Source: Cellulomonas timonensis
GTDB taxonomy: Bacteria; Actinomycetota; Actinomycetes; Actinomycetales; Cellulomonadaceae
Length of the DNA: 64,000 nucleotides
NCBI RefSeq assembly: GCF_900046455.1
Contig: NZ_FCOT01000012.1
Span: 916,017-980,016, forward strand
Direction: 5' to 3'
A model generated the notes under the pieces. It did not search any database and was not told the origin of the DNA. It saw only the letters and a list, made by a program, of their open reading frames with translations. Position numbers and translations under genes: made by a program. This document shows positions 1-64,000 of the stretch, piece after piece (the first letter of the stretch is position 1; the number at the start of each line of letters is the position of its first letter).

Positions 1-18
1 GTTCACACAGGAGGCGAT

Positions 19-837
19 GTGAGCACCGCATCTGGCCTCGACACCGCGCCCGGGCCTGCGCTGGCGGCTCCGACGGGCGCCCCGCTGCTCGAGCTCGCGG
101 GCGTCGGGCGCTCGTACGGCTCCGGGCCGCGCGCCACCACCGCGCTGGCCGGCGTGGACCTGGCCGTCCACGCCGGGCGCAGCGTCGGCATCGTCGGGGA
201 GTCCGGCGCCGGCAAGTCCACGCTGCTGCGCCTGCTCCTCGCCCTGGACCGGCCGACCACCGGGGAGGTCCGCTACCGCGGCGAGCCGCTCGCCCACCGC
301 AACCGGGCCGCCGTGCGCCGGTTCCGGCGCGACGTGCAGATCGTCTTCCAGGACCCGCGCTCCTCGCTGGACCCCCGGATGACCATCGGGGACGTCATCG
401 CCGAGCCGCTGCGCTCGCTGCGTATCCCCGGCGACCGCCGCGCGCGCGTCGCCGAGGTGCTCGGCTGGGTGGGCCTGGAGCCCGACGCGGCGACCCGGTA
501 CCCGGCGCAGTTCTCCGGCGGGCAGCGGCAGCGCATCGCCATCGCCCGCGCGCTGGCGCCGTCGCCGTCGGTGCTGGTGGGCGATGAGCCGGTCAGCGCC
601 CTGGACGTGTCCGTGCGGGAGCAGGTGATGGACCTGCTGCGCCGCCTGCGCGCGGAGCTGGGCCTGACGCTCGTGCTGGTCAGCCACGACATCGCCGTGG
701 TCGGCCAGCTCTGTGAGGACACCGTCGTGCTGCACGACGGCCGCGTCGTCGAGGCCGGGACCACCGAGCAGGTGCTCACCCGCCCCCAGGACCCGTACAC
801 CCAGCGGCTGCTCACAGCCGTGCCGCGCCTTCCCTGA
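19..837 (+). CDS. Oligopeptide/dipeptide ABC transporter ATPase (DppF/OppF type)
   Basis: ATP-hydrolysing subunit of a peptide-type ABC importer, acting at the inner face of the membrane. The 272-aa product shows Walker A (GESGAGKST), the signature SGGQRQR, Walker B ending in GDEPVSALD, and the DPYTQRLL tail typical of the DppD/OppD/F family. The start is GTG at 19, with AGGAGG about 5 nt upstream. A TGA at 20-22 overlaps it, so an upstream gene, probably the partner subunit outside the window, may be translationally coupled. The substrate cannot be read from this subunit alone. A separate complete peptide transporter lies at 45.3-53.9 kb. Confidence 0.93.
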
Positions 838-888
838 CCGCCCGCGTTTCCCGTTGACCCGGCGGGCGCCCACGCCAAGACTGCCCGG

Positions 889-1653
889 GTGGACCATGAG
901 ACGCCGCTGACCGGCGGCAACACGACAGCCGGCGTGGTGCGCGCCGGCGACACAGTGCGCCGCACGGCGGGCCCCTGGACGCCCGCCGTGCACGCCGTGC
1001 TGACCCGGCTGGCCGACGTCGGCTTCCCGCACGCGCCCCGCTCCCACGGCCTCGACGACCAGGGCCGCCACGTCGTCGACTTCATCCCCGGCCCGATGGC
1101 GCACCCGACGAGCCCGGGCGTCACGCCGCCGGACCTACGCGAGGTGGGACGCGTGGCCCGGGACCTGCACGACGCGCTCGACGGCTGGACGCCGCCCAGC
1201 GACGCGCAGTGGCACACCGCGATCGCCCCCGACGGCACCGACCTGGTGATCCACCACGACCTGGCGCCATGGAACCTGGTGCTGGCCGACGATCGGCTCG
1301 TGCTGATCGACTGGGATGGCTGTGGTCCCGGCACGCGCGGCTGGGACCTGGCCTATGCGGCCCACGGGTTCATCCCGCTGTCACCGGGCGGCCCCGGGCC
1401 GTCGGCGTCGGGTGACGCGTTGCGTGCCCTCGCCGACGGCTACCGACTCGACGAGGCCGGGCGCACCCGGTTGGCGGACCTGCTGGCGCCCCGCGCGTGG
1501 AGCATGTTCGACCTGCTGGAGGGCGGCCATCGCACGGGCGCCCAGCCGTGGTCACGGCTCTGGGATGAGGGCCACGGCGGCTACTGGCGTGCTGACGCCG
1601 AGTGGATCGAGGCTCACGGCGAGGTGCTGCGCCGCGCCCTGGGCGTGGGCTGA
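889..1653 (+). CDS. Phosphotransferase-family (APH/choline kinase fold) protein
   Basis: Kinase-fold enzyme that probably phosphorylates a small hydroxylated metabolite or drug using ATP. The 254-aa product has the Brenner motif HHDLAPWN (catalytic Asp near residue 124, Asn near 129) followed by the metal-binding LIDWDG (about 139-144). The reading frame opens at GTG 889; the nearby ATG at 896 is out of frame. It follows the ABC ATPase by about 50 nt but has no obvious functional link to it. Substrate prediction from the fold is unreliable, so an antibiotic-resistance role is not claimed. Confidence 0.85.
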   Translation: MDHETPLTGGNTTAGVVRAGDTVRRTAGPWTPAVHAVLTRLADVGFPHAPRSHGLDDQGRHVVDFIPGPMAHPTSPGVTPPDLREVGRVARDLHDALDGWTPPSDAQWHTAIAPDGTDLVIHHDLAPWNLVLADDRLVLIDWDGCGPGTRGWDLAYAAHGFIPLSPGGPGPSASGDALRALADGYRLDEAGRTRLADLLAPRAWSMFDLLEGGHRTGAQPWSRLWDEGHGGYWRADAEWIEAHGEVLRRALGVG

Positions 1654-1674
1654 GGCCAGGCGTCGAGCTCGCCG

Positions 1675-2028
1675 TCAGTGCAGCAGCTCGATCCAGTTCG
1701 GCGGCACGTTCCCCGCAGGGCCGGGGACGGGCTGGCCCGACGGGTGGTGCGTCGGCGCGGCCAGCGGCGGCCCCTCGAAGAAGCCCTCACGCGGGTAGTC
1801 CCAGAACCACTCCTCGCCCGGCTCATACGACTGGACGATCGGGTGGCCGGTGTCATGGTGGTGCCCGGTGGCGTGCTGGGCCGGCGACGAGTCGCAGCAG
1901 CCCACATGGCCGCACTCCGCGCAACGCCGCAGGTGGAACCACCAGCCGCCGGACTGCAAGCACTCGACGCAGCCAGGCCCGCTCGGCGGGACGGTGGTGT
2001 CGATGCCGGGGATCGCTGGCTCGCTCAT
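1675..2028 (-). CDS. UBP-type zinc finger domain protein
   Basis: Small 117-aa protein, almost entirely one UBP-type zinc finger. It has two CxxC pairs (CVEC near residue 20, CAEC near 36), a further CC near 44, and a His cluster (HATGHHHDTGH, about 52-62). In eukaryotes this fold binds the ubiquitin C-terminus; in actinobacteria such stand-alone proteins are of unknown function. The ATG start at 2028 is preceded by GGAGG. It stands alone between the convergent kinase gene and a strong hairpin at 2099-2138. Confidence 0.85.
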   Translation of the reverse strand: MSEPAIPGIDTTVPPSGPGCVECLQSGGWWFHLRRCAECGHVGCCDSSPAQHATGHHHDTGHPIVQSYEPGEEWFWDYPREGFFEGPPLAAPTHHPSGQPVPGPAGNVPPNWIELLH

Positions 2029-2098
2029 GTCTCAGCCTCCTGCGGGTGACAGCACTGGCGTCTCCTTCGAGGCTAGGCGCAGCCGCCGGGCAGGGCGC

Positions 2099-2138
2099 GG
2101 CAACGGCCCCGCGCATGGTCTCGCGCGGGGCCGTTGCC
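2099..2138. terminator. Hairpin terminator upstream of the UBP gene and downstream of the acyl-CoA oxidase gene
   Basis: A perfect 16-bp stem (2099-2114 paired with 2123-2138) encloses an 8-nt loop. It lies just after the stop codon of the acyl-CoA oxidase-like gene, in the short gap before the UBP zinc finger gene. There is no clear U-tract, which is common in high-GC actinobacteria. Confidence 0.7.
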
Positions 2139-2151
2139 AGGGCTGGCGCCG

Positions 2152-4299
2152 TCAGGCGGGCGTCGCCTCCGCCGGGATGGCGTCGCCGATCGGGTTCGCG
2201 TGCTCCGTCACCGGCGGCGTCTTGGCGATCTTCGCCGCGGGCGACTGCTTCTCCGGCAGTGGCGCGTCGGCGGAGGCCCGCTGGGCCCGGTAGTACGCCC
2301 GTGCCTCGTCCTGGCGCTCCCGCTCGGCGCCGGAGGCGATGGGCGCGCGCACGTGCTCGGGCCCATACCCGAACGCGTCGACGAGTTCCTGCGCATGCGG
2401 GCGCAGCCGCCGCAGCAGCCGGTCGATGTAGGAGGTGACGGTGCGCGCGCGGCCTGCCGACAGGCGCCCGTGGATCAGGTACCAGGCGAGGTTCCGCTCG
2501 ATGACCGAGAGGCCGAACAGGTCGCGGAGCCAGACCAGCACCCGCTTGGTCCCCGGGTCCTCCACCTGCTCGATCCCGGCGGTGAAGGACTCCCACAGGA
2601 TCAGGTCCACGTGGGCGCGGGCCATCTCGATCAACTCGTGCTGGTGCTGGTTGAACAGCTCGGCGGCCTGCTCGCGGGGCGCCTTGGTGGCGGGGCGCAG
2701 CGCCTGGGCGACGTCGGCGACCATCGTGTCGACCCGGTCGGCGAGCAGCGCGTGCTGGGTGTCGGCGTCGCGCAGCTGGCCCGCGGAGCGGCGCGCGTCG
2801 CCCACATCGGTGATGGTCTGCACGGCCCGCAGCAACGGGGTGCGGTGCAGCGCCGCCGACGCGGCCTGCCCGGCGACGAACCTGGCCACGCCGCCCGCGT
2901 CGAACTTGGCGAACTCGCGGCCGTAGTCGGCCAGCAGCCGCTTCGCCACGAGCTGCAGCAGCACCGTGTTGTCACCCTCGAAGGTGACGTACACGTCCAG
3001 GTCGGCGCGCAGCGACGTGAGCCGGTTCTCGGTGAGGAACCCCGCGCCGCCGCAAGCCTCCCGCGCCGTCTGGAGCGTGGTCAGCGCCAGCCAGGTGGAG
3101 GCCGGCTTGAGCGAGGCCGCGAGCGTCTCCAGGTCCTGGCGCGCCTCGTCGTTGTCCTGGCGGCCGGAGAAGACGGCGTCGAACTTCTCGAGCAGCACCT
3201 CATGCGCGAACGACGCCGCGTACGTGTCGGCGAGCAGCGGGAGCAGGCGGCGCTGATGCTCGCCGTAGTCGAGGAGGACCGTCTCCTCGGTGTCCGAGGC
3301 TCCGGTGAACTGGCGGCGCTCGTTGCCGTACCTCACCGCGATGGCGAGCGCGACCTTCGCCGCGTTCACGGCTGCGCCGTCGAGGGAGACGCGGCCCTGC
3401 ACCAGGGTGCCGAGCATCGTGAAGAACCGGCGGCCGGGGCTGGCGATCGGCGAGGAGTACGTGCCGTCCGCAGCCACGTCGCCGTACCGGTTGAGCAGGT
3501 TGGCCCGCGGGACGCGCACGTTGTCGAAGTGCAGCCGGCCGTTGTCGATGCCGTTGAGCCCGCCCTTGAGCCCGTCATCCTCGCCGCCGATGCCGGGCAG
3601 GAACTCGCCGGTCTCCGGGTCGCGCAGCGGTACGTACAACGCGTGCACGCCGTGGTTGACGGCCGGCGCGCCCGGGGCGGCGGTGATGAGCTGGGCGAAG
3701 ACGACGGCGGCCGTGCCGTGCAGCGCCGCATTGCCCAGGTAGTCCTTCCACGCCGCACGGAACGGGGTGTGGAGCACGAACTCCTCAGTCGCCGGGTCGT
3801 AGGTCGCGGTGGTGCCGATGCTCGCGACGTCCGAGCCGTGGCCGGTCTCCGTCATGGCGAACGCCCCCGGGACGTCGACGCTCATCGCCGCGGCGAGCAG
3901 CCGCTGGTGGTGGTCGGCAGTGCCCAGGTGCATGATCGCGGAGGCGAACAGGCCCCACTGCACCCCGGCCTTGATCTGCAGCGACGGGTCGGCCACCACC
4001 AGCTCCTCGAAGCGGGAGATGCTGCCGCCGTGGTCGTCACGGCCGCCCAGCGCGGTGGGGAACGCGCGGAGCACGTCGGCCTCACGGGCCAGGGTGCGCA
4101 ACTGGTCGAGCACGCGGGCGCGGTGCTCGTCGAGGCTCAGGCCCTCGATGCGCTGGAAGCGCTCGTCGCCCGCGACAGCGCGGGCTTGACGGCGGAGCTC
4201 GGCATACGGGCCGAGCAGGACGGCGGCGAGCCCCTCGACGTCGACCGTGGGGTCGTCGGACGGGATCGCGCGGGCCGGACGGGCGGAGCTGGCGGTCAT
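2152..4299 (-). CDS. Acyl-CoA dehydrogenase/oxidase, long FadE5/ACOX-like form
   Basis: FAD enzyme expected to introduce the alpha,beta double bond into fatty acyl-CoA, the first beta-oxidation step. The 715-aa length and layout match acyl-CoA oxidases and FadE5-type enzymes rather than the usual 380-aa form. Visible signatures are AFAMTETGHGSD (FAD/substrate region, about 145-157), GLNGIDNGRLHFDNVRVPR, and FEGDNTVLLQ, whose Glu is in the catalytic-base position. The C-terminal tail is Ala/Pro-rich. Its ATG overlaps the TGA of the upstream tetR (ATGA), so the two are co-translated. Neighbouring thiolase, long FabG and MaoC genes match the M. tuberculosis Rv0241c-Rv0244c set (htdX, fabG4, fadA2, fadE5). 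The N-terminal coding region carries one arm of a 35-bp inverted repeat. Confidence 0.9.
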   Translation of the reverse strand: MTASSARPARAIPSDDPTVDVEGLAAVLLGPYAELRRQARAVAGDERFQRIEGLSLDEHRARVLDQLRTLAREADVLRAFPTALGGRDDHGGSISRFEELVVADPSLQIKAGVQWGLFASAIMHLGTADHHQRLLAAAMSVDVPGAFAMTETGHGSDVASIGTTATYDPATEEFVLHTPFRAAWKDYLGNAALHGTAAVVFAQLITAAPGAPAVNHGVHALYVPLRDPETGEFLPGIGGEDDGLKGGLNGIDNGRLHFDNVRVPRANLLNRYGDVAADGTYSSPIASPGRRFFTMLGTLVQGRVSLDGAAVNAAKVALAIAVRYGNERRQFTGASDTEETVLLDYGEHQRRLLPLLADTYAASFAHEVLLEKFDAVFSGRQDNDEARQDLETLAASLKPASTWLALTTLQTAREACGGAGFLTENRLTSLRADLDVYVTFEGDNTVLLQLVAKRLLADYGREFAKFDAGGVARFVAGQAASAALHRTPLLRAVQTITDVGDARRSAGQLRDADTQHALLADRVDTMVADVAQALRPATKAPREQAAELFNQHQHELIEMARAHVDLILWESFTAGIEQVEDPGTKRVLVWLRDLFGLSVIERNLAWYLIHGRLSAGRARTVTSYIDRLLRRLRPHAQELVDAFGYGPEHVRAPIASGAERERQDEARAYYRAQRASADAPLPEKQSPAAKIAKTPPVTEHANPIGDAIPAEATPA

Positions 4300-4425
4300 C
4301 GGGACTCCTCCTCGCGCTTATACCCATTCGAAGCCGCCGACCAAGCTACGCGGCTTGTCGTTGTTGTACGCGCACCCTGCTCGCATGATGCCGCCGTCAA
4401 GCCCGCGCTGTCGCGGGCGACGAGC
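4161..4425. repeat. 35-bp perfect inverted repeat across the tetR/acyl-CoA oxidase junction
   Basis: Bases 4161-4195 are the exact reverse complement of 4391-4425 over all 35 positions, and the match ends at both edges. The first arm encodes part of the N-terminus of the acyl-CoA oxidase (RRQARAVAGDER). The second encodes part of the C-terminal tail of the TetR protein (LVARDSAGLTAAS) in the opposite orientation. The arms are about 195 bp apart. Such an exact, long match inside two coding regions is unlikely by chance. It suggests a templated inverted duplication, a small inversion, or an assembly artefact. Confidence 0.9.
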
Positions 4426-5231
4426 CCGACGGGGCCGGCCCAGAGCCAGGCGGAGATCTGTGCGGTGACGGCCTCGCGGTCGGGGTTGCCGGGCTGGCCG
4501 CGTTGCGCGAGCCAGCGCTCGCCGGCGCCGCGCACGAATCCGACGGCGCCGGCGGCCCAGGCCTCGACGAGCGCCCGCTGGGTGGCCTCGGCGTCGGTCT
4601 CGGCGGTGGCCGCGACTGCGTCGTCGGGCCGCACGGCGGGGCCGGGCTCGTCGGGGAGCCCGCGCAGGGACGGCGCCGCGACGAGGTGGGTCACCGAGTC
4701 GAGGAAGTGGCCGAGCGGGCCGCCGGACTCCACCGAGCCGTCGCGGGTGACGAACGCGTACACGTGCGGGGAGGACTCGATCATCTCCAGGTAGACGGCG
4801 ACCATCGCGCGCAGCCCCTCGCGGGGGGTGGGCGCCACGCGCAGCACGCCTTCGAGGGCGCCCTGGATCTGCAGCACGACGGCTTCGGCGACGGCGATCT
4901 GCAGGCCGGTCTTGTCCGCGAAGTACCTGTAGACGATCGACTTGGAGGTGCCCGCGGCGGCCGCGATCTCCTCCATCGAGACGTCGGGGCCATGGTGGTG
5001 GACGGTCTTGCGGGCCACGCGGACGAACTCGGCGCGGCGGGGCTCGCGGGGGTCCGCCCCGCGGGGCGAACGACCGTCAGGCGACGTGTCGGGCGAGGTG
5101 TCGGGGCCGAGGATCGCCGGCGTGGGCCGGTCTCCGGGGCGCGTGGAAGGGGCGGCGGCGCCTGTCGCCTGCCGCAGCAGAGCCGGTGTGGCGCCCGTCG
5201 CCGTCGACGGGGCAGGTGTGATCTGACTCAC
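4296..5231 (-). CDS. TetR-family transcriptional regulator
   Basis: Probable repressor of the adjacent fatty-acyl genes. The 311-aa product begins with a long low-complexity Pro/Thr/Ala region (about residues 1-60). The TetR helix-turn-helix follows at about 65-112 (MEEIAAAAGTSKSIVYRYFADK), then a ligand-binding region rich in helices. I chose GTG 5231 (product M-SQITPAPST). The in-frame ATG at 5270 would add 13 residues and push into the shared promoter. The last 30 or so residues, after AGPVGLVARDS, look unlike a TetR C-terminus and coincide with one arm of the 35-bp inverted repeat, so the tail may be a rearrangement product. It overlaps the start of the acyl-CoA oxidase gene. Confidence 0.85.
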   Translation of the reverse strand: MSQITPAPSTATGATPALLRQATGAAAPSTRPGDRPTPAILGPDTSPDTSPDGRSPRGADPREPRRAEFVRVARKTVHHHGPDVSMEEIAAAAGTSKSIVYRYFADKTGLQIAVAEAVVLQIQGALEGVLRVAPTPREGLRAMVAVYLEMIESSPHVYAFVTRDGSVESGGPLGHFLDSVTHLVAAPSLRGLPDEPGPAVRPDDAVAATAETDAEATQRALVEAWAAGAVGFVRGAGERWLAQRGQPGNPDREAVTAQISAWLWAGPVGLVARDSAGLTAASCEQGARTTTTSRVAWSAASNGYKREEESR

Positions 5232-5417
5232 GAAACCGAAGGTATCAGGTACTGTGGGTTTCGGACACATATCACCGCTTGGGGTTCACTCCCTAGGCCG
5301 CAGGTCCCAGACCAGGGCACGCTGAACCTCACACGTCCCGGCAAGGCTCGACGGCATCTCGGCACGGCATCCCAGGCACGGCATCTCGAACTCAGCGACG
5401 ACGCGAGAGGAACGCCC
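5231..5417. promoter_or_regulatory. Divergent promoter region between tetR and the thiolase operon
   Basis: This 187-bp gap separates tetR (minus) from the thiolase-fabG-maoC operon (plus). It contains an inverted repeat with arms CGAAACC (5231-5237) and GGTTTCG (5257-5263), a plausible TetR operator overlapping the tetR start. A TGATACC sequence (5240-5246, read on minus) sits close enough to the GTG for a leaderless tetR transcript. The remaining bases hold no ORF I can support. Confidence 0.45.
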
Positions 5418-6776
5418 ATGGCCAGCACACGCACCCCCGCCTCAGCAGGCGGGCAGCAGACCAGCACCCCGGAGGGCCCCCGGCGCGCCCTCGTCCTCGG
5501 TGGCAACCGGATCCCCTTCGCGCGCGCCGGCGGCCCCTACGCGCACGCCAGCAACCAGGACATGCTGACCGCCGCACTCGACGGGCTCGTCGCCCGGTAC
5601 GGCCTCCAGGGCGAGCGCATCGGCTCGGTCGCCGCCGGCGCCGTGCTCAAGCACAGCCGCGACTTCAACCTCACCCGCGAGGCGGTGCTCGGCTCCGCGC
5701 TCAGCGATGAGACGCCCGCCTACGACATGCAGCAGGCTTGCGCGACGGGCCTCGAGACGATCGTCAGCCTGAGCAACAAGATCCGGCTCGGCCAGCTCGA
5801 GTCGGCCATCGGCGGCGGCGTCGACACCACCTCCGACGCGCCGATCGCGGTGAGCGCCCGCCTGCGCCGCGCGCTCCTCGACCTCTCCCGCGCCAAGACC
5901 CTCCCCCAGAAGCTCGCCGCGGCCGCGTCGATCCGCCCCAAGGACCTCGCGCCCGCCGCGCCCCGCACCAACGAGCCCCGCACCGGCCTGTCGATGGGCG
6001 AGCACCAGGCCATCACCACCGCCGAGTGGGGCATCACCCGCGAGGCGCAGGACGAGATCGCGTACGCCAGCCACATCAACCTGGCCGCCGCCTACGACGC
6101 CGGGTTCTTCGACGACCTGGTCACCCCGTTCCGCGGGCTCACCCGCGACGCGAACCTGCGCCCCGACACCACGCTCGAGAAGCTCGCGAAGCTGCGCCCG
6201 ACGTTCGGGCTGGGCCTGGACGTCGAGGCGACCATGACGGCGGGCAACTCCACGCCCCTGTCCGACGGCGCCTCGACGGTGCTGCTCGGCTCCGACGAGT
6301 GGGCCGCCGCGCACGACCTGACGCCGCTGGCCTCGATCGTCGACGCCGAGACCGGCGCCGTGGACTTCGTGCACGGCGTGGACGGGCTGCTCATGGCGCC
6401 CGTGTTCGCGGTGCCGCGGCTGCTCGCCCGCAACGGGCTGACCCTCGACGACTTCGACTACGTCGAGATCCACGAGGCGTTCGCCGCCACAGTGCTCACT
6501 ACGCTCGCCGCCTGGGAGGACGAGGAGTTCAGCCGCACCCGGCTCGGCCTCGACAGCGCGTTCGGCAAGGTCGAGCGGTCCCGGCTCAACGTGCACGGCT
6601 CATCCCTCGCCGCCGGCCACCCGTTCGCGGCCACTGGCGGGCGCATCGTCGCGACGATCTCCAAGGAGCTCGCGCGGCGCAAGGCCGAGCAGGGCGCCGA
6701 CGCCCCGGTGCGCGCCCTCATCTCCATCTGCGCCGCAGGTGGCCTCGGACTGACAGCGATCCTGGAGGCGGCGTGA
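5418..6776 (+). CDS. Acetyl-CoA C-acyltransferase (thiolase, FadA/FadI type)
   Basis: Thiolase catalysing the CoA-dependent cleavage of 3-ketoacyl-CoA, the last beta-oxidation step. The 452-aa product has the nucleophilic Cys in QQACATG (about Cys108), the HEAFA motif and the C-terminal GHPFAATGGR and CAAGGLG motifs carrying the second His and Cys. The ATG at 5418 is preceded by GAGAGGA. Its TGA overlaps the GTG of the downstream long FabG (GTGA, 6773-6776), so the two are translationally coupled. The neighbourhood matches mycobacterial fadA2 next to fabG4. Confidence 0.93.
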   Translation: MASTRTPASAGGQQTSTPEGPRRALVLGGNRIPFARAGGPYAHASNQDMLTAALDGLVARYGLQGERIGSVAAGAVLKHSRDFNLTREAVLGSALSDETPAYDMQQACATGLETIVSLSNKIRLGQLESAIGGGVDTTSDAPIAVSARLRRALLDLSRAKTLPQKLAAAASIRPKDLAPAAPRTNEPRTGLSMGEHQAITTAEWGITREAQDEIAYASHINLAAAYDAGFFDDLVTPFRGLTRDANLRPDTTLEKLAKLRPTFGLGLDVEATMTAGNSTPLSDGASTVLLGSDEWAAAHDLTPLASIVDAETGAVDFVHGVDGLLMAPVFAVPRLLARNGLTLDDFDYVEIHEAFAATVLTTLAAWEDEEFSRTRLGLDSAFGKVERSRLNVHGSSLAAGHPFAATGGRIVATISKELARRKAEQGADAPVRALISICAAGGLGLTAILEAA

Positions 6777-8149
6777 GCACCGACACCTACCTGAACCTGG
6801 TCAACTCCGGGGTCACCCAGAAGATCGCGAAGCAGCTCGGCCTGCCGCGCCCCGCCCAGCTCCGGCGGTTCCGCCCCGGGCAGCCACTGGTCGCCGGGCC
6901 GGTGCTGGTGCTCGGCACAGGCCCGGACGCCGATGCTGTGGCGCACCTGCTCTCCGGCACGTCGCTCGGCGACACCGGGCTGAAGAGCGGCTGGGACCTC
7001 GACGTGCGCCGCACCGCCGCGGCGGGTGAGCGGCATGCCGCGATCGTGCTGGTGCTCACCGAGATCACCCACCCCGACCAGCTCTCCGAGCCGATGCTCG
7101 CGGCGGCCAGCGCCCTCAAGGGCCTGGCTCCGGGCGCGCGGATCGTCACGATCTCGCGTCCCGCCACCGCCGACATCGGCCCCGCGCTGTCCGCCGCCCG
7201 GCAGGGCGTCGACGGGGTGCTGCGGTCGCTCGCCAAGGAGCTGCGCGGCGGCGCCACCGCCAACGGCGTGGTCGTGGCCGATGGCGTGCCCGTCACCGCG
7301 CCGAGCGCCCTGGGCGCCCTGCGGTTCTTCCTGTCCGCCCGCTCCGCCTTCGTCGACGGCCAACTGCTGCACATCGACTCCGACGCCGGCGCCCTGCCCG
7401 CCGACTGGGACCGCCCGCTAGCCGGCCGCGTCGCCGTCGTCACGGGCGCTGCCCGGGGCATTGGCGCCGCGATCGCCACGACCCTGGCCCGCGACGGCGC
7501 CACGGTGGTGGCCGTGGACGTCCCCGCAGCCGGGGAGCAGCTCGTGGCCGTGGCCAACTCCGTGCGCGGCACCGCGCTGCAGCTCGACGTGACCGCCGAC
7601 GACGCCGGGCAGAAGATCCTCGACCACGCGACCACCCGGCATGGGCGGCTCGACATCGTGGTGCACAACGCCGGGATCACCCGCGACAAGCTGCTCGCGA
7701 ACATGACCCCGGAGAAGTGGGACCCGGTGCTCGCCGTCAACGTCGCCGCGCCGCTGCGGATCAACGAGGCGCTGCTCGAGTCCGGCGACTTCACCGACGC
7801 TCCGCGCATCGTCGCGCTCGCCTCGACATCCGGTATCGCGGGCAACCGCGGGCAGACGAACTACGCGGCGTCCAAGGGCGGCGTCATCGGCATGGTGCGG
7901 GCCACCGCCCCTCTGCTCACGGCCTTCGGCGGCACAGCGAACGCCGTCGCCCCTGGCTTCATCGAGACGGAGATGACCGCGCGCATCCCGGCCGTCACCC
8001 GGCAGGTCGCCCGGCGGCTCAACTCGCTGCAGCAGGGCGGGCTGCCGGAGGACGTCGCCGAGACCGTCGCCTTCCTCGCGTCGCCGCAGGCCGGCGGGGT
8101 CGTGGGCCAGACGCTGCGGGTGTGCGGGCAGAACCTGGTGGGCCAGTGA
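6773..8149 (+). CDS. High-molecular-weight 3-oxoacyl-ACP/CoA reductase (FabG4-like SDR)
   Basis: Short-chain dehydrogenase reducing or oxidising the 3-keto/3-hydroxy group of acyl-ACP or acyl-CoA. At 458 aa it is the long FabG4 form. An N-terminal flavodoxin-like domain (about 1-210) precedes the catalytic SDR domain, which has TGAARGIG (about 224-231), NAG near 300 and the active site Ser-x12-Tyr-x3-Lys (STSG near 351, YAASK 364-368). It starts at GTG 6773 inside the thiolase stop codon and ends in a GTGA overlap with maoC. The order thiolase-FabG-MaoC supports one multistep beta-oxidation or acyl-elongation unit. Confidence 0.92.
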   Translation: MSTDTYLNLVNSGVTQKIAKQLGLPRPAQLRRFRPGQPLVAGPVLVLGTGPDADAVAHLLSGTSLGDTGLKSGWDLDVRRTAAAGERHAAIVLVLTEITHPDQLSEPMLAAASALKGLAPGARIVTISRPATADIGPALSAARQGVDGVLRSLAKELRGGATANGVVVADGVPVTAPSALGALRFFLSARSAFVDGQLLHIDSDAGALPADWDRPLAGRVAVVTGAARGIGAAIATTLARDGATVVAVDVPAAGEQLVAVANSVRGTALQLDVTADDAGQKILDHATTRHGRLDIVVHNAGITRDKLLANMTPEKWDPVLAVNVAAPLRINEALLESGDFTDAPRIVALASTSGIAGNRGQTNYAASKGGVIGMVRATAPLLTAFGGTANAVAPGFIETEMTARIPAVTRQVARRLNSLQQGGLPEDVAETVAFLASPQAGGVVGQTLRVCGQNLVGQ

Positions 8150-9051
8150 CCGCGCCCGTCAGCGTGCCGGCGGAGGTGGTGCTGCCCGGCGTCCCGGCGC
8201 TCGGCAGGCTGTACGGGCGGGGAGTCGCCGCGTCCGCACGGCTCAACCTGGAACGGCGGCTGGGCCGTGCGCCCGGCGCCCTGCCGGACGTCGCCTACGT
8301 CGTCGCCGGGGTGCAGGCCGACCCCGAGCACCTGACCGCCTACCAGCACCTGCTCGGCGAGAGCGCGTCCGACGTGCTGCCCGCCGGGTTCACGCATGTG
8401 CTCGCGTTCCCGGTGGCCACGGCCGTCATGGTGCGACCCGACTTCCCGCTGCCGCTGCTGGGCATGGTGCACCTGGCCAACCGGGTCGACCAGTACCGCC
8501 CGATCCTGCTGGGCGACCGCCTCGACATCCGCGCCTGGGCGCAGGGCCTCGCGGAGCACCGCTCGGGCACGCAGCTCGAGCTGGTGACTGAGGTCCGGAT
8601 CGCCGGGGCCGACGACGACGTGCTGGGCGGCGAGCTCGCCTGGCGTGGGGTGTCGACGTACCTGGCGAAGGGCGTGCGGCTGGGCGCGTCCGGCTCGGGC
8701 GCGAGGTCCGCAGCGGCGTCTGCGTCGGCGTCGTCCGACGACGGGCGGCGGGAGCTGTTCGCCCCGCCGCTCCCCACCGGCCGCTGGCGCCTCGACGCCG
8801 ACACCGGCCGCCGATACGCCGCCGTCTCCGGCGACCAGAACCCCATCCACCTGTCGAAGCTCAGCGCCAAGGCGCTCGGCTTCCCCCGGGCCATCGCGCA
8901 TGGCATGTACACCGCCTCGCGCGCACTGGCCGACGTGGGCGCCGGGCGGGGCGACGCGTTCACCTGGACCGTCGAGTTCGCCAAGCCGGTGCTGCTGCCC
9001 GGCACTGTGGACGTCCGCGTCGCGCCCGACGGCAACGGCGGGTTCGCCTAG
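8146..9051 (+). CDS. MaoC-family 3-hydroxyacyl dehydratase (HtdX-like), C-terminus cut by in-frame TAG
   Basis: Double hot-dog hydratase/dehydratase interconverting enoyl- and 3-hydroxyacyl thioesters. The 301-aa product has an N-terminal hot-dog half and a C-terminal half with the hydratase motif (YAAVSGDQNPIH, about 225-236) and AIAHGMYT. It starts at GTG 8146 in a GTGA overlap with fabG. Translation stops at TAG 9049-9051, but the same frame then reads 19 more codons (ending WNRRSGRPHLTGAVVPL) to a TGA at 9109-9111. That reads like the usual C-terminal strand of this family (W-N..SG.PHL.G). Loss of this strand by a point mutation or a sequencing error is likely. Confidence 0.88.
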   Translation: MTAPVSVPAEVVLPGVPALGRLYGRGVAASARLNLERRLGRAPGALPDVAYVVAGVQADPEHLTAYQHLLGESASDVLPAGFTHVLAFPVATAVMVRPDFPLPLLGMVHLANRVDQYRPILLGDRLDIRAWAQGLAEHRSGTQLELVTEVRIAGADDDVLGGELAWRGVSTYLAKGVRLGASGSGARSAAASASASSDDGRRELFAPPLPTGRWRLDADTGRRYAAVSGDQNPIHLSKLSAKALGFPRAIAHGMYTASRALADVGAGRGDAFTWTVEFAKPVLLPGTVDVRVAPDGNGGFA

Positions 9052-9124
9052 GCGGGCTGGAACCGCCGCTCCGGCAGGCCGCACCTCACCGGCGCCGTCG
9101 TCCCGCTCTGAGCCCTGTAGACCA

Positions 9125-9154
9125 GCAGCCCCCGTCCGGCCAGGCGGGGGCTGC
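9125..9154 (+). terminator. Hairpin after the thiolase-fabG-maoC operon
   Basis: A perfect 10-bp stem, GCAGCCCCCG (9125-9134) paired with CGGGGGCTGC (9145-9154). It lies 13 nt beyond the TGA at 9109-9111 that would end full-length maoC and before the VOC gene. The position supports the view that the ancestral maoC stop was 9111 rather than 9051. Confidence 0.6.
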
Positions 9155-9187
9155 CGCCGTGTGGGCGGTGAGTGGCACGCTCGCTCG

Positions 9188-9631
9188 ATGGACCAGCGAC
9201 TGACCCTCCTGACCGTGGGCGTGCCCGAGGTCGCCGCCGCCCGCCGCTTCTACATCGACGGCCTGGGCTGGACGCCCACCCTCGACCTGCCCGAGCAGCG
9301 CGTGCTGTTCGTCCAGGTGGCGCCCGGCCTGCTGCTCAGCTTCTTCGACGCCGGGTTGCTCGCGCAGGACATGGGCCTGCCCCCGGACGCGGCGCCCACC
9401 GCCCACGGCATCGCGCTGGCGCACAACGTCGGATCCGAGGCCGAGGTCGACGCCGTCATCGCCCAGGCCGTCGCCGCGGGGGCCACACTGCTCAAGGCCC
9501 CGCGGCGCGCCGAGTGGGGCGGCTACAGCGGCTACGTCGAGGACCCCTGCGGGGTGCGCTGGGAGATCGCCCACAACCCGGGCCTCACGGCCGACGCCGA
9601 CGGGACGGTGCGGATGGTCCCGGTCGAGTAG
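9188..9631 (+). CDS. VOC-family (glyoxalase-like) protein
   Basis: 147-aa vicinal-oxygen-chelate protein with the two beta-alpha-beta-beta-beta modules seen in glyoxalases and small-molecule-binding relatives. It opens with LTLLTVGVPEVAAARRFYIDGLGW and closes with GGYSGYVEDPCGVRWEIAHNP, a typical C-terminal module end. The ATG at 9188 gives the standard family start. It lies alone after the maoC terminator. Substrate unknown; glyoxalase I activity should not be assumed. Confidence 0.8.
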   Translation: MDQRLTLLTVGVPEVAAARRFYIDGLGWTPTLDLPEQRVLFVQVAPGLLLSFFDAGLLAQDMGLPPDAAPTAHGIALAHNVGSEAEVDAVIAQAVAAGATLLKAPRRAEWGGYSGYVEDPCGVRWEIAHNPGLTADADGTVRMVPVE

Positions 9632-9642
9632 CGCGAGCGGGC

Positions 9643-10008
9643 TCAGCCCAGTTCGCGGACCGCCGCGGTCCTGTCGCCGCCCGCGTCGCCGGTGTTGACG
9701 GTCCCCTGCGGCTCGAACAGCAGGGCGTGCACCTCGGCGTCCGCCCGGGGGCAGTGCTCGACGCCCTTCGGCACCACGAACACGTCATGGGGGCCGAGCA
9801 CCACGTCCCGGTCGCGGAGCTGGATGGTGAGCGTGCCGCTGATCACCATGAACAGCTCGTCGGTGTCCGGATGGGTGTGCCAGACGAACTCGCCCAGCAG
9901 CTTGACGACCTTCACGTCGTAGTCGTTCACGCTGGTCAGCCGGTGCGGCTGCCAGTGCTCGGCGACCGCGTCCAAGGCTGCCTGCACGTTGCGCACGTCC
10001 TCGCTCAC
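9643..10008 (-). CDS. Cupin-domain protein
   Basis: 121-aa single-domain cupin. The metal-binding pattern is visible as HTHPDTDELF..ISG (motif 1, two His and a Glu, about residues 44-58) and PKGVEHCPRA (motif 2 His near 83). Small cupins of this type bind a metal and act as isomerases, dioxygenases or sensors; the substrate here is unknown. It starts at GTG 10008 and converges with the VOC gene. Confidence 0.8.
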   Translation of the reverse strand: MSEDVRNVQAALDAVAEHWQPHRLTSVNDYDVKVVKLLGEFVWHTHPDTDELFMVISGTLTIQLRDRDVVLGPHDVFVVPKGVEHCPRADAEVHALLFEPQGTVNTGDAGGDRTAAVRELG

Positions 10009-10116
10009 AGCCGGAGCGTACGCCGCAGATCACCACCTTCCGGTCGCCGACGCGGCCTGACGGTGCCACGATCGGCCCCGCGAGCGCGGACGGTCCGCCC
10101 GCGAGGAGGAGGTCTG

Positions 10117-10908
10117 ATGAGCGCCATGACGTCAGCGGCGGCGACCACTGCCCGGCAGCGGCCGTGGGAGCTGGCCGCACGCTGCGGGTACGCGGTGAGC
10201 GGAGTGCTGCACGTGCTCATCGGGATCATCGCCGTCCAGGTGGCGCTCGGTGGCGGCGGCGAGAGCGCCGACCAGTCCGGAGCGCTGCGCCAGATCGCTG
10301 AGACGCCCTTCGGGGGCATCGCACTGTGGGTCGGCGCCATCGCGCTGCTCGCCCTCGCCGCGTGGCAGGCCGCCGAGGCGCTGCGCGGACGAGGTGAGGC
10401 CGCCGACCGTGCGAAGGCGGCGGGCAAGGCCGTCGTGTACCTGGCGCTCGCGGTGAGCGCGGCGGCGTTCGCGATGGGCTCTGGCAGCTCGAGCGAGGGC
10501 CAGACGGAGGATGCGACCGCTGGGCTGATGCAGGCCCCGGGCGGACGCGCGCTCGTCGTGGCAGTCGGCCTCGGCGTCCTGGCCGTCGCCGGCTACCACG
10601 TCATCAAGGGCATCCGCCAGAAGTTCCTCGAGGACCTGAGGGGCGTCCCCGGAGGCCAGGCCGGCAACGCCGTGAAGAAGGCAGGCATGCTCGGCTACGT
10701 CGCCAAGGGCGTCGCGCTGGCCCTGATCGGCTTCGCCTTCGTCGTCGCCGGCATCACGTCCGACCCGGCGCAGGCACAGGGCCTCGACGGCGCGCTGCAC
10801 GATCTGCGGGACCAGCCCGCCGGGGTGGCCGCCCTCATCGCCGTCGGCATCGGCCTGGCCTGCTACGGCGCCTACTCATTCGTCCGGTCCCGCTACGCGC
10901 GGATGTGA
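10117..10908 (+). CDS. DUF1206 integral membrane protein
   Basis: 263-aa membrane protein with about six hydrophobic segments arranged as three internal repeats, each a helix pair. The repeats open at CGYAVSGVLHVLIGI, GKAVVYLALAVSAAAF and LGYVAKGVALALIGF. This matches the DUF1206 family, common in actinobacteria and of unknown function. The ATG at 10117 is preceded by GAGGAGGA. It lies 23 nt before an F420-type oxidoreductase on the same strand, so the two may be cotranscribed. Confidence 0.85.
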   Translation: MSAMTSAAATTARQRPWELAARCGYAVSGVLHVLIGIIAVQVALGGGGESADQSGALRQIAETPFGGIALWVGAIALLALAAWQAAEALRGRGEAADRAKAAGKAVVYLALAVSAAAFAMGSGSSSEGQTEDATAGLMQAPGGRALVVAVGLGVLAVAGYHVIKGIRQKFLEDLRGVPGGQAGNAVKKAGMLGYVAKGVALALIGFAFVVAGITSDPAQAQGLDGALHDLRDQPAGVAALIAVGIGLACYGAYSFVRSRYARM

Positions 10909-10931
10909 CCCGGCGGCGCCAGGATCACCTC

Positions 10932-11705
10932 ATGACGAACCCGGTGCGCATCGGCGTCCAGCTCAAGCCCCAGCATGCCGACTACGCGCAGATCCGCGAC
11001 GCGGTCCGGCGCGCCGAGGACACCGGCGTCGACATCGTCTTCAACTGGGACCACTTCTTCCCGCTGAACGGCGATCCCGACGGCAAGCACTTCGAATGCT
11101 GGACGATGCTCGGCGCCTGGGCCGAGCAGACCAGCCGTGTGCAGATCGGCGCGCTGGTGACCTGCAACTCGTACCGCAACCCGGACCTGCTGGCCGACAT
11201 GGCGCGGACCGTCGACCACATTTCCGGTGGGCGGCTGATCCTGGGCATCGGCGCCGGGTGGTTCGAACGTGACTACGACGAGTTCGGCTACGAGTTCGGC
11301 ACGGCGGGCTCCCGCATCGCCGACCTGGGCGCCGCCCTGCCCCGGATCAAGGCCCGGTGGGCGGCCTCCCACCCGCAGCCGACTCGGCAGATCCCGATCC
11401 TGATCGGCGGTGGCGGGGAGCGGAAGACACTGCGAGTCGTCGCCGAGCACGCCGACGTGTGGCACAGCTTCGGGGACCTCGAGACGCTGCGGCGCAAGAG
11501 CGCGATCCTCGACCAGCACGGCGTGGACGTCGGCCGCGACGCGAGCCAGATCGAGCGCTCGTTCGCCGCCAGAACGCCCCCGTCCGAGGTGGCCGACGAT
11601 CTGGTCGAGGCCGGGGTCACGCTGGTCACGCTCGACGCCGACGGGCCCGACTACGACATGTCGCTCGTCAAGCAGTGGGTGGCCTGGCGCGACGCCCACT
11701 CCTGA
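10932..11705 (+). CDS. LLM-class F420-dependent oxidoreductase
   Basis: 257-aa luciferase-like TIM-barrel protein of the F420-dependent subgroup. It shows the N-terminal IGVQLKPQHADYAQIRDAV, the TGVDIVFNWDHFF segment, and GRLILGIGAGWFERDYDEFGYEF, the hallmark region of this subgroup. The ATG 10932 start gives the family-standard N-terminus. It may reduce or oxidise a small organic substrate with coenzyme F420. It follows the DUF1206 gene and precedes a pentapeptide-repeat gene, with no pathway context. Confidence 0.85.
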   Translation: MTNPVRIGVQLKPQHADYAQIRDAVRRAEDTGVDIVFNWDHFFPLNGDPDGKHFECWTMLGAWAEQTSRVQIGALVTCNSYRNPDLLADMARTVDHISGGRLILGIGAGWFERDYDEFGYEFGTAGSRIADLGAALPRIKARWAASHPQPTRQIPILIGGGGERKTLRVVAEHADVWHSFGDLETLRRKSAILDQHGVDVGRDASQIERSFAARTPPSEVADDLVEAGVTLVTLDADGPDYDMSLVKQWVAWRDAHS

Positions 11706-11730
11706 GCCCGCCAGATGGCAGGCTTCGGGG

Positions 11731-12381
11731 ATGAGTCGCCGTCCCCAGACCCTCGCCGCGCCCCGCATCTCACTGCCCGCGCTGACCCCCTTCGATGGCC
11801 AGCTTGAGGAGGAGGGCGATTACGAGGCGCTCGCGTTCGACGGGCTTGACCTCACCGGCCAGGACCTGCGGCATGCGCGCTTCATGGACTGCGGGTTGAC
11901 CGGATGCCGCATGGACGGCGTGAATCTGGGCCACGGGCAGGTGGCGGACAGCACGCTCACCGACGTGCATGCGGGCAGCCTCGACGCGGCGACGTCGATC
12001 TGGCGTGATGTCGAGCTGCGCGACTGCCGGCTCGGCGCGGTGACCGCGTACGCCTCGACGTTCACGCGGGTGCTGTTGCGCGGCGGCAAGATCGACTACT
12101 TGAACCTGCGGGACGCGGCCCTGACGGACGTGCGCTTCGACGGGTGCGTCATCGGCGAGCTCGACCTGGGCGGGGCGAAGGTCACGCGCATGGCCTTCGA
12201 GGGTTGCCGCATCGGGCGGCTGGATCTCACCCGCGCGACGCTGGCACAGGTGGACCTGCGCGGGGCGGACCTCTCGGGGTTGCAGGGGCTCGAAGGGCTG
12301 GCCGGGGCGACGATCAGCCAGGAGCAGCTCGTGGAGCTGGCGCCGGCGATGGCCGCCCAGCTCCGCATCGTCGTCGCGTAG
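11731..12381 (+). CDS. Pentapeptide-repeat protein
   Basis: 216-aa protein with tandem A(D/N)Lxx-type pentapeptides (for example LDLTGQDLRHARF, LRDAALTDVRF, LTRATLAQVDLRGADLSGL), predicted to form a right-handed quadrilateral beta-helix. Some relatives mimic DNA and protect gyrase from quinolones, but most are uncharacterised, so no resistance role is inferred. The ATG at 11731 is 25 nt after the F420 oxidoreductase stop. Confidence 0.85.
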   Translation: MSRRPQTLAAPRISLPALTPFDGQLEEEGDYEALAFDGLDLTGQDLRHARFMDCGLTGCRMDGVNLGHGQVADSTLTDVHAGSLDAATSIWRDVELRDCRLGAVTAYASTFTRVLLRGGKIDYLNLRDAALTDVRFDGCVIGELDLGGAKVTRMAFEGCRIGRLDLTRATLAQVDLRGADLSGLQGLEGLAGATISQEQLVELAPAMAAQLRIVVA

Positions 12382-12397
12382 CGGGCGGGAGGCACCG

Positions 12398-12799
12398 TCA
12401 GGCCCCCGCCGCCGCAGCGCTGACCAGGCCGACCGTGTTGCCCTCGGTGTCCCGCACGAACGCCCGCCACTCGTGGCGGCGTTCCTTCCCGAGCACGGGG
12501 TCAGCGTTCTGGCAGACGACTGACGGCTCCCCCTCGACGACGATCCCGTCGGCGCGGAGCTCCTCGACCCTGCGGCACACGTCGTCGACGCGCAGGTAGA
12601 CGAGGGAGCTCGCCGCCTCGCAGTCGAGGAGCAGCCGGGTGCGGAGCCGGTCGAGCACGAACAGGGCGAGCCCGGACGGGTCGAAGACCACGTCGGCGGG
12701 CTGGCCGAGGAGTCGCTGGTAGAAGTGCACGGCCCGCCTGAGGTTGACGACCCGCTGAGCGACCTGGACCACGACGTCGGTGTCCGTTTTGTCCGTCAT
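12398..12799 (-). CDS. VOC-family protein
   Basis: 133-aa protein with a glyoxalase/bleomycin-resistance-type fold. It has VAQRVVNLRRAVHFYQRLLGQPADVVFDPSGLALFVL in the N-terminal module and EWRAFVRDTEGNTVGLVS at the end, the classic pattern of this superfamily. The start is ATG 12799. It converges with the pentapeptide gene. Ligand unknown. Confidence 0.78.
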   Translation of the reverse strand: MTDKTDTDVVVQVAQRVVNLRRAVHFYQRLLGQPADVVFDPSGLALFVLDRLRTRLLLDCEAASSLVYLRVDDVCRRVEELRADGIVVEGEPSVVCQNADPVLGKERRHEWRAFVRDTEGNTVGLVSAAAAGA

Positions 12800-12914
12800 T
12801 CTCGGGACACTAGCCGTCCTGCGGGCGTGACGATAGAGGGACAGGCGACCAGGTCAGGCGCCTAGTTCCGGCGGGTTACGCTCGGCGCTCCGCACCTATG
12901 CAGGGAGCAGTCTG

Positions 12915-13220
12915 ATGACGCAGTCGTCCACCACGCCGGACCAGCCCGGACTCCCTGTGTCACCGCTGTACGCGCCGCCGGTGCTCCGCAATCCGCGGGC
13001 CCGCGCAGGGTTGATCCTCGGCGCTGTGAGCGTCCTGGTGAACCCCGTGCTGCTGGTCTCGATCGCCGCGCTCGTCGTCTCCGGGCTCGGCCTGCAGCGA
13101 GCCGGGCAGATGACGCAGTTCGGGTACGCGCCGGTGGGGCGCAAGCAGGCGGCCGGGGGCCTCGTGCTGGGCGTCATCGGGCTCATCGCCTCGCTCGCGC
13201 TCAAGGGCGGGTTGTTCTGA
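12915..13220 (+). CDS. Small DUF4190-like membrane protein
   Basis: 101-aa protein with a Pro-rich cytoplasmic N-terminus and two hydrophobic helices (about residues 29-58 and 80-100) joined by a polar loop (AGQMTQFGYAPVGRKQ). This is the pattern of DUF4190-type actinobacterial membrane proteins, whose function is unknown. The ATG at 12915 has AGGGAG upstream and lies about 20 nt after the likely -10 region (GTTACGCT). Confidence 0.7.
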   Translation: MTQSSTTPDQPGLPVSPLYAPPVLRNPRARAGLILGAVSVLVNPVLLVSIAALVVSGLGLQRAGQMTQFGYAPVGRKQAAGGLVLGVIGLIASLALKGGLF

Positions 13221-13390
13221 GGGCATCGTCCGCGCGTCGAACAACGGCGCCCCTGGTGATGTGAGCTGCGTCATCAGCACCCTGACCAGGTGTTTCATCT
13301 CCAGCCCGGGTGGCAGCCACCCGCGGCCTGGGTGATGATCTGCGCCGAGGCCCGTCCGGGTGCTCGTCGCATGACCAGGCGAGGTGACGC

Positions 13391-14446
13391 ATGCCCGATT
13401 CCCGACCGGTCCGCATCGGACCGCGAACGCCCTCCGTGCTCGGCACGATGCCGGGGTCGGCGCCGGAAGCCCTCCGTGCCGCAGTGGCGTGGCCCGACAG
13501 CCTGCGGCCAGGCGCCGGGGCGACCGTCGTCCTGTGGGAGCACCTGGCCTCGCTCGCGGCGCATGACCTCGCGGTCGCGCGGGCCGTCGAGCCGCATCTG
13601 GACGCGCGGGCGATCCTCGACCAGGCGGGCGCGACCGGGCTGCCGTCGCGCCTGGGGCCCGCAGCGACCTGGGGCGCGTACGCGGCCGAGGGGCCTGGGC
13701 CGGCGCTGGCCGCCTCGGAGGATGACGATGGCTGGGTGCTCGACGGCGTCAAGCCGTGGTGCTCACTCGCCGCCGAGCTGGACGCGGCCCTAGTGACGGC
13801 CCGGGCCGATGACGGGCGGCGTGGGCTGTTCGCCGTCGACCTGCGCGCCCCCGAGGCGCGGCCCGTAGGCCAGGAGTGGTCGGCTCGCGGCCTCGTCGAG
13901 ATCCCCAGCACGCCCGTCGAGTTCCAGCGCGCCCGCGCCACGCTGGTCGCCGACGGCGACTGGTACCTGGAGCGGCCCGGCTTCTGGTGGGGCGCCATCG
14001 GCGTCGCGGCGTGCTGGTTCGGCGGGGCGGTCGGCATCGCGCGGCGCGTGCATCAGCAGGTGGCGGCCCGTTCGGACGACCGGCTGCTGGCCATGCACAT
14101 GGGCGCCCTCGACGAGCGCCTGGAGGCGGCCAGGATCTGCCTGGCCGACGCCGCGGCACGCGTGGACGCCTCCGGTGCCGCGACCCGTCGCGGCCTGGAC
14201 CCCGAGGACGAGGAGGCGCGGACCGCCGGGCGCGTCCTGGCCAAGCGGGTGCGTGCCACAGTGGCCCGGACCTGCGAGGACACCCTCCGCATCGCCGCCC
14301 ACGCACTAGGCCCGGGCCCGCTGACCCAGGAGCCGGAGCACGCCAAGCGCGTCGCGGACCTCGAGGTCTACATCCGGCAGCAGCATGCTGAGCGGGACGA
14401 CGCGTCGCTCGGCGCCCTGCTGGCGAAGGCGCCCGCTCCGTGGTGA
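13391..14446 (+). CDS. Acyl-CoA dehydrogenase-like protein of a PIG-L/methyltransferase/glycosyltransferase cluster
   Basis: 351-aa member of the acyl-CoA dehydrogenase superfamily. The middle domain is visible as WVLDGVKPWCSLAAELDAALVTAR (about 115-138) and the C-terminal helical domain ends in HALGPGPLTQEPEHAKRVADLEVYIRQQHAERD. I cannot find the usual catalytic Glu motif (YEGT or FEG.N). Either the active-site Glu is placed as in isovaleryl-CoA-type enzymes or the protein does something else. The start is ATG 13391. The stop overlaps the next gene (GTGA), giving a tightly coupled three-gene unit with a PIG-L deacetylase/methyltransferase and a glycosyltransferase. Natural substrate unknown. 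Confidence 0.8.
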   Translation: MPDSRPVRIGPRTPSVLGTMPGSAPEALRAAVAWPDSLRPGAGATVVLWEHLASLAAHDLAVARAVEPHLDARAILDQAGATGLPSRLGPAATWGAYAAEGPGPALAASEDDDGWVLDGVKPWCSLAAELDAALVTARADDGRRGLFAVDLRAPEARPVGQEWSARGLVEIPSTPVEFQRARATLVADGDWYLERPGFWWGAIGVAACWFGGAVGIARRVHQQVAARSDDRLLAMHMGALDERLEAARICLADAAARVDASGAATRRGLDPEDEEARTAGRVLAKRVRATVARTCEDTLRIAAHALGPGPLTQEPEHAKRVADLEVYIRQQHAERDDASLGALLAKAPAPW

Positions 14447-15798
14447 CGTTCGACGGCCGAGCGGCTGGCACGCCGGCGGCGGTGTGGGACGCCGCTGGCC
14501 GGTTCGACACCCTCCCGGGTCTCGCGCTGCCGACCGGCCGCACTGTCGTGGTGGCAGCGCACCCCGACGACGAGACCCTCGGCGCCGGCGGCCTCCTGAG
14601 CAGGCTCGCGGCGGCGGGCCGCCCCGCAGAGGTCGTCGTCGTGACCGACGGCGCCGGCTCGCACCCCGGCTCGCCCACGCTCACGCCCTCCGACCTGGCC
14701 GCGCGGCGCGTCGAGGAGGTCGCCGACGCCGTCGCATTGCTGTCGCCCGGCTCGACGGTGCGGCTACTGGGGTTCCCCGACGGGTCGGTGCGGGAGGATC
14801 GTGCGGCGATCACCCGAGCCCTGCGGGACGCGATCGGCGCGGAGCCGGTCACCGCCGTCGTCGGCCCCTGGCGCGGCGACGGCCACCGTGACCACCGGGT
14901 CACCGGCGAGATCTGCGCGGAGATCGCCGCCGAACTGGGCGCCCGGCTCCTCGAGTACCCGATCTGGCTCTGGCACTGGGCTGCCCCCGACCACCCGGAC
15001 GTCCCCTGGGACCAGTTCCGCGCGCTGCTGCTCGACGATGCGGACGTGACGGCCAAGCGGCGCGCCCTCGCCCGGCACGTGACCCAGACCCAGCCGTTGT
15101 CCCCCGCGCCCGAGGACGCCTCGCCGCTGCACCCCGAGTTCCTGCGGCAGTTCGACCGCGACGTCGAGCTGTTCGTCTCGGCGGAACCGCCGCCTGCCGG
15201 AGTCGGCGCGGAGCACTTCGAGGCCGCCTACAGCCGACGCGGCGACCCGTGGCGGCTCGAGACCCGCTGGTATGAGGAGCGCAAGCGCGCCCTGACCCTG
15301 GCGGCGCTCCCAACGCCCCGGTTCGGCTCGGTGCTCGAGGTCGGCTGCTCGATCGGCATGCTCACCGCCGAGCTGGCCCAGCGCAGCGACCACCTGCTCG
15401 CCACCGACCTCGCCGAGTCCGCCGTGGAGACCGCGACGGCCCGCCTGGCGCACGCGCCGCACGTCATCGTCGTGCCGCACGACATCCGCACCGGCGTCCC
15501 GGGCGGCCCGTACGACCTCGTCGTGCTCTCCGAAGTGGGCTACTACCTGACGCGCGCTGAGCTGGTCGAGCTCGCGGGCCAGGCACAGAAGGCCCTGGCC
15601 CCGGGCGGCACGGTGCTCGCATGCCACTGGCGGCACCCGGTGCCCGAGTACTCGCAGACCGGCGACGATGTGCACCGCGTGCTCGATCGCGCGCTCGGGC
15701 TCACGCGCGTGTCGGCCTACCGCGACGCGGACATGGCGCTGGACGTGTGGAGCGCGGACGGCGCCTCGGTCGCCCAACGCGAGGGGTTGGCGCCATGA
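14440..15798 (+). CDS. Fused PIG-L deacetylase and NodS-like SAM methyltransferase
   Basis: 452-aa two-domain protein. Residues about 35-250 are a PIG-L/LmbE zinc N-deacetylase, with AHPDDE (40-45) and the second metal motif GDGHRDH (about 146-152). Residues about 255-450 are a class I methyltransferase of the NodS type (EAAYSRRGDPWRLETRWYEERKR; SAM motif I LEVGCSIG about 299-306). NodS N-methylates the deacetylated glucosamine of Nod factors, so deacetylation followed by N-methylation of an amino sugar or amino acid conjugate is a reasonable inference. Starts at tandem GTG codons 14440/14443, overlapping the acyl-CoA dehydrogenase stop; its end overlaps the glycosyltransferase start. Confidence 0.88.
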   Translation: MVTFDGRAAGTPAAVWDAAGRFDTLPGLALPTGRTVVVAAHPDDETLGAGGLLSRLAAAGRPAEVVVVTDGAGSHPGSPTLTPSDLAARRVEEVADAVALLSPGSTVRLLGFPDGSVREDRAAITRALRDAIGAEPVTAVVGPWRGDGHRDHRVTGEICAEIAAELGARLLEYPIWLWHWAAPDHPDVPWDQFRALLLDDADVTAKRRALARHVTQTQPLSPAPEDASPLHPEFLRQFDRDVELFVSAEPPPAGVGAEHFEAAYSRRGDPWRLETRWYEERKRALTLAALPTPRFGSVLEVGCSIGMLTAELAQRSDHLLATDLAESAVETATARLAHAPHVIVVPHDIRTGVPGGPYDLVVLSEVGYYLTRAELVELAGQAQKALAPGGTVLACHWRHPVPEYSQTGDDVHRVLDRALGLTRVSAYRDADMALDVWSADGASVAQREGLAP

Positions 15799-16487
15799 GG
15801 TCGCGGCCGCCACTGAGCCGGCTCCTGGTCGTGGTGCCGGTGCACGACGAGGAGGAGCTGCTGCCCGAATGCCTCGCCTCGCTCACCGTGGCGTGCGCCG
15901 CGGTGGACCTGCCCGTCGACGTGGTCGTGGTGCTCGACGACTGCCACGACGGCTCCGCGCAGGCGGCCCTGGCCTCCGACGCACTGGTCCTCGAGGTGAC
16001 GGAGCGGGCCGTCGGGGCGGCGCGCGCCGCGGGGGTCCGCGCCGGACTGGCCCTCCACGACGACGACCCGGCCACGGTGTGGATCGCCTGCACGGACGCC
16101 GACACCGTCGTCCCCGCCCACTGGCTGCGAGCGCAGCGCGCGCTGGCCGACGACGGCGCCGACCTCGTCCTCGGCACCGTCCAGCCCGACCCGCGCGACC
16201 TGTCCGAGCGGCAGCTCACCGCGTGGCGGGCCACCCGGGTCCCCGGACGGCCGAACGGCCACGTGCACGGCGCCAACCTGGGCGTCCGGGCGGACGCGTA
16301 CCTGCGGTCCGGTGGTTTCGCCCCGCTCGTCGAGCATGAGGACGTGGACCTCGTTGAGCGGATGCGCGCCGACCCGCGCGTCGTGGTGCGCGCCTCCGAG
16401 GAGACGGATGTGGTGACCTCCGGGCGGACCGTGGGCCGGACCCCGGGCGGCTACGCGGGGTACCTGCTGGCGGCCTTCCCGCGCTGA
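15795..16487 (+). CDS. Family 2 glycosyltransferase
   Basis: 230-aa GT-A fold glycosyltransferase. It has the N-terminal LLVVVPVHDEEELLPECLASL, the nucleotide-sugar metal motif TDADTVVP (Asp101-x-Asp103) and GANLGVRADAYLRSGGF in the acceptor region. There are no transmembrane helices, so it is probably cytosolic. The ATG at 15795 sits inside the preceding gene's stop (ATGA overlap). It is the last gene of the coupled unit acyl-CoA dehydrogenase, deacetylase/methyltransferase, glycosyltransferase. Donor and acceptor are unknown. Confidence 0.87.
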   Translation: MRSRPPLSRLLVVVPVHDEEELLPECLASLTVACAAVDLPVDVVVVLDDCHDGSAQAALASDALVLEVTERAVGAARAAGVRAGLALHDDDPATVWIACTDADTVVPAHWLRAQRALADDGADLVLGTVQPDPRDLSERQLTAWRATRVPGRPNGHVHGANLGVRADAYLRSGGFAPLVEHEDVDLVERMRADPRVVVRASEETDVVTSGRTVGRTPGGYAGYLLAAFPR

Positions 16488-16518
16488 GCGGAGCCGCGCA
16501 GGGTCGGGCCGGCGCGCG

Positions 16519-17928
16519 TCAGTCGATCGCTGGCCCGCAGGCCTGTGCGGCGGTGGCGGTGAGGGAGTCGAGGCCGTGCACGGCCAGCAGCGGGCGGGTG
16601 TCATCAACCACCGTCCAGCAACCGTCGACCACCTCGTACCGGGCGCGGGGCCCGGCCGCGAGGTAAGCCGCCAGCCCGGCGATGAGCCGGTCCACCGCCT
16701 CCCCCGGCGTCCCGACGCCCACCGACGCACGGATGGCGCCCGATGACGCGCCGAGCCGCGAGAGCAGCGGGTGCGCGCAGAACCGCCCGTCCCGGACGCC
16801 GATGCCGTACTCCGCCGCCAGGTACGCCGCGACCAGGCCGGGGTCGTGCCCGGCGACGGTGAAGGTCACCACGCCGACGGGGTCGTGGGAGTCGGGCCAG
16901 ATGCGCACCACCTCCACGCCGTCGAGCGCTTCGAGGCCCTCGACGAGCCGGGCGCGCAGCACCTCCTCATGGGCCGCGAGCGCGCCGTCGGGCAGGGCGG
17001 CGAGCGCCTCGCACGCCTCGGCGAGGGCGACGGCGCCGATGACGTTCGGCGAGCCTGCCTCATGCCGGGCGGGCGCCGGCTGCCACAGCGTGCGATCTGC
17101 CCGGACGTCGCGCACCGCGCCTCCCCCTGCGAGGTACGGAGTGCCACCGTCGAGCCAGTCGCGCCGCCCGACGAGGACCCCGGCGCCGAACGGCGCGTAC
17201 GCCTTGTGGCCGGAGAACGCGACGTAGTCGACCCCGCTGTCCGCGAGGGAGAACCGGCGGTGCGGGATGAGCTGGGCGCCGTCCACGGCCACCCGGGCCC
17301 CGGCGGCGTGCGCGATCCGCACCACGTCCTCCAGCGGCAGCGCCTCACCGGTGACGTTCGACGCGCCGGTGACCGCCACCAGCGCGTACGGACGGGCCGC
17401 GAGCTCCGTGGCGAGCACGTCGAGCGTGCCGGCGACTGTCGCGGCGATGCCCACCACCGTCGCCTCACGCCCTGCGCCATGCGCCCACGGCAGCAGGTTG
17501 GCGTGGTGCTCCGAGTCGAGCACGAGCACCCGGCCGGGCGCGCCGTCGGCGGCTGCGGGGACGACCCCCGCGAGCAGGTTGAGCGAGTCGGTGGTGTTGC
17601 GCGTGATGATCGTGACGTCGTCCTCGCGGGCCCCGACGAACCGGCCCACGGCCTGCCGTGACGCCTCGTACAGGGCCGTCGACACCTGGGAGAGGTACCC
17701 GGCGCCGCGGTGCACGGAGGCGTACAGCGGCAGCACCTCGGTGACGCGCGCCGCGACGGTCTCCAGTGCGGGGGCGCTCGCGGCGTAGTCCAGGTTGGCG
17801 TAGGTGCGCGAGGTGCCGTCCACGAGCGGGACCTGGGTCGAGGCTCCGACGACGGGGAGCAGCGGGAGGCGCTCCGACGCGGCGGCCTCGTCGACACACG
17901 AGGCGGACTCGGTGGTCAGGGACTTCAT
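16519..17928 (-). CDS. Class V aminotransferase, SufS/NifS-like cysteine desulfurase homologue under SAM-IV control
   Basis: 469-aa PLP enzyme of the cysteine desulfurase group. The PLP lysine lies in FSGHKAYAPFG (Lys242), preceded by VDGAQLIPHR. A cysteine in RDGRFCAHP (Cys384) sits where the sulfur-accepting Cys of group II desulfurases is found. There is an N-terminal extension of about 40 residues. No suf or isc genes are adjacent, so this is unlikely to be the housekeeping Fe-S desulfurase. It could mobilise sulfur from a Cys-derived or other thiol. ATG 17928 is preceded by GGAGGAG. A SAM-IV riboswitch lies in the leader, so expression should fall when SAM is abundant. Confidence 0.88.
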   Translation of the reverse strand: MKSLTTESASCVDEAAASERLPLLPVVGASTQVPLVDGTSRTYANLDYAASAPALETVAARVTEVLPLYASVHRGAGYLSQVSTALYEASRQAVGRFVGAREDDVTIITRNTTDSLNLLAGVVPAAADGAPGRVLVLDSEHHANLLPWAHGAGREATVVGIAATVAGTLDVLATELAARPYALVAVTGASNVTGEALPLEDVVRIAHAAGARVAVDGAQLIPHRRFSLADSGVDYVAFSGHKAYAPFGAGVLVGRRDWLDGGTPYLAGGGAVRDVRADRTLWQPAPARHEAGSPNVIGAVALAEACEALAALPDGALAAHEEVLRARLVEGLEALDGVEVVRIWPDSHDPVGVVTFTVAGHDPGLVAAYLAAEYGIGVRDGRFCAHPLLSRLGASSGAIRASVGVGTPGEAVDRLIAGLAAYLAAGPRARYEVVDGCWTVVDDTRPLLAVHGLDSLTATAAQACGPAID

Positions 17929-17970
17929 GGCACTCCTCCAACAGCTGTGGGGGGAGCAATCGAGCCAGCC

Positions 17971-18083
17971 CCCGCGCTTGCCGTGCGCGGACGTGCGCAC
18001 GACCTGGTCGTCACCCGGGGCACCCCACCGCGGAGGAGGGTTGCCGGCCAGCAAGCCGGGGCTGTGCGCTGGCACTCATGACC
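17971..18083 (-). promoter_or_regulatory. SAM-IV riboswitch
   Basis: On the minus strand, RNA from 18083 to 17971 matches the SAM-IV class closely. The conserved GGUCAUGAGUGCC opening is followed by a CCCCGGCUUGCUGGCCGG stem, GGCAACCCUCC, the GGGGUGCCCCGGGUGACGACC closing strand (ending at 18006), a GUGCGC/GCGCAC hairpin, and GGCAAGCGCGGG. The SufS-like gene starts 42 nt downstream. A TTATCT sequence (18094-18099, read on minus) could be the -10 element. SAM binding is expected to lower expression. I recognised this from the published SAM-IV consensus without a covariance search. Confidence 0.9.
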
Positions 18084-18205
18084 TTGAGTTCAAAGATAAG
18101 CACGGTGGGGCTGACGGCGGCCATCAGGAAGCCGCCACGTCTCGCATGGTGAGCCTGATGTCCGGTGCGTGGAATCTTCCGCCGGTGCGGCGTACTCTCG
18201 CAGGA

Positions 18206-18303
18206 CCATCCAGAGCGGCCGAGAGATCTGGCTCGATGACGCCGCAGCAACCCGCGCGCACCTCCCCGGTGCCGGTCGAGGGTGCTACCGCCAGGACCGA
18301 TGG
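18206..18303 (+). promoter_or_regulatory. SAM-I (S-box) riboswitch upstream of DUF1737-rhodanese-metZ
   Basis: The plus-strand leader has the SAM-I core. P1 is CCATC (18206-18210) paired with GATGG (18299-18303). It contains CAGAGCGGCCGAGAGATCTGG, the kink-turn/P2 segment GAUGACGCCGCAGCAACC, and the P4 segment GGTGCTACCGCCAGG. The SD GGAGG (18302-18306) shares two bases with the 3' strand of P1, and the ATG follows at 18311. Formation of P1 on SAM binding would therefore hide the ribosome binding site. TACTCT at 18193-18198 is a candidate -10. Confidence 0.9.
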
Positions 18304-18310
18304 AGGCGAC

Positions 18311-18547
18311 ATGACGACACCTGTTCCCGCCCCGAGCGCGCCCGAGGACGGCGCGCCCGAGCGGCTCCGCTACCGGCTGCTGAGCGGCCCCGACGACCGC
18401 ACATTCTGCGAGCGGGTCAGCGCGGCGCTGGCCGAGGGGTACGTGCTGCACGGCTCCCCCGCCGCCACCTTCGACGGCGAGCGCGTCATCGTCGCGCAGG
18501 CCGTCGTGCTCCCGCAGCCGCAGCAGCCCGAGACGAGGCTCGTGTGA
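18311..18547 (+). CDS. DUF1737-domain small protein
   Basis: 78-aa protein ending in the DUF1737 motif (RYRLLSGPDDRTFCERVSAALAEGYVLHGSPAATFDGERVIVAQAVV). This short domain is of unknown function and often occurs in proteobacteria and actinobacteria. ATG 18311 follows the SAM-I riboswitch by 7 nt, and its stop overlaps the rhodanese GTG (GTGA). As first gene of a SAM-repressed met operon it may have a role in sulfur handling, but that is inference from position only. Confidence 0.82.
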   Translation: MTTPVPAPSAPEDGAPERLRYRLLSGPDDRTFCERVSAALAEGYVLHGSPAATFDGERVIVAQAVVLPQPQQPETRLV

Positions 18548-18972
18548 GCGCCGACCAGTACGCCGGGGACCTGACCCCCCGCGAGGCCTGGGACCTGCTG
18601 GCCGCCGACGAGCACGCGGTGCTGGTCGACGTCCGCACCGACGCCGAATGGCGCTTCGTGGGCGTGCCCGACGTGAGCACGCTCGGCCAGGGCGTCGCGT
18701 TCATCGAGTGGTCCCGCTACCCGTCCGGGCAGATCAACGCGGACTTCGTCGCCGATCTGGCCCGCACGGGGCTCCAGCCCGGCGACGGCCGCCCCGTGGT
18801 GTTCCTCTGCCGCTCGGGCGCGCGCTCGCGCAACGCCGCAGCCGCCGCGACCGAGGCCGGGTTCGGCCCGGCGTTCAACATCACCGAGGGCTTCGAGGGC
18901 GGCGTCGACGAGCACGGGCACCGTGGCTTCGAGGGCTGGCGCGCCGCCGGCCTGCCGTGGCGGCAGCCGTGA
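18544..18972 (+). CDS. Rhodanese-like sulfurtransferase
   Basis: 142-aa single-domain rhodanese. The catalytic cysteine is in VVFLCRSGARSRN (Cys89), and the N-terminal strand HAVLVDVRTDAEW is typical. It probably carries a persulfide and passes sulfane sulfur to an acceptor. It starts at GTG 18544, overlapping the DUF1737 stop, and its own TGA overlaps the metZ GTG. Rhodanese fused or adjacent to O-succinylhomoserine sulfhydrylase is a recurrent actinobacterial arrangement, consistent with direct sulfide or persulfide supply to homocysteine synthesis. Confidence 0.9.
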   Translation: MSADQYAGDLTPREAWDLLAADEHAVLVDVRTDAEWRFVGVPDVSTLGQGVAFIEWSRYPSGQINADFVADLARTGLQPGDGRPVVFLCRSGARSRNAAAAATEAGFGPAFNITEGFEGGVDEHGHRGFEGWRAAGLPWRQP

Positions 18973-20231
18973 GCGCCGCCGACGGCCGCGTCCCTGGGCC
19001 CGCCGACTGGGACGACCGCTCCGTCGCCCGTGACACCCTGCGGCCCGACACCCTCGCCGTGCGCGGCGGGCTCGTGCGCTCCCAGTTCAACGAGACGTCT
19101 GAGGCGCTGTACCTCACGCAGGGCTACGTCTACGAGCGCGCCGCCGACGCCGAGGCGGCCTTCGCCGGGGAGTCCGACCGGTTCCTGTACTCCCGATACG
19201 GCAACCCCACCGTCTCCACGTTCGAGGAGCGCCTGCGCCTGATCGACGGCGCCGAGGCGGCGTACGCCACCGCGTCAGGGATGTCCGCCGTGTTCACGTC
19301 GCTGGCCGCGCTCGTCAGCTCGGGCTCGCGGATCGTCGCCGCACGCGCCCTGTTCGGCAACACCGTGACGATCTTCGACGACCTGTTCGCGCGCTGGGGC
19401 GTGCGCACCGACTACGTGGACGGCCACGTGCTGTCCCAGTGGGAGGACGCGCTGTCCACCCCCGCCGACGTGGTGTTCTTCGAGACGCCGTCCAACCCCA
19501 TGCAGGACCTCGTCGACATCGCCGCCGTCTCGCGGCTGGCACACGCCGCCGGGGCGACGGTCGTGGTGGACAACGTGTTCGCCACCCCGGTGTTCTCGCG
19601 GCCCCTCGACCTGGGCGCCGACGTGGTCGTGTACTCCGCGACCAAGCACATCGACGGGCAGGGCCGCGTGCTCGGCGGCGCGATCCTCGGCTCCGAGGAG
19701 TACATCCACGGCCCCGTGCAGACGCTCATCCGCAACACCGGGCCGTCACTCAGCCCGTTCAACGCGTGGGTGCTGCTCAAGGGCCTGGAGACGATGTCGC
19801 TGCGGGTGCGCCACCAGGCCGCCTCAGCCCTCCAACTCGCGACCTGGCTCGAGCAACAGCCCGGCATCGCGCAGGTGCGCTACCCGTTCCTGCCGTCCCA
19901 CCCACAGCACGAGCTCGCGCTCCAGCAGCAGACGGGCGGCGGCACTGTCGTCACCCTGGACCTCGCCGTCCCGGAGGGCGCCACACCCGACGTCGCCAAG
20001 AAGCTCACCTTCGGGGTGCTCGACGCGCTGCGGATCGTGGACATCTCCAACAACCTCGGCGACGCGAAGTCCCTGGTCACACACCCCGCGACGACCACGC
20101 ACCGCAAGCTCGGCCCCGCCGGCCGCGCCAAGGTCGGCATCGCGGAGTCCACGGTGCGGCTGTCCGTCGGGCTCGAGGACCCGCTGGACCTCATCGACGA
20201 CCTGTCGCAGGCCCTCAGCCAGCTCTGCTGA
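18969..20231 (+). CDS. metZ: O-succinylhomoserine sulfhydrylase
   Basis: PLP enzyme of the Cys/Met metabolism family making homocysteine from O-succinyl- (or O-acetyl-)homoserine and sulfide. The 420-aa product has SRYGNPT (about 75-81), FETPSNPMQD, DNVFATPV and the PLP lysine in YSATKHIDGQGR (Lys226). GQGR after the lysine is characteristic of the MetZ subgroup. Coupled by a GTGA overlap to the rhodanese, in a SAM-I-regulated operon. Its end overlaps by 17 nt the convergent half-size luciferase-like gene. Confidence 0.9.
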   Translation: MSAADGRVPGPADWDDRSVARDTLRPDTLAVRGGLVRSQFNETSEALYLTQGYVYERAADAEAAFAGESDRFLYSRYGNPTVSTFEERLRLIDGAEAAYATASGMSAVFTSLAALVSSGSRIVAARALFGNTVTIFDDLFARWGVRTDYVDGHVLSQWEDALSTPADVVFFETPSNPMQDLVDIAAVSRLAHAAGATVVVDNVFATPVFSRPLDLGADVVVYSATKHIDGQGRVLGGAILGSEEYIHGPVQTLIRNTGPSLSPFNAWVLLKGLETMSLRVRHQAASALQLATWLEQQPGIAQVRYPFLPSHPQHELALQQQTGGGTVVTLDLAVPEGATPDVAKKLTFGVLDALRIVDISNNLGDAKSLVTHPATTTHRKLGPAGRAKVGIAESTVRLSVGLEDPLDLIDDLSQALSQLC

Positions 20232-20805
20232 CGGCCGCCAGCAGATCGGCGGAACCCGCCAGCGGGATGACGTAGGCGCCGTCCGCGCCGACCTCCTGCG
20301 CCAAGCGGGCCGCGACCACGGGAGCCTGATCGGCCGTCGCCACCACACGGGTGGCGGCGACCGGCCAGGCCACGCCCGCCATCGCGTCGAGGCAGGCGAG
20401 CTGCTGGGACTTGCGCTGGGCGGCGGCCTCGTCGGCGACGACCACGACCTCCACGTCCAGCAGCACCGTCACGTCGGCGCGGCGGCGGCCCACCGCCGCG
20501 ACCTCCTCCTCGACCTCCGCGACCAGCGCGGTCATCGCGGTCCGGTCGGGGGCATCGACGGAGAAGCCCACGCGCACCACATCGGCCCGCGCGGCGGCGA
20601 GCAGGAGCGTCGCGTCGGAGCCGGTGTCGCCGCGGAAGACGACCGGCGGCCGGCCATCGGGGCCCGCGGGCAACGCGCCGACCACCGCGAACGGGGACTG
20701 GCCCAGGCTGGTGAGCGACGTAGGGGCGGGCGCCGCGACGCCGGACGCGACACGGGAGGTCGCGGCCGAGTCGTGCAGGGGGCGGGAGAGCGTGAGCGTC
20801 GTCAC
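20215..20805 (-). CDS. Half-size luciferase-like (LLM) protein lacking the N-terminal half
   Basis: 196-aa protein that aligns by eye only with the C-terminal part of the 393-aa LLM monooxygenase at 26659-27840. Compare PVVFRGDTGSDATLLLAAARADVVRVG here with PLVVVRGDVPYALGVAVAGADVIRI there, followed by VTVLLDVEVVVVADEAAAQRK versus VKVLLDVETLLGRDEAAARER. The N-terminal half of the TIM barrel, with most flavin contacts, is missing. Starts at GTG 20805 with TGAGGA upstream. It may be a degenerate paralogue or a non-catalytic partner. Convergent with metZ. Confidence 0.65.
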   Translation of the reverse strand: MTTLTLSRPLHDSAATSRVASGVAAPAPTSLTSLGQSPFAVVGALPAGPDGRPPVVFRGDTGSDATLLLAAARADVVRVGFSVDAPDRTAMTALVAEVEEEVAAVGRRRADVTVLLDVEVVVVADEAAAQRKSQQLACLDAMAGVAWPVAATRVVATADQAPVVAARLAQEVGADGAYVIPLAGSADLLAAVSRAG

Positions 20806-20989
20806 GAGCTGATCCTCAAGGGGGCGTCATGCGGGTGCGCTGCCGGGGCCGGGGCCGCTCAGGCGCGCGAGGTCGTCAGCTCAGCGACAACACTTCCGCA
20901 GGGACACGCGGCGATCCTACCCACAACCCGACAGATGTCACGCCGCCATCCGCCAGGCGCCTCCGTGGACCGGGGCGCCCGGAACATGA

Positions 20990-21008
20990 CGTAGATTGAT
21001 CTCACCGA
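20990..21008 (+). promoter_or_regulatory. Likely promoter of the initiator tRNA gene
   Basis: TAGATT at 20992-20997 is a good -10 element placed 12 nt before the tRNA 5' end. A convincing -35 at the right spacing is not evident. The rest of the 203-bp gap between the half-LLM gene and the tRNA (20806-21008) holds no supported ORF. Confidence 0.4.
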
Positions 21009-21082
21009 CGCGGGGTGGAGCAGCTCGGTAGCTCGCTGGGCTCATAACCCAGAGGTCGCAGGTTCAAATCCTGCCCCCGCTA
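21009..21082 (+). tRNA. Initiator tRNA-Met (CAT)
   Basis: A complete cloverleaf of 74 nt without an encoded CCA. The acceptor stem begins CGCGGGG and ends in CCCCGCT-A, giving an unpaired C1:U72, the hallmark of an initiator. The anticodon loop CTCATAA (anticodon CAT) is closed by three consecutive G-C pairs (GGG/CCC), which mark the P-site initiator tRNA. The T loop is GGTTCAAATCC. Confidence 0.97.
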
Positions 21083-21092
21083 CTCAGAAGTC

Positions 21093-21121
21093 GAAGGCCC
21101 CAGGGAATCCCTGGGGCCTTC
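21093..21121 (+). terminator. tRNA terminator hairpin
   Basis: Perfect 13-bp stem (21093-21105 with 21109-21121) with a 3-nt AAT loop, starting 11 nt after the tRNA. No U-tract follows, but position and strength make it the likely terminator, also serving the convergent gene at 21143. Confidence 0.75.
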
Positions 21122-21142
21122 GGCGTTCCCACACGATGTGCG

Positions 21143-21574
21143 TCAGCGGGACAGGCCGAGGGTCGCGATGAGGTCCTCGTGCAGTTCGAACCAGACGCGA
21201 TGCGCGGAGTCGCGGTCCGTCCCCGTGATCCAGCGCGGATCGTGCACGGCGTGCGCGAGGGCGCCGGTGAATCTGCCTAAGTACCCGGCGAACCGCTCGA
21301 CGTCGCCGGCCAGGCGATGCTCGAGGGGTTCCCAGGCGTCGGCGGCCCGACGCAGTTCCGCGACCGTATCCTCAAGTGACGTCTGCTTGCCGCCGATGCC
21401 GAGCTCCGCGAGCTGCCAGTCAGAGCAGGCCCGTGCGACGACGTCGTTGAGGGGCAGGAAGTCGCGGTAGCAGGCCTCGACGGCAGGGCGGGCGGCGATG
21501 CGGGGCACGTCGGCGTAGCCGAGGGTGCGGACGGTGTGGAGGACCCGGAGGAGCGAATCCGGGCGGTCAGTCAC
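21143..21574 (-). CDS. 143-aa protein of unknown function, last gene of the PEP-synthase-like unit
   Basis: I do not recognise a family. The protein is soluble, acidic and probably helical, with no signal peptide. Notable segments are DFLPLNDVVARACSDWQLAELGIGGKQTSLEDTVAELRRAADAWEPLEHRL and a C-terminal WFELHEDLIATLGLSR. Starts at GTG 21574, overlapping the end of the PEP-utilising enzyme gene by 8 nt, so the two are almost certainly co-translated. It could be a substrate-binding partner or the acceptor of the enzyme. That is inference from coupling only. Confidence 0.7.
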   Translation of the reverse strand: MTDRPDSLLRVLHTVRTLGYADVPRIAARPAVEACYRDFLPLNDVVARACSDWQLAELGIGGKQTSLEDTVAELRRAADAWEPLEHRLAGDVERFAGYLGRFTGALAHAVHDPRWITGTDRDSAHRVWFELHEDLIATLGLSR

Positions 21575-22649
21575 GGGTCGGCCTCTCAGAGGACGGGGCG
21601 ACGGTTCCGCGGTTCCCGTCGACGAGGACCGTGGCGTGTCCAGCCAGCAGGGTGGTGGCGTCGTCGGCCGACACCACGGCCGGGACGCCGAACTCTCGGG
21701 CCACGATGGCGGCGTGGGAGAGCAGCCCGCCGGTCTCCGTGACGACGGCTGCGGCGCGTGCCAGGACGGGAGTCCAGGCGGGTGAGGTCGCGCGGCAGAC
21801 CAGCACGTCGCCCTCGCGGAACTCGGCGAAGTCGTCGAGTCCGCGCACGACCGACACCCGGCCTGTCGCCCGACCTGGGCTGGCGGCGGTCCCGAAGAGA
21901 ATCGGGTCAGCGGCCGGCCGATCGTCATCCGCGCGGGAGCCGCGCTTGGAGGTGATCGGACGCGACTGGAGCACCCAGACCCGCGCTCCCTCGACAGCCC
22001 ACTCGATGCCTTGGGGCGCGCTGAGGCTGGCCTCAATCTGTCGTCCGAGCCTGACCAGCTCTGCCACCTGTTGCTCCGTGAGCAGCGCGCCTGAGCGGGG
22101 CGCCTCGACGATGCCGTGCTCCCCGACGATCCAGCGCTCGGGCGCCACCTCGCCGCTCACGAGCCGATCGCCGAGGCCGTCCACCGCCTCGATCACCACC
22201 TGGTCGGCGCCGGTCACCGGGTGGCGTGTGAACAGCACACCCGCCACGTCGGGCTGGACCATCTGCTGGACCAGCACCGGCGCTATCTCGGTGACCGACT
22301 GCCCGAGCCGCGATGCGTACGACCTGGCCGCGGCGCTGGCCCCGGAGGCGGCAGACCGCAGGATCGCATCGGCGACGCCCGCCACCGGGACGTTGAGCGT
22401 CGTGTGGAGCTGGCCGGCGAACGAGGCCGAGATGCCGTCCTCGCCGAGACCGGACGAGCGGACGGCGTACGGGCCCGGCCTCAGCCCCGCTAGCGCCTGC
22501 CCCAGACCTCGTGGCCAGCGGCAGTCCCCGGGGTTCGCGATCACGAATCCCCGAGGGACCGCGAAGCCCTCTCGCATGAGCCGCCCGAGGGTGGCGGCCT
22601 TGCGGCCGCACCGCTCGTCGGCCTCCGCCAGGGAGACGATGCCGTTCAC
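21567..22649 (-). CDS. Minimal PEP-synthase/dikinase-like protein (ATP-grasp plus swivelling His domain)
   Basis: 360-aa protein with two domains of the PEP synthase/pyruvate phosphate dikinase family. The ATP-grasp nucleotide-binding domain covers about 1-235 (KAATLGRLMREGFAVPRGFVI, YAVRSSGLGEDGISASFAGQ, VLVQQMVQPDVAGVLFTRHPVTG, IEWAVEGARVWVLQSRPIT). The phospho-histidine swivelling domain covers about 250-360 (TETGGLLSHAAIVAREFGVPAVV, His312 the expected phosphocarrier). The PEP/pyruvate TIM barrel is absent, and so is the roughly 430-aa substrate domain of rifampin phosphotransferase, which otherwise shares this order. GTG 22649 overlaps the stop of the upstream HTH gene. Acceptor unknown. 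Confidence 0.82.
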   Translation of the reverse strand: MNGIVSLAEADERCGRKAATLGRLMREGFAVPRGFVIANPGDCRWPRGLGQALAGLRPGPYAVRSSGLGEDGISASFAGQLHTTLNVPVAGVADAILRSAASGASAAARSYASRLGQSVTEIAPVLVQQMVQPDVAGVLFTRHPVTGADQVVIEAVDGLGDRLVSGEVAPERWIVGEHGIVEAPRSGALLTEQQVAELVRLGRQIEASLSAPQGIEWAVEGARVWVLQSRPITSKRGSRADDDRPAADPILFGTAASPGRATGRVSVVRGLDDFAEFREGDVLVCRATSPAWTPVLARAAAVVTETGGLLSHAAIVAREFGVPAVVSADDATTLLAGHATVLVDGNRGTVAPSSERPTRD

Positions 22650-23026
22650 GTGGCTCGGCCACCGACGACGCGGTCGGTGATGCGGCCGAACCGTTGCTGA
22701 GCGGCCTGCGGCGACCGGAGGCCGAGCGCTTCGGAGAGCTCGGGCCAGGTCATGCCACGGGCTCGGGCGGCGAACAGCAGGCCAGCCTCGATCTGATCCA
22801 GTTCCGCCCGCGCTGACTCGAGCAGGCGCAGGCCCGCCGACAGCACTTCGGCCTCCACCTCCGGGCTCCGGGCCAGCCACGCGGCGTGCCTGACGAGCTC
22901 GAGGTCGGCGAGCGGTTGTCCCGGGTGCTGCCACGGGCGCGGCGGCAGGTCCTTGGCCCCGGACGCGTGGAGGACGGCGCGGCTCTGCTCGGCCGATGCG
23001 GCCTGGGTGTGATCGTCGGTGGGCAC
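22646..23026 (-). CDS. HTH (sigma-70 region 4-like) small regulator
   Basis: 126-aa protein. The C-terminal half contains a helix-turn-helix (ARARGMTWPELSEALGLRSPQAAQQRFGRITDR, about residues 88-120) like those that read DNA in sigma region 4 or MerR-type folds. The N-terminal half is helical and acidic. ATG 23026 is the family-like start. It overlaps the PEP-synthase-like gene (22646-22649), forming a three-gene unit. A dense set of dyads upstream (23046-23080) is a likely self-operator. Confidence 0.72.
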   Translation of the reverse strand: MPTDDHTQAASAEQSRAVLHASGAKDLPPRPWQHPGQPLADLELVRHAAWLARSPEVEAEVLSAGLRLLESARAELDQIEAGLLFAARARGMTWPELSEALGLRSPQAAQQRFGRITDRVVGGRAT

Positions 23027-23045
23027 GCGCCAATCCTCAGATCAT

Positions 23046-23080
23046 CAACACACTGTTGTCAACATTTCGTTGATTCTCAA
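23046..23080 (-). promoter_or_regulatory. Repeated pentamer dyads upstream of the HTH/PEP-synthase-like unit
   Basis: Within 35 bp: CAACA (23046-23050), TGTTG (23054-23058), CAACA (23060-23064) and CGTTG (23068-23072), alternating in orientation. They form the palindrome TGTTGTCAACA (23054-23064). A second dyad, TTGATTCTCAA, occupies 23070-23080. The area is unusually AT-rich for this window and lies 20-54 bp before the HTH start, as expected for a promoter-operator. Confidence 0.55.
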
Positions 23081-23266
23081 TGGATCAGCCCGCCACAGCT
23101 GCAGGCCGCGGCCACGGCCGCGCTGAACGCAGAAGGTCAGGACGAACGCCAGCTCCCGAGTCGACGCAGCAGATCGGGGACACCCTCTATGCCATGCTCG
23201 CCTGTGAGTAATTGAGCGAGTGGGTGACCGTTGCCACTTCCCATAGATGGGATATATCTTTCGGTT

Positions 23267-23860
23267 ATGCGTAGTGACGGTCCAGCTCTGCTACCGGTGT
23301 TCAGGTCGCAGCACCAAGCGGAGCTGCTGATGTGGCTCTTGCTGCACCCTGAGCAGGAGTTCGGCGTGAGCGACCTCGCCACGCGCCTCGGAGTTCCGCT
23401 GTCCACCCTGCATCGCGAGGTGGTCCGCCTCGACAAGGCTGGCCTCCTCACCAGCCGCACGCTCGGCCGCAACCGGCTGCTCCGGGCAAACACTTCTCAC
23501 CCGGCCGCCCCGGCCCTGACTCAGCTGTTGGAGATCACATTCGGCCCCAAGGCCGTGATCGCGGAGGAGTTCGACATCCCTGGAGCCGAGCAGGTCATGA
23601 TCTTCGGGTCGTGGGCGGCGCGCTACGCCGGGCAGCAAGGCCCACCTCCGCATGACGTCGACGTGCTCGTCGTCGGCGACGTCGACCGGGCAGATCTCTA
23701 CGATGCGGCCGACAGCGCACACGCTCGACTTGGCATCGAGGTCAACCCGGTCGTCCGCTCCGCGAAGCAGTGGCTGGATCCTGCCGACGCGCTGGTCGCT
23801 CAGATCAGGGCATCGGCGTTCACCGTCGTACTCGCCCACACTGAACCGGCGAGCGCCTGA
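23267..23860 (+). CDS. Winged-HTH fused to MNT nucleotidyltransferase domain (antitoxin-like)
   Basis: 197-aa protein. Residues about 12-75 form a winged helix (FGVSDLATRLGVPLSTLHREVVRLDKAGLLTSRTLGRNRLLRAN). Residues about 100-195 are a minimal nucleotidyltransferase with FGSWAARY (Gly-Ser 114-115) and DVDVLVVG (Asp130, Asp132), separated by 14 residues rather than the usual 10. I took ATG 23267. The upstream TTG 23231 lies before a TATATC -10-like element (23253-23258), which suggests a leaderless mRNA beginning near the ATG. CCCATAGATGGG (23240-23251) is a possible self-operator. It overlaps the HEPN gene by one base (TGATG), the layout of HEPN/MNT toxin-antitoxin pairs. Confidence 0.83.
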   Translation: MRSDGPALLPVFRSQHQAELLMWLLLHPEQEFGVSDLATRLGVPLSTLHREVVRLDKAGLLTSRTLGRNRLLRANTSHPAAPALTQLLEITFGPKAVIAEEFDIPGAEQVMIFGSWAARYAGQQGPPPHDVDVLVVGDVDRADLYDAADSAHARLGIEVNPVVRSAKQWLDPADALVAQIRASAFTVVLAHTEPASA

Positions 23861-24315
23861 TGGCCCGCTGGAAGCGCGGCGAGTCGGAGATCGAGGCGCT
23901 CATCTCGTCCGGAGAATTGCAGAGCCTCATCGGCGCCGCAGCCAATGGTGAGCGGCTGATGGAGAAGGCGGGCGTCACGCTGCAGACCGCCCGCTCAGCC
24001 ATCACAACCGACCCGGACTCGGCGTTCGTCCTCGCCTATGACGCATCCCGGCAGGCACTGACGGCACTCCTCGCCCACCAGGGACTCCGCCCGACAACCA
24101 GAGGCGGTCACTACGCCGTCGAACGAGCCGTCAGAGCCCAGTTCGGCCCGGGCTTCCGTCAGTTCGGGGCACTGCGCCGACGGCGCAACGAGTTGGAGTA
24201 CCCCGAACGTCCGGGTGATGACGCCACCACCGATGAGGCGAGTGAGGCCGTCCACAATGCTGACGCGATCCTCAGAGCTGCAGAGGGTTTGCTCAACCAA
24301 CTGGGGTTGTTCTAG
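23860..24315 (+). CDS. HEPN-domain protein (candidate toxin of the MNT pair)
   Basis: 151-aa helical protein with the HEPN signature. Helices around DPDSAFVLAYDASRQALTALLAHQGLRP precede RRRRNELEYP (about 106-115), corresponding to the R-N-x(3)-H/Y active site of HEPN RNases, here with Tyr114 in place of His. Starts at ATG 23860, overlapping the MNT gene stop. In characterised pairs such as HepT/MntA, the MNT protein silences the RNase by adding AMP to the HEPN Tyr. Whether this pair is toxic is unknown; many HTH-MNT/HEPN pairs are uncharacterised. Confidence 0.82.
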   Translation: MARWKRGESEIEALISSGELQSLIGAAANGERLMEKAGVTLQTARSAITTDPDSAFVLAYDASRQALTALLAHQGLRPTTRGGHYAVERAVRAQFGPGFRQFGALRRRRNELEYPERPGDDATTDEASEAVHNADAILRAAEGLLNQLGLF

Positions 24316-24369
24316 CGACCTGTTCACCATCCGCCGACCTGATTCCTGGGCGCTGAGCCCTAGCTGACG

Positions 24370-25188
24370 TCAACGGCCGGCGACCCACTTCTCCCCCGCC
24401 TCGACGGCCACCGTCAGGGTGTTCTGCGCAGGCGCCACCGGGCACGTGGCGAACTGTGTGAGCCCGCACGGCAGGTTGGCCGCCCGGTTGAAGTCGAGGG
24501 TCAGCGTGCCGTCCTCGGCGACGGGGCCGAGAGCCAGGGTGCGGGCGCCCGGGTAGGTGGTGACGCCGCTGGTCGCGTCGCGGAACAGGACGCTAGCGCC
24601 GTGGTTGCCGTCGAAGACGATCAGCGACTGGTCGACGCCGCCCAGCGTGAACGTCACAGTGCCGATCGCCGTGTGGTGGTGCTCCAGGCCGTCCACCACG
24701 GCGCCGGTGGTGACGGTCTGGGCCGCGTCGTAGCGGTCGAGTCGGGCCTGGACCGCCCATGCCGGGTCGGGGGCGAACGTGGGGATGCCGGCGAACTCGG
24801 CGAGCTGCGTGGCCTTCGGGTCGTGCACGCGGACGATGTCGTGGCCGGTGCGGCGGGCGACCTCGAGCAGCAGGTCACCGGCCCGGACAGCGAGCCCGGG
24901 GGCGCCCTCGACGGGGGTCAGCTCGGCGGCGCCGTCCACCGTCGACCCGTCGGGCAGCGTGACGCCGTCCGACGCGGCGGCCTCGATGCGGACCGTGCCG
25001 TCGACGCTGGACCAGCGGCCGGGAACACCATCCAGGGTGGCGCTGTCGGAGGTGAGCCAGTGCAGGGCGGTGATGGCGACCCAGCCGTGCGGGGCGCGGA
25101 AGTACTCCTCGCGGGCGGCGTGCCAGGCCTCCCACTCGGCGGCGAAGGCCGCGCGGTCGAGGTCGGTGGAGATGTCGGTGGTGGTCAT
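24370..25188 (-). CDS. DUF1684 protein
   Basis: 272-aa cytosolic protein of the DUF1684 family. Recognisable segments are EWEAWHAAREEYFRAPHGWVAITALHWL at the N-terminus and GARTLALGPVAEDGTLTLDFNRAANLPCGLTQFATCPVAPAQNTL near the end. Function unknown, but family members often sit beside flavin monooxygenases. Here it is the third gene of a SAM-I-controlled unit with two LLM-type monooxygenases (gap 46 nt), which points to use of organosulfur or related compounds as sulfur source. Start ATG 25188. Confidence 0.85.
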   Translation of the reverse strand: MTTTDISTDLDRAAFAAEWEAWHAAREEYFRAPHGWVAITALHWLTSDSATLDGVPGRWSSVDGTVRIEAAASDGVTLPDGSTVDGAAELTPVEGAPGLAVRAGDLLLEVARRTGHDIVRVHDPKATQLAEFAGIPTFAPDPAWAVQARLDRYDAAQTVTTGAVVDGLEHHHTAIGTVTFTLGGVDQSLIVFDGNHGASVLFRDATSGVTTYPGARTLALGPVAEDGTLTLDFNRAANLPCGLTQFATCPVAPAQNTLTVAVEAGEKWVAGR

Positions 25189-25234
25189 GTCGGGCCTCTC
25201 TGTTGTGATGCTCGGGCGGTGGCTGGGATAGCGG

Positions 25235-26626
25235 TCAGGCGGTCAGCGCCTCGTCGGGCGCGTCCACGTCGTCGAGGGTGCTGCCGAAGCGGTCGGCGGC
25301 GGGCAGGCCCAGGTGCTCGCGGAGCGTGGTCCCCGTGTACTCGGTGCGGAATGAGCCGCGCTCTTGCAGCAGCGGCACCACGCGGTCCACGAACTCGTCG
25401 AGGCCGTGCGGCGTCAGGTGCGGGACGAGGATGAAGCCGTCGGACGCGTCGGACTGCACGTACCTGTCGATCTCGTCCGCGACGTGCTGCGGGGTGCCGA
25501 CGAAGGACTGCCGCCCGACGACCTCGATGACCAGCTCGCGGATGCTCAGGCCCTTCTCCTCGGAGAGCGCGCGCCACGTCGCGGCGATGGCCAGGGGGTC
25601 CTTGAAGAAGGACGCCCGACCCTGGGTGATCGACGGCGCCTCGACGAGCGGGTCAATCTCCGGCAGCGGGCCGTCGACGTCGTACTCGGACAGGTCGCGG
25701 TTCCACAGCTGCTCGACGAACGCGCGGGCCACCGCCGGGCGCACCTGCTGGTGCTGGATCTCCCGGAGCCGCTCCTCGGCCTCGGCGGGGGTGTCGCCGA
25801 GCACGAACGAGGCGCCGGGCAGGATCTTGAGGTCCTCCGGGCTGCGGCCGTAACGCGCCAGGCGGCCCTTCACGTCGGCGTAGAACGCCTGGCCGTCCTC
25901 AAGGCTGCCGTGGCGGGAGAACACCGCGTCCGCGACCTGGGCGGCGAGCTCGCGGCCCGCGTCGGAGTCCCCGGCCTGGAGGATCACCGGGTGGCCCTGC
26001 GGGCTGCGCGGCAGCGTGGGGCGCGCCTCGATGTCCACGAGGCGGCCGCCGGTCCGGACCAGGCCGATCGACCGGTCACGCGCGTAGACGCCTGCGGCGG
26101 CATCGGCGGCGATCGCGTCGGGCGCCCAGGCGTCCCACAGCGCGCGCGCCGCCTCGACGACCTCGCGCGCCCGCTCGTAGCGGTCGGCGTGGTCGAGGTA
26201 GCCGCCGCGTCGGAAGTTCGCGCCATGGAACGCGTCCGACGACGTCACCACGTTCCACGCCGCACGGCCCGCGGACAGGTGGTCGAGGGTCGCGAACTGG
26301 CGGGCCAGCTCATACGGCTCGTTGAACGTGGCGTTGATGGTCCCCGCGAGGCCCAGGTGCGTGGTGACGCCGGCCAGCGCCGCGAGCACCGTGTACGTGT
26401 CGGGGCGGCCCACCACGTCGTGGTCCACGAGCTGCCCGCGCTGCTCGCGCAGCCGCAGACCCTCGGCGAGGAACAGGAAGTCGAGTTTGCCGCGCTCGGC
26501 CGTCCGGGCCAGGTGCTCGAAGGACGCGAACGCGGTCTGGGTCTCGGGGCGGTGGGACGGGTCCGTCCACACGGTGTGGTGGTTGACGCCGGGGAAGTGC
26601 GCGGCGAGGTGGATCTGCTTGGGCAT
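25235..26626 (-). CDS. NtaA/SnaA/DszA-family FMN-dependent monooxygenase
   Basis: 463-aa luciferase-fold monooxygenase that uses reduced FMN and O2. It has IHLAAHFPGVNHHTVW at the N-terminus, SAGRAAWNVVTSSDAFHGANFRRGGYLDHADRYERA (about 135-170) and GHPVILQAGDSDAGRELAA, all characteristic of the NtaA/SnaA/DszA (SoxA) group, which attacks C-S or C-N bonds in sulfones, sulfonates and amino-carboxylates. Start ATG 26626. Middle gene of the SAM-I-regulated unit. No dedicated flavin reductase is adjacent. The regulation favours an organosulfur substrate. Confidence 0.9.
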   Translation of the reverse strand: MPKQIHLAAHFPGVNHHTVWTDPSHRPETQTAFASFEHLARTAERGKLDFLFLAEGLRLREQRGQLVDHDVVGRPDTYTVLAALAGVTTHLGLAGTINATFNEPYELARQFATLDHLSAGRAAWNVVTSSDAFHGANFRRGGYLDHADRYERAREVVEAARALWDAWAPDAIAADAAAGVYARDRSIGLVRTGGRLVDIEARPTLPRSPQGHPVILQAGDSDAGRELAAQVADAVFSRHGSLEDGQAFYADVKGRLARYGRSPEDLKILPGASFVLGDTPAEAEERLREIQHQQVRPAVARAFVEQLWNRDLSEYDVDGPLPEIDPLVEAPSITQGRASFFKDPLAIAATWRALSEEKGLSIRELVIEVVGRQSFVGTPQHVADEIDRYVQSDASDGFILVPHLTPHGLDEFVDRVVPLLQERGSFRTEYTGTTLREHLGLPAADRFGSTLDDVDAPDEALTA

Positions 26627-26658
26627 CGGAAGTCCTTCGGGTCGAGGGTGGGCGGTGC

Positions 26659-27840
26659 TCAGCGGGCCAGGGTGTAGCGGCTCAGGGGCCGGTCCAGGCC
26701 GAACGCGTCACGCAACGTGCGCGGCGCCTCCGGGCCGGCCTTCGCGGGCAGGTCGGCGAGCCGGCCCTGCTCGCGCAGCCGGGGCGACACCTCCTCCGCG
26801 AGCACCGCGAGGTCGCCCGCGTGGGCGAGCGGCTGCAGCACGAGCCCGTCGACGCCGGTGAGGTCCACGACATCCGCGAGCGCGTCAGCGGCCCGCTCCG
26901 CCCCCGCGACCACGTGCACGCCACTGGGCTCATACGGCCGCCCGGCCAGGCGGTCGAGCTCGGCGAGCCGCTCGCGCGCGGCGGCCTCGTCACGTCCGAG
27001 CAGCGTCTCGACGTCGAGCAGCACCTTGACCGAGCGGGCGGGCCGGCCCGAGCCCGCGACGGCCGCGCGCACCCTCGCGGCCAGGGCGCTGGCCTCCTTG
27101 ACGTCCCGGGCCGCGATGCGGATCACGTCGGCGCCGGCCACGGCGACGCCCAGCGCGTAGGGCACGTCACCGCGCACCACGACGAGCGGCTGCCCCTGCG
27201 GCGAGCGCGGCGTGATCGAGGCGCCGGCCACCGAGAAGGTCGTGCCGGTGAACGCCACGTCGTGGACGCGGTCACGGTCGATGTACCTGTCCGTCGCCGC
27301 GTCGAGCACGATCGCGTCGTCCTCCCACGAATCCCACAACCGGCGGACCACCTCGATGACGTCGGCCGCCTCGCGCCACTGGGCCGCGGAGCCGACAGCC
27401 GACCGGCCGTGGAACTGCGCAGCCTGCACGTCCCCGGCGCCCGTGCCCGCAGGCGCCGCGACGTCCACCTGCCACCCCGCGCGGCCCTGGCTCACCAGGT
27501 CGACGGTGGCCACCGCCTTGGCCACGTGGAACGGCTCCGCATAGGTCACCGGCACCACGGGCACGATGCCGATGCGCGAGGTCAGCGGGCCGAGCAGCGC
27601 CGCGACACCCGTCGCGTCCAGCCGGGCCTGCACGGTGTCCGCAGCCGCGCTAGGCGGCGCCACCGAGTCCGCGAGGACCACGAACGCGGCGCCGGCGCGC
27701 TCCGACCTGCGGACCAGCTCAGCCCAGTGGGCCGCGGTCAGGAGGCCCGCGGCGTCGGCGTCGGGCAGCCGCCAGGCGGCGGGATGGCGGCCGGCGCCGC
27801 CGAGCTCGACGGCGAGGTGGAACGGACGTGACTCGGACAT
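26659..27840 (-). CDS. LLM-class flavin-dependent monooxygenase
   Basis: 393-aa luciferase-like protein. FHLAVELGGAGRHPAAWRL, IGIVPVVPVTYAEPFHVAKAVATVDLVSQGRAGWQVDV, and PRSPQGQPLVVVRGD give the TIM-barrel landmarks, and the later VKVLLDVETLLGRDEAAARERL is shared with the half-size paralogue at 20215-20805. Start ATG 27840, with AAGGGGTA upstream. First structural gene of a unit with the NtaA-type monooxygenase and DUF1684, controlled by a SAM-I riboswitch and a Cys-rich leader peptide about 250-400 nt upstream. Probably part of organosulfur utilisation. Confidence 0.87.
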   Translation of the reverse strand: MSESRPFHLAVELGGAGRHPAAWRLPDADAAGLLTAAHWAELVRRSERAGAAFVVLADSVAPPSAAADTVQARLDATGVAALLGPLTSRIGIVPVVPVTYAEPFHVAKAVATVDLVSQGRAGWQVDVAAPAGTGAGDVQAAQFHGRSAVGSAAQWREAADVIEVVRRLWDSWEDDAIVLDAATDRYIDRDRVHDVAFTGTTFSVAGASITPRSPQGQPLVVVRGDVPYALGVAVAGADVIRIAARDVKEASALAARVRAAVAGSGRPARSVKVLLDVETLLGRDEAAARERLAELDRLAGRPYEPSGVHVVAGAERAADALADVVDLTGVDGLVLQPLAHAGDLAVLAEEVSPRLREQGRLADLPAKAGPEAPRTLRDAFGLDRPLSRYTLAR

Positions 27841-28092
27841 GGGTACCCCTTGCTGACGGGTGCGCCGACGGAGCAGGCGCGGATGGAGGGTGCGGGATCG
27901 TGCATCGGGCGACGCCCTGGACACGGGCCCCGCCAAGCCGGTCGACGCGGTCCGAACGGGCCACGGCGGACGGAGGGCTGTGGGCGACGTGCCCCCGGAA
28001 CGGGCCGGTCGCAGGTGCGCGCGTGACGCGCGGTGGGCTGACGGCGGGGTCAGCGGAGAGTCATGTGCCCGCGCGCGGCGGACGGCCTGGCG

Positions 28093-28140
28093 TCAGGCTG
28101 GACAACAACGACAGCGGTGAACGCTGCTCGGGTTGCGCAC
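28093..28140 (-). CDS. Cys-rich leader peptide MRNPSSVHRCRCCPA
   Basis: 15-codon ORF starting at GTG 28140 with SD GGAGG (bases 28151-28147 on minus) at ideal 6-nt spacing and ending at TGA 28093-28095. Three of its last six codons are TGT (Cys). The SD overlaps by two bases the closing P1 strand of the SAM-I riboswitch just upstream, so SAM would control its translation. Cys-rich short ORFs upstream of sulfur genes act as cysteine-responsive attenuators in mycobacteria, so the same role is inferred here. The 252 nt between it and the monooxygenase gene hold GC hairpins but no single clear terminator. Confidence 0.65.
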   Translation of the reverse strand: MRNPSSVHRCRCCPA

Positions 28141-28149
28141 GGTGGACCT

Positions 28150-28245
28150 CCATCGGTCCTGGCGGGAGCACCCTCGCCTACCGCGGGATGCGGACGGGGG
28201 TTGCTGCGACGTCGGCGAGCCAGGTCTCTCAGTCGCTCTGGATGG
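28150..28245 (-). promoter_or_regulatory. SAM-I (S-box) riboswitch upstream of the monooxygenase operon
   Basis: Read on minus from 28245 to 28150: P1 CCATC paired with GATGG, CAGAGCGACTGAGAGACCTGG, GACGUCGCAGCAACC, and the P4 segment GGTGCTCCCGCCAGG. It is nearly collinear with the SAM-I element at 18206-18303. TACCGT (28254-28259 on minus) is a candidate -10. The first ORF downstream is a Cys-rich leader peptide, not the enzyme gene. The riboswitch and leader fill most of the 526-nt gap between the divergent oxidoreductase genes (27841-28366). Confidence 0.88.
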
Positions 28246-28366
28246 GCACGCACACGGTACGGACGGGACATACCTCCAGGGAAGGGCGCATCCGGGATAC
28301 GAGACACCCGCAGGAACAGGCGGCGGTCCCGGGCCGTTCCCCCTGCACAACCACCAGGAGGCGGCA

Positions 28367-29446
28367 ATGGCCATCGAGCTCGGCATCGACACGTTCGGGG
28401 ACGTCACGCAGGGGCCCGACGGCACACTGCTCAGCCAGGCGCAGGTGCTGCGCAACGTCGTGGAGCAGGGCGTGCTCGCGGAGCAGTCCGGGCTGGACGC
28501 CATCGGCGTGGGCGAGCACCACCGCGACGACTTCGCGATCTCCGCGCCCGAGGTGGTGCTCGCCGCCATCGCCGGGCGCACCGAGCGCATCCTGCTCGGC
28601 TCGGCGGTCACCGTGCTGTCCTCCGACGACCCGGTGCGGGTCTTCGAGCGCTTCTCCACCCTCGACGCGGTGTCCCGCGGACGCGCCGAGGTGACGGTGG
28701 GCCGAGGCTCCTTCACGGAGTCGTTCCCCCTGTTCGGGCTGGACCTGTCGCAGTACGAGGAGCTGTTCGAGGAGAAGCTCGACCTGTTCACGCGCCTGCT
28801 GGACGGCGGCCCCGTCACCTGGTCCGGGAACACCCGCTCGGCGCTCACCGACCAGCACGTCTACCCGCCCATCGAGCACGGGCGGCGGCTGCGCACCTGG
28901 GTGGGCGTGGGCGGCAGCCCCGAGTCCGTGATCCGCGCGGCCCGCCACGGGCTGCCGCTCATGCTGGCGATCATCGGCGGCGAGCCCGTCCGGTTCCGGC
29001 CCTTCGTGGAGCTGTACCACCGGGCCCTCGCGCAGCTCGGCACCGGGCCCGGCCTGATGGGCCAGCACTCGCCGGGGCACATCGCCGACACCGACGACGA
29101 GGCCCTCGAGCAGCTCTGGCCGCACTACCGCGTCTACGTGGGCCGCATCGGACGCGAGCGCGGCTGGCCGCCGCCCACCCGAGAGGCGTTCGAGGCCGCC
29201 GCCGGCCCCGACGGCGCCCTCTACGCCGGCTCCCCCACCACCGTCGCCGCGAAGATCGTCCGCTCAGCGCAGACCCTCGGGCTCGACCGGTTCGACCTCA
29301 AGGTCTCCCAGGGCGCCCTGCCGCATGAGCACACGATGCGCGCGATCGAGTTGTACGGCACCGTCGTCGCGCCGCTGGTCCGCGGGGCCCTCGCCGCCGA
29401 TTCCACCGCCCCCACGCCAGAGCGATCGGACGAGGCTCGGGGGTGA
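28367..29446 (+). CDS. LLM-class flavin-dependent oxidoreductase
   Basis: 359-aa luciferase-like protein of the group with LGIDTFGDVTQGPDG at the start and GLDAIGVGEHHRDDFAISAPEVVLAAIAGRTERILLGSAVTVLSSDDPVRVFERFSTLDAVSRGRAEVTVGRG in the barrel. Such proteins use FMN or F420; this subgroup is often annotated as an alkanal monooxygenase-like or N5,N10-methylene-H4MPT-like oxidoreductase. Start ATG 28367 with AGGAGG. Divergent from the SAM-I-controlled operon, so it is outside that riboswitch's reach. Substrate unknown. Confidence 0.85.
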   Translation: MAIELGIDTFGDVTQGPDGTLLSQAQVLRNVVEQGVLAEQSGLDAIGVGEHHRDDFAISAPEVVLAAIAGRTERILLGSAVTVLSSDDPVRVFERFSTLDAVSRGRAEVTVGRGSFTESFPLFGLDLSQYEELFEEKLDLFTRLLDGGPVTWSGNTRSALTDQHVYPPIEHGRRLRTWVGVGGSPESVIRAARHGLPLMLAIIGGEPVRFRPFVELYHRALAQLGTGPGLMGQHSPGHIADTDDEALEQLWPHYRVYVGRIGRERGWPPPTREAFEAAAGPDGALYAGSPTTVAAKIVRSAQTLGLDRFDLKVSQGALPHEHTMRAIELYGTVVAPLVRGALAADSTAPTPERSDEARG

Positions 29447-29454
29447 GGCGGCGA

Positions 29455-29501
29455 GGACGGCCTCCGCGCGCAGCAGGTGCTCTGCTCGCCGGAGGCCGTC
29501 C
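29455..29501. terminator. Bidirectional hairpin between the LLM gene and the GH1 gene
   Basis: Perfect 12-bp stem (29455-29466 with 29490-29501) around a 23-nt loop, in the 87-nt gap between two convergent genes. Serves both strands by symmetry. Confidence 0.65.
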
Positions 29502-29533
29502 GCCAGGGCTGTGACGCCCCACGCGTGGGACGT

Positions 29534-30781
29534 CTAGGCGAGGGCGGCCCGCACCTGGTCTTGGAACACCGCATAGGCGGGGTTCGGACGACGCTCGAGC
29601 ACGTTGTCGGGTCCGCGCACGAGGTCGACGAGTCCGAACCGCATCATGTAGTCGTCCGCGGGCCCGACACCATCCCGGTACGACCAGTCCACGAGGTCCA
29701 GCATCGGGAACCAGAACGCGGCGACGAGCGGAACCCCGGCAGCCCTCAGCTCGGCGACTGCCCGGAACAGCTCTTCAACCCAGAGGACCTTCTCGTCGTC
29801 ATCCGGGGTGGCCCGCGCCGTCTCCGTCACAGCGACCGGCAGTCCATAGCGCTTCGCGTACGCGCCGACGAGATCGACGAGGCCTGCTGCCCCCGCCTCC
29901 ACCGGGATCTCCTGGTCTGTGGCGGGATCGAAGCGCATCGTCGTGAACGCCGGGTAGTAGTTGACGCCGAGCACGTGCGGAAGGACCGGGTCGCTCTGGA
30001 ACCACGCGAGGTCCTCCGTTGTGGCGGAGTTGCTCAGCAGGTACTCCCGCAGGGGATGGACGGCGCCGACCCGCCCCGTGATCAGGTCCATCGCCAGGAA
30101 GCGCCACTCGTCGAGCTCCGCGTGGGACAGCCCGGGGAAGTGCTCTCCCGCCCACAGGAACCCCGCGTCGACGTGGACGATCGTCGCGTCCGGGTCCACC
30201 TCGAGGATGGCGCGGTGCGCGAGCACGATGCCCTTCGCCAGCGGCAGCAGCACCCGCACAAAGCCCGAGTGCCCCTCGAGGTACGGGGGCCAGCGACGGT
30301 CACGCCCGCACCAGATCGCGTTGACGAGGGGCTCGTTGAGCGGGGTGTAGTCGGTGAAGACCCCCCGGTACCGCTCGGCGACCGCACGGGCGTACGCCGC
30401 GACCTTCGTGGGGTAATCGGGGTTGAGGAAGCCGTTCTCCAGCCACAGCGGCGTGCCGTAATGCATGAGGTCCACGACGCAGCGCAGCCCCAACTCCTGC
30501 ATCCGCGCGGCGACCTGGTCGACCCAGCCGAAGTCGTAGACCCCTTCGTCCTTCTCGACGAGGTACCAGGGGATGCCCCATCGGATGAGGGTGGCGCCCG
30601 AGGCGGCCGCGAGGTCGAGGTCCTCGCGCCAGAGGTGGTAGTGCTGCGTCAGCTCGTACTCGTCCAGCTTGCGCTGTCCCACCCGCTCCTGGGGGATGAA
30701 GGTGTCCTCGATGCCGACGCCCAGGTGCAGGGCGCCGTCTTCGAACCAGCGCCCGGTGGTGGACGCGTCGGTGGTCTGCAT
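29534..30781 (-). CDS. Family 1-like glycoside hydrolase (beta-glycosidase)
   Basis: 415-aa clan GH-A (beta/alpha)8 enzyme that should hydrolyse a beta-glycoside with retention. The acid/base Glu is in YTPLNEP (Glu150) and the nucleophile in VAVTETA (Glu320); VNYYPAFT and RWGIPWYLVEKDEGVYDF are further GH1-like landmarks. No signal peptide, so it acts on imported oligosaccharide. I chose ATG 30781; GTG 30793 overlaps the permease stop and would add four residues. Last gene of an uptake operon (binding protein, two permeases, GH1) governed by a LacI-type operator. Confidence 0.87.
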   Translation of the reverse strand: MQTTDASTTGRWFEDGALHLGVGIEDTFIPQERVGQRKLDEYELTQHYHLWREDLDLAAASGATLIRWGIPWYLVEKDEGVYDFGWVDQVAARMQELGLRCVVDLMHYGTPLWLENGFLNPDYPTKVAAYARAVAERYRGVFTDYTPLNEPLVNAIWCGRDRRWPPYLEGHSGFVRVLLPLAKGIVLAHRAILEVDPDATIVHVDAGFLWAGEHFPGLSHAELDEWRFLAMDLITGRVGAVHPLREYLLSNSATTEDLAWFQSDPVLPHVLGVNYYPAFTTMRFDPATDQEIPVEAGAAGLVDLVGAYAKRYGLPVAVTETARATPDDDEKVLWVEELFRAVAELRAAGVPLVAAFWFPMLDLVDWSYRDGVGPADDYMMRFGLVDLVRGPDNVLERRPNPAYAVFQDQVRAALA

Positions 30782-30789
30782 GTGGTGCC

Positions 30790-31695
30790 TCACTTCATGC
30801 CGGTCGTCGCGATGCCTGCGACGAAGCTGCGTTGGATCAGGAGGAAGAAGACGACGACGGGCAGCAGGGCGAGCACCGAACCAGCCATCAGCAGGCCGTA
30901 CTCGACCACGTGCTGTCCCATGAACATGGCCAGGCCCGCGGGCAGCGTGGCGCTCTCAAGCCCGCTCGACATGACAAGCGGCCAGAGCAAGTCGTTCCAG
31001 TTGTACTGGAAGTGGAATAGTCCGAGTGTGAGCATCGCGGGCTTGGCCAGCGGCGCCATGATCCGGGCGAAAATCCGCATCTCCGAGGCGCCATCGATTC
31101 GGGCTGCCTCCTCGAGGTCCCTGGGCAGCGACAAGAAGTACTGGCGCATGAAGAAGATGCCGAATGCGTTGGTCATTCTGGGGATGATCATGCCGGGCAG
31201 AGTGCTTGCCAGCCCCATGGCGCCGAGGACGTCGTACAACGGGATCAGCGTGACCTGGAAGGGAACCATCAGGAACGCCAGGATCAGCACGAACACGACG
31301 TTGCGGCCACGGAACTCGAAGCGCGCGAGGGCGTAACCGGCCATCGTGTCGAGCAACAGCGAGACGACCGTCACGGTCCCGGCGAAGACGATCGTGTTGC
31401 CGTAGAGCTTGGCGAACGGGATCGCGTCCCAGATGTCGACGAAGTGGTCGATTGTGAGCGAGCTGGGGAAGACCGTCGGCGGGAAGGCCACGATCTCGCT
31501 CTCCGGCGTGAAGGCCGCGATCAGCATCCACACCATGGGGAAGATCACCAGCAGGCCGACGAAGGCCCCGCCGATGCCGAGCAACCAACGCCAGACTCGC
31601 TCGAGGCGGCGCGCGCGGAGGGCCTGTGGGGTCGACGGAACGAGCTGCGGCGACCTGGTCGTCCCCGTCTCGACGATCTCGGTACGGACGGACAT
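30790..31695 (-). CDS. Carbohydrate ABC transporter permease (MalG type)
   Basis: 301-aa inner-membrane permease with about six helices and the EAA loop (LPRDLEEAARIDGASEMRIFARIMAPLAKPAMLTL) that docks the ATPase. The N-terminus is polar, followed by a helix at about 37-57. TGATG overlap with the upstream MalF-type permease. No ATPase gene is in this operon. Such importers in actinobacteria commonly share a single MsiK-type ATPase encoded elsewhere (established for Streptomyces). Confidence 0.93.
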   Translation of the reverse strand: MSVRTEIVETGTTRSPQLVPSTPQALRARRLERVWRWLLGIGGAFVGLLVIFPMVWMLIAAFTPESEIVAFPPTVFPSSLTIDHFVDIWDAIPFAKLYGNTIVFAGTVTVVSLLLDTMAGYALARFEFRGRNVVFVLILAFLMVPFQVTLIPLYDVLGAMGLASTLPGMIIPRMTNAFGIFFMRQYFLSLPRDLEEAARIDGASEMRIFARIMAPLAKPAMLTLGLFHFQYNWNDLLWPLVMSSGLESATLPAGLAMFMGQHVVEYGLLMAGSVLALLPVVVFFLLIQRSFVAGIATTGMK

Positions 31696-32618
31696 CAGTA
31701 CGTCACCGCCTTCTTGCGGAAGTAACCGACCTGGATCATGGACAGCGCGAAGACCAGCAGCATCAGGACCCAGGAGATTGCGGCGCCGTATCCGAGGCGC
31801 AGCTCGCTAAAGCCAGAGCGATAGATGAGCATCACCAGGGTCTCGGTCTTGAAGTAGGGCCCGCCGTGCGTCATCACGAAGATCTGGTCGAACGCCTGGA
31901 GCGAGGCAGTGGCGGCCAGGATGCAGATGAGCATCGTCTGGTTGGACAGCAGAGGCCACGTCACATTGCGGAAGCGCTGGAACGTGTTGGCGCCGTCGAG
32001 GCGCGACGCCTCGTGAAGCTCCTCGGGAATGGACTGGAGGCCCGCTAGGTACATGACCATGTAGAACCCGACGTTCTTCCAGACTCCAACCACCATGACG
32101 GTGCCCATTGCGAGCTTCGGGTCGCTCAGGAACCCCTGCTCGGAGACTATGCCGATCTTGGAGAGCCAATGCGAGACGAGCCCGATGTTGGGGTCCATCA
32201 AGAATGAGAAAGCGATGCCGATGATCCCGAGCGAGACCACGAACGGCAGAAAGAGCGCCGTGCGGGTGAATCCACGGAACGCCATCGCGTTGTTGAGGTA
32301 GAGCGCCGCGGCGAGCGCCAGGGCGACAGTCACAGGTGTGACCACCGCCGTGTAGAGCGCCGTGTTGCCCAGGGCGTTCCACACGTTCGAGTCGCCGAGC
32401 AGTTCGGCGTAGTTGTCGAGCCCGACCCAGCGAGCCGCCTGGATCCGGTTGTAATCCGTGAACGAGAAGTACAGGGACTGGACCATGGGCCACACCATGA
32501 ATAGCGCCAAGGTGATCAGGCTCGGCGCCAGGAAGAACCAGGCGGTGCGCGAACGCCTGGCACTGACAGATCGTCGATGGTCAAGCCTGCGCAGGGTCGG
32601 CGCAGGGACGTAGCTCAT
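31695..32618 (-). CDS. Carbohydrate ABC transporter permease (MalF type)
   Basis: 307-aa inner-membrane permease, partner of the MalG-type gene. It has the first helix TAWFFLAPSLITLALFMVWPMVQSLYFSFTDYN and an EAA loop (IPEELHEASRLDGANTFQRFRNVTWPLL). ATG 32618 with CAGGAGAA upstream. Separated from the binding-protein gene by a hairpin at 32656-32688, which probably lets binding protein outnumber permease. Confidence 0.93.
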   Translation of the reverse strand: MSYVPAPTLRRLDHRRSVSARRSRTAWFFLAPSLITLALFMVWPMVQSLYFSFTDYNRIQAARWVGLDNYAELLGDSNVWNALGNTALYTAVVTPVTVALALAAALYLNNAMAFRGFTRTALFLPFVVSLGIIGIAFSFLMDPNIGLVSHWLSKIGIVSEQGFLSDPKLAMGTVMVVGVWKNVGFYMVMYLAGLQSIPEELHEASRLDGANTFQRFRNVTWPLLSNQTMLICILAATASLQAFDQIFVMTHGGPYFKTETLVMLIYRSGFSELRLGYGAAISWVLMLLVFALSMIQVGYFRKKAVTY

Positions 32619-32655
32619 GGGGTTCTCCTGTTCGTGCCCAGAGTGGGAGGGCGCC

Positions 32656-32688
32656 CCGGGCGGCAGTCGAGTTCGCCGCCGCCCGGGC
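32656..32688 (-). terminator. Intercistronic hairpin after the binding-protein gene
   Basis: Perfect 10-bp stem CCCGGGCGGC (32656-32665) with GCCGCCCGGG (32679-32688). It lies between the solute-binding protein stop and the first permease, where many sugar-uptake operons carry an RNA-stabilising or partially terminating hairpin. Confidence 0.55.
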
Positions 32689-32694
32689 GTGACG

Positions 32695-34014
32695 TCAGCC
32701 CTTGTCGATCGCGGCCTGGATGTCCTTCGACGCCTGTCCGAAGACTTCGGGGACAGTGCCGTCGCCGTTCAGCACGCGCTGGAGAGCCGGGTAGAAGATC
32801 GAGTCGGTGATGGTCCCCGCGTTGGGGACACCGGCGAGATAGACCTGCGAGTTGTCCAGCAGCTCGGCCGAGCCGAAGATCGACGAGTACTTGTTGGTCA
32901 GGTCGGCTGCCGGGATGTCAGTGCGCAACGCGGGGAAGCCGCTGCCGTTCGCCCACGTGGTCTGGCCCTCGACCGAGTTCCAGTACGCGAAGAACGTGTA
33001 CGCGGCGTCCTTCTCGGCGTCCGTCACGTTCGCGTTGAGCGTCAGAGAGACGACGTCGGCCAGGGTGTCCTGGCCGGTCGGCCCTGCGAAGGGACGCGCG
33101 AGTCCGAAGTCGATGCCTGCCTCTTCGAAGCCGGTCGTCATCCACGGGCCCACGATCTCCATCGCGGCCTTCTCCGTCTGGAAGAGCTTGTCGGCATCGG
33201 CGCCGGCCAGCCCGATCGGCGAGACCTTCTTGTCACGCAAGAGGGAAACCCAGTACTCGAGCGCCTCGATGGACTCCGGGCTATCGACGATCGACGTCGT
33301 GCCCTCGGCGTTCACGACACCGCCGCCGTTGTTCCACAGCAGAGGCTGGTACGTGGGGATGGTGGCCGAGTCCGCCATCGCGATCGCGTACTGCTCGGGC
33401 TTGCCGTCACCGTTCTCGTCGATCGTGAGCTTCTCGGCCATCGCCTCGAACTCGTCCCACGTGGCGGGGGGGACCTCCGGGTCCAGGCCCGCAGCGGCGA
33501 AGAGGTCCTTGTTCCAATAGAGCATCATCGTCGAGATGTTGAACGGGACGCCGTAGTTGGCGCCCTGGAACACGGATGCGCCGATCGCGGTGTCCGCGAT
33601 CGGCGAGGTGTCCATGTACGTGCTGCTCGCGTAGAAGTCGTCCGTCGTGGCGAGGGCGCCCTTGCCGGCGTACTGCGGCACGTTGGACGAGCTCATCGCG
33701 ATGATGTCCGGGCCATTCGGAGTAGAGACGGACGTGAGGACCTTCTGGTAGAGCACGTCCCACGGCATGGGCTCGGCCTCAACCTTGATCTCGTCCTGAG
33801 ACGCGTTGAACGCGTCGATGACCTGCTGCACCGCGGGACCGTCAGGCCCCGTCATGCCGTGCCAGAACGTGAGCGTCGTGGTGCCACCGGCTGTGGCCCC
33901 GTCCCCCTCGGACGAGCCCGACGTCCCCTGACCGGCGCACGCGCCCAGCGCCAGGACTACACCCACAGCGACAGCGGGGGCGCCGACGCGCCACCTTGCA
34001 CCTCTTGAGAACAC
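32695..34014 (-). CDS. Sugar-binding lipoprotein of the ABC importer
   Basis: 439-aa extracellular family 1 solute-binding protein. A lipoprotein signal is evident: positively charged start (SRGARWRV), hydrophobic core, and lipobox LGAC with Cys26, then a Ser/Gly-rich linker. The mature domain begins TTTLTFWHGMTGPDGPAVQQ, the classic binding-protein opening. I chose GTG 34014 because GGAGG lies 5 nt upstream; the in-frame ATG at 34107 would run into the LacI operator. First gene of the uptake operon. The ligand is probably a beta-linked oligosaccharide given the adjacent GH1 and GH2. Confidence 0.92.
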   Translation of the reverse strand: MFSRGARWRVGAPAVAVGVVLALGACAGQGTSGSSEGDGATAGGTTTLTFWHGMTGPDGPAVQQVIDAFNASQDEIKVEAEPMPWDVLYQKVLTSVSTPNGPDIIAMSSSNVPQYAGKGALATTDDFYASSTYMDTSPIADTAIGASVFQGANYGVPFNISTMMLYWNKDLFAAAGLDPEVPPATWDEFEAMAEKLTIDENGDGKPEQYAIAMADSATIPTYQPLLWNNGGGVVNAEGTTSIVDSPESIEALEYWVSLLRDKKVSPIGLAGADADKLFQTEKAAMEIVGPWMTTGFEEAGIDFGLARPFAGPTGQDTLADVVSLTLNANVTDAEKDAAYTFFAYWNSVEGQTTWANGSGFPALRTDIPAADLTNKYSSIFGSAELLDNSQVYLAGVPNAGTITDSIFYPALQRVLNGDGTVPEVFGQASKDIQAAIDKG

Positions 34015-34084
34015 AGTTGCCTCCTTGCGACTGTTGGGAATGTACTGTCGGGCCCACGCCCGCGCCGTCAGTGTGCACGAGCGT

Positions 34085-34098
34085 TTGCAACGATGCAA
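34085..34098. promoter_or_regulatory. LacI-type operator between the binding-protein gene and lacI-like gene
   Basis: TTGCAACGATGCAA, one mismatch from the perfect palindrome found upstream of the GH2 gene. It lies 71 bp before the binding-protein start and 39 bp before the regulator start, so it can control both divergent genes. AATGTA at 34039-34044 (TACATT on minus) is a candidate -10 for the transporter operon. Confidence 0.75.
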
Positions 34099-34136
34099 GG
34101 TCGCCACACTCAGTGGATGGGAAGGAGAGCGGACAC

Positions 34137-35144
34137 ATGGCGGTAACGCTGCGCCAAGTCGCCCAGATGTCGGGGGTGTCGGTCCGGACCGTGTCGAACG
34201 TCGTCAACGGCTTCCACCACGTCGCCCCCGAGACGCGAGAGCGGGTCCAGCTGGTGCTCGACGCCGTCGGTTACCGCCCCAACGCAGCGGCACGCTCGCT
34301 CCGCACCGGCCGCACCGGGCTTGTGGGCCTGGTGGTCCCCGCTCTGGACCAGCCCTACTTCGCCGAGCTCACCCGGGCGATCGTGGCGCACGCCACGGAG
34401 CAGGGCTTCACGGTGGTGGTCGACCAGACGGACGGCGACCCGGAGCGCGAACGCGACCTGCTGGCGGCCGGCCCACGAGGCGCCATGTTCGACGGCCTGA
34501 TCCTCAACCCCCTGGCCCTCAACCTCGCCGACCTCGAGGCGTCGCCCGAGCGGCGCCCCGTCGTGCTGCTCGGCGAGCGCACCCTGAGCACCCGCCACGA
34601 CCACGTGCACATCGATAACGTCGCCGCCGCGCGAGCGGCCACACAGCACCTGATCTCGCTCGGACGGCGCACGATCGCCGGGATCGGCTCGCAGGACTCG
34701 CCGTCGGGGCAGTCGGCGCGCCTGCGCGCCGAGGGCATGATGACGGCCCTCGCCGAGGCGGGCTTGCCCGCGCACCCCGCACTCCTGCGAACCGCCCCGC
34801 GATACGACCGCACCGTCGGCTATCAGCAGATGATGGCGCTGCTCGACGGCGCGATCACGCCGGACGCGGTGTTCTGCTTCAGCGACATGCTCGCCGTCGG
34901 CGCACTGCGCGCCTGTGCCGAACGGGGCGTGCGCGTCCCCCAGGACATCGCCCTGATCGGCTTCGACGACGTCGAGGAGACGCGCTTCACCACGCCCAGC
35001 CTGAGCACGATCCGCCCCGACAAGGACGCGATCGCGCGCAGTGCCGTCGAACGGATGGTCGCCCGCATGCAGGGGGACGATTCGCCCGGCATCGAGGTCG
35101 AGATCCCGTTCGAGCTCGTCGCGCGCGAGTCCACAGGGGCTTGA
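34137..35144 (+). CDS. LacI-family transcriptional regulator
   Basis: 335-aa repressor. The N-terminal helix-turn-helix is VTLRQVAQMSGVSVRTVSNVVNGFHHVAPETRERV with hinge NAAARSLRTGRTGLVGLVVP (about 50-69). The periplasmic-binding-like effector domain ends with GFDDVEETRFTTPSLSTIRPD. ATG 34137 has AAGGAGAG upstream. The TTGCAACG(A/T)TGCAA operators in front of the transporter operon and the GH2 gene suggest it represses both and itself until the sugar is present. Confidence 0.92.
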   Translation: MAVTLRQVAQMSGVSVRTVSNVVNGFHHVAPETRERVQLVLDAVGYRPNAAARSLRTGRTGLVGLVVPALDQPYFAELTRAIVAHATEQGFTVVVDQTDGDPERERDLLAAGPRGAMFDGLILNPLALNLADLEASPERRPVVLLGERTLSTRHDHVHIDNVAAARAATQHLISLGRRTIAGIGSQDSPSGQSARLRAEGMMTALAEAGLPAHPALLRTAPRYDRTVGYQQMMALLDGAITPDAVFCFSDMLAVGALRACAERGVRVPQDIALIGFDDVEETRFTTPSLSTIRPDKDAIARSAVERMVARMQGDDSPGIEVEIPFELVARESTGA

Positions 35145-35231
35145 CGCCTCCTCCCGGATCAGGGCGGGAATGTCCGCCCCTGACGGCTTCCGCACGCCCG
35201 GAAGGCGCGCCCCCTCCCCTCCACATTCGAC

Positions 35232-35245
35232 TTGCAACGTTGCAC
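35232..35245. promoter_or_regulatory. LacI-type operator 1 upstream of the GH2 gene
   Basis: TTGCAACGTTGCAC, 13 of 14 bases matching the palindrome TTGCAACGTTGCAA. Its centre is 26 bp from the perfect copy at 35258-35271, which is two and a half helical turns. Confidence 0.75.
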
Positions 35246-35257
35246 GACTAGCAAATG

Positions 35258-35271
35258 TTGCAACGTTGCAA
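35258..35271. promoter_or_regulatory. LacI-type operator 2 upstream of the GH2 gene
   Basis: TTGCAACGTTGCAA, a perfect 14-bp palindrome ending 46 bp before the GH2 start. It is the best of the three operators and defines the site for the adjacent LacI-like regulator. Confidence 0.82.
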
Positions 35272-35317
35272 TATCGTGACCGACTTGACCCGCAGCTCGA
35301 CACGGAGGACCTGTCCG

Positions 35318-37141
35318 GTGACACGCCTGAGCCCACTCGCCCACCCTGCCGACCGGGGTGCATACCCCCGTCCCCAGATCTACCGCGAGTCCTGGCTCTC
35401 GCTCGACGGCCCGTGGGAGTTCACCTTCGATGACGACCGGCGAGGCCACGTTGAGCACTGGGAGCAGGATCCGCGCCCCTTCGCGCGCACGATCGTCGTG
35501 CCGTTCCCCCCCGAATCGCCCGCATCCGGGATCGGCGACACCACCCCCCGGGCCACAGCCTGGTACCGCCGCACCCTGCCCTCCGCCGAGCTGCCGGCCC
35601 GCCGCAGGCCCGACGACCGCCACGTGCTGCACCTGGGCGCCGTCGACCACCTCGCAGACGTGTGGGTCGATGGCCAGCACGTGACGACCCACGTCGGGGG
35701 CCAGACCCCAGTCGTCGTGGACGTGACCGATGCGCTCGACCCCCACGCGACTGAACACGTCATCGTGGTGCGCGCCGAGGACGATCCCGAGAACGTCGAG
35801 CAGCCGCGCGGCAAGCAGGACTGGCTGCCGGAGCCGCACGTGATCTGGTATCACCGCACCACGGGCATCTGGCAGAGCGTGTGGATCGAGACCGTCCCGC
35901 GCGATCATGTCGAGCACCTCACCTGGCGCAGCGACGTGCCCGGCGCGCGCATCGAGGTCGCAGTGCGCCTCGGGGCGCGTCCCACCACCGCGCGGACATG
36001 CCGCGTCCAGATCGAGCACGCCGGCAAGACCCTGGCCACAGCGGAGGTCGACGTGCACAACGACCTCGCAGAGGTCACGCTGTCACTGCCACGCCAGCGC
36101 AACGGGCAGGCATACGAGACGCTGCTGTGGTCGCCCGACGCCCCCGTGCTGCTCGACGCCCGCGTCGCATTGCTCGACGAGGCCGGCGACGAGATCGACC
36201 AGGTGCTGTCCTACGTCGGGATGCGCTCAGTGCAGGTCGACCGCGGGCAACTCCTGCTCAACGACCGCCCGTTCTACACGCGCGCGGTCCTCGCCCAGGG
36301 CTACTGGCCCGAGTCGCACCTCGCCGCCCCGAGCCCCGACGCGTTGCGCGCCGAGGTTGCGCTGATCAAGGAACTGGGATTCAACACGGTGCGCGTGCAC
36401 CAGAAGGTCGAAGACCCCCGCTTCCTGTACTGGTGCGACACGCTGGGCGTCGCGGTGTGGGCCGAGACAGCCGCCGCGCTGCAGTTCAGCGACGTGGCCG
36501 TGCAGCACCTCACGCGCGAGTGGCTCGACATCGTGCGCCGTGACATCTCGCATCCTTCGGTGCTCGCCTGGGTCCCGTTCAACGAGTCCTGGGGCATCCA
36601 GCACGTCGCCCACGACACTGCGCAACAGCAGTACTCCCGCGCGCTGACAAGCCTCACGCGTGCGCTCGACCCCACCCGTCCGGTGATCTCCAATGACGGC
36701 TGGGAGCACACCGACTCCGACCTGTGCACTGTGCACGACTACGAGGCCGACCCTGTGGTGATCGCCGCCCGATACGGCTCACCCGAGACCGTCGAGGGGT
36801 GGATGCGCGGGATCGGTCCCGCTGGGCGCCGCATGTGGCTGGGCCCGCACCCGCCGGCGGTCGGTGAGATGCCCATCCTGCTCTCGGAGTTCGGCGGCGT
36901 CTCCTTCGACACTGCCCAGCTCGACGACGCTTGGGGCTACTCCACCGCTCAGGACGCTCCCGGCTTCGAGGCAGCTGTGGGTGGGCTCCTCGAGGCAGTG
37001 CACCGTTCGCCTGTGCTGCAAGGCTTCTGCTACACCCAGCTCACCGACACGCGGCAGGAGACCAACGGGATCTGCGACGACACCCGCCGGCCGAAGCTGC
37101 CCATCGACGTGGTGCGCGCCATGGTCATCGGCACGCATTGA
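35318..37141 (+). CDS. Family 2 glycoside hydrolase (beta-galactosidase/glucuronidase-like)
   Basis: 607-aa cytosolic retaining beta-glycosidase with the GH2 layout: sugar-binding jelly roll (about 20-190), immunoglobulin-like domain (about 195-300), TIM barrel (about 305-600). The acid/base is in WVPFNESWGI (Glu423) and the nucleophile in LLSEFGGVSF (Glu524). The moderately short length suggests a specificity different from LacZ. I chose GTG 35318 because GGAGGA lies 8-13 nt upstream; GTG 35276 is closer to the operators and lacks an SD. No signal peptide. Paired operators upstream place it in the LacI regulon. Confidence 0.9.
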   Translation: MTRLSPLAHPADRGAYPRPQIYRESWLSLDGPWEFTFDDDRRGHVEHWEQDPRPFARTIVVPFPPESPASGIGDTTPRATAWYRRTLPSAELPARRRPDDRHVLHLGAVDHLADVWVDGQHVTTHVGGQTPVVVDVTDALDPHATEHVIVVRAEDDPENVEQPRGKQDWLPEPHVIWYHRTTGIWQSVWIETVPRDHVEHLTWRSDVPGARIEVAVRLGARPTTARTCRVQIEHAGKTLATAEVDVHNDLAEVTLSLPRQRNGQAYETLLWSPDAPVLLDARVALLDEAGDEIDQVLSYVGMRSVQVDRGQLLLNDRPFYTRAVLAQGYWPESHLAAPSPDALRAEVALIKELGFNTVRVHQKVEDPRFLYWCDTLGVAVWAETAAALQFSDVAVQHLTREWLDIVRRDISHPSVLAWVPFNESWGIQHVAHDTAQQQYSRALTSLTRALDPTRPVISNDGWEHTDSDLCTVHDYEADPVVIAARYGSPETVEGWMRGIGPAGRRMWLGPHPPAVGEMPILLSEFGGVSFDTAQLDDAWGYSTAQDAPGFEAAVGGLLEAVHRSPVLQGFCYTQLTDTRQETNGICDDTRRPKLPIDVVRAMVIGTH

Positions 37142-37145
37142 CCCG

Positions 37146-37176
37146 CGGCAAGGCCTGGAATCACCAGGCCTTGCCG
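37146..37176. terminator. Bidirectional hairpin between the GH2 gene and the GNAT gene
   Basis: Perfect 13-bp stem (37146-37158 with 37164-37176) with a 5-nt loop that contains part of the GNAT gene stop codon. It separates two convergent units. Confidence 0.72.
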
Positions 37177-38210
37177 AAGTACAGCGAGTAGAGGTCGTCG
37201 CCGTAGGCGCCGAAGGGCGGGATCGGCCGGTAGCCGAGCGAGGTGTACAAGCCGACGGCCTCGGGCTGCCGGGTGCCGGTCTGCAGCACCAGGCTCGTCA
37301 GCCCGTGGCGTCGGGCGTCGTCCTCGAGCGCGGCGAGCAGCGCGCGGGCCACCCCGGCGCCGCGCGTGGACTCGTCGACGAACACCTTCTTCACCTCGCC
37401 CGACCCTGCCGGGTAGCCCTCCCGGGCGGCGCGCAGCGTGGCGCATCCGACAGGCCTGCCCTCGAGGCGCGCGACGATCGTCGCGAGGATGCCGACGCCC
37501 TGGCGCTGGTCGTCGAGGTCGACCCCGCCCTCGAGCTCGATCGCGTCGAAGATCTCGGGGTAGCGCCGCAGGCTGTCGGCCCACATGTCCTTGCGCAGGT
37601 CGCGCGCCACCGCGTCATCCCAGGCGACACGCTCCACGGACACCGTGCCCGGCGGCCGCTCCGACCTCTCCCGGGCGGGGGCGCGCAGGTTCTTCATGAA
37701 GCACCGGGAGTCGAGCACGCCGGCGTACTCGCCGAAGTTCTCCATCGACACGTACCCGGCGCGCAGGTACAGGCCGATCGCCTCGGGCTGCAGCACCCCG
37801 GTCTCCAGGATCAGGCGGCGCCAGCCCTGCTCACGGGCCAGCCGCTCGAGCTCCTCCAGGACGAGACTCGAATAGCCCCGGCCGCGGTGCTCGGGCGGCA
37901 CGAACATCCGCTTGACCTCGCCGACGCCCCTGCCGTGCTCGACCGAGACGTCGCGGATCGCGCCGCACGCGACGGGCTGGCCGTCAACGCGCACGAGGAC
38001 CATCGCGGTGATGCCGTCGCCCGTCATCGCGTGGCCGGCGTCATCGTCCCCGTAGCGGTCGCGCAGCTCGGCCTGCTGGGCGGTGCGCAGCGCGGTCGCG
38101 GCCGGGTGGTCCCACGACACGAGCTCCACCGTGGCGGGGCCGAGCGACGCGGCGCCCGGCTCAGCCAGCGTGGCGGCGGAAGGGCTGTCGGTGCGGTCGT
38201 CCGTCGCCAT
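37161..38210 (-). CDS. Tandem double-GNAT acetyltransferase
   Basis: 349-aa protein with two GNAT domains. The first covers about 25-175, with the acetyl-CoA loop VGEVKRMFVPPEHRGRGYSSLVLEELE; the second covers about 190-349, with GEVKKVFVDESTRGAGVARALLAALE. Both end in the related GLY..(A/S)GY and phenylalanine motifs, so the protein arose by internal duplication. Acceptor unknown. Its ATG overlaps the purQ stop by one base (TGATG), so it is co-translated with purS-purQ, though no purine role is evident. Confidence 0.88.
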   Translation of the reverse strand: MATDDRTDSPSAATLAEPGAASLGPATVELVSWDHPAATALRTAQQAELRDRYGDDDAGHAMTGDGITAMVLVRVDGQPVACGAIRDVSVEHGRGVGEVKRMFVPPEHRGRGYSSLVLEELERLAREQGWRRLILETGVLQPEAIGLYLRAGYVSMENFGEYAGVLDSRCFMKNLRAPARERSERPPGTVSVERVAWDDAVARDLRKDMWADSLRRYPEIFDAIELEGGVDLDDQRQGVGILATIVARLEGRPVGCATLRAAREGYPAGSGEVKKVFVDESTRGAGVARALLAALEDDARRHGLTSLVLQTGTRQPEAVGLYTSLGYRPIPPFGAYGDDLYSLYFGKAW

Positions 38211-38905
38211 CAGCCGACGAGCGAGTGCAGCACCGACGTGAAGAACCGCAGCCCGTCCGTGCCCGAGCGGGGGCCGTTCGCGCCATCCGGGCCGAACCCC
38301 GCCTCGACGGCGTGCTCGGGGTGCGGCATGAGGCCCACCACGTTGCCCGCCGCGTTGGAGATGCCCGCGATGCCGCGACGCGAGCCGTTCGGGTTCCAGC
38401 CGTCGTAGCGGAACACCACGCGGCCCTCGCCCTCGAGCTCGTCGAGCGTCGACTCGTCGGCGACGTACTGGCCGTCCTGGTTCTTCAGCGGGATGGTGAT
38501 GCGCTCCCCCGCCGTGTACTCGCGCGTCCACGCCGTGTCGGCGTTCTCCACGCTGAGCGTCTGCTCGCGGCAGATGAAGTGCAGGTGGTCGTTCTTGATC
38601 ATCGACCCGGGCAGCAGGTGCGCCTCGGTGAGGATCTGGAAGCCGTTGCAGATGCCCAGCACGGGCAGGCCGCGGTTCGCGCCGTCCACGATCGAGTCCA
38701 TCACCGGCGCGAACCGGCTGATGGCGCCCGCACGCAGGTAGTCGCCGTAGGAGAAGCCGCCGGGCAGCACCACCGCGTCGACGCCCTGCAGGTCACGCTC
38801 GGCATGCCACAGCGCGACGGGCTCGGCGCCCGCGAGCCGGACCGCACGCGCGGCGTCCCGGTCGTCGAGCGTCCCGGGGAACGTGACGACCCCGATGCGC
38901 GCCAT
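38210..38905 (-). CDS. purQ: Phosphoribosylformylglycinamidine synthase, glutaminase subunit PurQ
   Basis: 231-aa class I glutamine amidotransferase supplying ammonia to the FGAM synthase step of purine synthesis. The nucleophile is in LGICNGFQ (Cys86) and the triad His in PHPEHAVE near the C-terminus. It forms a complex with PurS and the small-type PurL, which is not in the window. ATG 38905 overlaps the purS stop (TGATG), and its own stop overlaps the GNAT start. Confidence 0.96.
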
Positions 38906-39192
38906 CAGGCGAGGCCCTCGCTGGCGATGGTCCCGGCGGCGTCGGCCTCGCTGTCCGCGACGCGCACGACGTCCTCGATGACCGGGTTCGACAGCACGGT
39001 GGCGGCGGCCTCCGCAGCGGCGGCCAGGACCTCCGGGGTCACCGGCCCGTCGACCTCGAGCTCGAACCGCTTGCCCTGGCGGACAGAGGTGAACTGGCCG
39101 AATCCCAGGCGCGGCAGCGCGCCGGCGACGGCCTTGCCCTGCGGGTCGAGGATCTCGGGCTTCGGCATCACATCGACGACGACTCGTCCCAC
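38905..39192 (-). CDS. purS: Phosphoribosylformylglycinamidine synthase subunit PurS
   Basis: 95-aa PurS, the small structural subunit that joins PurQ and PurL. It shows the family sequence [19 protein letters not shown] and the repeated hydrophobic pattern of this alpha/beta protein. I chose GTG 39192 because it gives the canonical PurS start and has CAGGAG upstream; the in-frame ATG at 39315 would add 41 unrelated residues. Coupled to purQ. Confidence 0.95.
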
Positions 39193-39378
39193 GGTGGTGG
39201 CTCCTGTTTTCGCGGCGGAGGGGGCGGTCCCAGGGTACCGAGTCATCCCACGAGGTCGGCCCAGTGTCCGGGGCTCGGGCAGCAGCGGCCCGGTCCGCCG
39301 CATCGGTCTGGTCACGACTGCGTCTCGGTCCGGCGTGAGCGCGTGCCCCCGTCCGTGCGACCGCGCATCATCAGGGAG

Positions 39379-39927
39379 ATGAGGCGCATGCCGTGGTCCG
39401 ACCCGCGCGCCCGTGCCATGCCAGCCGCTCTCGTCATCCCGCTCGCGCTGGCGGGCTGCGCCGGCCTGTGGGCCCCGAGCAGCGCCCGACCCGACTCCGC
39501 GGCGCCCACGCCCACGTTCACCGCCGCGTGCCCGGTGGTCGAGGACCAGCCGATGCCGACGGACTGCGCCCTCTACGACGGCGAGTTCTCGATGCGGCAG
39601 AACGACGCCTACCGGCAGCGCCGGGACCTCACCGACGCCGAGCAGGACGACCTCGAGCCACGCCGGAAGGCCGCCCAGGAGGCGCTCGCGGATGTGCCCG
39701 CCGCCGATCTCAGCACCGTCACGGTGACCCGCTCACTCGAGGACGCAGGGTTCGACGAGCGGCAGATCACCGCGCATGAGAGCAACATCGACGACCTCAC
39801 CGTCGTCAACGTGATCATCTCCGTGCCCGGCGGCTGCCTCGTGGGATCGGCCACGGAGGGCGGCGCCGAGGTGGACACCGCCGGCCAGATCGCCGACGGC
39901 GGCTGCGTCACGGCTCCTGGGCACTGA
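39379..39927 (+). CDS. Secreted lipoprotein, DUF6993-like
   Basis: 182-aa protein with a lipoprotein signal (RRMPWSDPRARAMPAALVIPLALAGC, lipobox LAGC, Cys27) followed by a Pro/Ser/Ala linker. A compact domain contains two Cys (GGCLVG and GGCVTA) and the segment VTVTRSLEDAGFDERQITAHES, resembling the DUF6993 family of actinobacterial lipoproteins. Function unknown. ATG 39379 or ATG 39388 could be used; GGGAG is better placed for 39388. Divergent from purS. Confidence 0.75.
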   Translation: MRRMPWSDPRARAMPAALVIPLALAGCAGLWAPSSARPDSAAPTPTFTAACPVVEDQPMPTDCALYDGEFSMRQNDAYRQRRDLTDAEQDDLEPRRKAAQEALADVPAADLSTVTVTRSLEDAGFDERQITAHESNIDDLTVVNVIISVPGGCLVGSATEGGAEVDTAGQIADGGCVTAPGH

Positions 39928-39955
39928 GCCGACATCGAGCCAGCTCTGAACCGGC

Positions 39956-39981
39956 CCCCGCGCCGGCGAATCGGCGCGGGG
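39956..39981. terminator. Bidirectional hairpin between the lipoprotein and Nudix genes
   Basis: Perfect 10-bp stem CCCCGCGCCG (39956-39965) with CGGCGCGGGG (39972-39981) and a 6-nt loop, in the gap between two convergent genes. Confidence 0.7.
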
Positions 39982-39982
39982 C

Positions 39983-40432
39983 TCAGTCGCGCTCGGCCAG
40001 GGCGGGGACCACGCGCTCGCGCAGCAGCGGCGCCAGCGGGCTGCCGTCGACAGCCGCGCCGTCGACGATCCGCACCCAGCGGAGCTCGGCGATCTCGGCG
40101 GCGGCGGCCGGCTCGCCGCGCAGCGGGGCGACGTAGACGGTGCCGACCAGGTCGGTGTCGGGCTCGTTGGCGGCATCGGTGCGCCACGTGCCCAGCAGTG
40201 TGAGGTCCGCAGGCTCGAGGCGGATGCCGATCTCCTCGTGGATCTCGCGGCGGGCGGCCCGATCGGGCGCCTCGCCGGGCTCGAGCTTGCCGCCGGGCAG
40301 CATGAAATGCGAGGGGCCGCGCTTGCGGGCGGGGAGGGTGCGGCCGTCGGCGGCCTGGAAGCAGACGGCGGCGACGATGAGGGTCGGGTGGTCCAGCAGG
40401 CTCGGGTCGTTCAGGTTGCGCGTCTCGGTCAC
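39983..40432 (-). CDS. Nudix hydrolase
   Basis: 149-aa Nudix enzyme cleaving a nucleoside diphosphate linked to another group. The full Nudix box is visible (GGKLEPGEAPDRAARREIHEEIGI, matching Gx5Ex7REUxEExGU, about 57-80). The sequence before it (LIVAAVCFQAADGRTLPARKRGPSHFMLPGG) is like the ADP-ribose/8-oxo-dGTP group. I took GTG 40432 (M-TETRNLND) because it gives the compact family length. Substrate not predictable. Confidence 0.9.
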   Translation of the reverse strand: MTETRNLNDPSLLDHPTLIVAAVCFQAADGRTLPARKRGPSHFMLPGGKLEPGEAPDRAARREIHEEIGIRLEPADLTLLGTWRTDAANEPDTDLVGTVYVAPLRGEPAAAAEIAELRWVRIVDGAAVDGSPLAPLLRERVVPALAERD

Positions 40433-40457
40433 GTCGGACGACGCTACCTCGGCTGCC

Positions 40458-41663
40458 TCAGGGCACCGCGACGGTGATGCCCGCATGCGCAGGCGGGCCG
40501 CTCATCGCCGCGAGGGCGGCCGGCGCCTCGTCGAGCCCGATCACGGCGCCCACCAGGCGGTCCAGGTCGAGCTCGCCGGCGACGACCCGGGCCAGCATCG
40601 CCGCGTACTCGTGGGCGGCCATGCCGTGGCTGCCGTAGAGCTCGAGCTCCCACGCGACGACGCGGCCCATGGGCAGCGGCGTGGGGCCGTCGAGCAGCAG
40701 CCCCACCTGCACGTGCCGTCCGCGCCGCCGCAGGCCCATGACCGAGGCGCGCGCCGTCTGCGCGGAGCCGAGGGCGTCGAGGGACACGTGGGCGCCGCCG
40801 CCGGTGACGGTCCGCACGGCCTTGGCGACCGCATCGGCCCGGGCGTCGGCGTCCAGCCCTTCGGGGCCCTCAGCAGTGTCGTCGTCGGGCCCGATCGTCA
40901 CTTCCGCGCCCAATTGGGCCGCCGCCGCGCGGGCCTCGGGCGACACGTCCACGGCCACCACCCGGGCGCCCGCCGCCACGGCGATGAGCACGGCGGACAG
41001 ACCCACGCCGCCGCAGCCGTGCACGGCCACCCACTGCCCGCGCCGGACCCGCCCATGCACGGTGATCGCGCGGTAGGCGGTGGCGAACCGGCAGCCGAGC
41101 GCCGCCGCCGTGACGGGTGACAGGCCGGGCGGCAGCCGCACCAGGTTGACGTCAGCGTGGTCCAGCGCGACGTACTGCGCGAAGGATCCGTCCTGCGTGA
41201 AGCCCGGTTGGGTCTGCCGCTCGCACACCTGGTGCTCGCCGGCCAGGCAGGCGTCGCACTCGCCGCAGGCGCACACGAACGGCACTGTCACCACGTCGCC
41301 GGGGGTCCACTCGTCCACCTCCGGCCCTGCCTCGACGACGGTCCCGGCCAACTCGTGGCCGGGGATGAACGGCAGCGTGACGTCGGGGTCGTGGCCCTGC
41401 CAGGCGTGCCAATCGCTGCGGCACACGCCGGTGGCGGCGACGCGCACCACGACACCGTGTGGCGGGCAGGCGGGGCGTGGCACGTCGCGCACCTCGGCGG
41501 GAGCCCCGTGCGCGGTGACGACCACGGCGCGCATCGGCTCGCCCGCTGCGACATCCGGCACGTCGGGCACAGGCAGGCCAGCGCGTGCGGGCACGGCGGC
41601 GGGCGCGGGCAGATCGGCGGGCACGGGCAGATCGGCAGGCACAGCGCCCGGGTCCTGGATCAC
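40458..41663 (-). CDS. Zinc-dependent medium-chain alcohol dehydrogenase with a Pro/Ala-rich N-terminal extension
   Basis: NAD(P)-dependent medium-chain dehydrogenase. The catalytic zinc motif is GVCRSDWHAW plus GHELAG, the structural zinc set is CACGECDACLAGEHQVC, and the Rossmann motif is GCGGVGLSA. The family start would be ATG 41534 (MRAVVVTAHG). GTG 41663 overlaps the upstream amidohydrolase stop (GTGA), giving a 43-residue extension rich in Pro/Ala that includes two 18-bp tandem units (41606-41623, 41624-41641). I list the coupled start, but the extension may be untranslated. Expected to oxidise an alcohol or reduce an aldehyde in the same pathway as the two amidohydrolases. Confidence 0.85.
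   Translation of the reverse strand: MIQDPGAVPADLPVPADLPAPAAVPARAGLPVPDVPDVAAGEPMRAVVVTAHGAPAEVRDVPRPACPPHGVVVRVAATGVCRSDWHAWQGHDPDVTLPFIPGHELAGTVVEAGPEVDEWTPGDVVTVPFVCACGECDACLAGEHQVCERQTQPGFTQDGSFAQYVALDHADVNLVRLPPGLSPVTAAALGCRFATAYRAITVHGRVRRGQWVAVHGCGGVGLSAVLIAVAAGARVVAVDVSPEARAAAAQLGAEVTIGPDDDTAEGPEGLDADARADAVAKAVRTVTGGGAHVSLDALGSAQTARASVMGLRRRGRHVQVGLLLDGPTPLPMGRVVAWELELYGSHGMAAHEYAAMLARVVAGELDLDRLVGAVIGLDEAPAALAAMSGPPAHAGITVAVP
41606..41641 (-). repeat. Two 18-bp tandem units in the ADH N-terminal region
   Basis: Units 41606-41623 and 41624-41641 differ by a single base (CGGGCAGATCGGCGGGCA against CGGGCAGATCGGCAGGCA). In frame they encode the repeated Pro-Ala-Asp-Leu-Pro-Val/Ala pattern just before the canonical alcohol dehydrogenase start. 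Confidence 0.8.
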
Positions 41664-42880
41664 CACGCCTGCCAGGTCCAGCGCCCGCCCAGCAGGGTGG
41701 CCGCCACCGTCATGTCGCGCAGGTCCGCGGCCACCCACGGGTCGATGTCGAGCACAGCCAGGTCGGCGACGTGGCCGGGCTCCACCCGCGAGCGCACCGA
41801 CGCGCCGAGGGCGGTCTCCAGGTCCAGGCGCTGCTCGGGATGCCACGGCTCGCGGCCGTCGCGGGCACGCGTGACGGCGGCGGCGATCGCCGCCCACGGG
41901 TCCAGCGGCGCGATGGGCGCGTCGGAGCCCAGGGCCAGGCGCACCCCGGCGGCGGCGAGGGACGCGAAGGCGAAGGCCCGGTCGGTGCGGCCAGCCCAGG
42001 CCTCGTCGGCCATGTCCCTGTCGTCCATGGCGTGCTCGGGCTGCACGGAGGCGACGATGCCGAGGTCGACGAAGCGGCGGATGTCGTCCGGGTCGACGAG
42101 TTGCGCGTGCTCGATGCTGCCGCGGGCGCCGCTCGCCTCGAACGCGTCGAGGGCCACCGCGGTCGCCGCGTCGCCGATGGCGTGGATCGCGCACCGCAGG
42201 CCTTTGCGGTGCGCGTGGGCCATGAGCAGCCACAGCTCCCCCGGCGCGACGGACAGCACACCCCGGGCGTTGTCGCCGTCGAGGCCGGGGTACGGGTCGA
42301 AGCAGTAGGCGGTGCGGGACTTGAGGGTGCCGTCGGCGACGATCTTGAGCGAGCCCATGGTGAGCAGGCCGTCCGTGCCGACCAGCACGTCGCCGCTATG
42401 CAGCTCCTCGGCGACGACGCGGTCCAGGTGGCCGGGCCATACGGCGACCTCGACGCGCAGGCGGCGGTGGCCGGCGTCGATGCGCCGGCGCCAGGCGGTG
42501 AGGTTGTCGGCGATGTCGAAATCGACCACGCCCACGACGCCGCGCGCGGCGGCTGTCTGGGCCGCCTCGGCGATCAGGGCGTCGAGCGCCTCCGGGCCGA
42601 GGCTGACGGCGGCGTCGGCGGGGTCGGCGTGCTCGCGCAGGGTCAGAGCCCATTCGGCGAGGTGGACGTGCGCGTCCCACAGGCCCGGCAGCACCACGCG
42701 GCCCTCCAGGTCGACCCGCTCGACCTCGGGCCGCACTGTCGCGTCCAGGCCGGGGCCGATCGCGGCGACCTTGCCGTCGCGCACGTGCAGGTCCAGGGGC
42801 TCGCCGTGCGGCCGGGTCACCCGGGCGCCGTCGGGGGACGTGCCGGCGATGCGGGCCCTGGTCAGCAGCAGCTCGTCCAT
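41660..42880 (-). CDS. YtcJ-type amidohydrolase, short paralogue lacking about 93 residues
   Basis: 406-aa metal-dependent hydrolase. The HxH metal motif is WDAHVHL (His71, His73), followed by IHAIGDAATAVALDAFE, SIEHAQLV and LGSDAPIAPLDPWAAI. Compared with the 499-aa neighbour it matches closely at both ends, but about 93 residues between the HxH helix (WAL) and the GVVGVVD strand are absent. The segment left is only WALTLREHADPADAAVSLGPEALDALIAEAAQTAAARG. The frame is intact, so the deletion is in phase. Start ATG 42880. Its stop overlaps the alcohol dehydrogenase GTG. Function uncertain; it may work with the paralogue. Confidence 0.85.
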   Translation of the reverse strand: MDELLLTRARIAGTSPDGARVTRPHGEPLDLHVRDGKVAAIGPGLDATVRPEVERVDLEGRVVLPGLWDAHVHLAEWALTLREHADPADAAVSLGPEALDALIAEAAQTAAARGVVGVVDFDIADNLTAWRRRIDAGHRRLRVEVAVWPGHLDRVVAEELHSGDVLVGTDGLLTMGSLKIVADGTLKSRTAYCFDPYPGLDGDNARGVLSVAPGELWLLMAHAHRKGLRCAIHAIGDAATAVALDAFEASGARGSIEHAQLVDPDDIRRFVDLGIVASVQPEHAMDDRDMADEAWAGRTDRAFAFASLAAAGVRLALGSDAPIAPLDPWAAIAAAVTRARDGREPWHPEQRLDLETALGASVRSRVEPGHVADLAVLDIDPWVAADLRDMTVAATLLGGRWTWQAW

Positions 42881-42964
42881 CGTGCTCCTCGTCCTCGAGC
42901 GACGACCCCGTGCCGGGGTGGGGCGGTCCGTGGGCCGCAACGCCCACTCTGGCACGGCTCCGGG

Positions 42965-44464
42965 TCAGAGCGCGTGGTGCGCCCACCGCCCCGCGACGAG
43001 GGTGGCGGCGACGGGCAGCCCGCGCACCGTTCCGGCCCGGGCGAGCCGGTGATGCGGGTCCTCGTCCAGCACGGCGAGGTCCGCCGGGGCGCCCACAGCC
43101 AACCCCAGGGGCTGCTCGTCCACCGACGAGGCGAGTGCCGCGTCGAGGTCGATGGCCTGCTCGGGGTGCCACGGCTCGCGCTCGTCGCGGGACCGGCGCA
43201 CGGCGGCGTCGATGGCGGTCCACGGGTCCAGCGGCGCCACGGGCGCGTCCGACCCGAGGGCCAGTCGCACCCCGGCCCGGTGCAGGGCGCCGAACGCGAA
43301 CGCCCGGTCGGTGCGGCCGGCCCAGTGCCGGTCGGCGACGTCCCGGTCGTCCATCGCGTGCTCGGGCTGCACGCTGGCCACGATGTCGAGCTCGGCGAAG
43401 CGCCGCACGTCGGCGGCGCTGAGCAGTTGCGCGTGCTCGATGGCGCCGCGCGCGCCGGTGGCGGCGAACGCGTCCAGCGCGAGGGTGTTGGCGGCGTCGC
43501 CGATGGCATGGACGGCGACGCGCAGGCCGTGGCGGGCGACCTGCTCGAGCAGCGGGACGAGCCGCTCCGGCGGCACCGCGAGGATGCCGTGGGGGTGCTC
43601 GCCCGAGGCGCCCGGGTAGGGGTCGTGGCAGTAGGCGGTGCGGGTGTTGAGGGAGCCGTCGGTCACGACCTTGAACGGCCCCTGCGTCACGAGCCCGTCG
43701 GGGGTGAGCGGGTCGCCGGTGCGCAGGCCCTCGCGCAGCACGTGGTCGAGGTACGCCTCCCAGACGCCGGCGCGGACCCGGGTGGCGGGGGCGGCCACAG
43801 CGGCCCGGCGGCGCCAGGCGTCCACGTTGTCGGCGATCTCCAGGTCGACCACGCCGACCACGCCGAGCGCGGCGGCGTCACGCAGGGCCTCGGCGACCAG
43901 CGCGTCGGCGACGTCGTCCGCCACCCGGTCGACCTCGCCCATCACGGGCAGCCACTCGTCCTCGCGGAGCAACCCGGTCGGGTGCTCGCCCACCCCCAGG
44001 TAGGCCAGGCCCGCGGTGGACAGCCAGGCGCAGTGCAGGTCCCCGGAGACGAGGATGACGGGCATCGACCCGGCCACCGCGTCGAGCAGTGCGGACGTCG
44101 GCGCGTCGGGCCACAGGCCGTCGCGGAACCCGTAGCCGATCAGGGCCGCGCCGGGGCGGGGCGGACGGTCGGCAAGGCGCTCGGCGACCAGGCGCACGGC
44201 GTGCGCGGCGGAGGTGGCGGCGGAGACGTCGAGGCGCTCGCGGGCCAGCGCCCACTGGGTGAGGTGGGTGTGCGCGTCCCACAGGCCGGGCATGAGGGTG
44301 CGCCCGTCGAGGTCCACGCGCTCCGCCGGGGAGCCGGGCAGCGAGCCCGCCGGGCCGAGCGCGGCGATCCGCCCGTCGCGCAGCAGCACGTCCACGGGCT
44401 CGTCCCGGCCGATGAGCCGCGCCCCGGCGAGCAGCAGCGCGCCCGCCTCTGCGGTGGCGCTCAT
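42965..44464 (-). CDS. YtcJ-type amidohydrolase, full-length
   Basis: 499-aa metal-dependent hydrolase of the amidohydrolase superfamily (YtcJ/AtzF-like). Metal ligands include WDAHTHL (His65, His67), His in VAVHAIGD, AIEHAQLL and Asp in LGSDAPVAPLDPW. The N-terminal beta-sandwich strand (LLLAGARLIG..DVLLRDGRIAALGP) and its C-terminal return (GRWAHHAL) are present. The natural substrate is probably an amide or cyclic imide. Start ATG 44464 overlaps the PaiB-like gene stop (ATGA), and a tandem paralogue follows 84 nt downstream. Confidence 0.88.
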   Translation of the reverse strand: MSATAEAGALLLAGARLIGRDEPVDVLLRDGRIAALGPAGSLPGSPAERVDLDGRTLMPGLWDAHTHLTQWALARERLDVSAATSAAHAVRLVAERLADRPPRPGAALIGYGFRDGLWPDAPTSALLDAVAGSMPVILVSGDLHCAWLSTAGLAYLGVGEHPTGLLREDEWLPVMGEVDRVADDVADALVAEALRDAAALGVVGVVDLEIADNVDAWRRRAAVAAPATRVRAGVWEAYLDHVLREGLRTGDPLTPDGLVTQGPFKVVTDGSLNTRTAYCHDPYPGASGEHPHGILAVPPERLVPLLEQVARHGLRVAVHAIGDAANTLALDAFAATGARGAIEHAQLLSAADVRRFAELDIVASVQPEHAMDDRDVADRHWAGRTDRAFAFGALHRAGVRLALGSDAPVAPLDPWTAIDAAVRRSRDEREPWHPEQAIDLDAALASSVDEQPLGLAVGAPADLAVLDEDPHHRLARAGTVRGLPVAATLVAGRWAHHAL

Positions 44465-45099
44465 GCGCCCTCACCCCGGCGGCCCAGCTCCTCGCGCACG
44501 GCGGCGGCGAGCACGGGGTTGGCGTAGTGGGGGTCGTCCTCGAGGGCGGCGACGACGCGCTCGACGACGGCGCGCGGCTTGTCCTGGCTGAGCTTGGCCT
44601 TCCCCTGCCAGCGGGTCACGCGGATCCGGAAGCCGGCGGCGCCGCGCGCGGTGCGGTGGGCGTACTCGGCGACGTCGGGCAGCAGCACGGGATCGGGCAA
44701 GGGCTTCTCGTACTGGTCCACAGTCTGGGACAGCACTCGGTAGGTCTCGTCGGCGTCGAGCAGTTCGAGCTGCCCGTAGAGGTGCGCGCTGATGTAGTCC
44801 CAGGTGGGGACTGCGGGGCCGTGCTGGTACCAGCTGGGCGACACGTAGCCATAGGGGCCTTCGACGACGAGCAGCACCTCGCGGCCGGAGCCCATCTGGT
44901 GCAACAGCTCATCGGGGCGGCCGACGTGGCTGACAATCACCAGGCTGTCGCCGGGCTCGTCCTCGTCGAGGAGCACCGGGACGTGGGAGGCGACCATCCC
45001 GTCGTCGGCGGTGCTCACGAGGAGCGCCCAGCCGTGCTGCCGGATGAGCTCGCGCAGGCGGGCCTCGTCCTCGAAGGCGTAGTCAGCGGTGTGGATCAC
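44461..45099 (-). CDS. FMN-binding PaiB-family protein
   Basis: 212-aa protein of the FMN-binding split-barrel/PaiB group, called negative regulators in Bacillus but probably flavin-binding enzymes or sensors. It shows IHTADYAFEDEARLRELIRQHGWALLVSTADDGMVASHVPVLLD and SPSWYQHGPAVPTWDYISAHLYGQLELLD, the hallmark segment of this family. GTG 45099. First gene of a minus-strand unit with two amidohydrolases and an alcohol dehydrogenase, divergent from the peptide operon. Confidence 0.87.
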   Translation of the reverse strand: MIHTADYAFEDEARLRELIRQHGWALLVSTADDGMVASHVPVLLDEDEPGDSLVIVSHVGRPDELLHQMGSGREVLLVVEGPYGYVSPSWYQHGPAVPTWDYISAHLYGQLELLDADETYRVLSQTVDQYEKPLPDPVLLPDVAEYAHRTARGAAGFRIRVTRWQGKAKLSQDKPRAVVERVVAALEDDPHYANPVLAAAVREELGRRGEGA

Positions 45100-45340
45100 G
45101 GGCCCATCGAAGCAGGTCGGGGCTGCCGGTCACGTCACCGCAGCGTTAAGAGTTCATTTCATATTGAAGTTTCGCTATGTTCTCTATTGACGAGTAACCG
45201 GCTGTCACGGTTGCCTGACCGCAGCACGGCTGAACGGCAGCGACCCGGGGAACACCCTCCCCCGACCGGCATGAACCCACTCACCCCCGTGGGAAGCGAC
45301 CTATCGCGGCGGACCTGTCCGCTCCCCCCACGGAGGACCC
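45100..45340. promoter_or_regulatory. Divergent promoter region between the paiB-like and peptide-uptake operons
   Basis: 241 bp without a supported ORF. It includes the most AT-rich stretch of the surroundings (45146-45195) with a small dyad TTCATATTGAA (45158-45168), a candidate operator for the GbsR/MarR regulator encoded in the operon, and CTATTG/TGTTCT elements that could serve as promoter boxes. GGAGGA precedes the ATG 45341. Confidence 0.45.
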
Positions 45341-46951
45341 ATGAGACTCATGAGCCTGCGGCTCGCGGCCGGCGCCCTCGCGGCATCGCTCGCCCTCGCC
45401 GCCTGCAGCACCGGCGGCAGCGATGCCGACCCCACCTCGACCGGCGCCGACGGCGCCGCGATCAGCGTCGCGATCAGCCCGGCCACCCAGCTCATCCCCG
45501 GTCGCAATATCGAGGCCTACGACTTCAACATGGCCGTCTGGGCGCCGCTGACCTTCGTCGACGCCGACAGCACGCTCACCTACGTCCAGGCCGAGTCCAT
45601 CGAGACCGAGGACGCCATCACCTGGACGATCACGCTGCGCGAGGGCTGGACCTTCCACGACGGCACGCCCGTCACCGCGCAGGCCTACGTGGACTCCTGG
45701 AACGCCGTGGCCTATGGCCCGAACGCGTTCGAGAACTCCGGCCAGCTCGCCAACGTCGTGGGCTACGCCGACCTCAACGTCACGGAGGGCGAGCCGGCCA
45801 CCGAGATGTCCGGCCTCAAGGTCGTCGACGAGACCACCTTCACCGTCACCCTGCTGGGCCCCGACAGCCAGTTCCCGATGCAGGTGTCGCAGGGCCAGAC
45901 GGCCATGTACCCGATGCCCACGAGCGCCCTCGACGACTTCGAGGCGTACAACCGGCACCCCGTCGGCAACGGCAAGTTCGCCCTCACGAACGACTTCGTG
46001 GAGAACGAGCCGCTGATCCTGGAGGCCTACGCCGACTACCAGGGTGAGGCCCCCACCGTCTCCCAGATCACCTTCGTGCCCTACGCGGACACCGCCACGG
46101 CGTACACCGACGTGCTCGCCGGGAACATCGACGTCGCGGGCCTCCCGCCGAACAAGATGGCGCAGTCCGCAACCGACTTCGGCGCCGAGCGCGTCTACTC
46201 CTTCGAGGCGCCCGGCATCTCCTTCCTGGGCCTGCCGCTCCAGGACCCCCGCTACCAGGACATCCGCGTCCGCCAGGCGATCTCCATGGCGCTGGACCGC
46301 GAGACGATCAACAAGGTCGTCTACGGCGGGCTCTACACCCCCGCCACGGCCTTCACCCCGGCGATCGAGCCCGGCACCCCGGTGGGCATCTGCGGCGAGC
46401 TGTGCGAGTACCAGCCCGAGAAGGCCAAGGCCCTGCTCACCGAGGCCGGCGGCTTCACCGGCTCGATGAACGTCTACTACCCGGGCGGCATCGGCCTCGA
46501 CGAGCTGTACACGGCCATCGCCAACCAGCTCCGCCAGAACCTGGGCGTCGACGCCGTGGCCACGCCCAGCACCGACTGGGCCGAGTTCTACGAGACGCGC
46601 CTCAACGGCCTGGCCACCGGCCCCTTCTTCTCCCGCTGGGGCGCCCTGTACCCGAGCCAGCAGAACACGCTGCGCGTCTTCTTCGTCGAGGGTGGCGGCT
46701 GCGCGAACTGCATCCCCTGGTACGACCCCGAGGTCGCCGACCTGATCGCCGCCGCCGACGCGCAGGTCGACGGCGCCGAGGCCGCGTCGGCCTACGCCGT
46801 GGTCCAGGAGCGGATTCTGGAGGAGTTCCCCGCGCCGCCGCTGTTCTTCGAGTCGTACTCGTTCGTCACCTCGGAGCGCGTCGCGAAGCTCAACACCTCC
46901 GCCGCGGGCAACCCGGACTACTCGCAGACGATCCTGGCAGAGGGCGCCTGA
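45341..46951 (+). CDS. Peptide ABC transporter substrate-binding lipoprotein (DppA/OppA type)
   Basis: 536-aa family 5 extracellular binding protein. Lipoprotein signal with lipobox LAAC (Cys22) followed by STGGSDADPTSTG linker. The family 5 landmarks are FNMAVWAPLTFVDADSTLTYVQAESIETEDAITWTITLREGWTFHDGTPVTAQAYVDSWN and VRQAISMALDRETI. Delivers a short peptide or peptide-like ligand to the permeases of the same operon. ATG 45341 preceded by GGAGGA. Confidence 0.94.
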   Translation: MRLMSLRLAAGALAASLALAACSTGGSDADPTSTGADGAAISVAISPATQLIPGRNIEAYDFNMAVWAPLTFVDADSTLTYVQAESIETEDAITWTITLREGWTFHDGTPVTAQAYVDSWNAVAYGPNAFENSGQLANVVGYADLNVTEGEPATEMSGLKVVDETTFTVTLLGPDSQFPMQVSQGQTAMYPMPTSALDDFEAYNRHPVGNGKFALTNDFVENEPLILEAYADYQGEAPTVSQITFVPYADTATAYTDVLAGNIDVAGLPPNKMAQSATDFGAERVYSFEAPGISFLGLPLQDPRYQDIRVRQAISMALDRETINKVVYGGLYTPATAFTPAIEPGTPVGICGELCEYQPEKAKALLTEAGGFTGSMNVYYPGGIGLDELYTAIANQLRQNLGVDAVATPSTDWAEFYETRLNGLATGPFFSRWGALYPSQQNTLRVFFVEGGGCANCIPWYDPEVADLIAAADAQVDGAEAASAYAVVQERILEEFPAPPLFFESYSFVTSERVAKLNTSAAGNPDYSQTILAEGA

Positions 46952-46956
46952 GCACC

Positions 46957-48354
46957 ATGAGCACCAGCACCACCGCGGTGGGTTCGCTCGAGGACATCCT
47001 CGAGCGGACCCACCAGGTCCCCCCCATGCACGACTTCCCCACCGTCGACGCGCTCCTGGAGTCCTTCGACGACCTTGTCGCGGCGCATCCGGGCATCGCC
47101 TCGTCGCGGCGCATCGGCACCTCGCGGCTCGGCGAGCCGATCCCGATGGTCAGCATCGGCCACGGGCGCCGACAGCACCTGCTGTTCGCCGGCGTGCACC
47201 CGAACGAGCCCATCGGCTTCCGGATGCTCCAGCACCTAGCGACGCTGCTGTGCGACGACGACGCGCTGCGCGAGTCCTTCGACGCCACCTGGCACCTGAT
47301 CCCGTGCATCGACCCCGACGGCACACGGCTCAACGAGGGCTGGTACGGCGACCCGGCGCGGCGCACCGTGTACGCGCGCCAGTTCTACCGCCCGGCGCCG
47401 AATGAGCAGGTCGAGTGGACCTTCCCGTTCGCGCACAAGGACGCCTGGTTCGACCAGGTGCTCCCCGAGACGCAGGCGCTCATGCGGGTGATCGACGAGG
47501 TCAAGCCGCAGATGATGGTGTCGCTGCACAACGCGGAGCTGGGCGGCGTCTACTACTACCTCAGCGAGGACGTGCCCGGCGCCGTCGAGGCCCTGCACGC
47601 CATCCCGGCCGGGCTGGGCCTGCCGCTGGACACCGGCGAGCCGGAGTCCCCCGCGCTGCAGGCCATCGCGCCCGCCGTGTTCGGCATGCTGTCCACCGCG
47701 GCGGAGTACGACTACCTCGAGGAGCTCGGCGTCGACCCCACGGGGTCGGTGGGCGGGGAGTCGTCCAGCGCGTACGCGTCGAGGCACGGCACCGTCTCGC
47801 TGGTGGCGGAGCTGCCCTACTGGTCGCATCCGGCCGCCGACGACGACACCCCCACTGACACGGCCTACCGGGACGTGGTGCTGGCCAAGGCCGCGGGCCT
47901 GGAGGAGATGGGCGCCGTGCTCGGGGGCATCCTCGACGAGGCCGCCCAGGACCTCACGATCCGCAGCCCGTTCCTGCGGGCCAGCGAGGCGTTCGTGCCG
48001 ATGATGTCGGTGATCGGCGGCCATGAGCGGATGCGCGCCGACCGGCCCGAGTGCGACAGGCCCGCCACCGTCGCCGAGGTGTTCAGCAACGACGACCTGG
48101 TGCGCTGCTTCCGGCTGCGCTACGGCGGCATGCTGCTGCGCGCGCTCGACGCCGAGGTGGTGGCCGGCACCGCGACAGCGCGCGTGCGGCGGCTGCGGGA
48201 GCGGATGGCGGCGGTGTACGACGCCTGGACTGCCGAGGCGGACGCCATCGACGGGCTCGAAGTGCTGGACGTGAACCGGCTGGTCGGCGTGCAGCTCGGC
48301 GCCGCGCTGGCCTTGGCCCGCTGCCTGGCGGCTCGCGAGGAGGACGCCGGATGA
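46957..48354 (+). CDS. M14-family zinc carboxypeptidase-like peptidase
   Basis: 465-aa cytosolic metallopeptidase of the M14 (carboxypeptidase A/succinylglutamate desuccinylase) fold. The zinc ligands are in GVHPNEPIG (His81, Glu84) and SLHNAELGG (His191), and the expected general-base Glu is in SLVAELPYWSH (Glu285). A helical C-terminal extension of about 120 residues is unlike secreted carboxypeptidases. No signal peptide, so it should trim imported peptides. Starts 5 nt after the binding-protein stop; its own stop overlaps the first permease (ATGA). Confidence 0.9.
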   Translation: MSTSTTAVGSLEDILERTHQVPPMHDFPTVDALLESFDDLVAAHPGIASSRRIGTSRLGEPIPMVSIGHGRRQHLLFAGVHPNEPIGFRMLQHLATLLCDDDALRESFDATWHLIPCIDPDGTRLNEGWYGDPARRTVYARQFYRPAPNEQVEWTFPFAHKDAWFDQVLPETQALMRVIDEVKPQMMVSLHNAELGGVYYYLSEDVPGAVEALHAIPAGLGLPLDTGEPESPALQAIAPAVFGMLSTAAEYDYLEELGVDPTGSVGGESSSAYASRHGTVSLVAELPYWSHPAADDDTPTDTAYRDVVLAKAAGLEEMGAVLGGILDEAAQDLTIRSPFLRASEAFVPMMSVIGGHERMRADRPECDRPATVAEVFSNDDLVRCFRLRYGGMLLRALDAEVVAGTATARVRRLRERMAAVYDAWTAEADAIDGLEVLDVNRLVGVQLGAALALARCLAAREEDAG

Positions 48355-49283
48355 CTGCCGCGCGGCACCTCACGCGCCGGTTCGCCGAGCTGGCGCTGGT
48401 GTTCGTGGGGGTCACGTTCATCATCTACGCGATGGTGTTCACCCTCCCCGGTGACCCGATCGCGGCCCTGGGCGGCGACCGCCCGCTGCCGGCGAACGTC
48501 GTGGCGGCGCTGCGGGAGAGGTACCACCTGGACCTGCCGGTGTGGCAGCAGTACCTGCACTACATGGGCGGGCTGCTGCAGGGCGACCTGGGCACCAACT
48601 TCACCGGGCAGTCCGTCGGGGAGAAGATGGCGGCCCGATGGCCCGTGACGGCCACGCTCGCGCTCACGGCCTGGGGCATCGAGGTGGTGCTGGGCATCGC
48701 GCTCGGCCTGTTCGCCGGCCTGCGCCGCGGCCGGATCGGCGACAACCTGGTACTTGCGGGCACCATCCTCGCCTCGTCGATCCCGGTGTTCGTGGTGGCC
48801 GTGTCCGCGCAGCTCGTGTTCGGCGTGAAGCTCGGCTGGTTCCCGGTCGCGGGCACGTCCACTGGCTGGCCCACCGCGTACCTGCTGCCCGCCTTCTGCG
48901 TGGCGATCTTCGGGCTGGCCTCCGTGGCCCGGCTGATGCGCGGCTCCGTGGTGGACGCGATGCACTCCGACTACGTGCGCACCCTGTGGGCCAAGGGCCT
49001 GCCGCGCCGCCAGGTGGTGGGCGTGCACGTGATGCGCAACTCCGCGATCCCGGTGCTCACCTACCTGGCGATCGACCTCGGCTACCTGCTGGGCGGCACC
49101 GTCGTCATCGAGGGCGTGTTCAACCTGCCCGGCGTCGGGCAGATGCTGTTCCAGGCCATCCGCGCGCATGAGGGCCCCACCGTCGTGGGGGTGTCCACCG
49201 CGCTCATCATCGTGTTCCTGGTGACGAACATGATCGTCGACCTGCTGCACACGGTGCTCGACCCGAGGATCCGCCATGAGTGA
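48351..49283 (+). CDS. Peptide ABC transporter permease (DppB type)
   Basis: 310-aa inner-membrane permease with the DppB N-terminal helix (FAELALVFVGVTFIIYAMVFTLPGDPIAAL), a long periplasmic segment (LDLPVWQQYLHYMGGLLQGDLG) and the EAA loop near YVRTLWAKGLPRRQVVGVHVMRNSAIPVLTY. Coupled to M14 by ATGA and to the DppC partner by an 8-nt overlap. Confidence 0.94.
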   Translation: MTAARHLTRRFAELALVFVGVTFIIYAMVFTLPGDPIAALGGDRPLPANVVAALRERYHLDLPVWQQYLHYMGGLLQGDLGTNFTGQSVGEKMAARWPVTATLALTAWGIEVVLGIALGLFAGLRRGRIGDNLVLAGTILASSIPVFVVAVSAQLVFGVKLGWFPVAGTSTGWPTAYLLPAFCVAIFGLASVARLMRGSVVDAMHSDYVRTLWAKGLPRRQVVGVHVMRNSAIPVLTYLAIDLGYLLGGTVVIEGVFNLPGVGQMLFQAIRAHEGPTVVGVSTALIIVFLVTNMIVDLLHTVLDPRIRHE

Positions 49284-50193
49284 GCTCGTCGCCGCCACCG
49301 AGACGGCGGCCCCCACTGCTGAGCCCGCCGAGCCCGTCGAGCACGGCGCGCACCGCTCGGTGTGGCGCACGCTGCGCCGTCGGCCGCTGTTCTGGATCTG
49401 CTCGTCGGTGCTGGGCGTGCTGGGCCTCATCGCGCTGTTCCCGTCGTTCTTCGCCGGCTGGTTCGGCCAGCCCGACCCGCGCGCGTGCCAGCTGACCGAC
49501 AGCGCCCTGCGCCCGGGCGGCGAGCACGTGTTCGGCACCGACCTGCAGGGCTGTGACGTGTACGCGAACGTCATCTTCGGCACGCGGAACTCCCTGAGCG
49601 TGGGGCTGCTGTGCACCGGCGTCGCGCTGGCCGTCTCCCTGGTGCTCGGCACCCTCGCCGGCTACCGCGGCGGCTGGGCGGACCGGCTCATCTCCCGGCT
49701 GACCGACGTGTTCCTCGGGTTCCCGTTCCTGCTGGGCGCCGTCGTCGTGCTGACCAGCGTCGGCTCGCGGTCCACCGTCACGGTGGCGCTGGTGCTGGCG
49801 CTGTTCTCCTGGCCGACGATGGCCCGCCTGGTGCGCAGCTCGGTGCGCTCGGTGCGCTCGGCCGACTACGTGGACGCCGCGCGCGCGATGGGCCTGTCGG
49901 ACGCCCGCATCATCACCCGGTACGTGCTGCCCAACTCGATCGGCCCGGTGCTGGCCGTCGCCACCATCAGCGTCGGGGCGGTGATCGTCTCGGAGTCGAC
50001 CCTGACGTTCCTCGGCCTGGGGCTGCGCGCCCCGTCGATCTCGTGGGGGCTGCAACTGTCCAGCGCGCAGGCCTACTTCCAGACGGCCCCGCACATGTTG
50101 ATCTTCCCCAGCATCTTCCTCACGGTGACGGTGCTGGCGATGATCACCCTCGGCGACATCCTGCGCGACACCCTCGACCCCAAGGGCCGCTGA
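49276..50193 (+). CDS. Peptide ABC transporter permease (DppC type)
   Basis: 305-aa partner permease with the DppC N-terminal segment (WRTLRRRPLFWICSSVLGVLGLIALFPSFFA), the FGTDLQGCDVYANVIFGTRNSLSVGL motif and EAA loop SADYVDAARAMGLSDARIITRYVLPNSIGPVLA. ATG 49276 overlaps the DppB stop. A 47-nt gap separates it from the serine hydrolase. Confidence 0.94.
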   Translation: MSELVAATETAAPTAEPAEPVEHGAHRSVWRTLRRRPLFWICSSVLGVLGLIALFPSFFAGWFGQPDPRACQLTDSALRPGGEHVFGTDLQGCDVYANVIFGTRNSLSVGLLCTGVALAVSLVLGTLAGYRGGWADRLISRLTDVFLGFPFLLGAVVVLTSVGSRSTVTVALVLALFSWPTMARLVRSSVRSVRSADYVDAARAMGLSDARIITRYVLPNSIGPVLAVATISVGAVIVSESTLTFLGLGLRAPSISWGLQLSSAQAYFQTAPHMLIFPSIFLTVTVLAMITLGDILRDTLDPKGR

Positions 50194-50240
50194 CCACAGC
50201 CGGTCGGCCCCCACCCCGAACCCCCCGGAGCGTGCTTCCC

Positions 50241-51674
50241 ATGACCCAGACCGAGACGATCCGCGCCGCCGCCGGGTACCTCGCCCAGTTCGTCGAGGCG
50301 CAGGCCCTGCACCAGCGGGTGCCCGGCGTGCAGGTCGCGATCCGCTCGGGCGACGAGCTCGTGCTCGACCTCGCCGTCGGTGTCGCGGACGCCGTCACGG
50401 GGACCCCGCTGCGCACCGACCACCTGTTCCGCATCGCGTCGCACTCCAAGACGTTCGCGGGCACCTCGGTGATGCAGCTGGTGGAGGCGGGCAAGCTCCG
50501 GCTCGACGACCCCATCGGCCAGTACGTCCCCGAGCTCGCGGAGGCCGGCTCCCCCATCGCCGCCGCGACCATCCGGGAGCTGCTGGGCCACCAGTCGGGT
50601 GTGATCCGCGACGGCGTGCACGCCGACTTCTGGCAGCTCGAGTACCCGTTCCCGGACCGCGCGACCCTCATCGCGGACATCGTGGCCGACGGCACGATCT
50701 ACGCCCGCAACGAGCACTTCCACTACTCGAACGTCGGGTACTCGCTGCTGGGCCTCGCGATCGAGGCGGTCAGCGGGCAGACCTTCGACGAGTACACGCG
50801 CACGCACATCGTCGAGCCGCTCTGCCTGACCCGCACGGGCGCCGAGTACGACCCGGCCCGGGCCGACGAGTACGCCGCCGGGCACACTGCGCTGCTGTTC
50901 GGCACGAACGAGCGCGACGTCATCGAGCATGTGGACACCCGCGTGATGGCCGCCGCCACGGGCTTCTACTCCACGGCCGCCGAGCTCACCGAGTACGGCG
51001 CCGCGCACTGGTTCGGCGACACCCGCCTGCTCAGCGACGACTCGAAGCGGCTCATGCAGCGGCTCGAGTCGGTGGTGTCCGCGTACGGCGAGGAGGTCGG
51101 CCGGTACGGGGTCGGCATGGAGGTCCGCAAGGTCGGCGACCGGCCGATGATCGGGCACTCGGGCGGCTACCCGGGGCACATCACGCGCACGTACATCGAC
51201 CCGAAGGACAAGCTCGTGGTGAGCGTCCTGACCAATGCGGTGGACGGCCCGGCCGACCAGATCGCCACCGCCCTGGTCAAGCTCATCGACGCTGCCCTCA
51301 CCCCGCGACCCGGCCACACCCCGGCCGCCCACCCCGACGGCCTGCCCCCGCTGGAGTCGTACACGGGCCGCTTCGCGAACCTGTGGGGCCTGCTCGACCT
51401 CACGGTGCTCGGCGGGCGCGTCGTCGCGCTGCGCCCCTCGCTGCCCGATCCGCTGGGCGCCTTCGAGGAGCTCGACGTCGTCGGCCCCGACACGCTGCGC
51501 ATCCACCCGCAGACCGGCTTCGGCGGCTCCGGCGAGTTGGTGCGCCTGGAGCGCGCGGCCGATGGCTCCATCGCGTCGGTGCGCTTCGGCGGGATGACGA
51601 GCTGGCCGGTCGAGGAGTTCCTGCGGCGGCGGGCCTCCATGCTGCATGTCGCCACTTCTAAGGTGAGCGTGTGA
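50241..51674 (+). CDS. Class C beta-lactamase-like serine hydrolase
   Basis: 477-aa member of the serine beta-lactamase/DD-peptidase (S12) fold. All three motifs are present: SHSK (Ser67, Lys70), YSN (162-164), HSG (306-308). A C-terminal lipocalin-like domain (about 365-460: ESYTGRFANLWGLLDLTVLGGRV) is seen in some S12 aminopeptidases and esterases. No signal peptide, so a cytosolic D-aminopeptidase or amidase role on imported peptides is more likely than antibiotic resistance. ATG 50241. Its stop overlaps the GbsR-type regulator (GTGA). Confidence 0.88.
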   Translation: MTQTETIRAAAGYLAQFVEAQALHQRVPGVQVAIRSGDELVLDLAVGVADAVTGTPLRTDHLFRIASHSKTFAGTSVMQLVEAGKLRLDDPIGQYVPELAEAGSPIAAATIRELLGHQSGVIRDGVHADFWQLEYPFPDRATLIADIVADGTIYARNEHFHYSNVGYSLLGLAIEAVSGQTFDEYTRTHIVEPLCLTRTGAEYDPARADEYAAGHTALLFGTNERDVIEHVDTRVMAAATGFYSTAAELTEYGAAHWFGDTRLLSDDSKRLMQRLESVVSAYGEEVGRYGVGMEVRKVGDRPMIGHSGGYPGHITRTYIDPKDKLVVSVLTNAVDGPADQIATALVKLIDAALTPRPGHTPAAHPDGLPPLESYTGRFANLWGLLDLTVLGGRVVALRPSLPDPLGAFEELDVVGPDTLRIHPQTGFGGSGELVRLERAADGSIASVRFGGMTSWPVEEFLRRRASMLHVATSKVSV

Positions 51675-52234
51675 CAGAGACGACACCCCCCGCGAGCGCC
51701 CGGCAGCCCACCCTCGACGAGACGTCACAACGTTTCGTCGAGGAGTTCGGGCTCGCCTGGGAGGGGATGCACAGCACCCGCATGGAGGGCCGGGTCATCG
51801 GGCTGCTGATGATCATCGACGAGCCCTACCTGTCGAGCGCGCAGATCGGCTCACTGCTGCGCGCGAGCGCCGGCGCGGTGTCCACGTCCACCCGGCGGCT
51901 GGGTGACGCGGGCTTCATCAAGCGGCACATGATCCCCGGCGACCGCAGCCACTACTTCCGCGTCGAGGACGACATCTGGGGCGGCTTCCTCGCCGGGGAG
52001 CGCGCCTACCTGGTGCGACTCTCCGACGCGATCACCACCGGCTTCGCGACGCTGGACTCCGACGAGGACCACCCGCCCCGCCGCCGGCTCACCAACGCCC
52101 GTAACTACATGACGTGGCTGGCGGGCTACCACCGCAAGATGCTCGCCGACTGGGAGGCGTACCGCGACGCGCTTCCCGACGACGAGGACAGCGCCGCCGA
52201 CGCCGCGCTCCCGCCCACCCGAGGAGAGCCGTGA
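51671..52234 (+). CDS. GbsR/MarR-family transcriptional regulator
   Basis: 187-aa regulator with a winged helix (IGLLMIIDEPYLSSAQIGSLLRASAGAVSTSTRRLGDAGFIKRH, about 36-80) and a helical C-terminal dimerisation region, like the GbsR subgroup. GTG 51671 overlaps the hydrolase stop, and its stop overlaps the ATPase start (GTGA). Being in the middle of the operon, it probably controls the operon from the promoter at 45.1-45.3 kb, possibly in response to a peptide. Confidence 0.83.
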   Translation: MTETTPPASARQPTLDETSQRFVEEFGLAWEGMHSTRMEGRVIGLLMIIDEPYLSSAQIGSLLRASAGAVSTSTRRLGDAGFIKRHMIPGDRSHYFRVEDDIWGGFLAGERAYLVRLSDAITTGFATLDSDEDHPPRRRLTNARNYMTWLAGYHRKMLADWEAYRDALPDDEDSAADAALPPTRGEP

Positions 52235-53937
52235 CCGAGACGACCCCCGCCGCGCCCGTCCTCACCACGTCCGCCGACGCCGCGCCCGCGCCGGCGCCCG
52301 TGCTGTCCGTGCGGGACCTCGACGTCACGTTCCGGGTGGACGGCGGCCGCTCCCCCGACGTGCACGCCGTGCGGGGCCTGAGCTACGACCTGATGCCGGG
52401 CGAGGTGCTGGCCATCGTCGGCGAGTCCGGCTCCGGCAAGTCCGTCAGCTCGATGGCGCTGCTGGGCTTGCTGCCCCGCAACGCGACGGTCACCGGCAGC
52501 GCGCTGCTCGGCGACGAGGACCTGCTGGCGATGGCCCCGGGCGCGCTGTCCGGCGTGCGGGGGCGGCGCATCGCGATGATCTTCCAGGACCCCGTCGGCG
52601 CCCTGGACCCGGTCTTCACCATCGGCTTCCAGCTCCGCGAGATGCTGCGCCGCCACCTGCCGCACCTGAGCCGTGCCGAGCGCCGCGAGCGCGCCATCGA
52701 GCTGCTGCGCATGGTCGAGCTGCCCGATCCGGCGGAGCGCCTGAAGTTCTACCCGCACCAGCTCTCCGGCGGGCAGTGCCAGCGCGTGATGATCGCGATG
52801 GCCCTGGCCTGCGACCCGGAGGTGCTGGTCGCCGACGAGCCCACCACCGCGCTGGACGTGACAGTCCAGCAGGAGGTGCTCGACGTGCTGCGCCGCCTGC
52901 GGGCCCGCACCTCCGCCGCGATCGTGCTCATCACCCACGACATGGGAGTCGTCGCGGACCTCGCCGACCGGGTCGTGGTGATGCGCGACGGCGAGGCCGT
53001 GGAGTCCGCCCCCGTGCAAGCGCTCTTCTCGGCGCCGCAGGCCGCGTACACCCAGACGCTGCTCGCCGCGGTGCCGCGCATCGGCGCCCCGGAGCGCGAG
53101 TCCGCCGCGGACGCCCGCGACCGCCCCGTGCTGTCCGTCGAGGACCTGGTCGTCGAGTACCGCAGCCAGCGGGGCCGCCCCGTGCGGGCCGTGGACGGCG
53201 TCACCCTGCACATCCAGCCCGGCGAGATGCTCGGCCTGGTGGGCGAGTCCGGATCGGGCAAGTCCACGCTCGGCCGCTGCGCGTTGGGCCTGGCGCCGCT
53301 GACCTCCGGCACTGTCGACGTGGTGGGCGTGCGGCTCGGCGCCGGCAGCCGCGCAGCCGAGCGCAAGGCCCGCAGGCGCATCGGCGTCGTGTTCCAGAAC
53401 CCCGCCTCGTCGATGAACCCCCGGTACACGATCGGAGAGTCCATCGGCGAGCCGCTGCGCGTGCACGCCGGGCTGCGCGGCGAGGCGCTCACCCAGCGCG
53501 TCGCGTCCCTGCTGGACAGCGTGGAGCTGCCGGCCGCCTGGGCCACCCGCTACGCCCACGAGCTCTCCGGCGGCCAGCGGCAGCGCGTCGCCATCGCCCG
53601 TGCCATCGCCCTGGATCCCGAGCTGCTCATCGCCGACGAGCCCACCTCGGCCCTCGATGTGTCGGTGCAGGCCACCGTGCTGGAACTGTTCCGGGAGATC
53701 CAGCAGCGGCTGCGCTTCGCGTGCCTCTTCGTCAGCCACGACCTGGCGGTGGTCGACGAGCTCGCCGACCGGGTCGCCGTGATGCACCGCGGCCGCATCG
53801 TCGAGCTCGGGGGACGCAGCCAGGTGCTGCTCGACCCGGCCCATGACTACACCCGCACCCTGCTCGACGCGGCGCCGGTGCCCGACCCGGCCGAGCAGGC
53901 AGCGCGGCGCGAGCGGCGACTGGCCCGCGTCGGCTAG
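52231..53937 (+). CDS. Peptide ABC transporter ATPase, two fused nucleotide-binding domains
   Basis: 568-aa protein fusing DppD- and DppF-type ATPases. Domain 1 (about 25-280) has [15 protein letters not shown] and DEPTTALD; domain 2 (about 300-550) has [16 protein letters not shown] and DEPTSALD. One polypeptide therefore supplies both motor subunits. The first signature has Cys in place of the usual Arg/Gln (SGGQCQR). GTG 52231 overlaps the regulator stop. Last gene of the seven-gene operon, and its end overlaps the convergent AAA ATPase stop. Confidence 0.94.
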
Positions 53938-55172
53938 GCCGCGCCGTCCGGCTGACTCTGCTTCTTGCGCCTCTTCTTCACCTCGGGGACAACCAGCCGT
54001 GGCACAGCGCGCAACATGAACTTGTCGAAATCCGGCACTGTGAACGCCGCATAGCCATGTTCTGGCGTGTAGAGAAGGCCCATGTCAATCAACTCTGCAC
54101 GCGTGGGCCCCAGTTGTGTCGACTCTCGATTCATGATGCGGGCCACTTCCGATGCCTTCTGCGCTTCGGGGCCAAGTTCAGCCATCGCCCGCATGTAGGC
54201 GGTTTGTAGTGGTGTGGCCCTATCCAGGCGCACGCGAAAGAATGAGCTGTCGAGCTTGGTCTCGTATAACTCCCTGGCAAGCTCCACGTCGGTTCGCGTG
54301 ATGCCCGGGCCCTCGGCGATCTCCCAGACCTGGTATCCCAACTCCTGGATGAAGTAGGGATACCCCCTGGTGATGGACTTGGCCAGGTCGAGTGCCCCTT
54401 GCTCGTACGCGACTCCTTCCGTCAACGCTGGCTCGATCAGGGCCTTGTCCGCGTCCGCGTCGTTGAGCGAGTCGATCTTGGGGAACTTGAAGAGTCGCTC
54501 GGCGTACGACTTCGCGTCACCTGCCAGTTCCGCGATTTGGGGAAGGCCAGCGCCGACGAACGTGACAGGCAACTTCTTCTGTACCGTCTTGTGCACCGCC
54601 TGGATCAGGGCCTCGAGTTGCACAGTTGAGAGAAACTGCACCTCATCGATGAGCAGGGCGACGCCACGCCCCTTCTCCTTGGCAGCCTCACCGACCGCGA
54701 CAAGCACATCCGTCAGATCCATGCCGAGGTCTCCGTGATCAGCGAGGCCCTCGGCTGGTGCGATATCCCATGACAATGACCACGTGCCCTGCTGATCCAC
54801 CGAGGCCGCGAACGACGCGATCACTTCTGCGGCCCGTCGGCCGCGGTCAGACCACCGCGCGCGCGGGGAGAGTCGAAGCAGCGCACCTTTGAGCAGGGAC
54901 GCGATCGTCTGCCGAAAGCTGACGTCGTTGTGCTTCGTCGCTTCAATCTCAAGCACTTCCCAATGAGCCGCTCGGGCGATCTCCCCGAACTCGTTGAGGA
55001 GCACGGTCTTCCCGACACCTCGCAGACCCGTCATGATCATCGACTGCTCGGTGCGCCCGCTCTCGAGCCGCTTGATCAGCACCTCGAAGACGCGCTTGTG
55101 CTCGTCCCTCCCCACCACGATCTCGGGCGAGGCACCAGCGTTGGGCGTGTAGGGGTTCCGGATGCTGTCCAC
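53934..55172 (-). CDS. Stand-alone AAA ATPase (STAND/ORC-like)
   Basis: 412-aa ATP-binding protein. Walker A GLRGVGKT (about 49-56), Walker B ALLIDEVQ (about 172-179), then sensor-like AGLPQIAELAGDAKSYAERLFKFPKID and a C-terminal winged-helix region (about 320-400). The C-terminus is very basic (KKRRKKQ), so nucleic acid binding is plausible. GTG 55172. Codon use is less GC-rich than the neighbours, and the upstream gap is AT-rich, which suggests later acquisition. Related proteins are common accessory genes of unknown function. No partner gene is adjacent. Confidence 0.82.
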   Translation of the reverse strand: MDSIRNPYTPNAGASPEIVVGRDEHKRVFEVLIKRLESGRTEQSMIMTGLRGVGKTVLLNEFGEIARAAHWEVLEIEATKHNDVSFRQTIASLLKGALLRLSPRARWSDRGRRAAEVIASFAASVDQQGTWSLSWDIAPAEGLADHGDLGMDLTDVLVAVGEAAKEKGRGVALLIDEVQFLSTVQLEALIQAVHKTVQKKLPVTFVGAGLPQIAELAGDAKSYAERLFKFPKIDSLNDADADKALIEPALTEGVAYEQGALDLAKSITRGYPYFIQELGYQVWEIAEGPGITRTDVELARELYETKLDSSFFRVRLDRATPLQTAYMRAMAELGPEAQKASEVARIMNRESTQLGPTRAELIDMGLLYTPEHGYAAFTVPDFDKFMLRAVPRLVVPEVKKRRKKQSQPDGAA

Positions 55173-55299
55173 GGTGACACTTTAGCCACCTTAGCCTGCT
55201 TTATCTAGAAGCAATAAAGTCGATCAAAGCCTGCAAGGCCCACCTCGCACCGTGGTGCCCGCGCTTTCCGCGCAGCCGCCAAGACCACTCCTCGGCGCC
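55173..55299 (-). promoter_or_regulatory. Probable promoter region of the AAA ATPase gene
   Basis: A 127-bp gap whose first 60 bp are strongly AT-rich for this genome. It contains a dyad around CTTTATCTAGAAGCAATAAAG and the imperfect direct repeat GCTAAGGTGGCTAAAGTG (both read on minus). These fit a promoter-operator for the ATPase gene, but I cannot name a regulator. Confidence 0.35.
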
Positions 55300-56132
55300 T
55301 CACCGACGCTCGCGGCGGTACAGCGACCGGGCCCAGGCGTAGCCGAGGCCGGTGATGACCGCGCACCAGCCCAACGTCAGCAGCGTCGTCGAGACGTCCA
55401 GGGCGGCGCCGGTGAGCAGCGCGCGCGTCGTCTCGATGATCGGGGTGAGCGGCTGGTACTCGGCGAACCAGCGCACCCCCGCCGGCATCGTCTCCACCGG
55501 CACGAACCCGCTGCCCAGGAACGGCAGCGCCGTGAGGATCATCGGGGTGTTCGACGCGGTCTCCACGGACTTGGCCGAGAGCCCCATCGCCACGCAGAGC
55601 CAGCTGAAGGCGAAGGCCACCAGCGCGACCAGCCCGGCCAGCGCCAGCCAGCCCGCCAGCCCGGCGTCCGGCCGGTAGCCGAGCGCCATCGCCAGGCCCA
55701 GCACCACGACGACGGCGATGAGCGCCTGGACCACCGTGCCCAGCACCGGGCCGCCCAGCACCGAGCCGGGCGAGATGGCCATCGTCTTGAAGCGGGCCAT
55801 GATGCCGCTGGTGGCGTCCATCGACGCGGAGATCGCCACGCTCTGCGCGGCGCCGACCACGGCGAACAGCAGGATGGCCGGGGTGATGTAGTCCAGGTAC
55901 GCGGCCCGCCCGTCCGCGCCGGGGGTGACACCGGGCGCCACCCCGGCGCCGAATGCCCCGCCGAACACGAAGACGAACAGCAGCAGCAAGATCACGGGGA
56001 TGGCGATGGTGAAGCTCGTCAGCCCCGGGTAGCGCACGGCGCGCAGCAGGTTGCGGCGCAGCATGGCAAGGGTGTCGGCCAGCGGCCGGGCGCCGGCGAC
56101 CGGAGGAGCGGATGCGATCGTGACGGTGGTCA

Positions 56133-56133
<1 letters not shown>
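55300..56133 (-). CDS. ABC-2 type export permease (DrrB-like)
   Basis: 277-aa membrane protein of the daunorubicin-resistance export type, about six helices, with LRRNLLRAVRYPGLTSFTIAIPVILLLLFVFVFGGAFGAG at the start and NTPMILTALPFLGSGFVPVETMP and FAEYQPLTPIIETTRALLTG near the end (the DrrB signature). Forms an exporter with the ATPase upstream; the genes overlap by TGATG. The cargo is unknown. Confidence 0.92.
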
Positions 56134-56906
<773 letters not shown>

Positions 56907-56961
56907 GGTGGTCTCCTTCTCGCAGTGCTCGGGCGCTTGGGGTGCGGCTCTGGGTCGTCCG

Positions 56962-57804
56962 TCAGGGGCGGCGGACGATGATGTCCCCGTAGGCGGTGCT
57001 GGCATGGATCTCGGCGGTGGCCTCGCCGTCGGTGGGGCCGTTGGTGGGCGTGAGCTGGTTGCGGACGGCGCCATGCTCCGAGGTGACGTCCAGCCAGGCC
57101 GCGGTGCCCTCCGGCACGCCGATCTCGATGGCGCCGTAGCCCGTGGCGAGCGTGACAGTCCCGGACTCGACGTTGGCGACGCGGATGCCAGCGTGGGCGG
57201 ACTTGGCGGTGAGGGCGCCGCGCACGCGGCCCACGGCGATCTCGGCATTCGCTCCCACCACCTCCAGGGAGCCCGTGACGTCGCCGATGGCGGTGGCGCC
57301 GTTGCTGGCCTTGATCGTGCCGTCGCCGGCGAGCTCGGTGATGCGCACGGAGCCGGCGCTCGCCTTGATGCCCACCGGGCCGGTGACGCGACCGACGACG
57401 ACGTCCCCGGCCGAGACCTTGACGTCGAGGCGCGCGGCCTCCTCGATCCGGGCCTCGCCGCCGTTGAGGGTGAGGCTGACGTCGCCGAGCCTGCCCTCCG
57501 CGAACAGCGTGCCGGCCTTGCCGCTCAGGTCCGATCCGGCGGGGAGCTCAATGGTGACCAGGGCGGAGCCCGACGCGAACGGGCGGACGTACTGCTTCCA
57601 CGCGGACGAGTAGGTGATGGTCACGGCGTCGCCCTCGCGCTCGACGCGGGTCTCCTCGGCGGCGCGGACGGAGCCGGACTTGGCCGGGTCGGCGGGCAGG
57701 ACCGTGACGACGATGTCCTCACGCTCCCCGGCGACGACGTGCAGGGCGCCGAAGGGCACGTCCACGATGACCGGGACGGGTTGGGGTGCGGGGAAGGTCG
57801 GCAT
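56962..57804 (-). CDS. DUF4097 beta-strand repeat protein
   Basis: 280-aa protein that is almost wholly beta: repeated short strands such as GRVTGPVGIKASAGSVRITELAGDGTIKASNGATAIGDVTGSLEVVGANAEIAVGRV predict a right-handed beta-helix or bundle. Members of DUF4097 accompany membrane or envelope-stress genes. No signal peptide is seen, so it is cytosolic or peripheral. Between the RHH gene and the exporter, probably one operon. Confidence 0.85.
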   Translation of the reverse strand: MPTFPAPQPVPVIVDVPFGALHVVAGEREDIVVTVLPADPAKSGSVRAAEETRVEREGDAVTITYSSAWKQYVRPFASGSALVTIELPAGSDLSGKAGTLFAEGRLGDVSLTLNGGEARIEEAARLDVKVSAGDVVVGRVTGPVGIKASAGSVRITELAGDGTIKASNGATAIGDVTGSLEVVGANAEIAVGRVRGALTAKSAHAGIRVANVESGTVTLATGYGAIEIGVPEGTAAWLDVTSEHGAVRNQLTPTNGPTDGEATAEIHASTAYGDIIVRRP

Positions 57805-57862
57805 TCTTGGCTCCAGAGTGGTGTCGTCGCGGTGTCGTCGCGGTGTCGTGGCGGGCGGGCGC

Positions 57863-58393
57863 TCAGCGCACCCAGCCGGTGAGGCGGGTCGCGCCGCCGC
57901 GCCGCCGCGGGCCGGGCGGGGGGATGGGGCGGGCTGCGGGCTGTTCGAGCGCGGCGGCGACCGCCCGCACGAGCCAGGTGTTGACCGACAGGCCCTCGCG
58001 GGCGGCGGCGATCTCGACCTGCGCCTTGAGGTGGTCGGGCAGGCGCAGGGTGGTGCGGCTGGTGACGCCCGCGTCGGCGTCGGCGTCCGGCAGGGGCAGC
58101 GCGACCGGGGGCAGCGCGGACGCCGCCGACGCGGCGGGCTCGGGGGCGGCCGGGGGCGCTGCGACGACGAACTCGGGGTCGCCGCCGCGCAAGCGCACGT
58201 CGACCGAGCCAGGCGCCAGCTCGGCGGAGATCTCGCCGGCCGCTGCCGAGAGCGCGTCGAGCAGGACGAGGCGCACGGCGGCGTCGAGAGGCGCGGTCAG
58301 TCGCTGGGCGAGCTGCCGGGCATCGTCGCCTGCGGCATCGGCCGCTGTGACGAGTCGGCGCTGGAGGTCGTCGACGTAGTGCGTGAGGTCCAT
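57863..58393 (-). CDS. Ribbon-helix-helix regulator with unknown N-terminal domain
   Basis: 176-aa protein. Residues about 110-150 (SRTTLRLPDHLKAQVEIAAAREGLSVNTWLVRAVAAAL) are a ribbon-helix-helix DNA-binding domain of the HicB/Arc type. The N-terminal region (about 1-75) is helical and the middle is Ala/Pro-rich. No partner toxin is adjacent, so it is more likely a regulator of the DUF4097-drrA-drrB-type operon that it heads. ATG 58393 lies inside a repeated palindrome, suggesting autorepression. Confidence 0.78.
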   Translation of the reverse strand: MDLTHYVDDLQRRLVTAADAAGDDARQLAQRLTAPLDAAVRLVLLDALSAAAGEISAELAPGSVDVRLRGGDPEFVVAAPPAAPEPAASAASALPPVALPLPDADADAGVTSRTTLRLPDHLKAQVEIAAAREGLSVNTWLVRAVAAALEQPAARPIPPPGPRRRGGATRLTGWVR

Positions 58394-58422
58394 GACGTCA
58401 TCATGACACCACTATGACGTCA
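58392..58422. promoter_or_regulatory. Paired ATGACGTCA dyads overlapping the RHH gene start
   Basis: ATGACGTCAT (58392-58401, includes the start codon on the minus strand) and TGACGTCA (58415-58422) are two palindromes about two helical turns apart. Direct or inverted short sites in tandem are typical operators for ribbon-helix-helix dimers, so the encoded protein probably binds here. Confidence 0.65.
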
Positions 58423-58466
58423 CCACAGTGCCTAAGCGGCGCCCACCGAGGCGGACGGGACGCCTG

Positions 58467-59339
58467 TCAGGCGTGGCGGATGTGCCCGCCGCGCCGGGCC
58501 GGCACCACCATCGGCGTGCCCGTCTCCGGGTCGGGCACCACGCGGCACGCGAGCCCGAAGACGTCGGCCATGCGCTCGGCGGTGATGACCTCCTGCGGGT
58601 CGCCCTGCGCGACCACCGCGCCGTCCTTCATCGCGATGAGGTGCGTGGCGTAGCGGGCCGCCTGGTTGATGTCGTGCAGCACCGCCACGAGGGTGCGGCC
58701 CTGCTCGTGCAGGTGCGCGCACAGGTCCATGACCTCGAGCTGGTGGGCGATGTCGAGGAACGTGGTGGGCTCGTCGAGCAGCAGCAGGTCGGTCTGCTGG
58801 GCCAGGGCCATCGCGAGCCACACCCGCTGGCGCTGCCCGCCGGACAGCTCGCTGACCAGCCGCTCACGCAGGTTGGTGACCTCGGTGGCCTCCAGGGCGT
58901 CCCGGACGGCGACCTCGTCGGTGGCAGACCACTGCCGCAGCAGGCCCTGGTGCGGGTAGCGGCCACGGGCCACGAGGTCGCCCACGGTGATGGCCTCGGG
59001 GGCGAGCGGGCTCTGCGGCAGCAGCGCGATGCGCTTGGCCACCTGCTTGGTGCGCAGCCCGGAGATGGGGGCGCCGTCGAGCAGCACCCGGCCGGAGCGG
59101 GGGACGAGCGTGCGGGCCAGGGCGCGCAGCAGTGTGGACTTGCCGCAGCCGTTGGGGCCGATGATCACGGTGAACGACTCGCGCGGCACCGACACCGACA
59201 GGTCCTCGACCACGACGGTCTTGTCGTACGCGAGGGTCAGCCCATCGGCGCGCAGGGGCGGCTCGGCGAACGCGGCGGCCGGGTGGGCGCCGCCCGCGGT
59301 GTGCGTCGGGACTGAGGTCGAGCTGGTCACGGAGGTCAC
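58467..59339 (-). CDS. Iron-siderophore ABC transporter ATPase (FepC/FecE type)
   Basis: 290-aa ATPase with Walker A GPNGCGKST, signature SGGQRQR, Walker B LLLDEPTTFLD and the family motif MDLCAHLHEQGRTLVAVLHDINQAARYATHLIAMKDG. A low-complexity Thr/Ala N-terminus precedes it. GTG 59339 overlaps the permease stop (GTGA). Final gene of an iron-uptake operon. Confidence 0.94.
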   Translation of the reverse strand: MTSVTSSTSVPTHTAGGAHPAAAFAEPPLRADGLTLAYDKTVVVEDLSVSVPRESFTVIIGPNGCGKSTLLRALARTLVPRSGRVLLDGAPISGLRTKQVAKRIALLPQSPLAPEAITVGDLVARGRYPHQGLLRQWSATDEVAVRDALEATEVTNLRERLVSELSGGQRQRVWLAMALAQQTDLLLLDEPTTFLDIAHQLEVMDLCAHLHEQGRTLVAVLHDINQAARYATHLIAMKDGAVVAQGDPQEVITAERMADVFGLACRVVPDPETGTPMVVPARRGGHIRHA

Positions 59340-60406
59340 ACCGCACCCCTTCTCCACTCGCGGATCAACAGGATCGCCAGGTAGACGCCGCCAAGCGCGG
59401 CGGTCACCACCCCGACGGGGTACTGCACGCCGAACGGCAGGCGCTGGGCCAACAGGTCGGCGACCACCAGCACGGTGGCGCCGGTGCAGGCCGCGGCGAC
59501 CATGCCCGGCCCGGAGGACCGGGTCAGGCGGCGGGCGATCTGCGGCGCGGTCAGCGCCACGAACGCCACGGGACCACTGACGGTGACGGCCGCCGAAGTC
59601 AGCAGCACGGCGACCCCCACGGCGAGGTTGCGGGTCCGGGTGGGGTCGACGCCTAGGCCGATGGCGGCGTCGTCGCCCATCTCCACGAGCTGCAGCCGCC
59701 GGGTCAGCAGCAGCGCGGTGGGGATCAGCACGAGCAGCGCCAGGGCGATGAGCGTGACGTCGCTCCACCGGCGCGAGGCCAGCGAGCCGTTGAGCCACGC
59801 GGCCATCGCGAACGCGTCCTCGCGGGTGGCCCGCGCCAACGCGAGCTGCACGAACGCCAGAGCCATGGCGCCGATGGCGATGCCCGTGACGACCATCCGG
59901 TACGGAGCCGCGAAACCGCGCCCCGAGCCGACGTACACCGCGCCGATCGCGATGCCGGCGCCGGCCAACGCCCCCACGCTCGCGGGCACGAAGCCCGGCC
60001 ACACCAGCGACGCGGCAGCAGCGCCCGCGGCCGCCCCGGCTCCGAGCCCGATCACGTCGGGGCTGCCGAGCGGGTTGCGGGTGACGCTCTGGAAGATCGA
60101 GCCGGCCACCCCGAACGCCGCCCCGGCCAGGGCGCCCACGAGCAGGCGCGGCAGCCGGTTGGTGCGCAGCACCCACTCCTGCGCCCGCGTGCCATTCCCC
60201 GTGAGCACGTCCGGCAGCTCGCGCAACGGGATGCCGAGCTCGCCGATCGTCAGCGTGAGCAGCGCCGCGACCACCGCCAGCGCGAGCATGGCGACGCAGA
60301 CGAGCACCGCCCGGCCCTTCCAGTGCAGCGCGCCCAGCGGCCCGAGGGACAGCACCGGGACGCGCGCCTCGGCGCCGTCCGGCCGGGTCAGCGTGGGGGC
60401 GCTCAC
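59336..60406 (-). CDS. Iron-siderophore ABC permease (FecCD family, FepG-like)
   Basis: 356-aa permease with about ten hydrophobic helices. Landmarks: VLTGNGTRAQEWVLRTNRLPRLLVGALAGAAFGVAGSIFQSVTRNPLGSPDVIGLGAGAAAG and GPVAFVALTAPQIARRLTRSSGPG, both standard FecCD motifs. GTG 60406 overlaps the upstream FepD-like stop. Forms a heterodimeric channel with the second permease. Confidence 0.94.
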   Translation of the reverse strand: MSAPTLTRPDGAEARVPVLSLGPLGALHWKGRAVLVCVAMLALAVVAALLTLTIGELGIPLRELPDVLTGNGTRAQEWVLRTNRLPRLLVGALAGAAFGVAGSIFQSVTRNPLGSPDVIGLGAGAAAGAAAASLVWPGFVPASVGALAGAGIAIGAVYVGSGRGFAAPYRMVVTGIAIGAMALAFVQLALARATREDAFAMAAWLNGSLASRRWSDVTLIALALLVLIPTALLLTRRLQLVEMGDDAAIGLGVDPTRTRNLAVGVAVLLTSAAVTVSGPVAFVALTAPQIARRLTRSSGPGMVAAACTGATVLVVADLLAQRLPFGVQYPVGVVTAALGGVYLAILLIREWRRGAV

Positions 60407-61452
60407 AGCGCGGCCCCCCTTCGGCGCACGGCCGCGATGAGGAACGGGGCGCCGAGGAACGCGGTCACGGCGCCCACCATCAGCTCGCCGGGGCGGGCGG
60501 CCACCCGGCCCAGGATGTCGGCGCCCAGCATCAGCACGGGCCCCAGCACCACGCAGAACGGCAGCAGCCAGCGGTGGTCGGAGCCGGTGAAGCCCCGGAC
60601 GACGTGCGGCACGGCCAGTCCGACGAAGGCGATGGGCCCGACGGCCGCCACTGAGGCGGCGGTGAGGACTGTCGCGACGGCGCCGCCGACCAGCCGGGTG
60701 CGGCCCGCGCGCAGACCCAGCGAGGTGGCGGCCTCGTCGCCGAGCGCGAGCGCGTTCAGCGCCCGGGACAGCAGCAGCGCGATCACGAGGGCCACGAGGA
60801 TGACGGGCAGCACCTCGTCCACCGCCGAGAGCGGCCGGCCCGCGAGGGAGCCGACCACCCAGTGCCGGTAGGAGTCGAAGACCTCAGGGTTGGCCAGCGA
60901 GATCGCCTCGACGAGGGCCACCAGCACCGCGGTGATGGCCGCGCCCGCGAGGATGAGCCGCACCGCGGTGGGCCCGCGCCCGCTCGCGCCGATGGCGTAC
61001 ACCGCGATGGCTGCCAGCACGGCGCCTGGGATCGCCGCCCACACCGTCCCACCGGCGCCCGTGCCCGCGATCGCGGTGACGACGACCACTGACGCCGCGG
61101 CGCCCGCGTTGACGCCGAGCAGCCCGGGATCGCCCAGCGGGTTGCGGGTGATGCCCTGGATGACGGCGCCCGCCACGGCGAGCGCGGCCCCGACGAGCAG
61201 GCCGAGCAGCGTGCGCGGGATACGCGAGTCCACGACTGCCGAGGCGTAGGAGTCGTCGGGGAAGCGCAGCGCCTGCCACACGTCGCCCAGCGGGACGGAC
61301 TTGGAGCCCACCGCGATGCTCAGCCCGGCGACGAGCACCAGCAGGGCCACCGCCGCCACAAGGCCGACGCCGAGCCGCCACGAGCGCGCGCGGGAGCCCC
61401 GCACGTCGGTGACGTGCGGGGCTCGCGCTGTCGTGCTGTCGACGACGGTCAT
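60403..61452 (-). CDS. Iron-siderophore ABC permease (FecCD family, FepD-like)
   Basis: 349-aa permease. DSRIPRTLLGLLVGAALAVAGAVIQGITRNPLGDPGLLGVNAGAAASVV and GPIAFVGLAVPHVVRGFTGSDHRWLLPFCVVLGP are the FecCD hallmarks. ATG 61452. Overlaps the second permease by GTGA and lies 29 nt after the binding-protein stop. Confidence 0.94.
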   Translation of the reverse strand: MTVVDSTTARAPHVTDVRGSRARSWRLGVGLVAAVALLVLVAGLSIAVGSKSVPLGDVWQALRFPDDSYASAVVDSRIPRTLLGLLVGAALAVAGAVIQGITRNPLGDPGLLGVNAGAAASVVVVTAIAGTGAGGTVWAAIPGAVLAAIAVYAIGASGRGPTAVRLILAGAAITAVLVALVEAISLANPEVFDSYRHWVVGSLAGRPLSAVDEVLPVILVALVIALLLSRALNALALGDEAATSLGLRAGRTRLVGGAVATVLTAASVAAVGPIAFVGLAVPHVVRGFTGSDHRWLLPFCVVLGPVLMLGADILGRVAARPGELMVGAVTAFLGAPFLIAAVRRRGAAL

Positions 61453-61481
61453 GCGGGGCGACCTCAGTCGAGAAGGTGCGG

Positions 61482-62519
61482 TCAGGGCAGGTGGGTGACG
61501 GCCTCAGAGATCAGCGGCACGTACCGGTCCAGGGCCCACGGGATGCTCAGCGGCGAGGCGACCGAGGTGGCCATGCCGAGCTGGCGGTCGAGCATCGTCA
61601 CGTAGGAGCCGCGCTGCACGGCCGCGATCTGCTGCCACAGCGGCTGCGCCTCGGTGGTGGCCTGCTCGGTCTCGTCGTTGAACCAGGTGAACACGACGTC
61701 CGCGTCGTTGAGCTGGTCGGCGTTCTCCAGGCCGAGGCTCGCGGTGAACGCGCCGGTGGGCGACGTCAGGCCGGCAGCGGAGGGCGCCAGCTCGAGGCCG
61801 AGCTGCGTCAGCAGCTCCACGCGGGTGTCGCCGGGCAGGTACACGTCGAGCGAGCCCGCCTGCGTGCCGCCGTAGACGTACGCGAACGAGACGCCCTCGA
61901 ACTCGGGGTTCTCAGCGGCGGCGGTCGCGGTGGCCTCGGCCATCCCGTCGAGGATGCCCTGGACCTTGTCCTCCTTGCCGAGCGCCTTGGCGGTGATCTT
62001 CACCTGGTCCTCGACGGAGGTGCCCCACGCGTCGCCGGGGTGGGCGACGACGGGCACGAACTCGGAGAGCTGGTCGAAGGCGTCCTGCGTCAGGCCCGAC
62101 TGTGGGGCGATGACGACGTCGGGGTCGAGGGAGACGATCTTCTCAACGTCCAGCTCGGGGTACATGTCGATGGTGGCGGGCAGCTCGGCGCCCTGCTCCT
62201 CCACGGCCTCGCGGAACCAGGGCTCGTAGCCCTCCGCGTCGCCGCCCCAGGCGTCGGCCTCGATGCCCACGGGCACCACGCCGAGCGAGAGCACAACATC
62301 AGCCCCGCCCCAGCCGAGGGCCACGACCCGCTCGGGGGCGCCCTCGATGACGGCGTCGCCGTAGGCGGAGGTGATCGTGACGCTCTGGCTCGCGGTGGCG
62401 TCGGCGTCAGCCGCCGGGTCGGTCGCGTCGTCGCTTGCGCAAGCGGTCAGGCCGAGGGCGAGGACTGCGGCGCCGGCGACAACCGCCATGCTCCTGCGCA
62501 GGTGCGTGCGTGCGTGCAC
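61482..62519 (-). CDS. Iron-siderophore-binding lipoprotein (FepB/FhuD type)
   Basis: 345-aa periplasmic-type binding protein tethered as a lipoprotein: Arg-rich start, hydrophobic core, lipobox LTAC (Cys27), then an Asp/Ala linker. The PBP fold shows VTITSAYGDAVIEGAPERVVALGWGGADVVLSLGVVPVGI, and a Glu/Asp set typical of FepB-like proteins. I chose GTG 62519 with GGAG upstream. First gene of the operon behind a DtxR/IdeR box. Confidence 0.92.
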   Translation of the reverse strand: MHARTHLRRSMAVVAGAAVLALGLTACASDDATDPAADADATASQSVTITSAYGDAVIEGAPERVVALGWGGADVVLSLGVVPVGIEADAWGGDAEGYEPWFREAVEEQGAELPATIDMYPELDVEKIVSLDPDVVIAPQSGLTQDAFDQLSEFVPVVAHPGDAWGTSVEDQVKITAKALGKEDKVQGILDGMAEATATAAAENPEFEGVSFAYVYGGTQAGSLDVYLPGDTRVELLTQLGLELAPSAAGLTSPTGAFTASLGLENADQLNDADVVFTWFNDETEQATTEAQPLWQQIAAVQRGSYVTMLDRQLGMATSVASPLSIPWALDRYVPLISEAVTHLP

Positions 62520-62597
62520 GGGTGGGCTCCATCCGTTCCAGGGGGCCGGGGCGGAGCTCGCCACCTCGCTGGGCAGAGCAGACGCCCCCGGCATCGA

Positions 62598-62616
62598 TGA
62601 GGTAAGGCTAACCTCA
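62598..62616 (-). promoter_or_regulatory. DtxR/IdeR-type iron box
   Basis: TGAGGTAAGGCTAACCTCA, a 19-bp imperfect palindrome whose outer seven bases on each side are symmetric except one, close to the actinobacterial consensus TTAGGTTAGSCTAACCTAA. It lies 79 bp before the siderophore-binding protein start, where iron-loaded DtxR/IdeR would repress the importer. Confidence 0.8.
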
Positions 62617-62654
62617 TGCCGCAGTCTGCTCTAGGACTTAGGTCGTGCGCTAGG

Positions 62655-63605
62655 TCACACCGCGACGAATGTCGCCAGCGCGCGGCCGGTCAGCCGCTCG
62701 AAGGCCTCCAAATAGCGCGCCCGCGTGCGTTCCACCACGTCAGACGGCAGCGCCGGAGGCGGCGTGTCGGCGGCCCGGTCCCAGCCCGACGCGTCCGACG
62801 TCAGCCAGTCGCGCACGAACTGCTTGTCGAAACTGGGCTGCGACTGGCCCGGCTGCCAGGCCTCGGCGTCCCAGAACCGCGACGAGTCCGGGGTCAGCAC
62901 CTCGTCGCCCAGGGTCACGGCGCCCGTCACCGGGTCGGTGCCGAACTCGAGCTTCGTGTCCGCCAGGATCACCCCGCGCCCCCGCGCGACCTGCTCGGCC
63001 CGCGCGTACACGGCCAGCGTCAGGTCGCGCAGCGTCGACGCCGCCTCGGCGCCGATCTGCTCCGCCACCGCCTCGAACGGCACGTTCTCGTCGTGCTCGC
63101 CCAACTCGGCCTTGGTGGCCGGGGTGAAGATCGGCTCGGGCAGCCGCGAGCCGTCCACCAGGCCCTCCGGCAGGGCGATGCCCGTGACGTGGCCGTCCAC
63201 CCGGTACTCCGCGAGCCCCGAGCCGGTGAGGTAGCCGCGCGCCACGCACTCGACCGGGAACATCTCCAGCCGGCGGCAGATCATCGCGCGCCCGGCCACG
63301 GCCGCGGGCACCTCGGTCGACACCACGTGGTTCGGCACCAGGTCGGCGAGCTGGTCGAACCACCACAGGCTGAGCTGGGTGAGGACCACGCCCTTGTCGG
63401 GGATGCCGGGGCTCAGCACATGGTCGTAGGCGCTGACCCGGTCGCTCGCGACGACCAGCACCACGTCGCCGTGCTCGGCCACGAGCGCGCGCCCGGCATC
63501 CGAGGCATCGGGCGTGAACAGGTCGCGCACCTTCCCGGAGTAGGTGTGCGTCCACCCGGGCAGGTCGAACGGCTGAGCAGAGGCGGCGTCGGGCGCGTGG
63601 GTCAC
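62655..63605 (-). CDS. purC: Phosphoribosylaminoimidazole-succinocarboxamide synthase
   Basis: 316-aa SAICAR synthase, which joins aspartate to CAIR in purine synthesis. Motifs GKVRDLF (about 23-29), ASDRVSAYDHVLSPGIPDKG, VECVARGYLTGSG and DTKLEFG are all family hallmarks. The form is the longer actinobacterial/yeast type. GTG 63605 chosen because it gives the usual N-terminus. In many actinobacteria purD is upstream of purC, and the purD end is found just before it here. Confidence 0.96.
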   Translation of the reverse strand: MTHAPDAASAQPFDLPGWTHTYSGKVRDLFTPDASDAGRALVAEHGDVVLVVASDRVSAYDHVLSPGIPDKGVVLTQLSLWWFDQLADLVPNHVVSTEVPAAVAGRAMICRRLEMFPVECVARGYLTGSGLAEYRVDGHVTGIALPEGLVDGSRLPEPIFTPATKAELGEHDENVPFEAVAEQIGAEAASTLRDLTLAVYARAEQVARGRGVILADTKLEFGTDPVTGAVTLGDEVLTPDSSRFWDAEAWQPGQSQPSFDKQFVRDWLTSDASGWDRAADTPPPALPSDVVERTRARYLEAFERLTGRALATFVAV

Positions 63606-63674
63606 GGCGCTAGTCTGCCGCGCCCGATGGGCGCCGTGGGCCGGGCGTCCGCCGGGCAGGCGATACTCCTGCAC

Positions 63675-63893
63675 ATGGAACTGCCCCTCGCCTGGTCCCT
63701 CGTGCTCGTCCTCGCCGGGATCTGGAACATCGTCATCTGGCCCCGGTTCTGGCAGCGCATCGACAAGGACCCGCGCTCACGCGACGAGCAGGGCCGGCCC
63801 ACGCGGTTCCGCACGGTGCACGCGGTGCTCATCGTGGTCTCGCTCGCGTTCGGCCTCGCGATCACCCTGCTGGGCGTGCTGACGCTGTTCTGA
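63675..63893 (+). CDS. Small membrane protein with two helices (SCO4848 family-like)
   Basis: 72-aa protein with hydrophobic helices at about 5-22 (AWSLVLVLAGIWNIVIWP) and 50-70 (AVLIVVSLAFGLAITLLGVLTLF) separated by a basic polar loop (FWQRIDKDPRSRDEQGRPTRF). It matches the small conserved actinobacterial membrane family found beside purD/purC. Function unknown. ATG 63675. It lies on the opposite strand from purC and the purD end. Confidence 0.78.
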   Translation: MELPLAWSLVLVLAGIWNIVIWPRFWQRIDKDPRSRDEQGRPTRFRTVHAVLIVVSLAFGLAITLLGVLTLF

Positions 63894-63921
63894 GCAGCCC
63901 CGCGCTAGCGGCTCGCGGGGC

Positions 63922-64000
63922 TCACTCCCCCGCGGCGGCCGCCTGCGCGATGTCCGTGCGGTGGTGCGACCCCGGCAGGTCGATGCGCTCCACGCCCGCA
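63922..64000 (-). CDS. purD: Phosphoribosylamine-glycine ligase, 3' end only
   Basis: Only the last 25 codons are inside the window. They read AGVERIDLPGSHHRTDIAQAAAAGE, the usual C-terminal end of PurD (glycinamide ribonucleotide synthetase), which ligates glycine to phosphoribosylamine. The stop TCA on plus is 63922-63924. Position before purC on the same strand supports the call. The 5' part is beyond the window. Confidence 0.8.
   Translation of the reverse strand, partial: AGVERIDLPGSHHRTDIAQAAAAGE

Follow-up and report, generated by a model that had tools for sequence, protein, structure and literature searches.

In the window, the whole 64,000-nucleotide stretch of Cellulomonas timonensis DNA analysed here, an operon on the minus strand encodes two flavin monooxygenases related to NtaA/DmoA and perhaps a DUF1684 protein (Table 1). 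Upstream of these genes, the earlier note had placed a SAM-I riboswitch followed by a Cys-rich 15-codon ORF with a GTG start at 28093..28245, and both the coordinates and the sequence are confirmed. The aptamer (28248-28147) scores 45.7 bits against the RF00162 covariance model, above the gathering threshold of 44.4 (E 3.1e-7), and is a predicted SAM-I riboswitch. Its 3' end is GATGGAGG, the final bases of which form the Shine-Dalgarno (SD) sequence of the ORF, 6 nt upstream of the start codon. The claimed overlap of this SD with the closing strand of P1 holds as well; it comprises 2 nt, both G (28151 and 28150). A P1 3' strand overlapping the SD of the first ORF is the anatomy of a translational OFF riboswitch. 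GATGGAG, in which P1 is fused to the SD, forms the 3' end of 44 of the 46 SAM-I aptamers read in the family and of none of the 30 top-scoring SAM-I loci in the class sample. The mutual exclusion of P1 and SD, also proposed in the earlier note, is borne out at the level of anatomy.

Table 1. Features of the riboswitch, leader and monooxygenase locus in the window.
Feature	Position	Strand	Remark
Probable promoter, -10-like box TACCGT	28254..28259	-	8 nt before P1; from sequence, invariant in three genomes
SAM-I riboswitch aptamer (predicted)	28147..28248	-	RF00162, full length 1-108
P1 5' strand CCATC	28241..28245	-	from sequence
P1 3' strand GATGG	28150..28154	-	two G common to SD
Leader SD GGAGG	28147..28151	-	from sequence
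Candidate Cys leader ORF VRNPSSVHRCRCCPA, GTG start, 15 codons, TGA stop	28093..28140	-	kept at loci L126 and L127
Proposed sensor codons TGT CGT TGT TGT (C-R-C-C)	28102..28113	-	from sequence
Hairpin 1, after leader stop	28067..28083	-	6 bp, loop 5; paired in 3/3 sequences, one C-G to U-G change
Hairpin 2, GCTGAC/GTCAGC	28037..28054	-	end of conserved block; paired in 3/3, invariant
C-rich spacer, possible Rho-binding stretch	27855..28036	-	poorly conserved in G038
Monooxygenase SD AAGGGG	27846..27851	-	from sequence
NtaA/DmoA-like flavin monooxygenase, ATG at 27840	26659..27840	-	PF00296 (luciferase-like); TIGR03860 below cut-off
NtaA/DmoA family FMN-dependent monooxygenase	25235..26626	-	TIGR03860, 428 bits (cut-off 279.7)
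DUF1684 protein, perhaps last operon gene	24370..25188	-	profile match

The placement of the TACCGT box suggests that the transcript would begin at the aptamer, which makes it a probable promoter. A -10 motif TAnnnT is described for Streptomyces lividans in excerpts of PMC8079986; a sigma-70 consensus scan at the locus gave no match. The window ORF has an SD and sits behind a 102-nt aptamer, which, with the transcription start predicted from the sequence, would make a leaderless start of the Canestrari type less likely. Its Cys residues are residues 10, 12 and 13, all encoded by TGT, and make up three of the last six. Clustered Cys codons near the stop, together with the SD GGAGG, are the anatomy of a Cys leader or attenuator. 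In a profile search (20 residues given, short for an HMM), the leader matched none of the families, the NCBIfam leader models NF042934 and NF042936 included.

The leader stop and the monooxygenase ATG are 252 nt apart, with no overlapping stop and start codons. No intrinsic terminator of a classical attenuator was found between 28092 and 27841 by consensus scan. The earlier note had suggested a look for a hairpin or a Rho site in 27841-28092; the stretch has two hairpins, a C-rich part that hints at Rho, and no terminator-like site. Across the whole 28092-27855 stretch, the raw content of C is 0.47 and that of G is 0.31.

Elsewhere in the window, a SAM-IV riboswitch (17969-18083, minus strand) and a SAM-I riboswitch (18203-18306, plus strand) lie back to back, 119 nt apart, between divergent genes. 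The minus-strand gene behind the SAM-IV resembles the commonest SAM-IV targets. On the plus side, the SAM-I is followed by a small ORF and then, as judged by eye, by rhodanese and sulfhydrylase genes.

SAM-I riboswitches are present in all seven genus genomes covered, and the one described here, a third SAM-I, in three of them (the window genome, G055 and G038). The complete element, composed of SAM-I, leader and a C-R-C-C tract encoded entirely with TGT, is likewise present in three of seven, and these are exactly the genomes with a close monooxygenase (83-94% identity). The riboswitch copies in G055 and G038 score 43.8 and 43.1 bits, slightly below the cut-off of 44.4, and are unlisted at gathering. 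Their leaders are MRNPSSVHSCRCCPA and MRHPSSSHRCRCCRG, and their downstream monooxygenases are 94% and 83% identical to that of the window, respectively. At the loci in these two genomes (L126 and L127), SD, GTG start and TGTCGTTGTTGT match the window exactly, riboswitch identity is 95 and 98%, and the downstream gene is the same monooxygenase. Across the three genomes, the Cys block TGTCGTTGTTGT does not vary. Lack of conservation of the Cys codons in relatives would, according to the earlier note, have refuted the idea; they are conserved in three of the three genus genomes with the element.

Identity between the window and G038 is highest in the riboswitch (0.98); the leader reaches 0.85, the segment from the leader stop to the end of hairpin 2 and the 5' end of the gene 0.88 each, and the spacer 0.49. 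Between the window and G055, every segment is at least 0.91 identical, and the step past hairpin 2 is small (0.93 to 0.91). Promoter, aptamer, leader and two hairpins together look like the conserved unit, a contrast that rests on G038; the spacer loses identity in the G038 comparison alone, and there the leader (0.85) is not conserved above the gene 5' end (0.88). P1 and the two hairpins comprise 17 pairs, all of which can form in each of the three sequences. Covariation was not seen for the two hairpins among these three close sequences, which show a single one-sided change. A codon-pattern search for a C-terminal HRCRCC in 221 family genomes gave 54 matches in 48 genomes. Of the 30 inspected, two, one from G038 and one from the window genome, belong to a short leader with an SD; the others look like chance, and such matches were rejected as a guide to leaders.

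The metF-type SAM-I is followed by a uORF of 16-21 codons in seven genomes of the genus (L001, L116, L117, L120, L121, L124 and L125). Each peptide (MTCMDRCRP..., MTCTSPCPRP..., MICSAPCPW...) has Cys at position 3, at position 7 or at both. The uORF ends in an ATGA or GTGA overlap (from sequence) with the start of the next gene, named metF by eye. The metF locus is a second predicted relay from SAM-I to a uORF in the genus, with translational coupling.

The monooxygenase search of the 221 family genomes gave a match at E 1e-40 in 74, and the best 30 loci, window included, were read. The earlier note had called for a search for the same pairing upstream of homologous monooxygenase operons, and a SAM riboswitch with a Cys-rich leader behind it is found at 20 of these 30 best-matching loci (window included), which as loci of one family are non-independent. 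The riboswitch is SAM-I in three (two just under the cut-off) and SAM-IV in 17. The SAM-IV (RF00634, 77 to 97 bits) lies upstream on the same strand in 17 of the 30, and each of these 17 has an SD-led Cys leader beginning 30 to 62 nt past it. An SD-led Cys-rich short ORF is present within 700 nt upstream in 24 of the 30. Four loci (L166, L167, L168 and L182) have the leader with no over-cut-off riboswitch upstream; L166 has a SAM-IV on the opposite strand, which was excluded from the count. Another four (L163, L164, L165 and L185) have neither. Outside the genus, the closest homologues are L161 and L162 (55-56%); there, a SAM-I with GATGGAGG is placed directly on the monooxygenase SD with no leader, which would fit addition of the leader to a SAM switch already in place. 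The SAM-I of L162 passes Rfam and that of L161 was identified by eye.

Of 80 named monooxygenase homologues (best 47% identity), none has both a SAM motif and a leader under a strict rule. Under a relaxed rule, one of the 80, from Cellulosimicrobium funkei (L074), has both, and its SAM-IV was confirmed; the Rfam scan covered 10 of the 80. In Streptomyces sp. NBC_00620 (L098), SAM-IV is followed by a HIDLQRVAGALC-type leader with one Cys, which falls below the rule. The leaders of L357 and L098 are of the HIDL type and follow SAM-IV with the motif kept and Cys absent (SSAY) or single (GALCRP); they are perhaps decaying or reading another signal. Behind SAM-I, the leader rule selects four of the 46 aptamers read in the family, of which three are the element described here and one is the metF uORF. 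Outside the family, no Cys leader was found behind SAM-I at the 30 top-scoring SAM-I loci of the class sample.

A census of SAM-IV was made in 35 genomes picked for carrying several SAM-IV, so that its proportions are no class-wide rate. All 146 matches were read and 145 were long enough for the test (L380 was too short). The GCAACC core is missing from six of the 146, whose status as riboswitches is doubtful; none of these six is among the positives. The final rule accepted SD-led ORFs of 8-50 codons that start at -8 to +110 nt and have at least two Cys in the last 12 residues. It was set after a first pass (18/146 with at least three Cys anywhere), and the shuffles and the antisense strand were scored under the same final rule. 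An SD-led Cys-rich short ORF is present behind 22 of the 145 SAM-IV, compared with 0.9 in dinucleotide shuffles and none on the antisense strand. The shuffle rate is about 0.6% per region for the 145 regions behind SAM-IV, a set that does not include the window region. The 22 include doubtful cases (L363, with a TTG start, and L332) and near-identical pairs (L358/L361). For other residues, the observed and shuffled counts are 27 and 10.9 for Arg, 12 and 3.7 for Thr, 9 and 3.4 for Leu, and 2 and 0.4 for Ile; the Cys ratio is unmatched by any of them on more than a handful of cases.

The leaders are highly diverse between loci, for example MCCCRSQFAFR, MRASLHPLTRCCCR and MSMRSTDGDTRATRLDMCCRSMCTDESCR, and their lengths range from 11 to 43 residues. 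The window genome contains a second such case (L358, G000:C13:159933-160042), in which SAM-IV is followed by a leader with four TGT, VAHWQCPDAPCVGCRRMLLVPRACR, and then by a gene for a family-5 solute-binding protein; L361 in G055 is nearly identical to it. The HVDL/HIDL-type leader L337, from the 9.9-Mb genome G321, is among the 22 and lies below the NF042934 cut-off. L308 (also G321) and L273, of the same type, reach this 27-bit cut-off, as two of ten leaders from other loci; with one Cys in the last 12 residues, they are not among the 22. At L297 and L309, SAM-IV is followed at most 15 nt later by MCCCRSQFAFR or MCCCCLSLAHR, with poly-Cys from codon 2, and the gene after L297 encodes a Cys/Met-metabolism PLP enzyme. 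At L278 and L279, in another genus of the family, SAM-IV is followed by leaders with an RCRC core like that of the window, VRPAGTHRSNRCRCTTA and MRREGEHRRCRCRL...

Cys codons are read by an anticodon starting with G, through wobble. In the 22 leaders, Cys is encoded by TGT 54 times and by TGC 17 times, while the downstream genes of the same riboswitch set show 48 and 234 (Fisher 7.6e-21; 3.7e-19 without a duplicate). ORFs from the shuffled sequences show 103 and 224. In non-Cys codons, the ratio of T to C at the third position is 29:254 in leaders and 2431:22950 in genes (p 0.68), which indicates that the TGT bias does not come from a need for U in the RNA and is specific to Cys codons. The window leader follows the same tendency, with three TGT of three against 1 TGT and 11 TGC in eight window genes (p 0.009). 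The Cys codons of the leaders look selected as codons, and such selection fits a sensor.

The genes behind leader-positive and leader-negative SAM-IV differ. A gene was called in 16 of the 22 leader-positive cases, of which 15 were scanned (L363 was dropped), and in 119 of the 123 leader-negative cases, of which 93 were scanned (26 uncertain calls were dropped). The 15 comprise Bac_luciferase (7), SBP_bac_5 (4), Cys_Met_Meta_PP (2), SDF (1) and one with no Pfam family; the 93 include Aminotran_5 (31), Cys_Met_Meta_PP (8), Bac_luciferase (7) and SBP_bac_5 (6). Bac_luciferase is enriched behind leaders (7/15 and 7/93, Fisher p 0.0005), while Aminotran_5 is found only without them (0/15 and 31/93, p 0.005). 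Three of the six leader-positive cases with no call (L303, L313 and L318) precede monooxygenases from the family search. These counts indicate that Cys leaders go mostly with monooxygenases and solute-binding proteins, and not with Aminotran_5, the commonest direct SAM-IV target.

The earlier two-signal interpretation is supported by these comparisons, which extend it in two ways: the pairing is found again with SAM-IV in addition to SAM-I, and the Cys codons are biased to TGT. We consider it probable, at roughly 70%, that two inputs are read in series by a switch in the 5' leader of this sulfur-scavenging monooxygenase operon. Binding of SAM would close P1 and occupy part of the leader SD, so that ribosomes could not start on the leader; the anatomy of this step is observed, and its function is attributed from the family of such switches. 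At low SAM, the 15-codon leader would be translated up to TGT-CGT-TGT-TGT beside the stop, where a shortage of Cys-tRNA would stall the ribosome. The leader would in this way report the charging of tRNA-Cys. The stalled ribosome may then keep the operon open, either because it protects the RNA against Rho or because it obstructs the hairpins after the leader, while a finished or absent ribosome would let a default OFF state form. The net logic would be ON only when SAM and cysteine are both low; it would invert if a silent leader left the operon ON. For mycobacterial cys operons, Rho has been proposed in excerpts of PMC1262725, and the C-rich stretch with no terminator-like site after the leader fits this proposal as a hint. 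The same design, with SAM-IV for SAM-I, precedes related operons in other genera. These cases probably form a recurrent actinobacterial class, in which a SAM-I or SAM-IV aptamer gates a TGT-biased, cysteine-sensing leader for a joint SAM and cysteine function on one mRNA. The class would have arisen more than once, by addition of a leader to a SAM switch or of a SAM switch to a leader.

Alternatively, SAM could act on the leader and translation per se, not the Cys codons, on the operon. Such relays have precedents in B12-ppe2 and perhaps Mbox-pe20 of Mycobacterium tuberculosis, whose riboswitches both mask the SD of a uORF (excerpts of PMC11260477 and PMC12810186), and the metF SAM-I of the genus likewise leads into a uORF with a stop codon that overlaps the metF start. 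However, a pure relay would explain neither the enrichment of Cys (22 against 0.9) nor the TGT bias specific to it, and the 252 nt to the gene start exclude stop-start coupling here, which leaves a relay insensitive to cysteine unlikely.

Control could also pass through the SD of the monooxygenase gene. Attenuation by mycobacterial polycysteine uORFs, as ascribed to Canestrari in 2020, reportedly acts through pairing of the SD of the downstream gene, and the leader region would do the same here. Excerpts of PMC9031893 state that the leaderless contiguous-Cys uORFs of M. smegmatis regulate downstream translation by attenuation. In simulations of ribosome stalls, however, the accessibility of the monooxygenase SD is unchanged in all three species (0.41 throughout in the window, 0.41 to 0.42 in G055 and 0.24 to 0.26 in G038), and simple sequestration of this SD by the leader region was rejected. 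The start codon shows no common trend (0.24 to 0.67 in G055), and the spacer is not conserved in G038. Translational attenuation of this type is considered improbable.

It is very unlikely that the ORF is incidental to a conserved RNA element, such as a terminator-like hairpin at 28127-28111 with the T-rich TGT/CGT codons as its tail, and that transcription is controlled through it by SAM or not at all. A single terminator-like site, this hairpin inside the leader, came out of the consensus scan of 27800-28400 (0.1 expected), and the fold is shared by the window and G055 (z -2.35 and -1.93). The fold differs in G038 (z +0.56), however, and the T-rich tail is broken by G. In the 22 SAM-IV leaders, six stems end at a Cys codon compared with 11.1 at random positions, and the third-position T is raised at Cys codons only. 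A terminator made from the codons of the leader was rejected on the missing fold in G038 and this restriction of T to Cys codons. That the leader is a functional small protein binding metal or redox partners is hardly credible, since, although it is Cys-rich and kept in three genomes, sequences differ greatly between genera (11 to 43 residues) while Cys and the choice of TGT persist.

The two-input switch can be compared with known systems. The enteric mgtA leader with mgtL combines a ligand-sensing RNA with an amino-acid-sensitive short ORF; its ligands and anatomy differ from those of the window. Cys leader peptides before actinobacterial sulfur operons are already known from excerpts of PMC1262725 and PMC4633059. 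The leaders of Mycobacterium cys operons (Seliverstov 2005, PMC1262725) are, as excerpted, similar in their Cys codons near the stop, their sulfur operon and the lack of a conserved terminator after them. The polycysteine uORFs of M. smegmatis are leaderless according to excerpts of PMC9031893, whereas the window leader has an SD overlapping P1 of the SAM aptamer. In the accessible passages of PMC1262725, PMC9031893 and PMC4633059, no riboswitch is mentioned before the Cys leaders, while the window leader has one. Translational SAM-I riboswitches of actinobacteria also have a base stem that overlaps the translation start and no extra hairpins, the layout given for actinobacterial riboswitches in excerpts of PMC1262725; in the window, however, the first ORF is a Cys leader and not an enzyme.

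Excerpts of PMC11260477 and PMC12810186 show that B12-ppe2 and Mbox-pe20 are similar to the window in that a riboswitch masks the SD of a uORF before an operon, but do not present these uORFs as amino-acid sensors, as is proposed here. For ppe2 they give an AUGA overlap, in contrast to the 252 nt in the window. For the Mbox leader, the authors describe Rho-dependent termination that is perhaps independent of uORF translation (excerpts of PMC12810186). The Xanthomonas SAM-I that binds uncharged initiator tRNA (excerpts of PMC7270179) likewise joins SAM and a tRNA-charging signal on one mRNA, but there the expression platform itself binds the tRNA and both inputs are on the methionine side, while the window ORF would read cysteine. 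Neither the literature matches listed, from a search that lay outside most subscription papers, nor the accessible parts of PMC8632094, PMC8079986, PMC9373788, PMC3890552, PMC8269248 and PMC3774663 describe a SAM riboswitch placed in series with a Cys leader. The parts, which are Cys leaders, riboswitch-controlled uORFs and tRNA-sensing SAM-I, are known, and it is their pairing as a SAM riboswitch and a Cys leader in series that has no match in the literature listed.

An end product is usually taken to be sensed either by a riboswitch or by a leader peptide. If the two-input reading is true, a metabolite aptamer decides whether an amino-acid-sensing ORF is read, which would be a compact logic gate at the point where methionine/SAM and cysteine branch. 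The reading would also give a function to the short Cys ORFs behind part of the SAM-IV riboswitches. The combination of SAM aptamer, SD, short ORF and TGT-rich tail is a searchable signature, and the Cys-specific TGT bias is a clue to the tuning of such sensors. Dual control would be predicted for organosulfur-scavenging operons, and the locus suggests that the genes of the monooxygenase operon read the methionine-side and the cysteine-side sulfur status in series on one mRNA.
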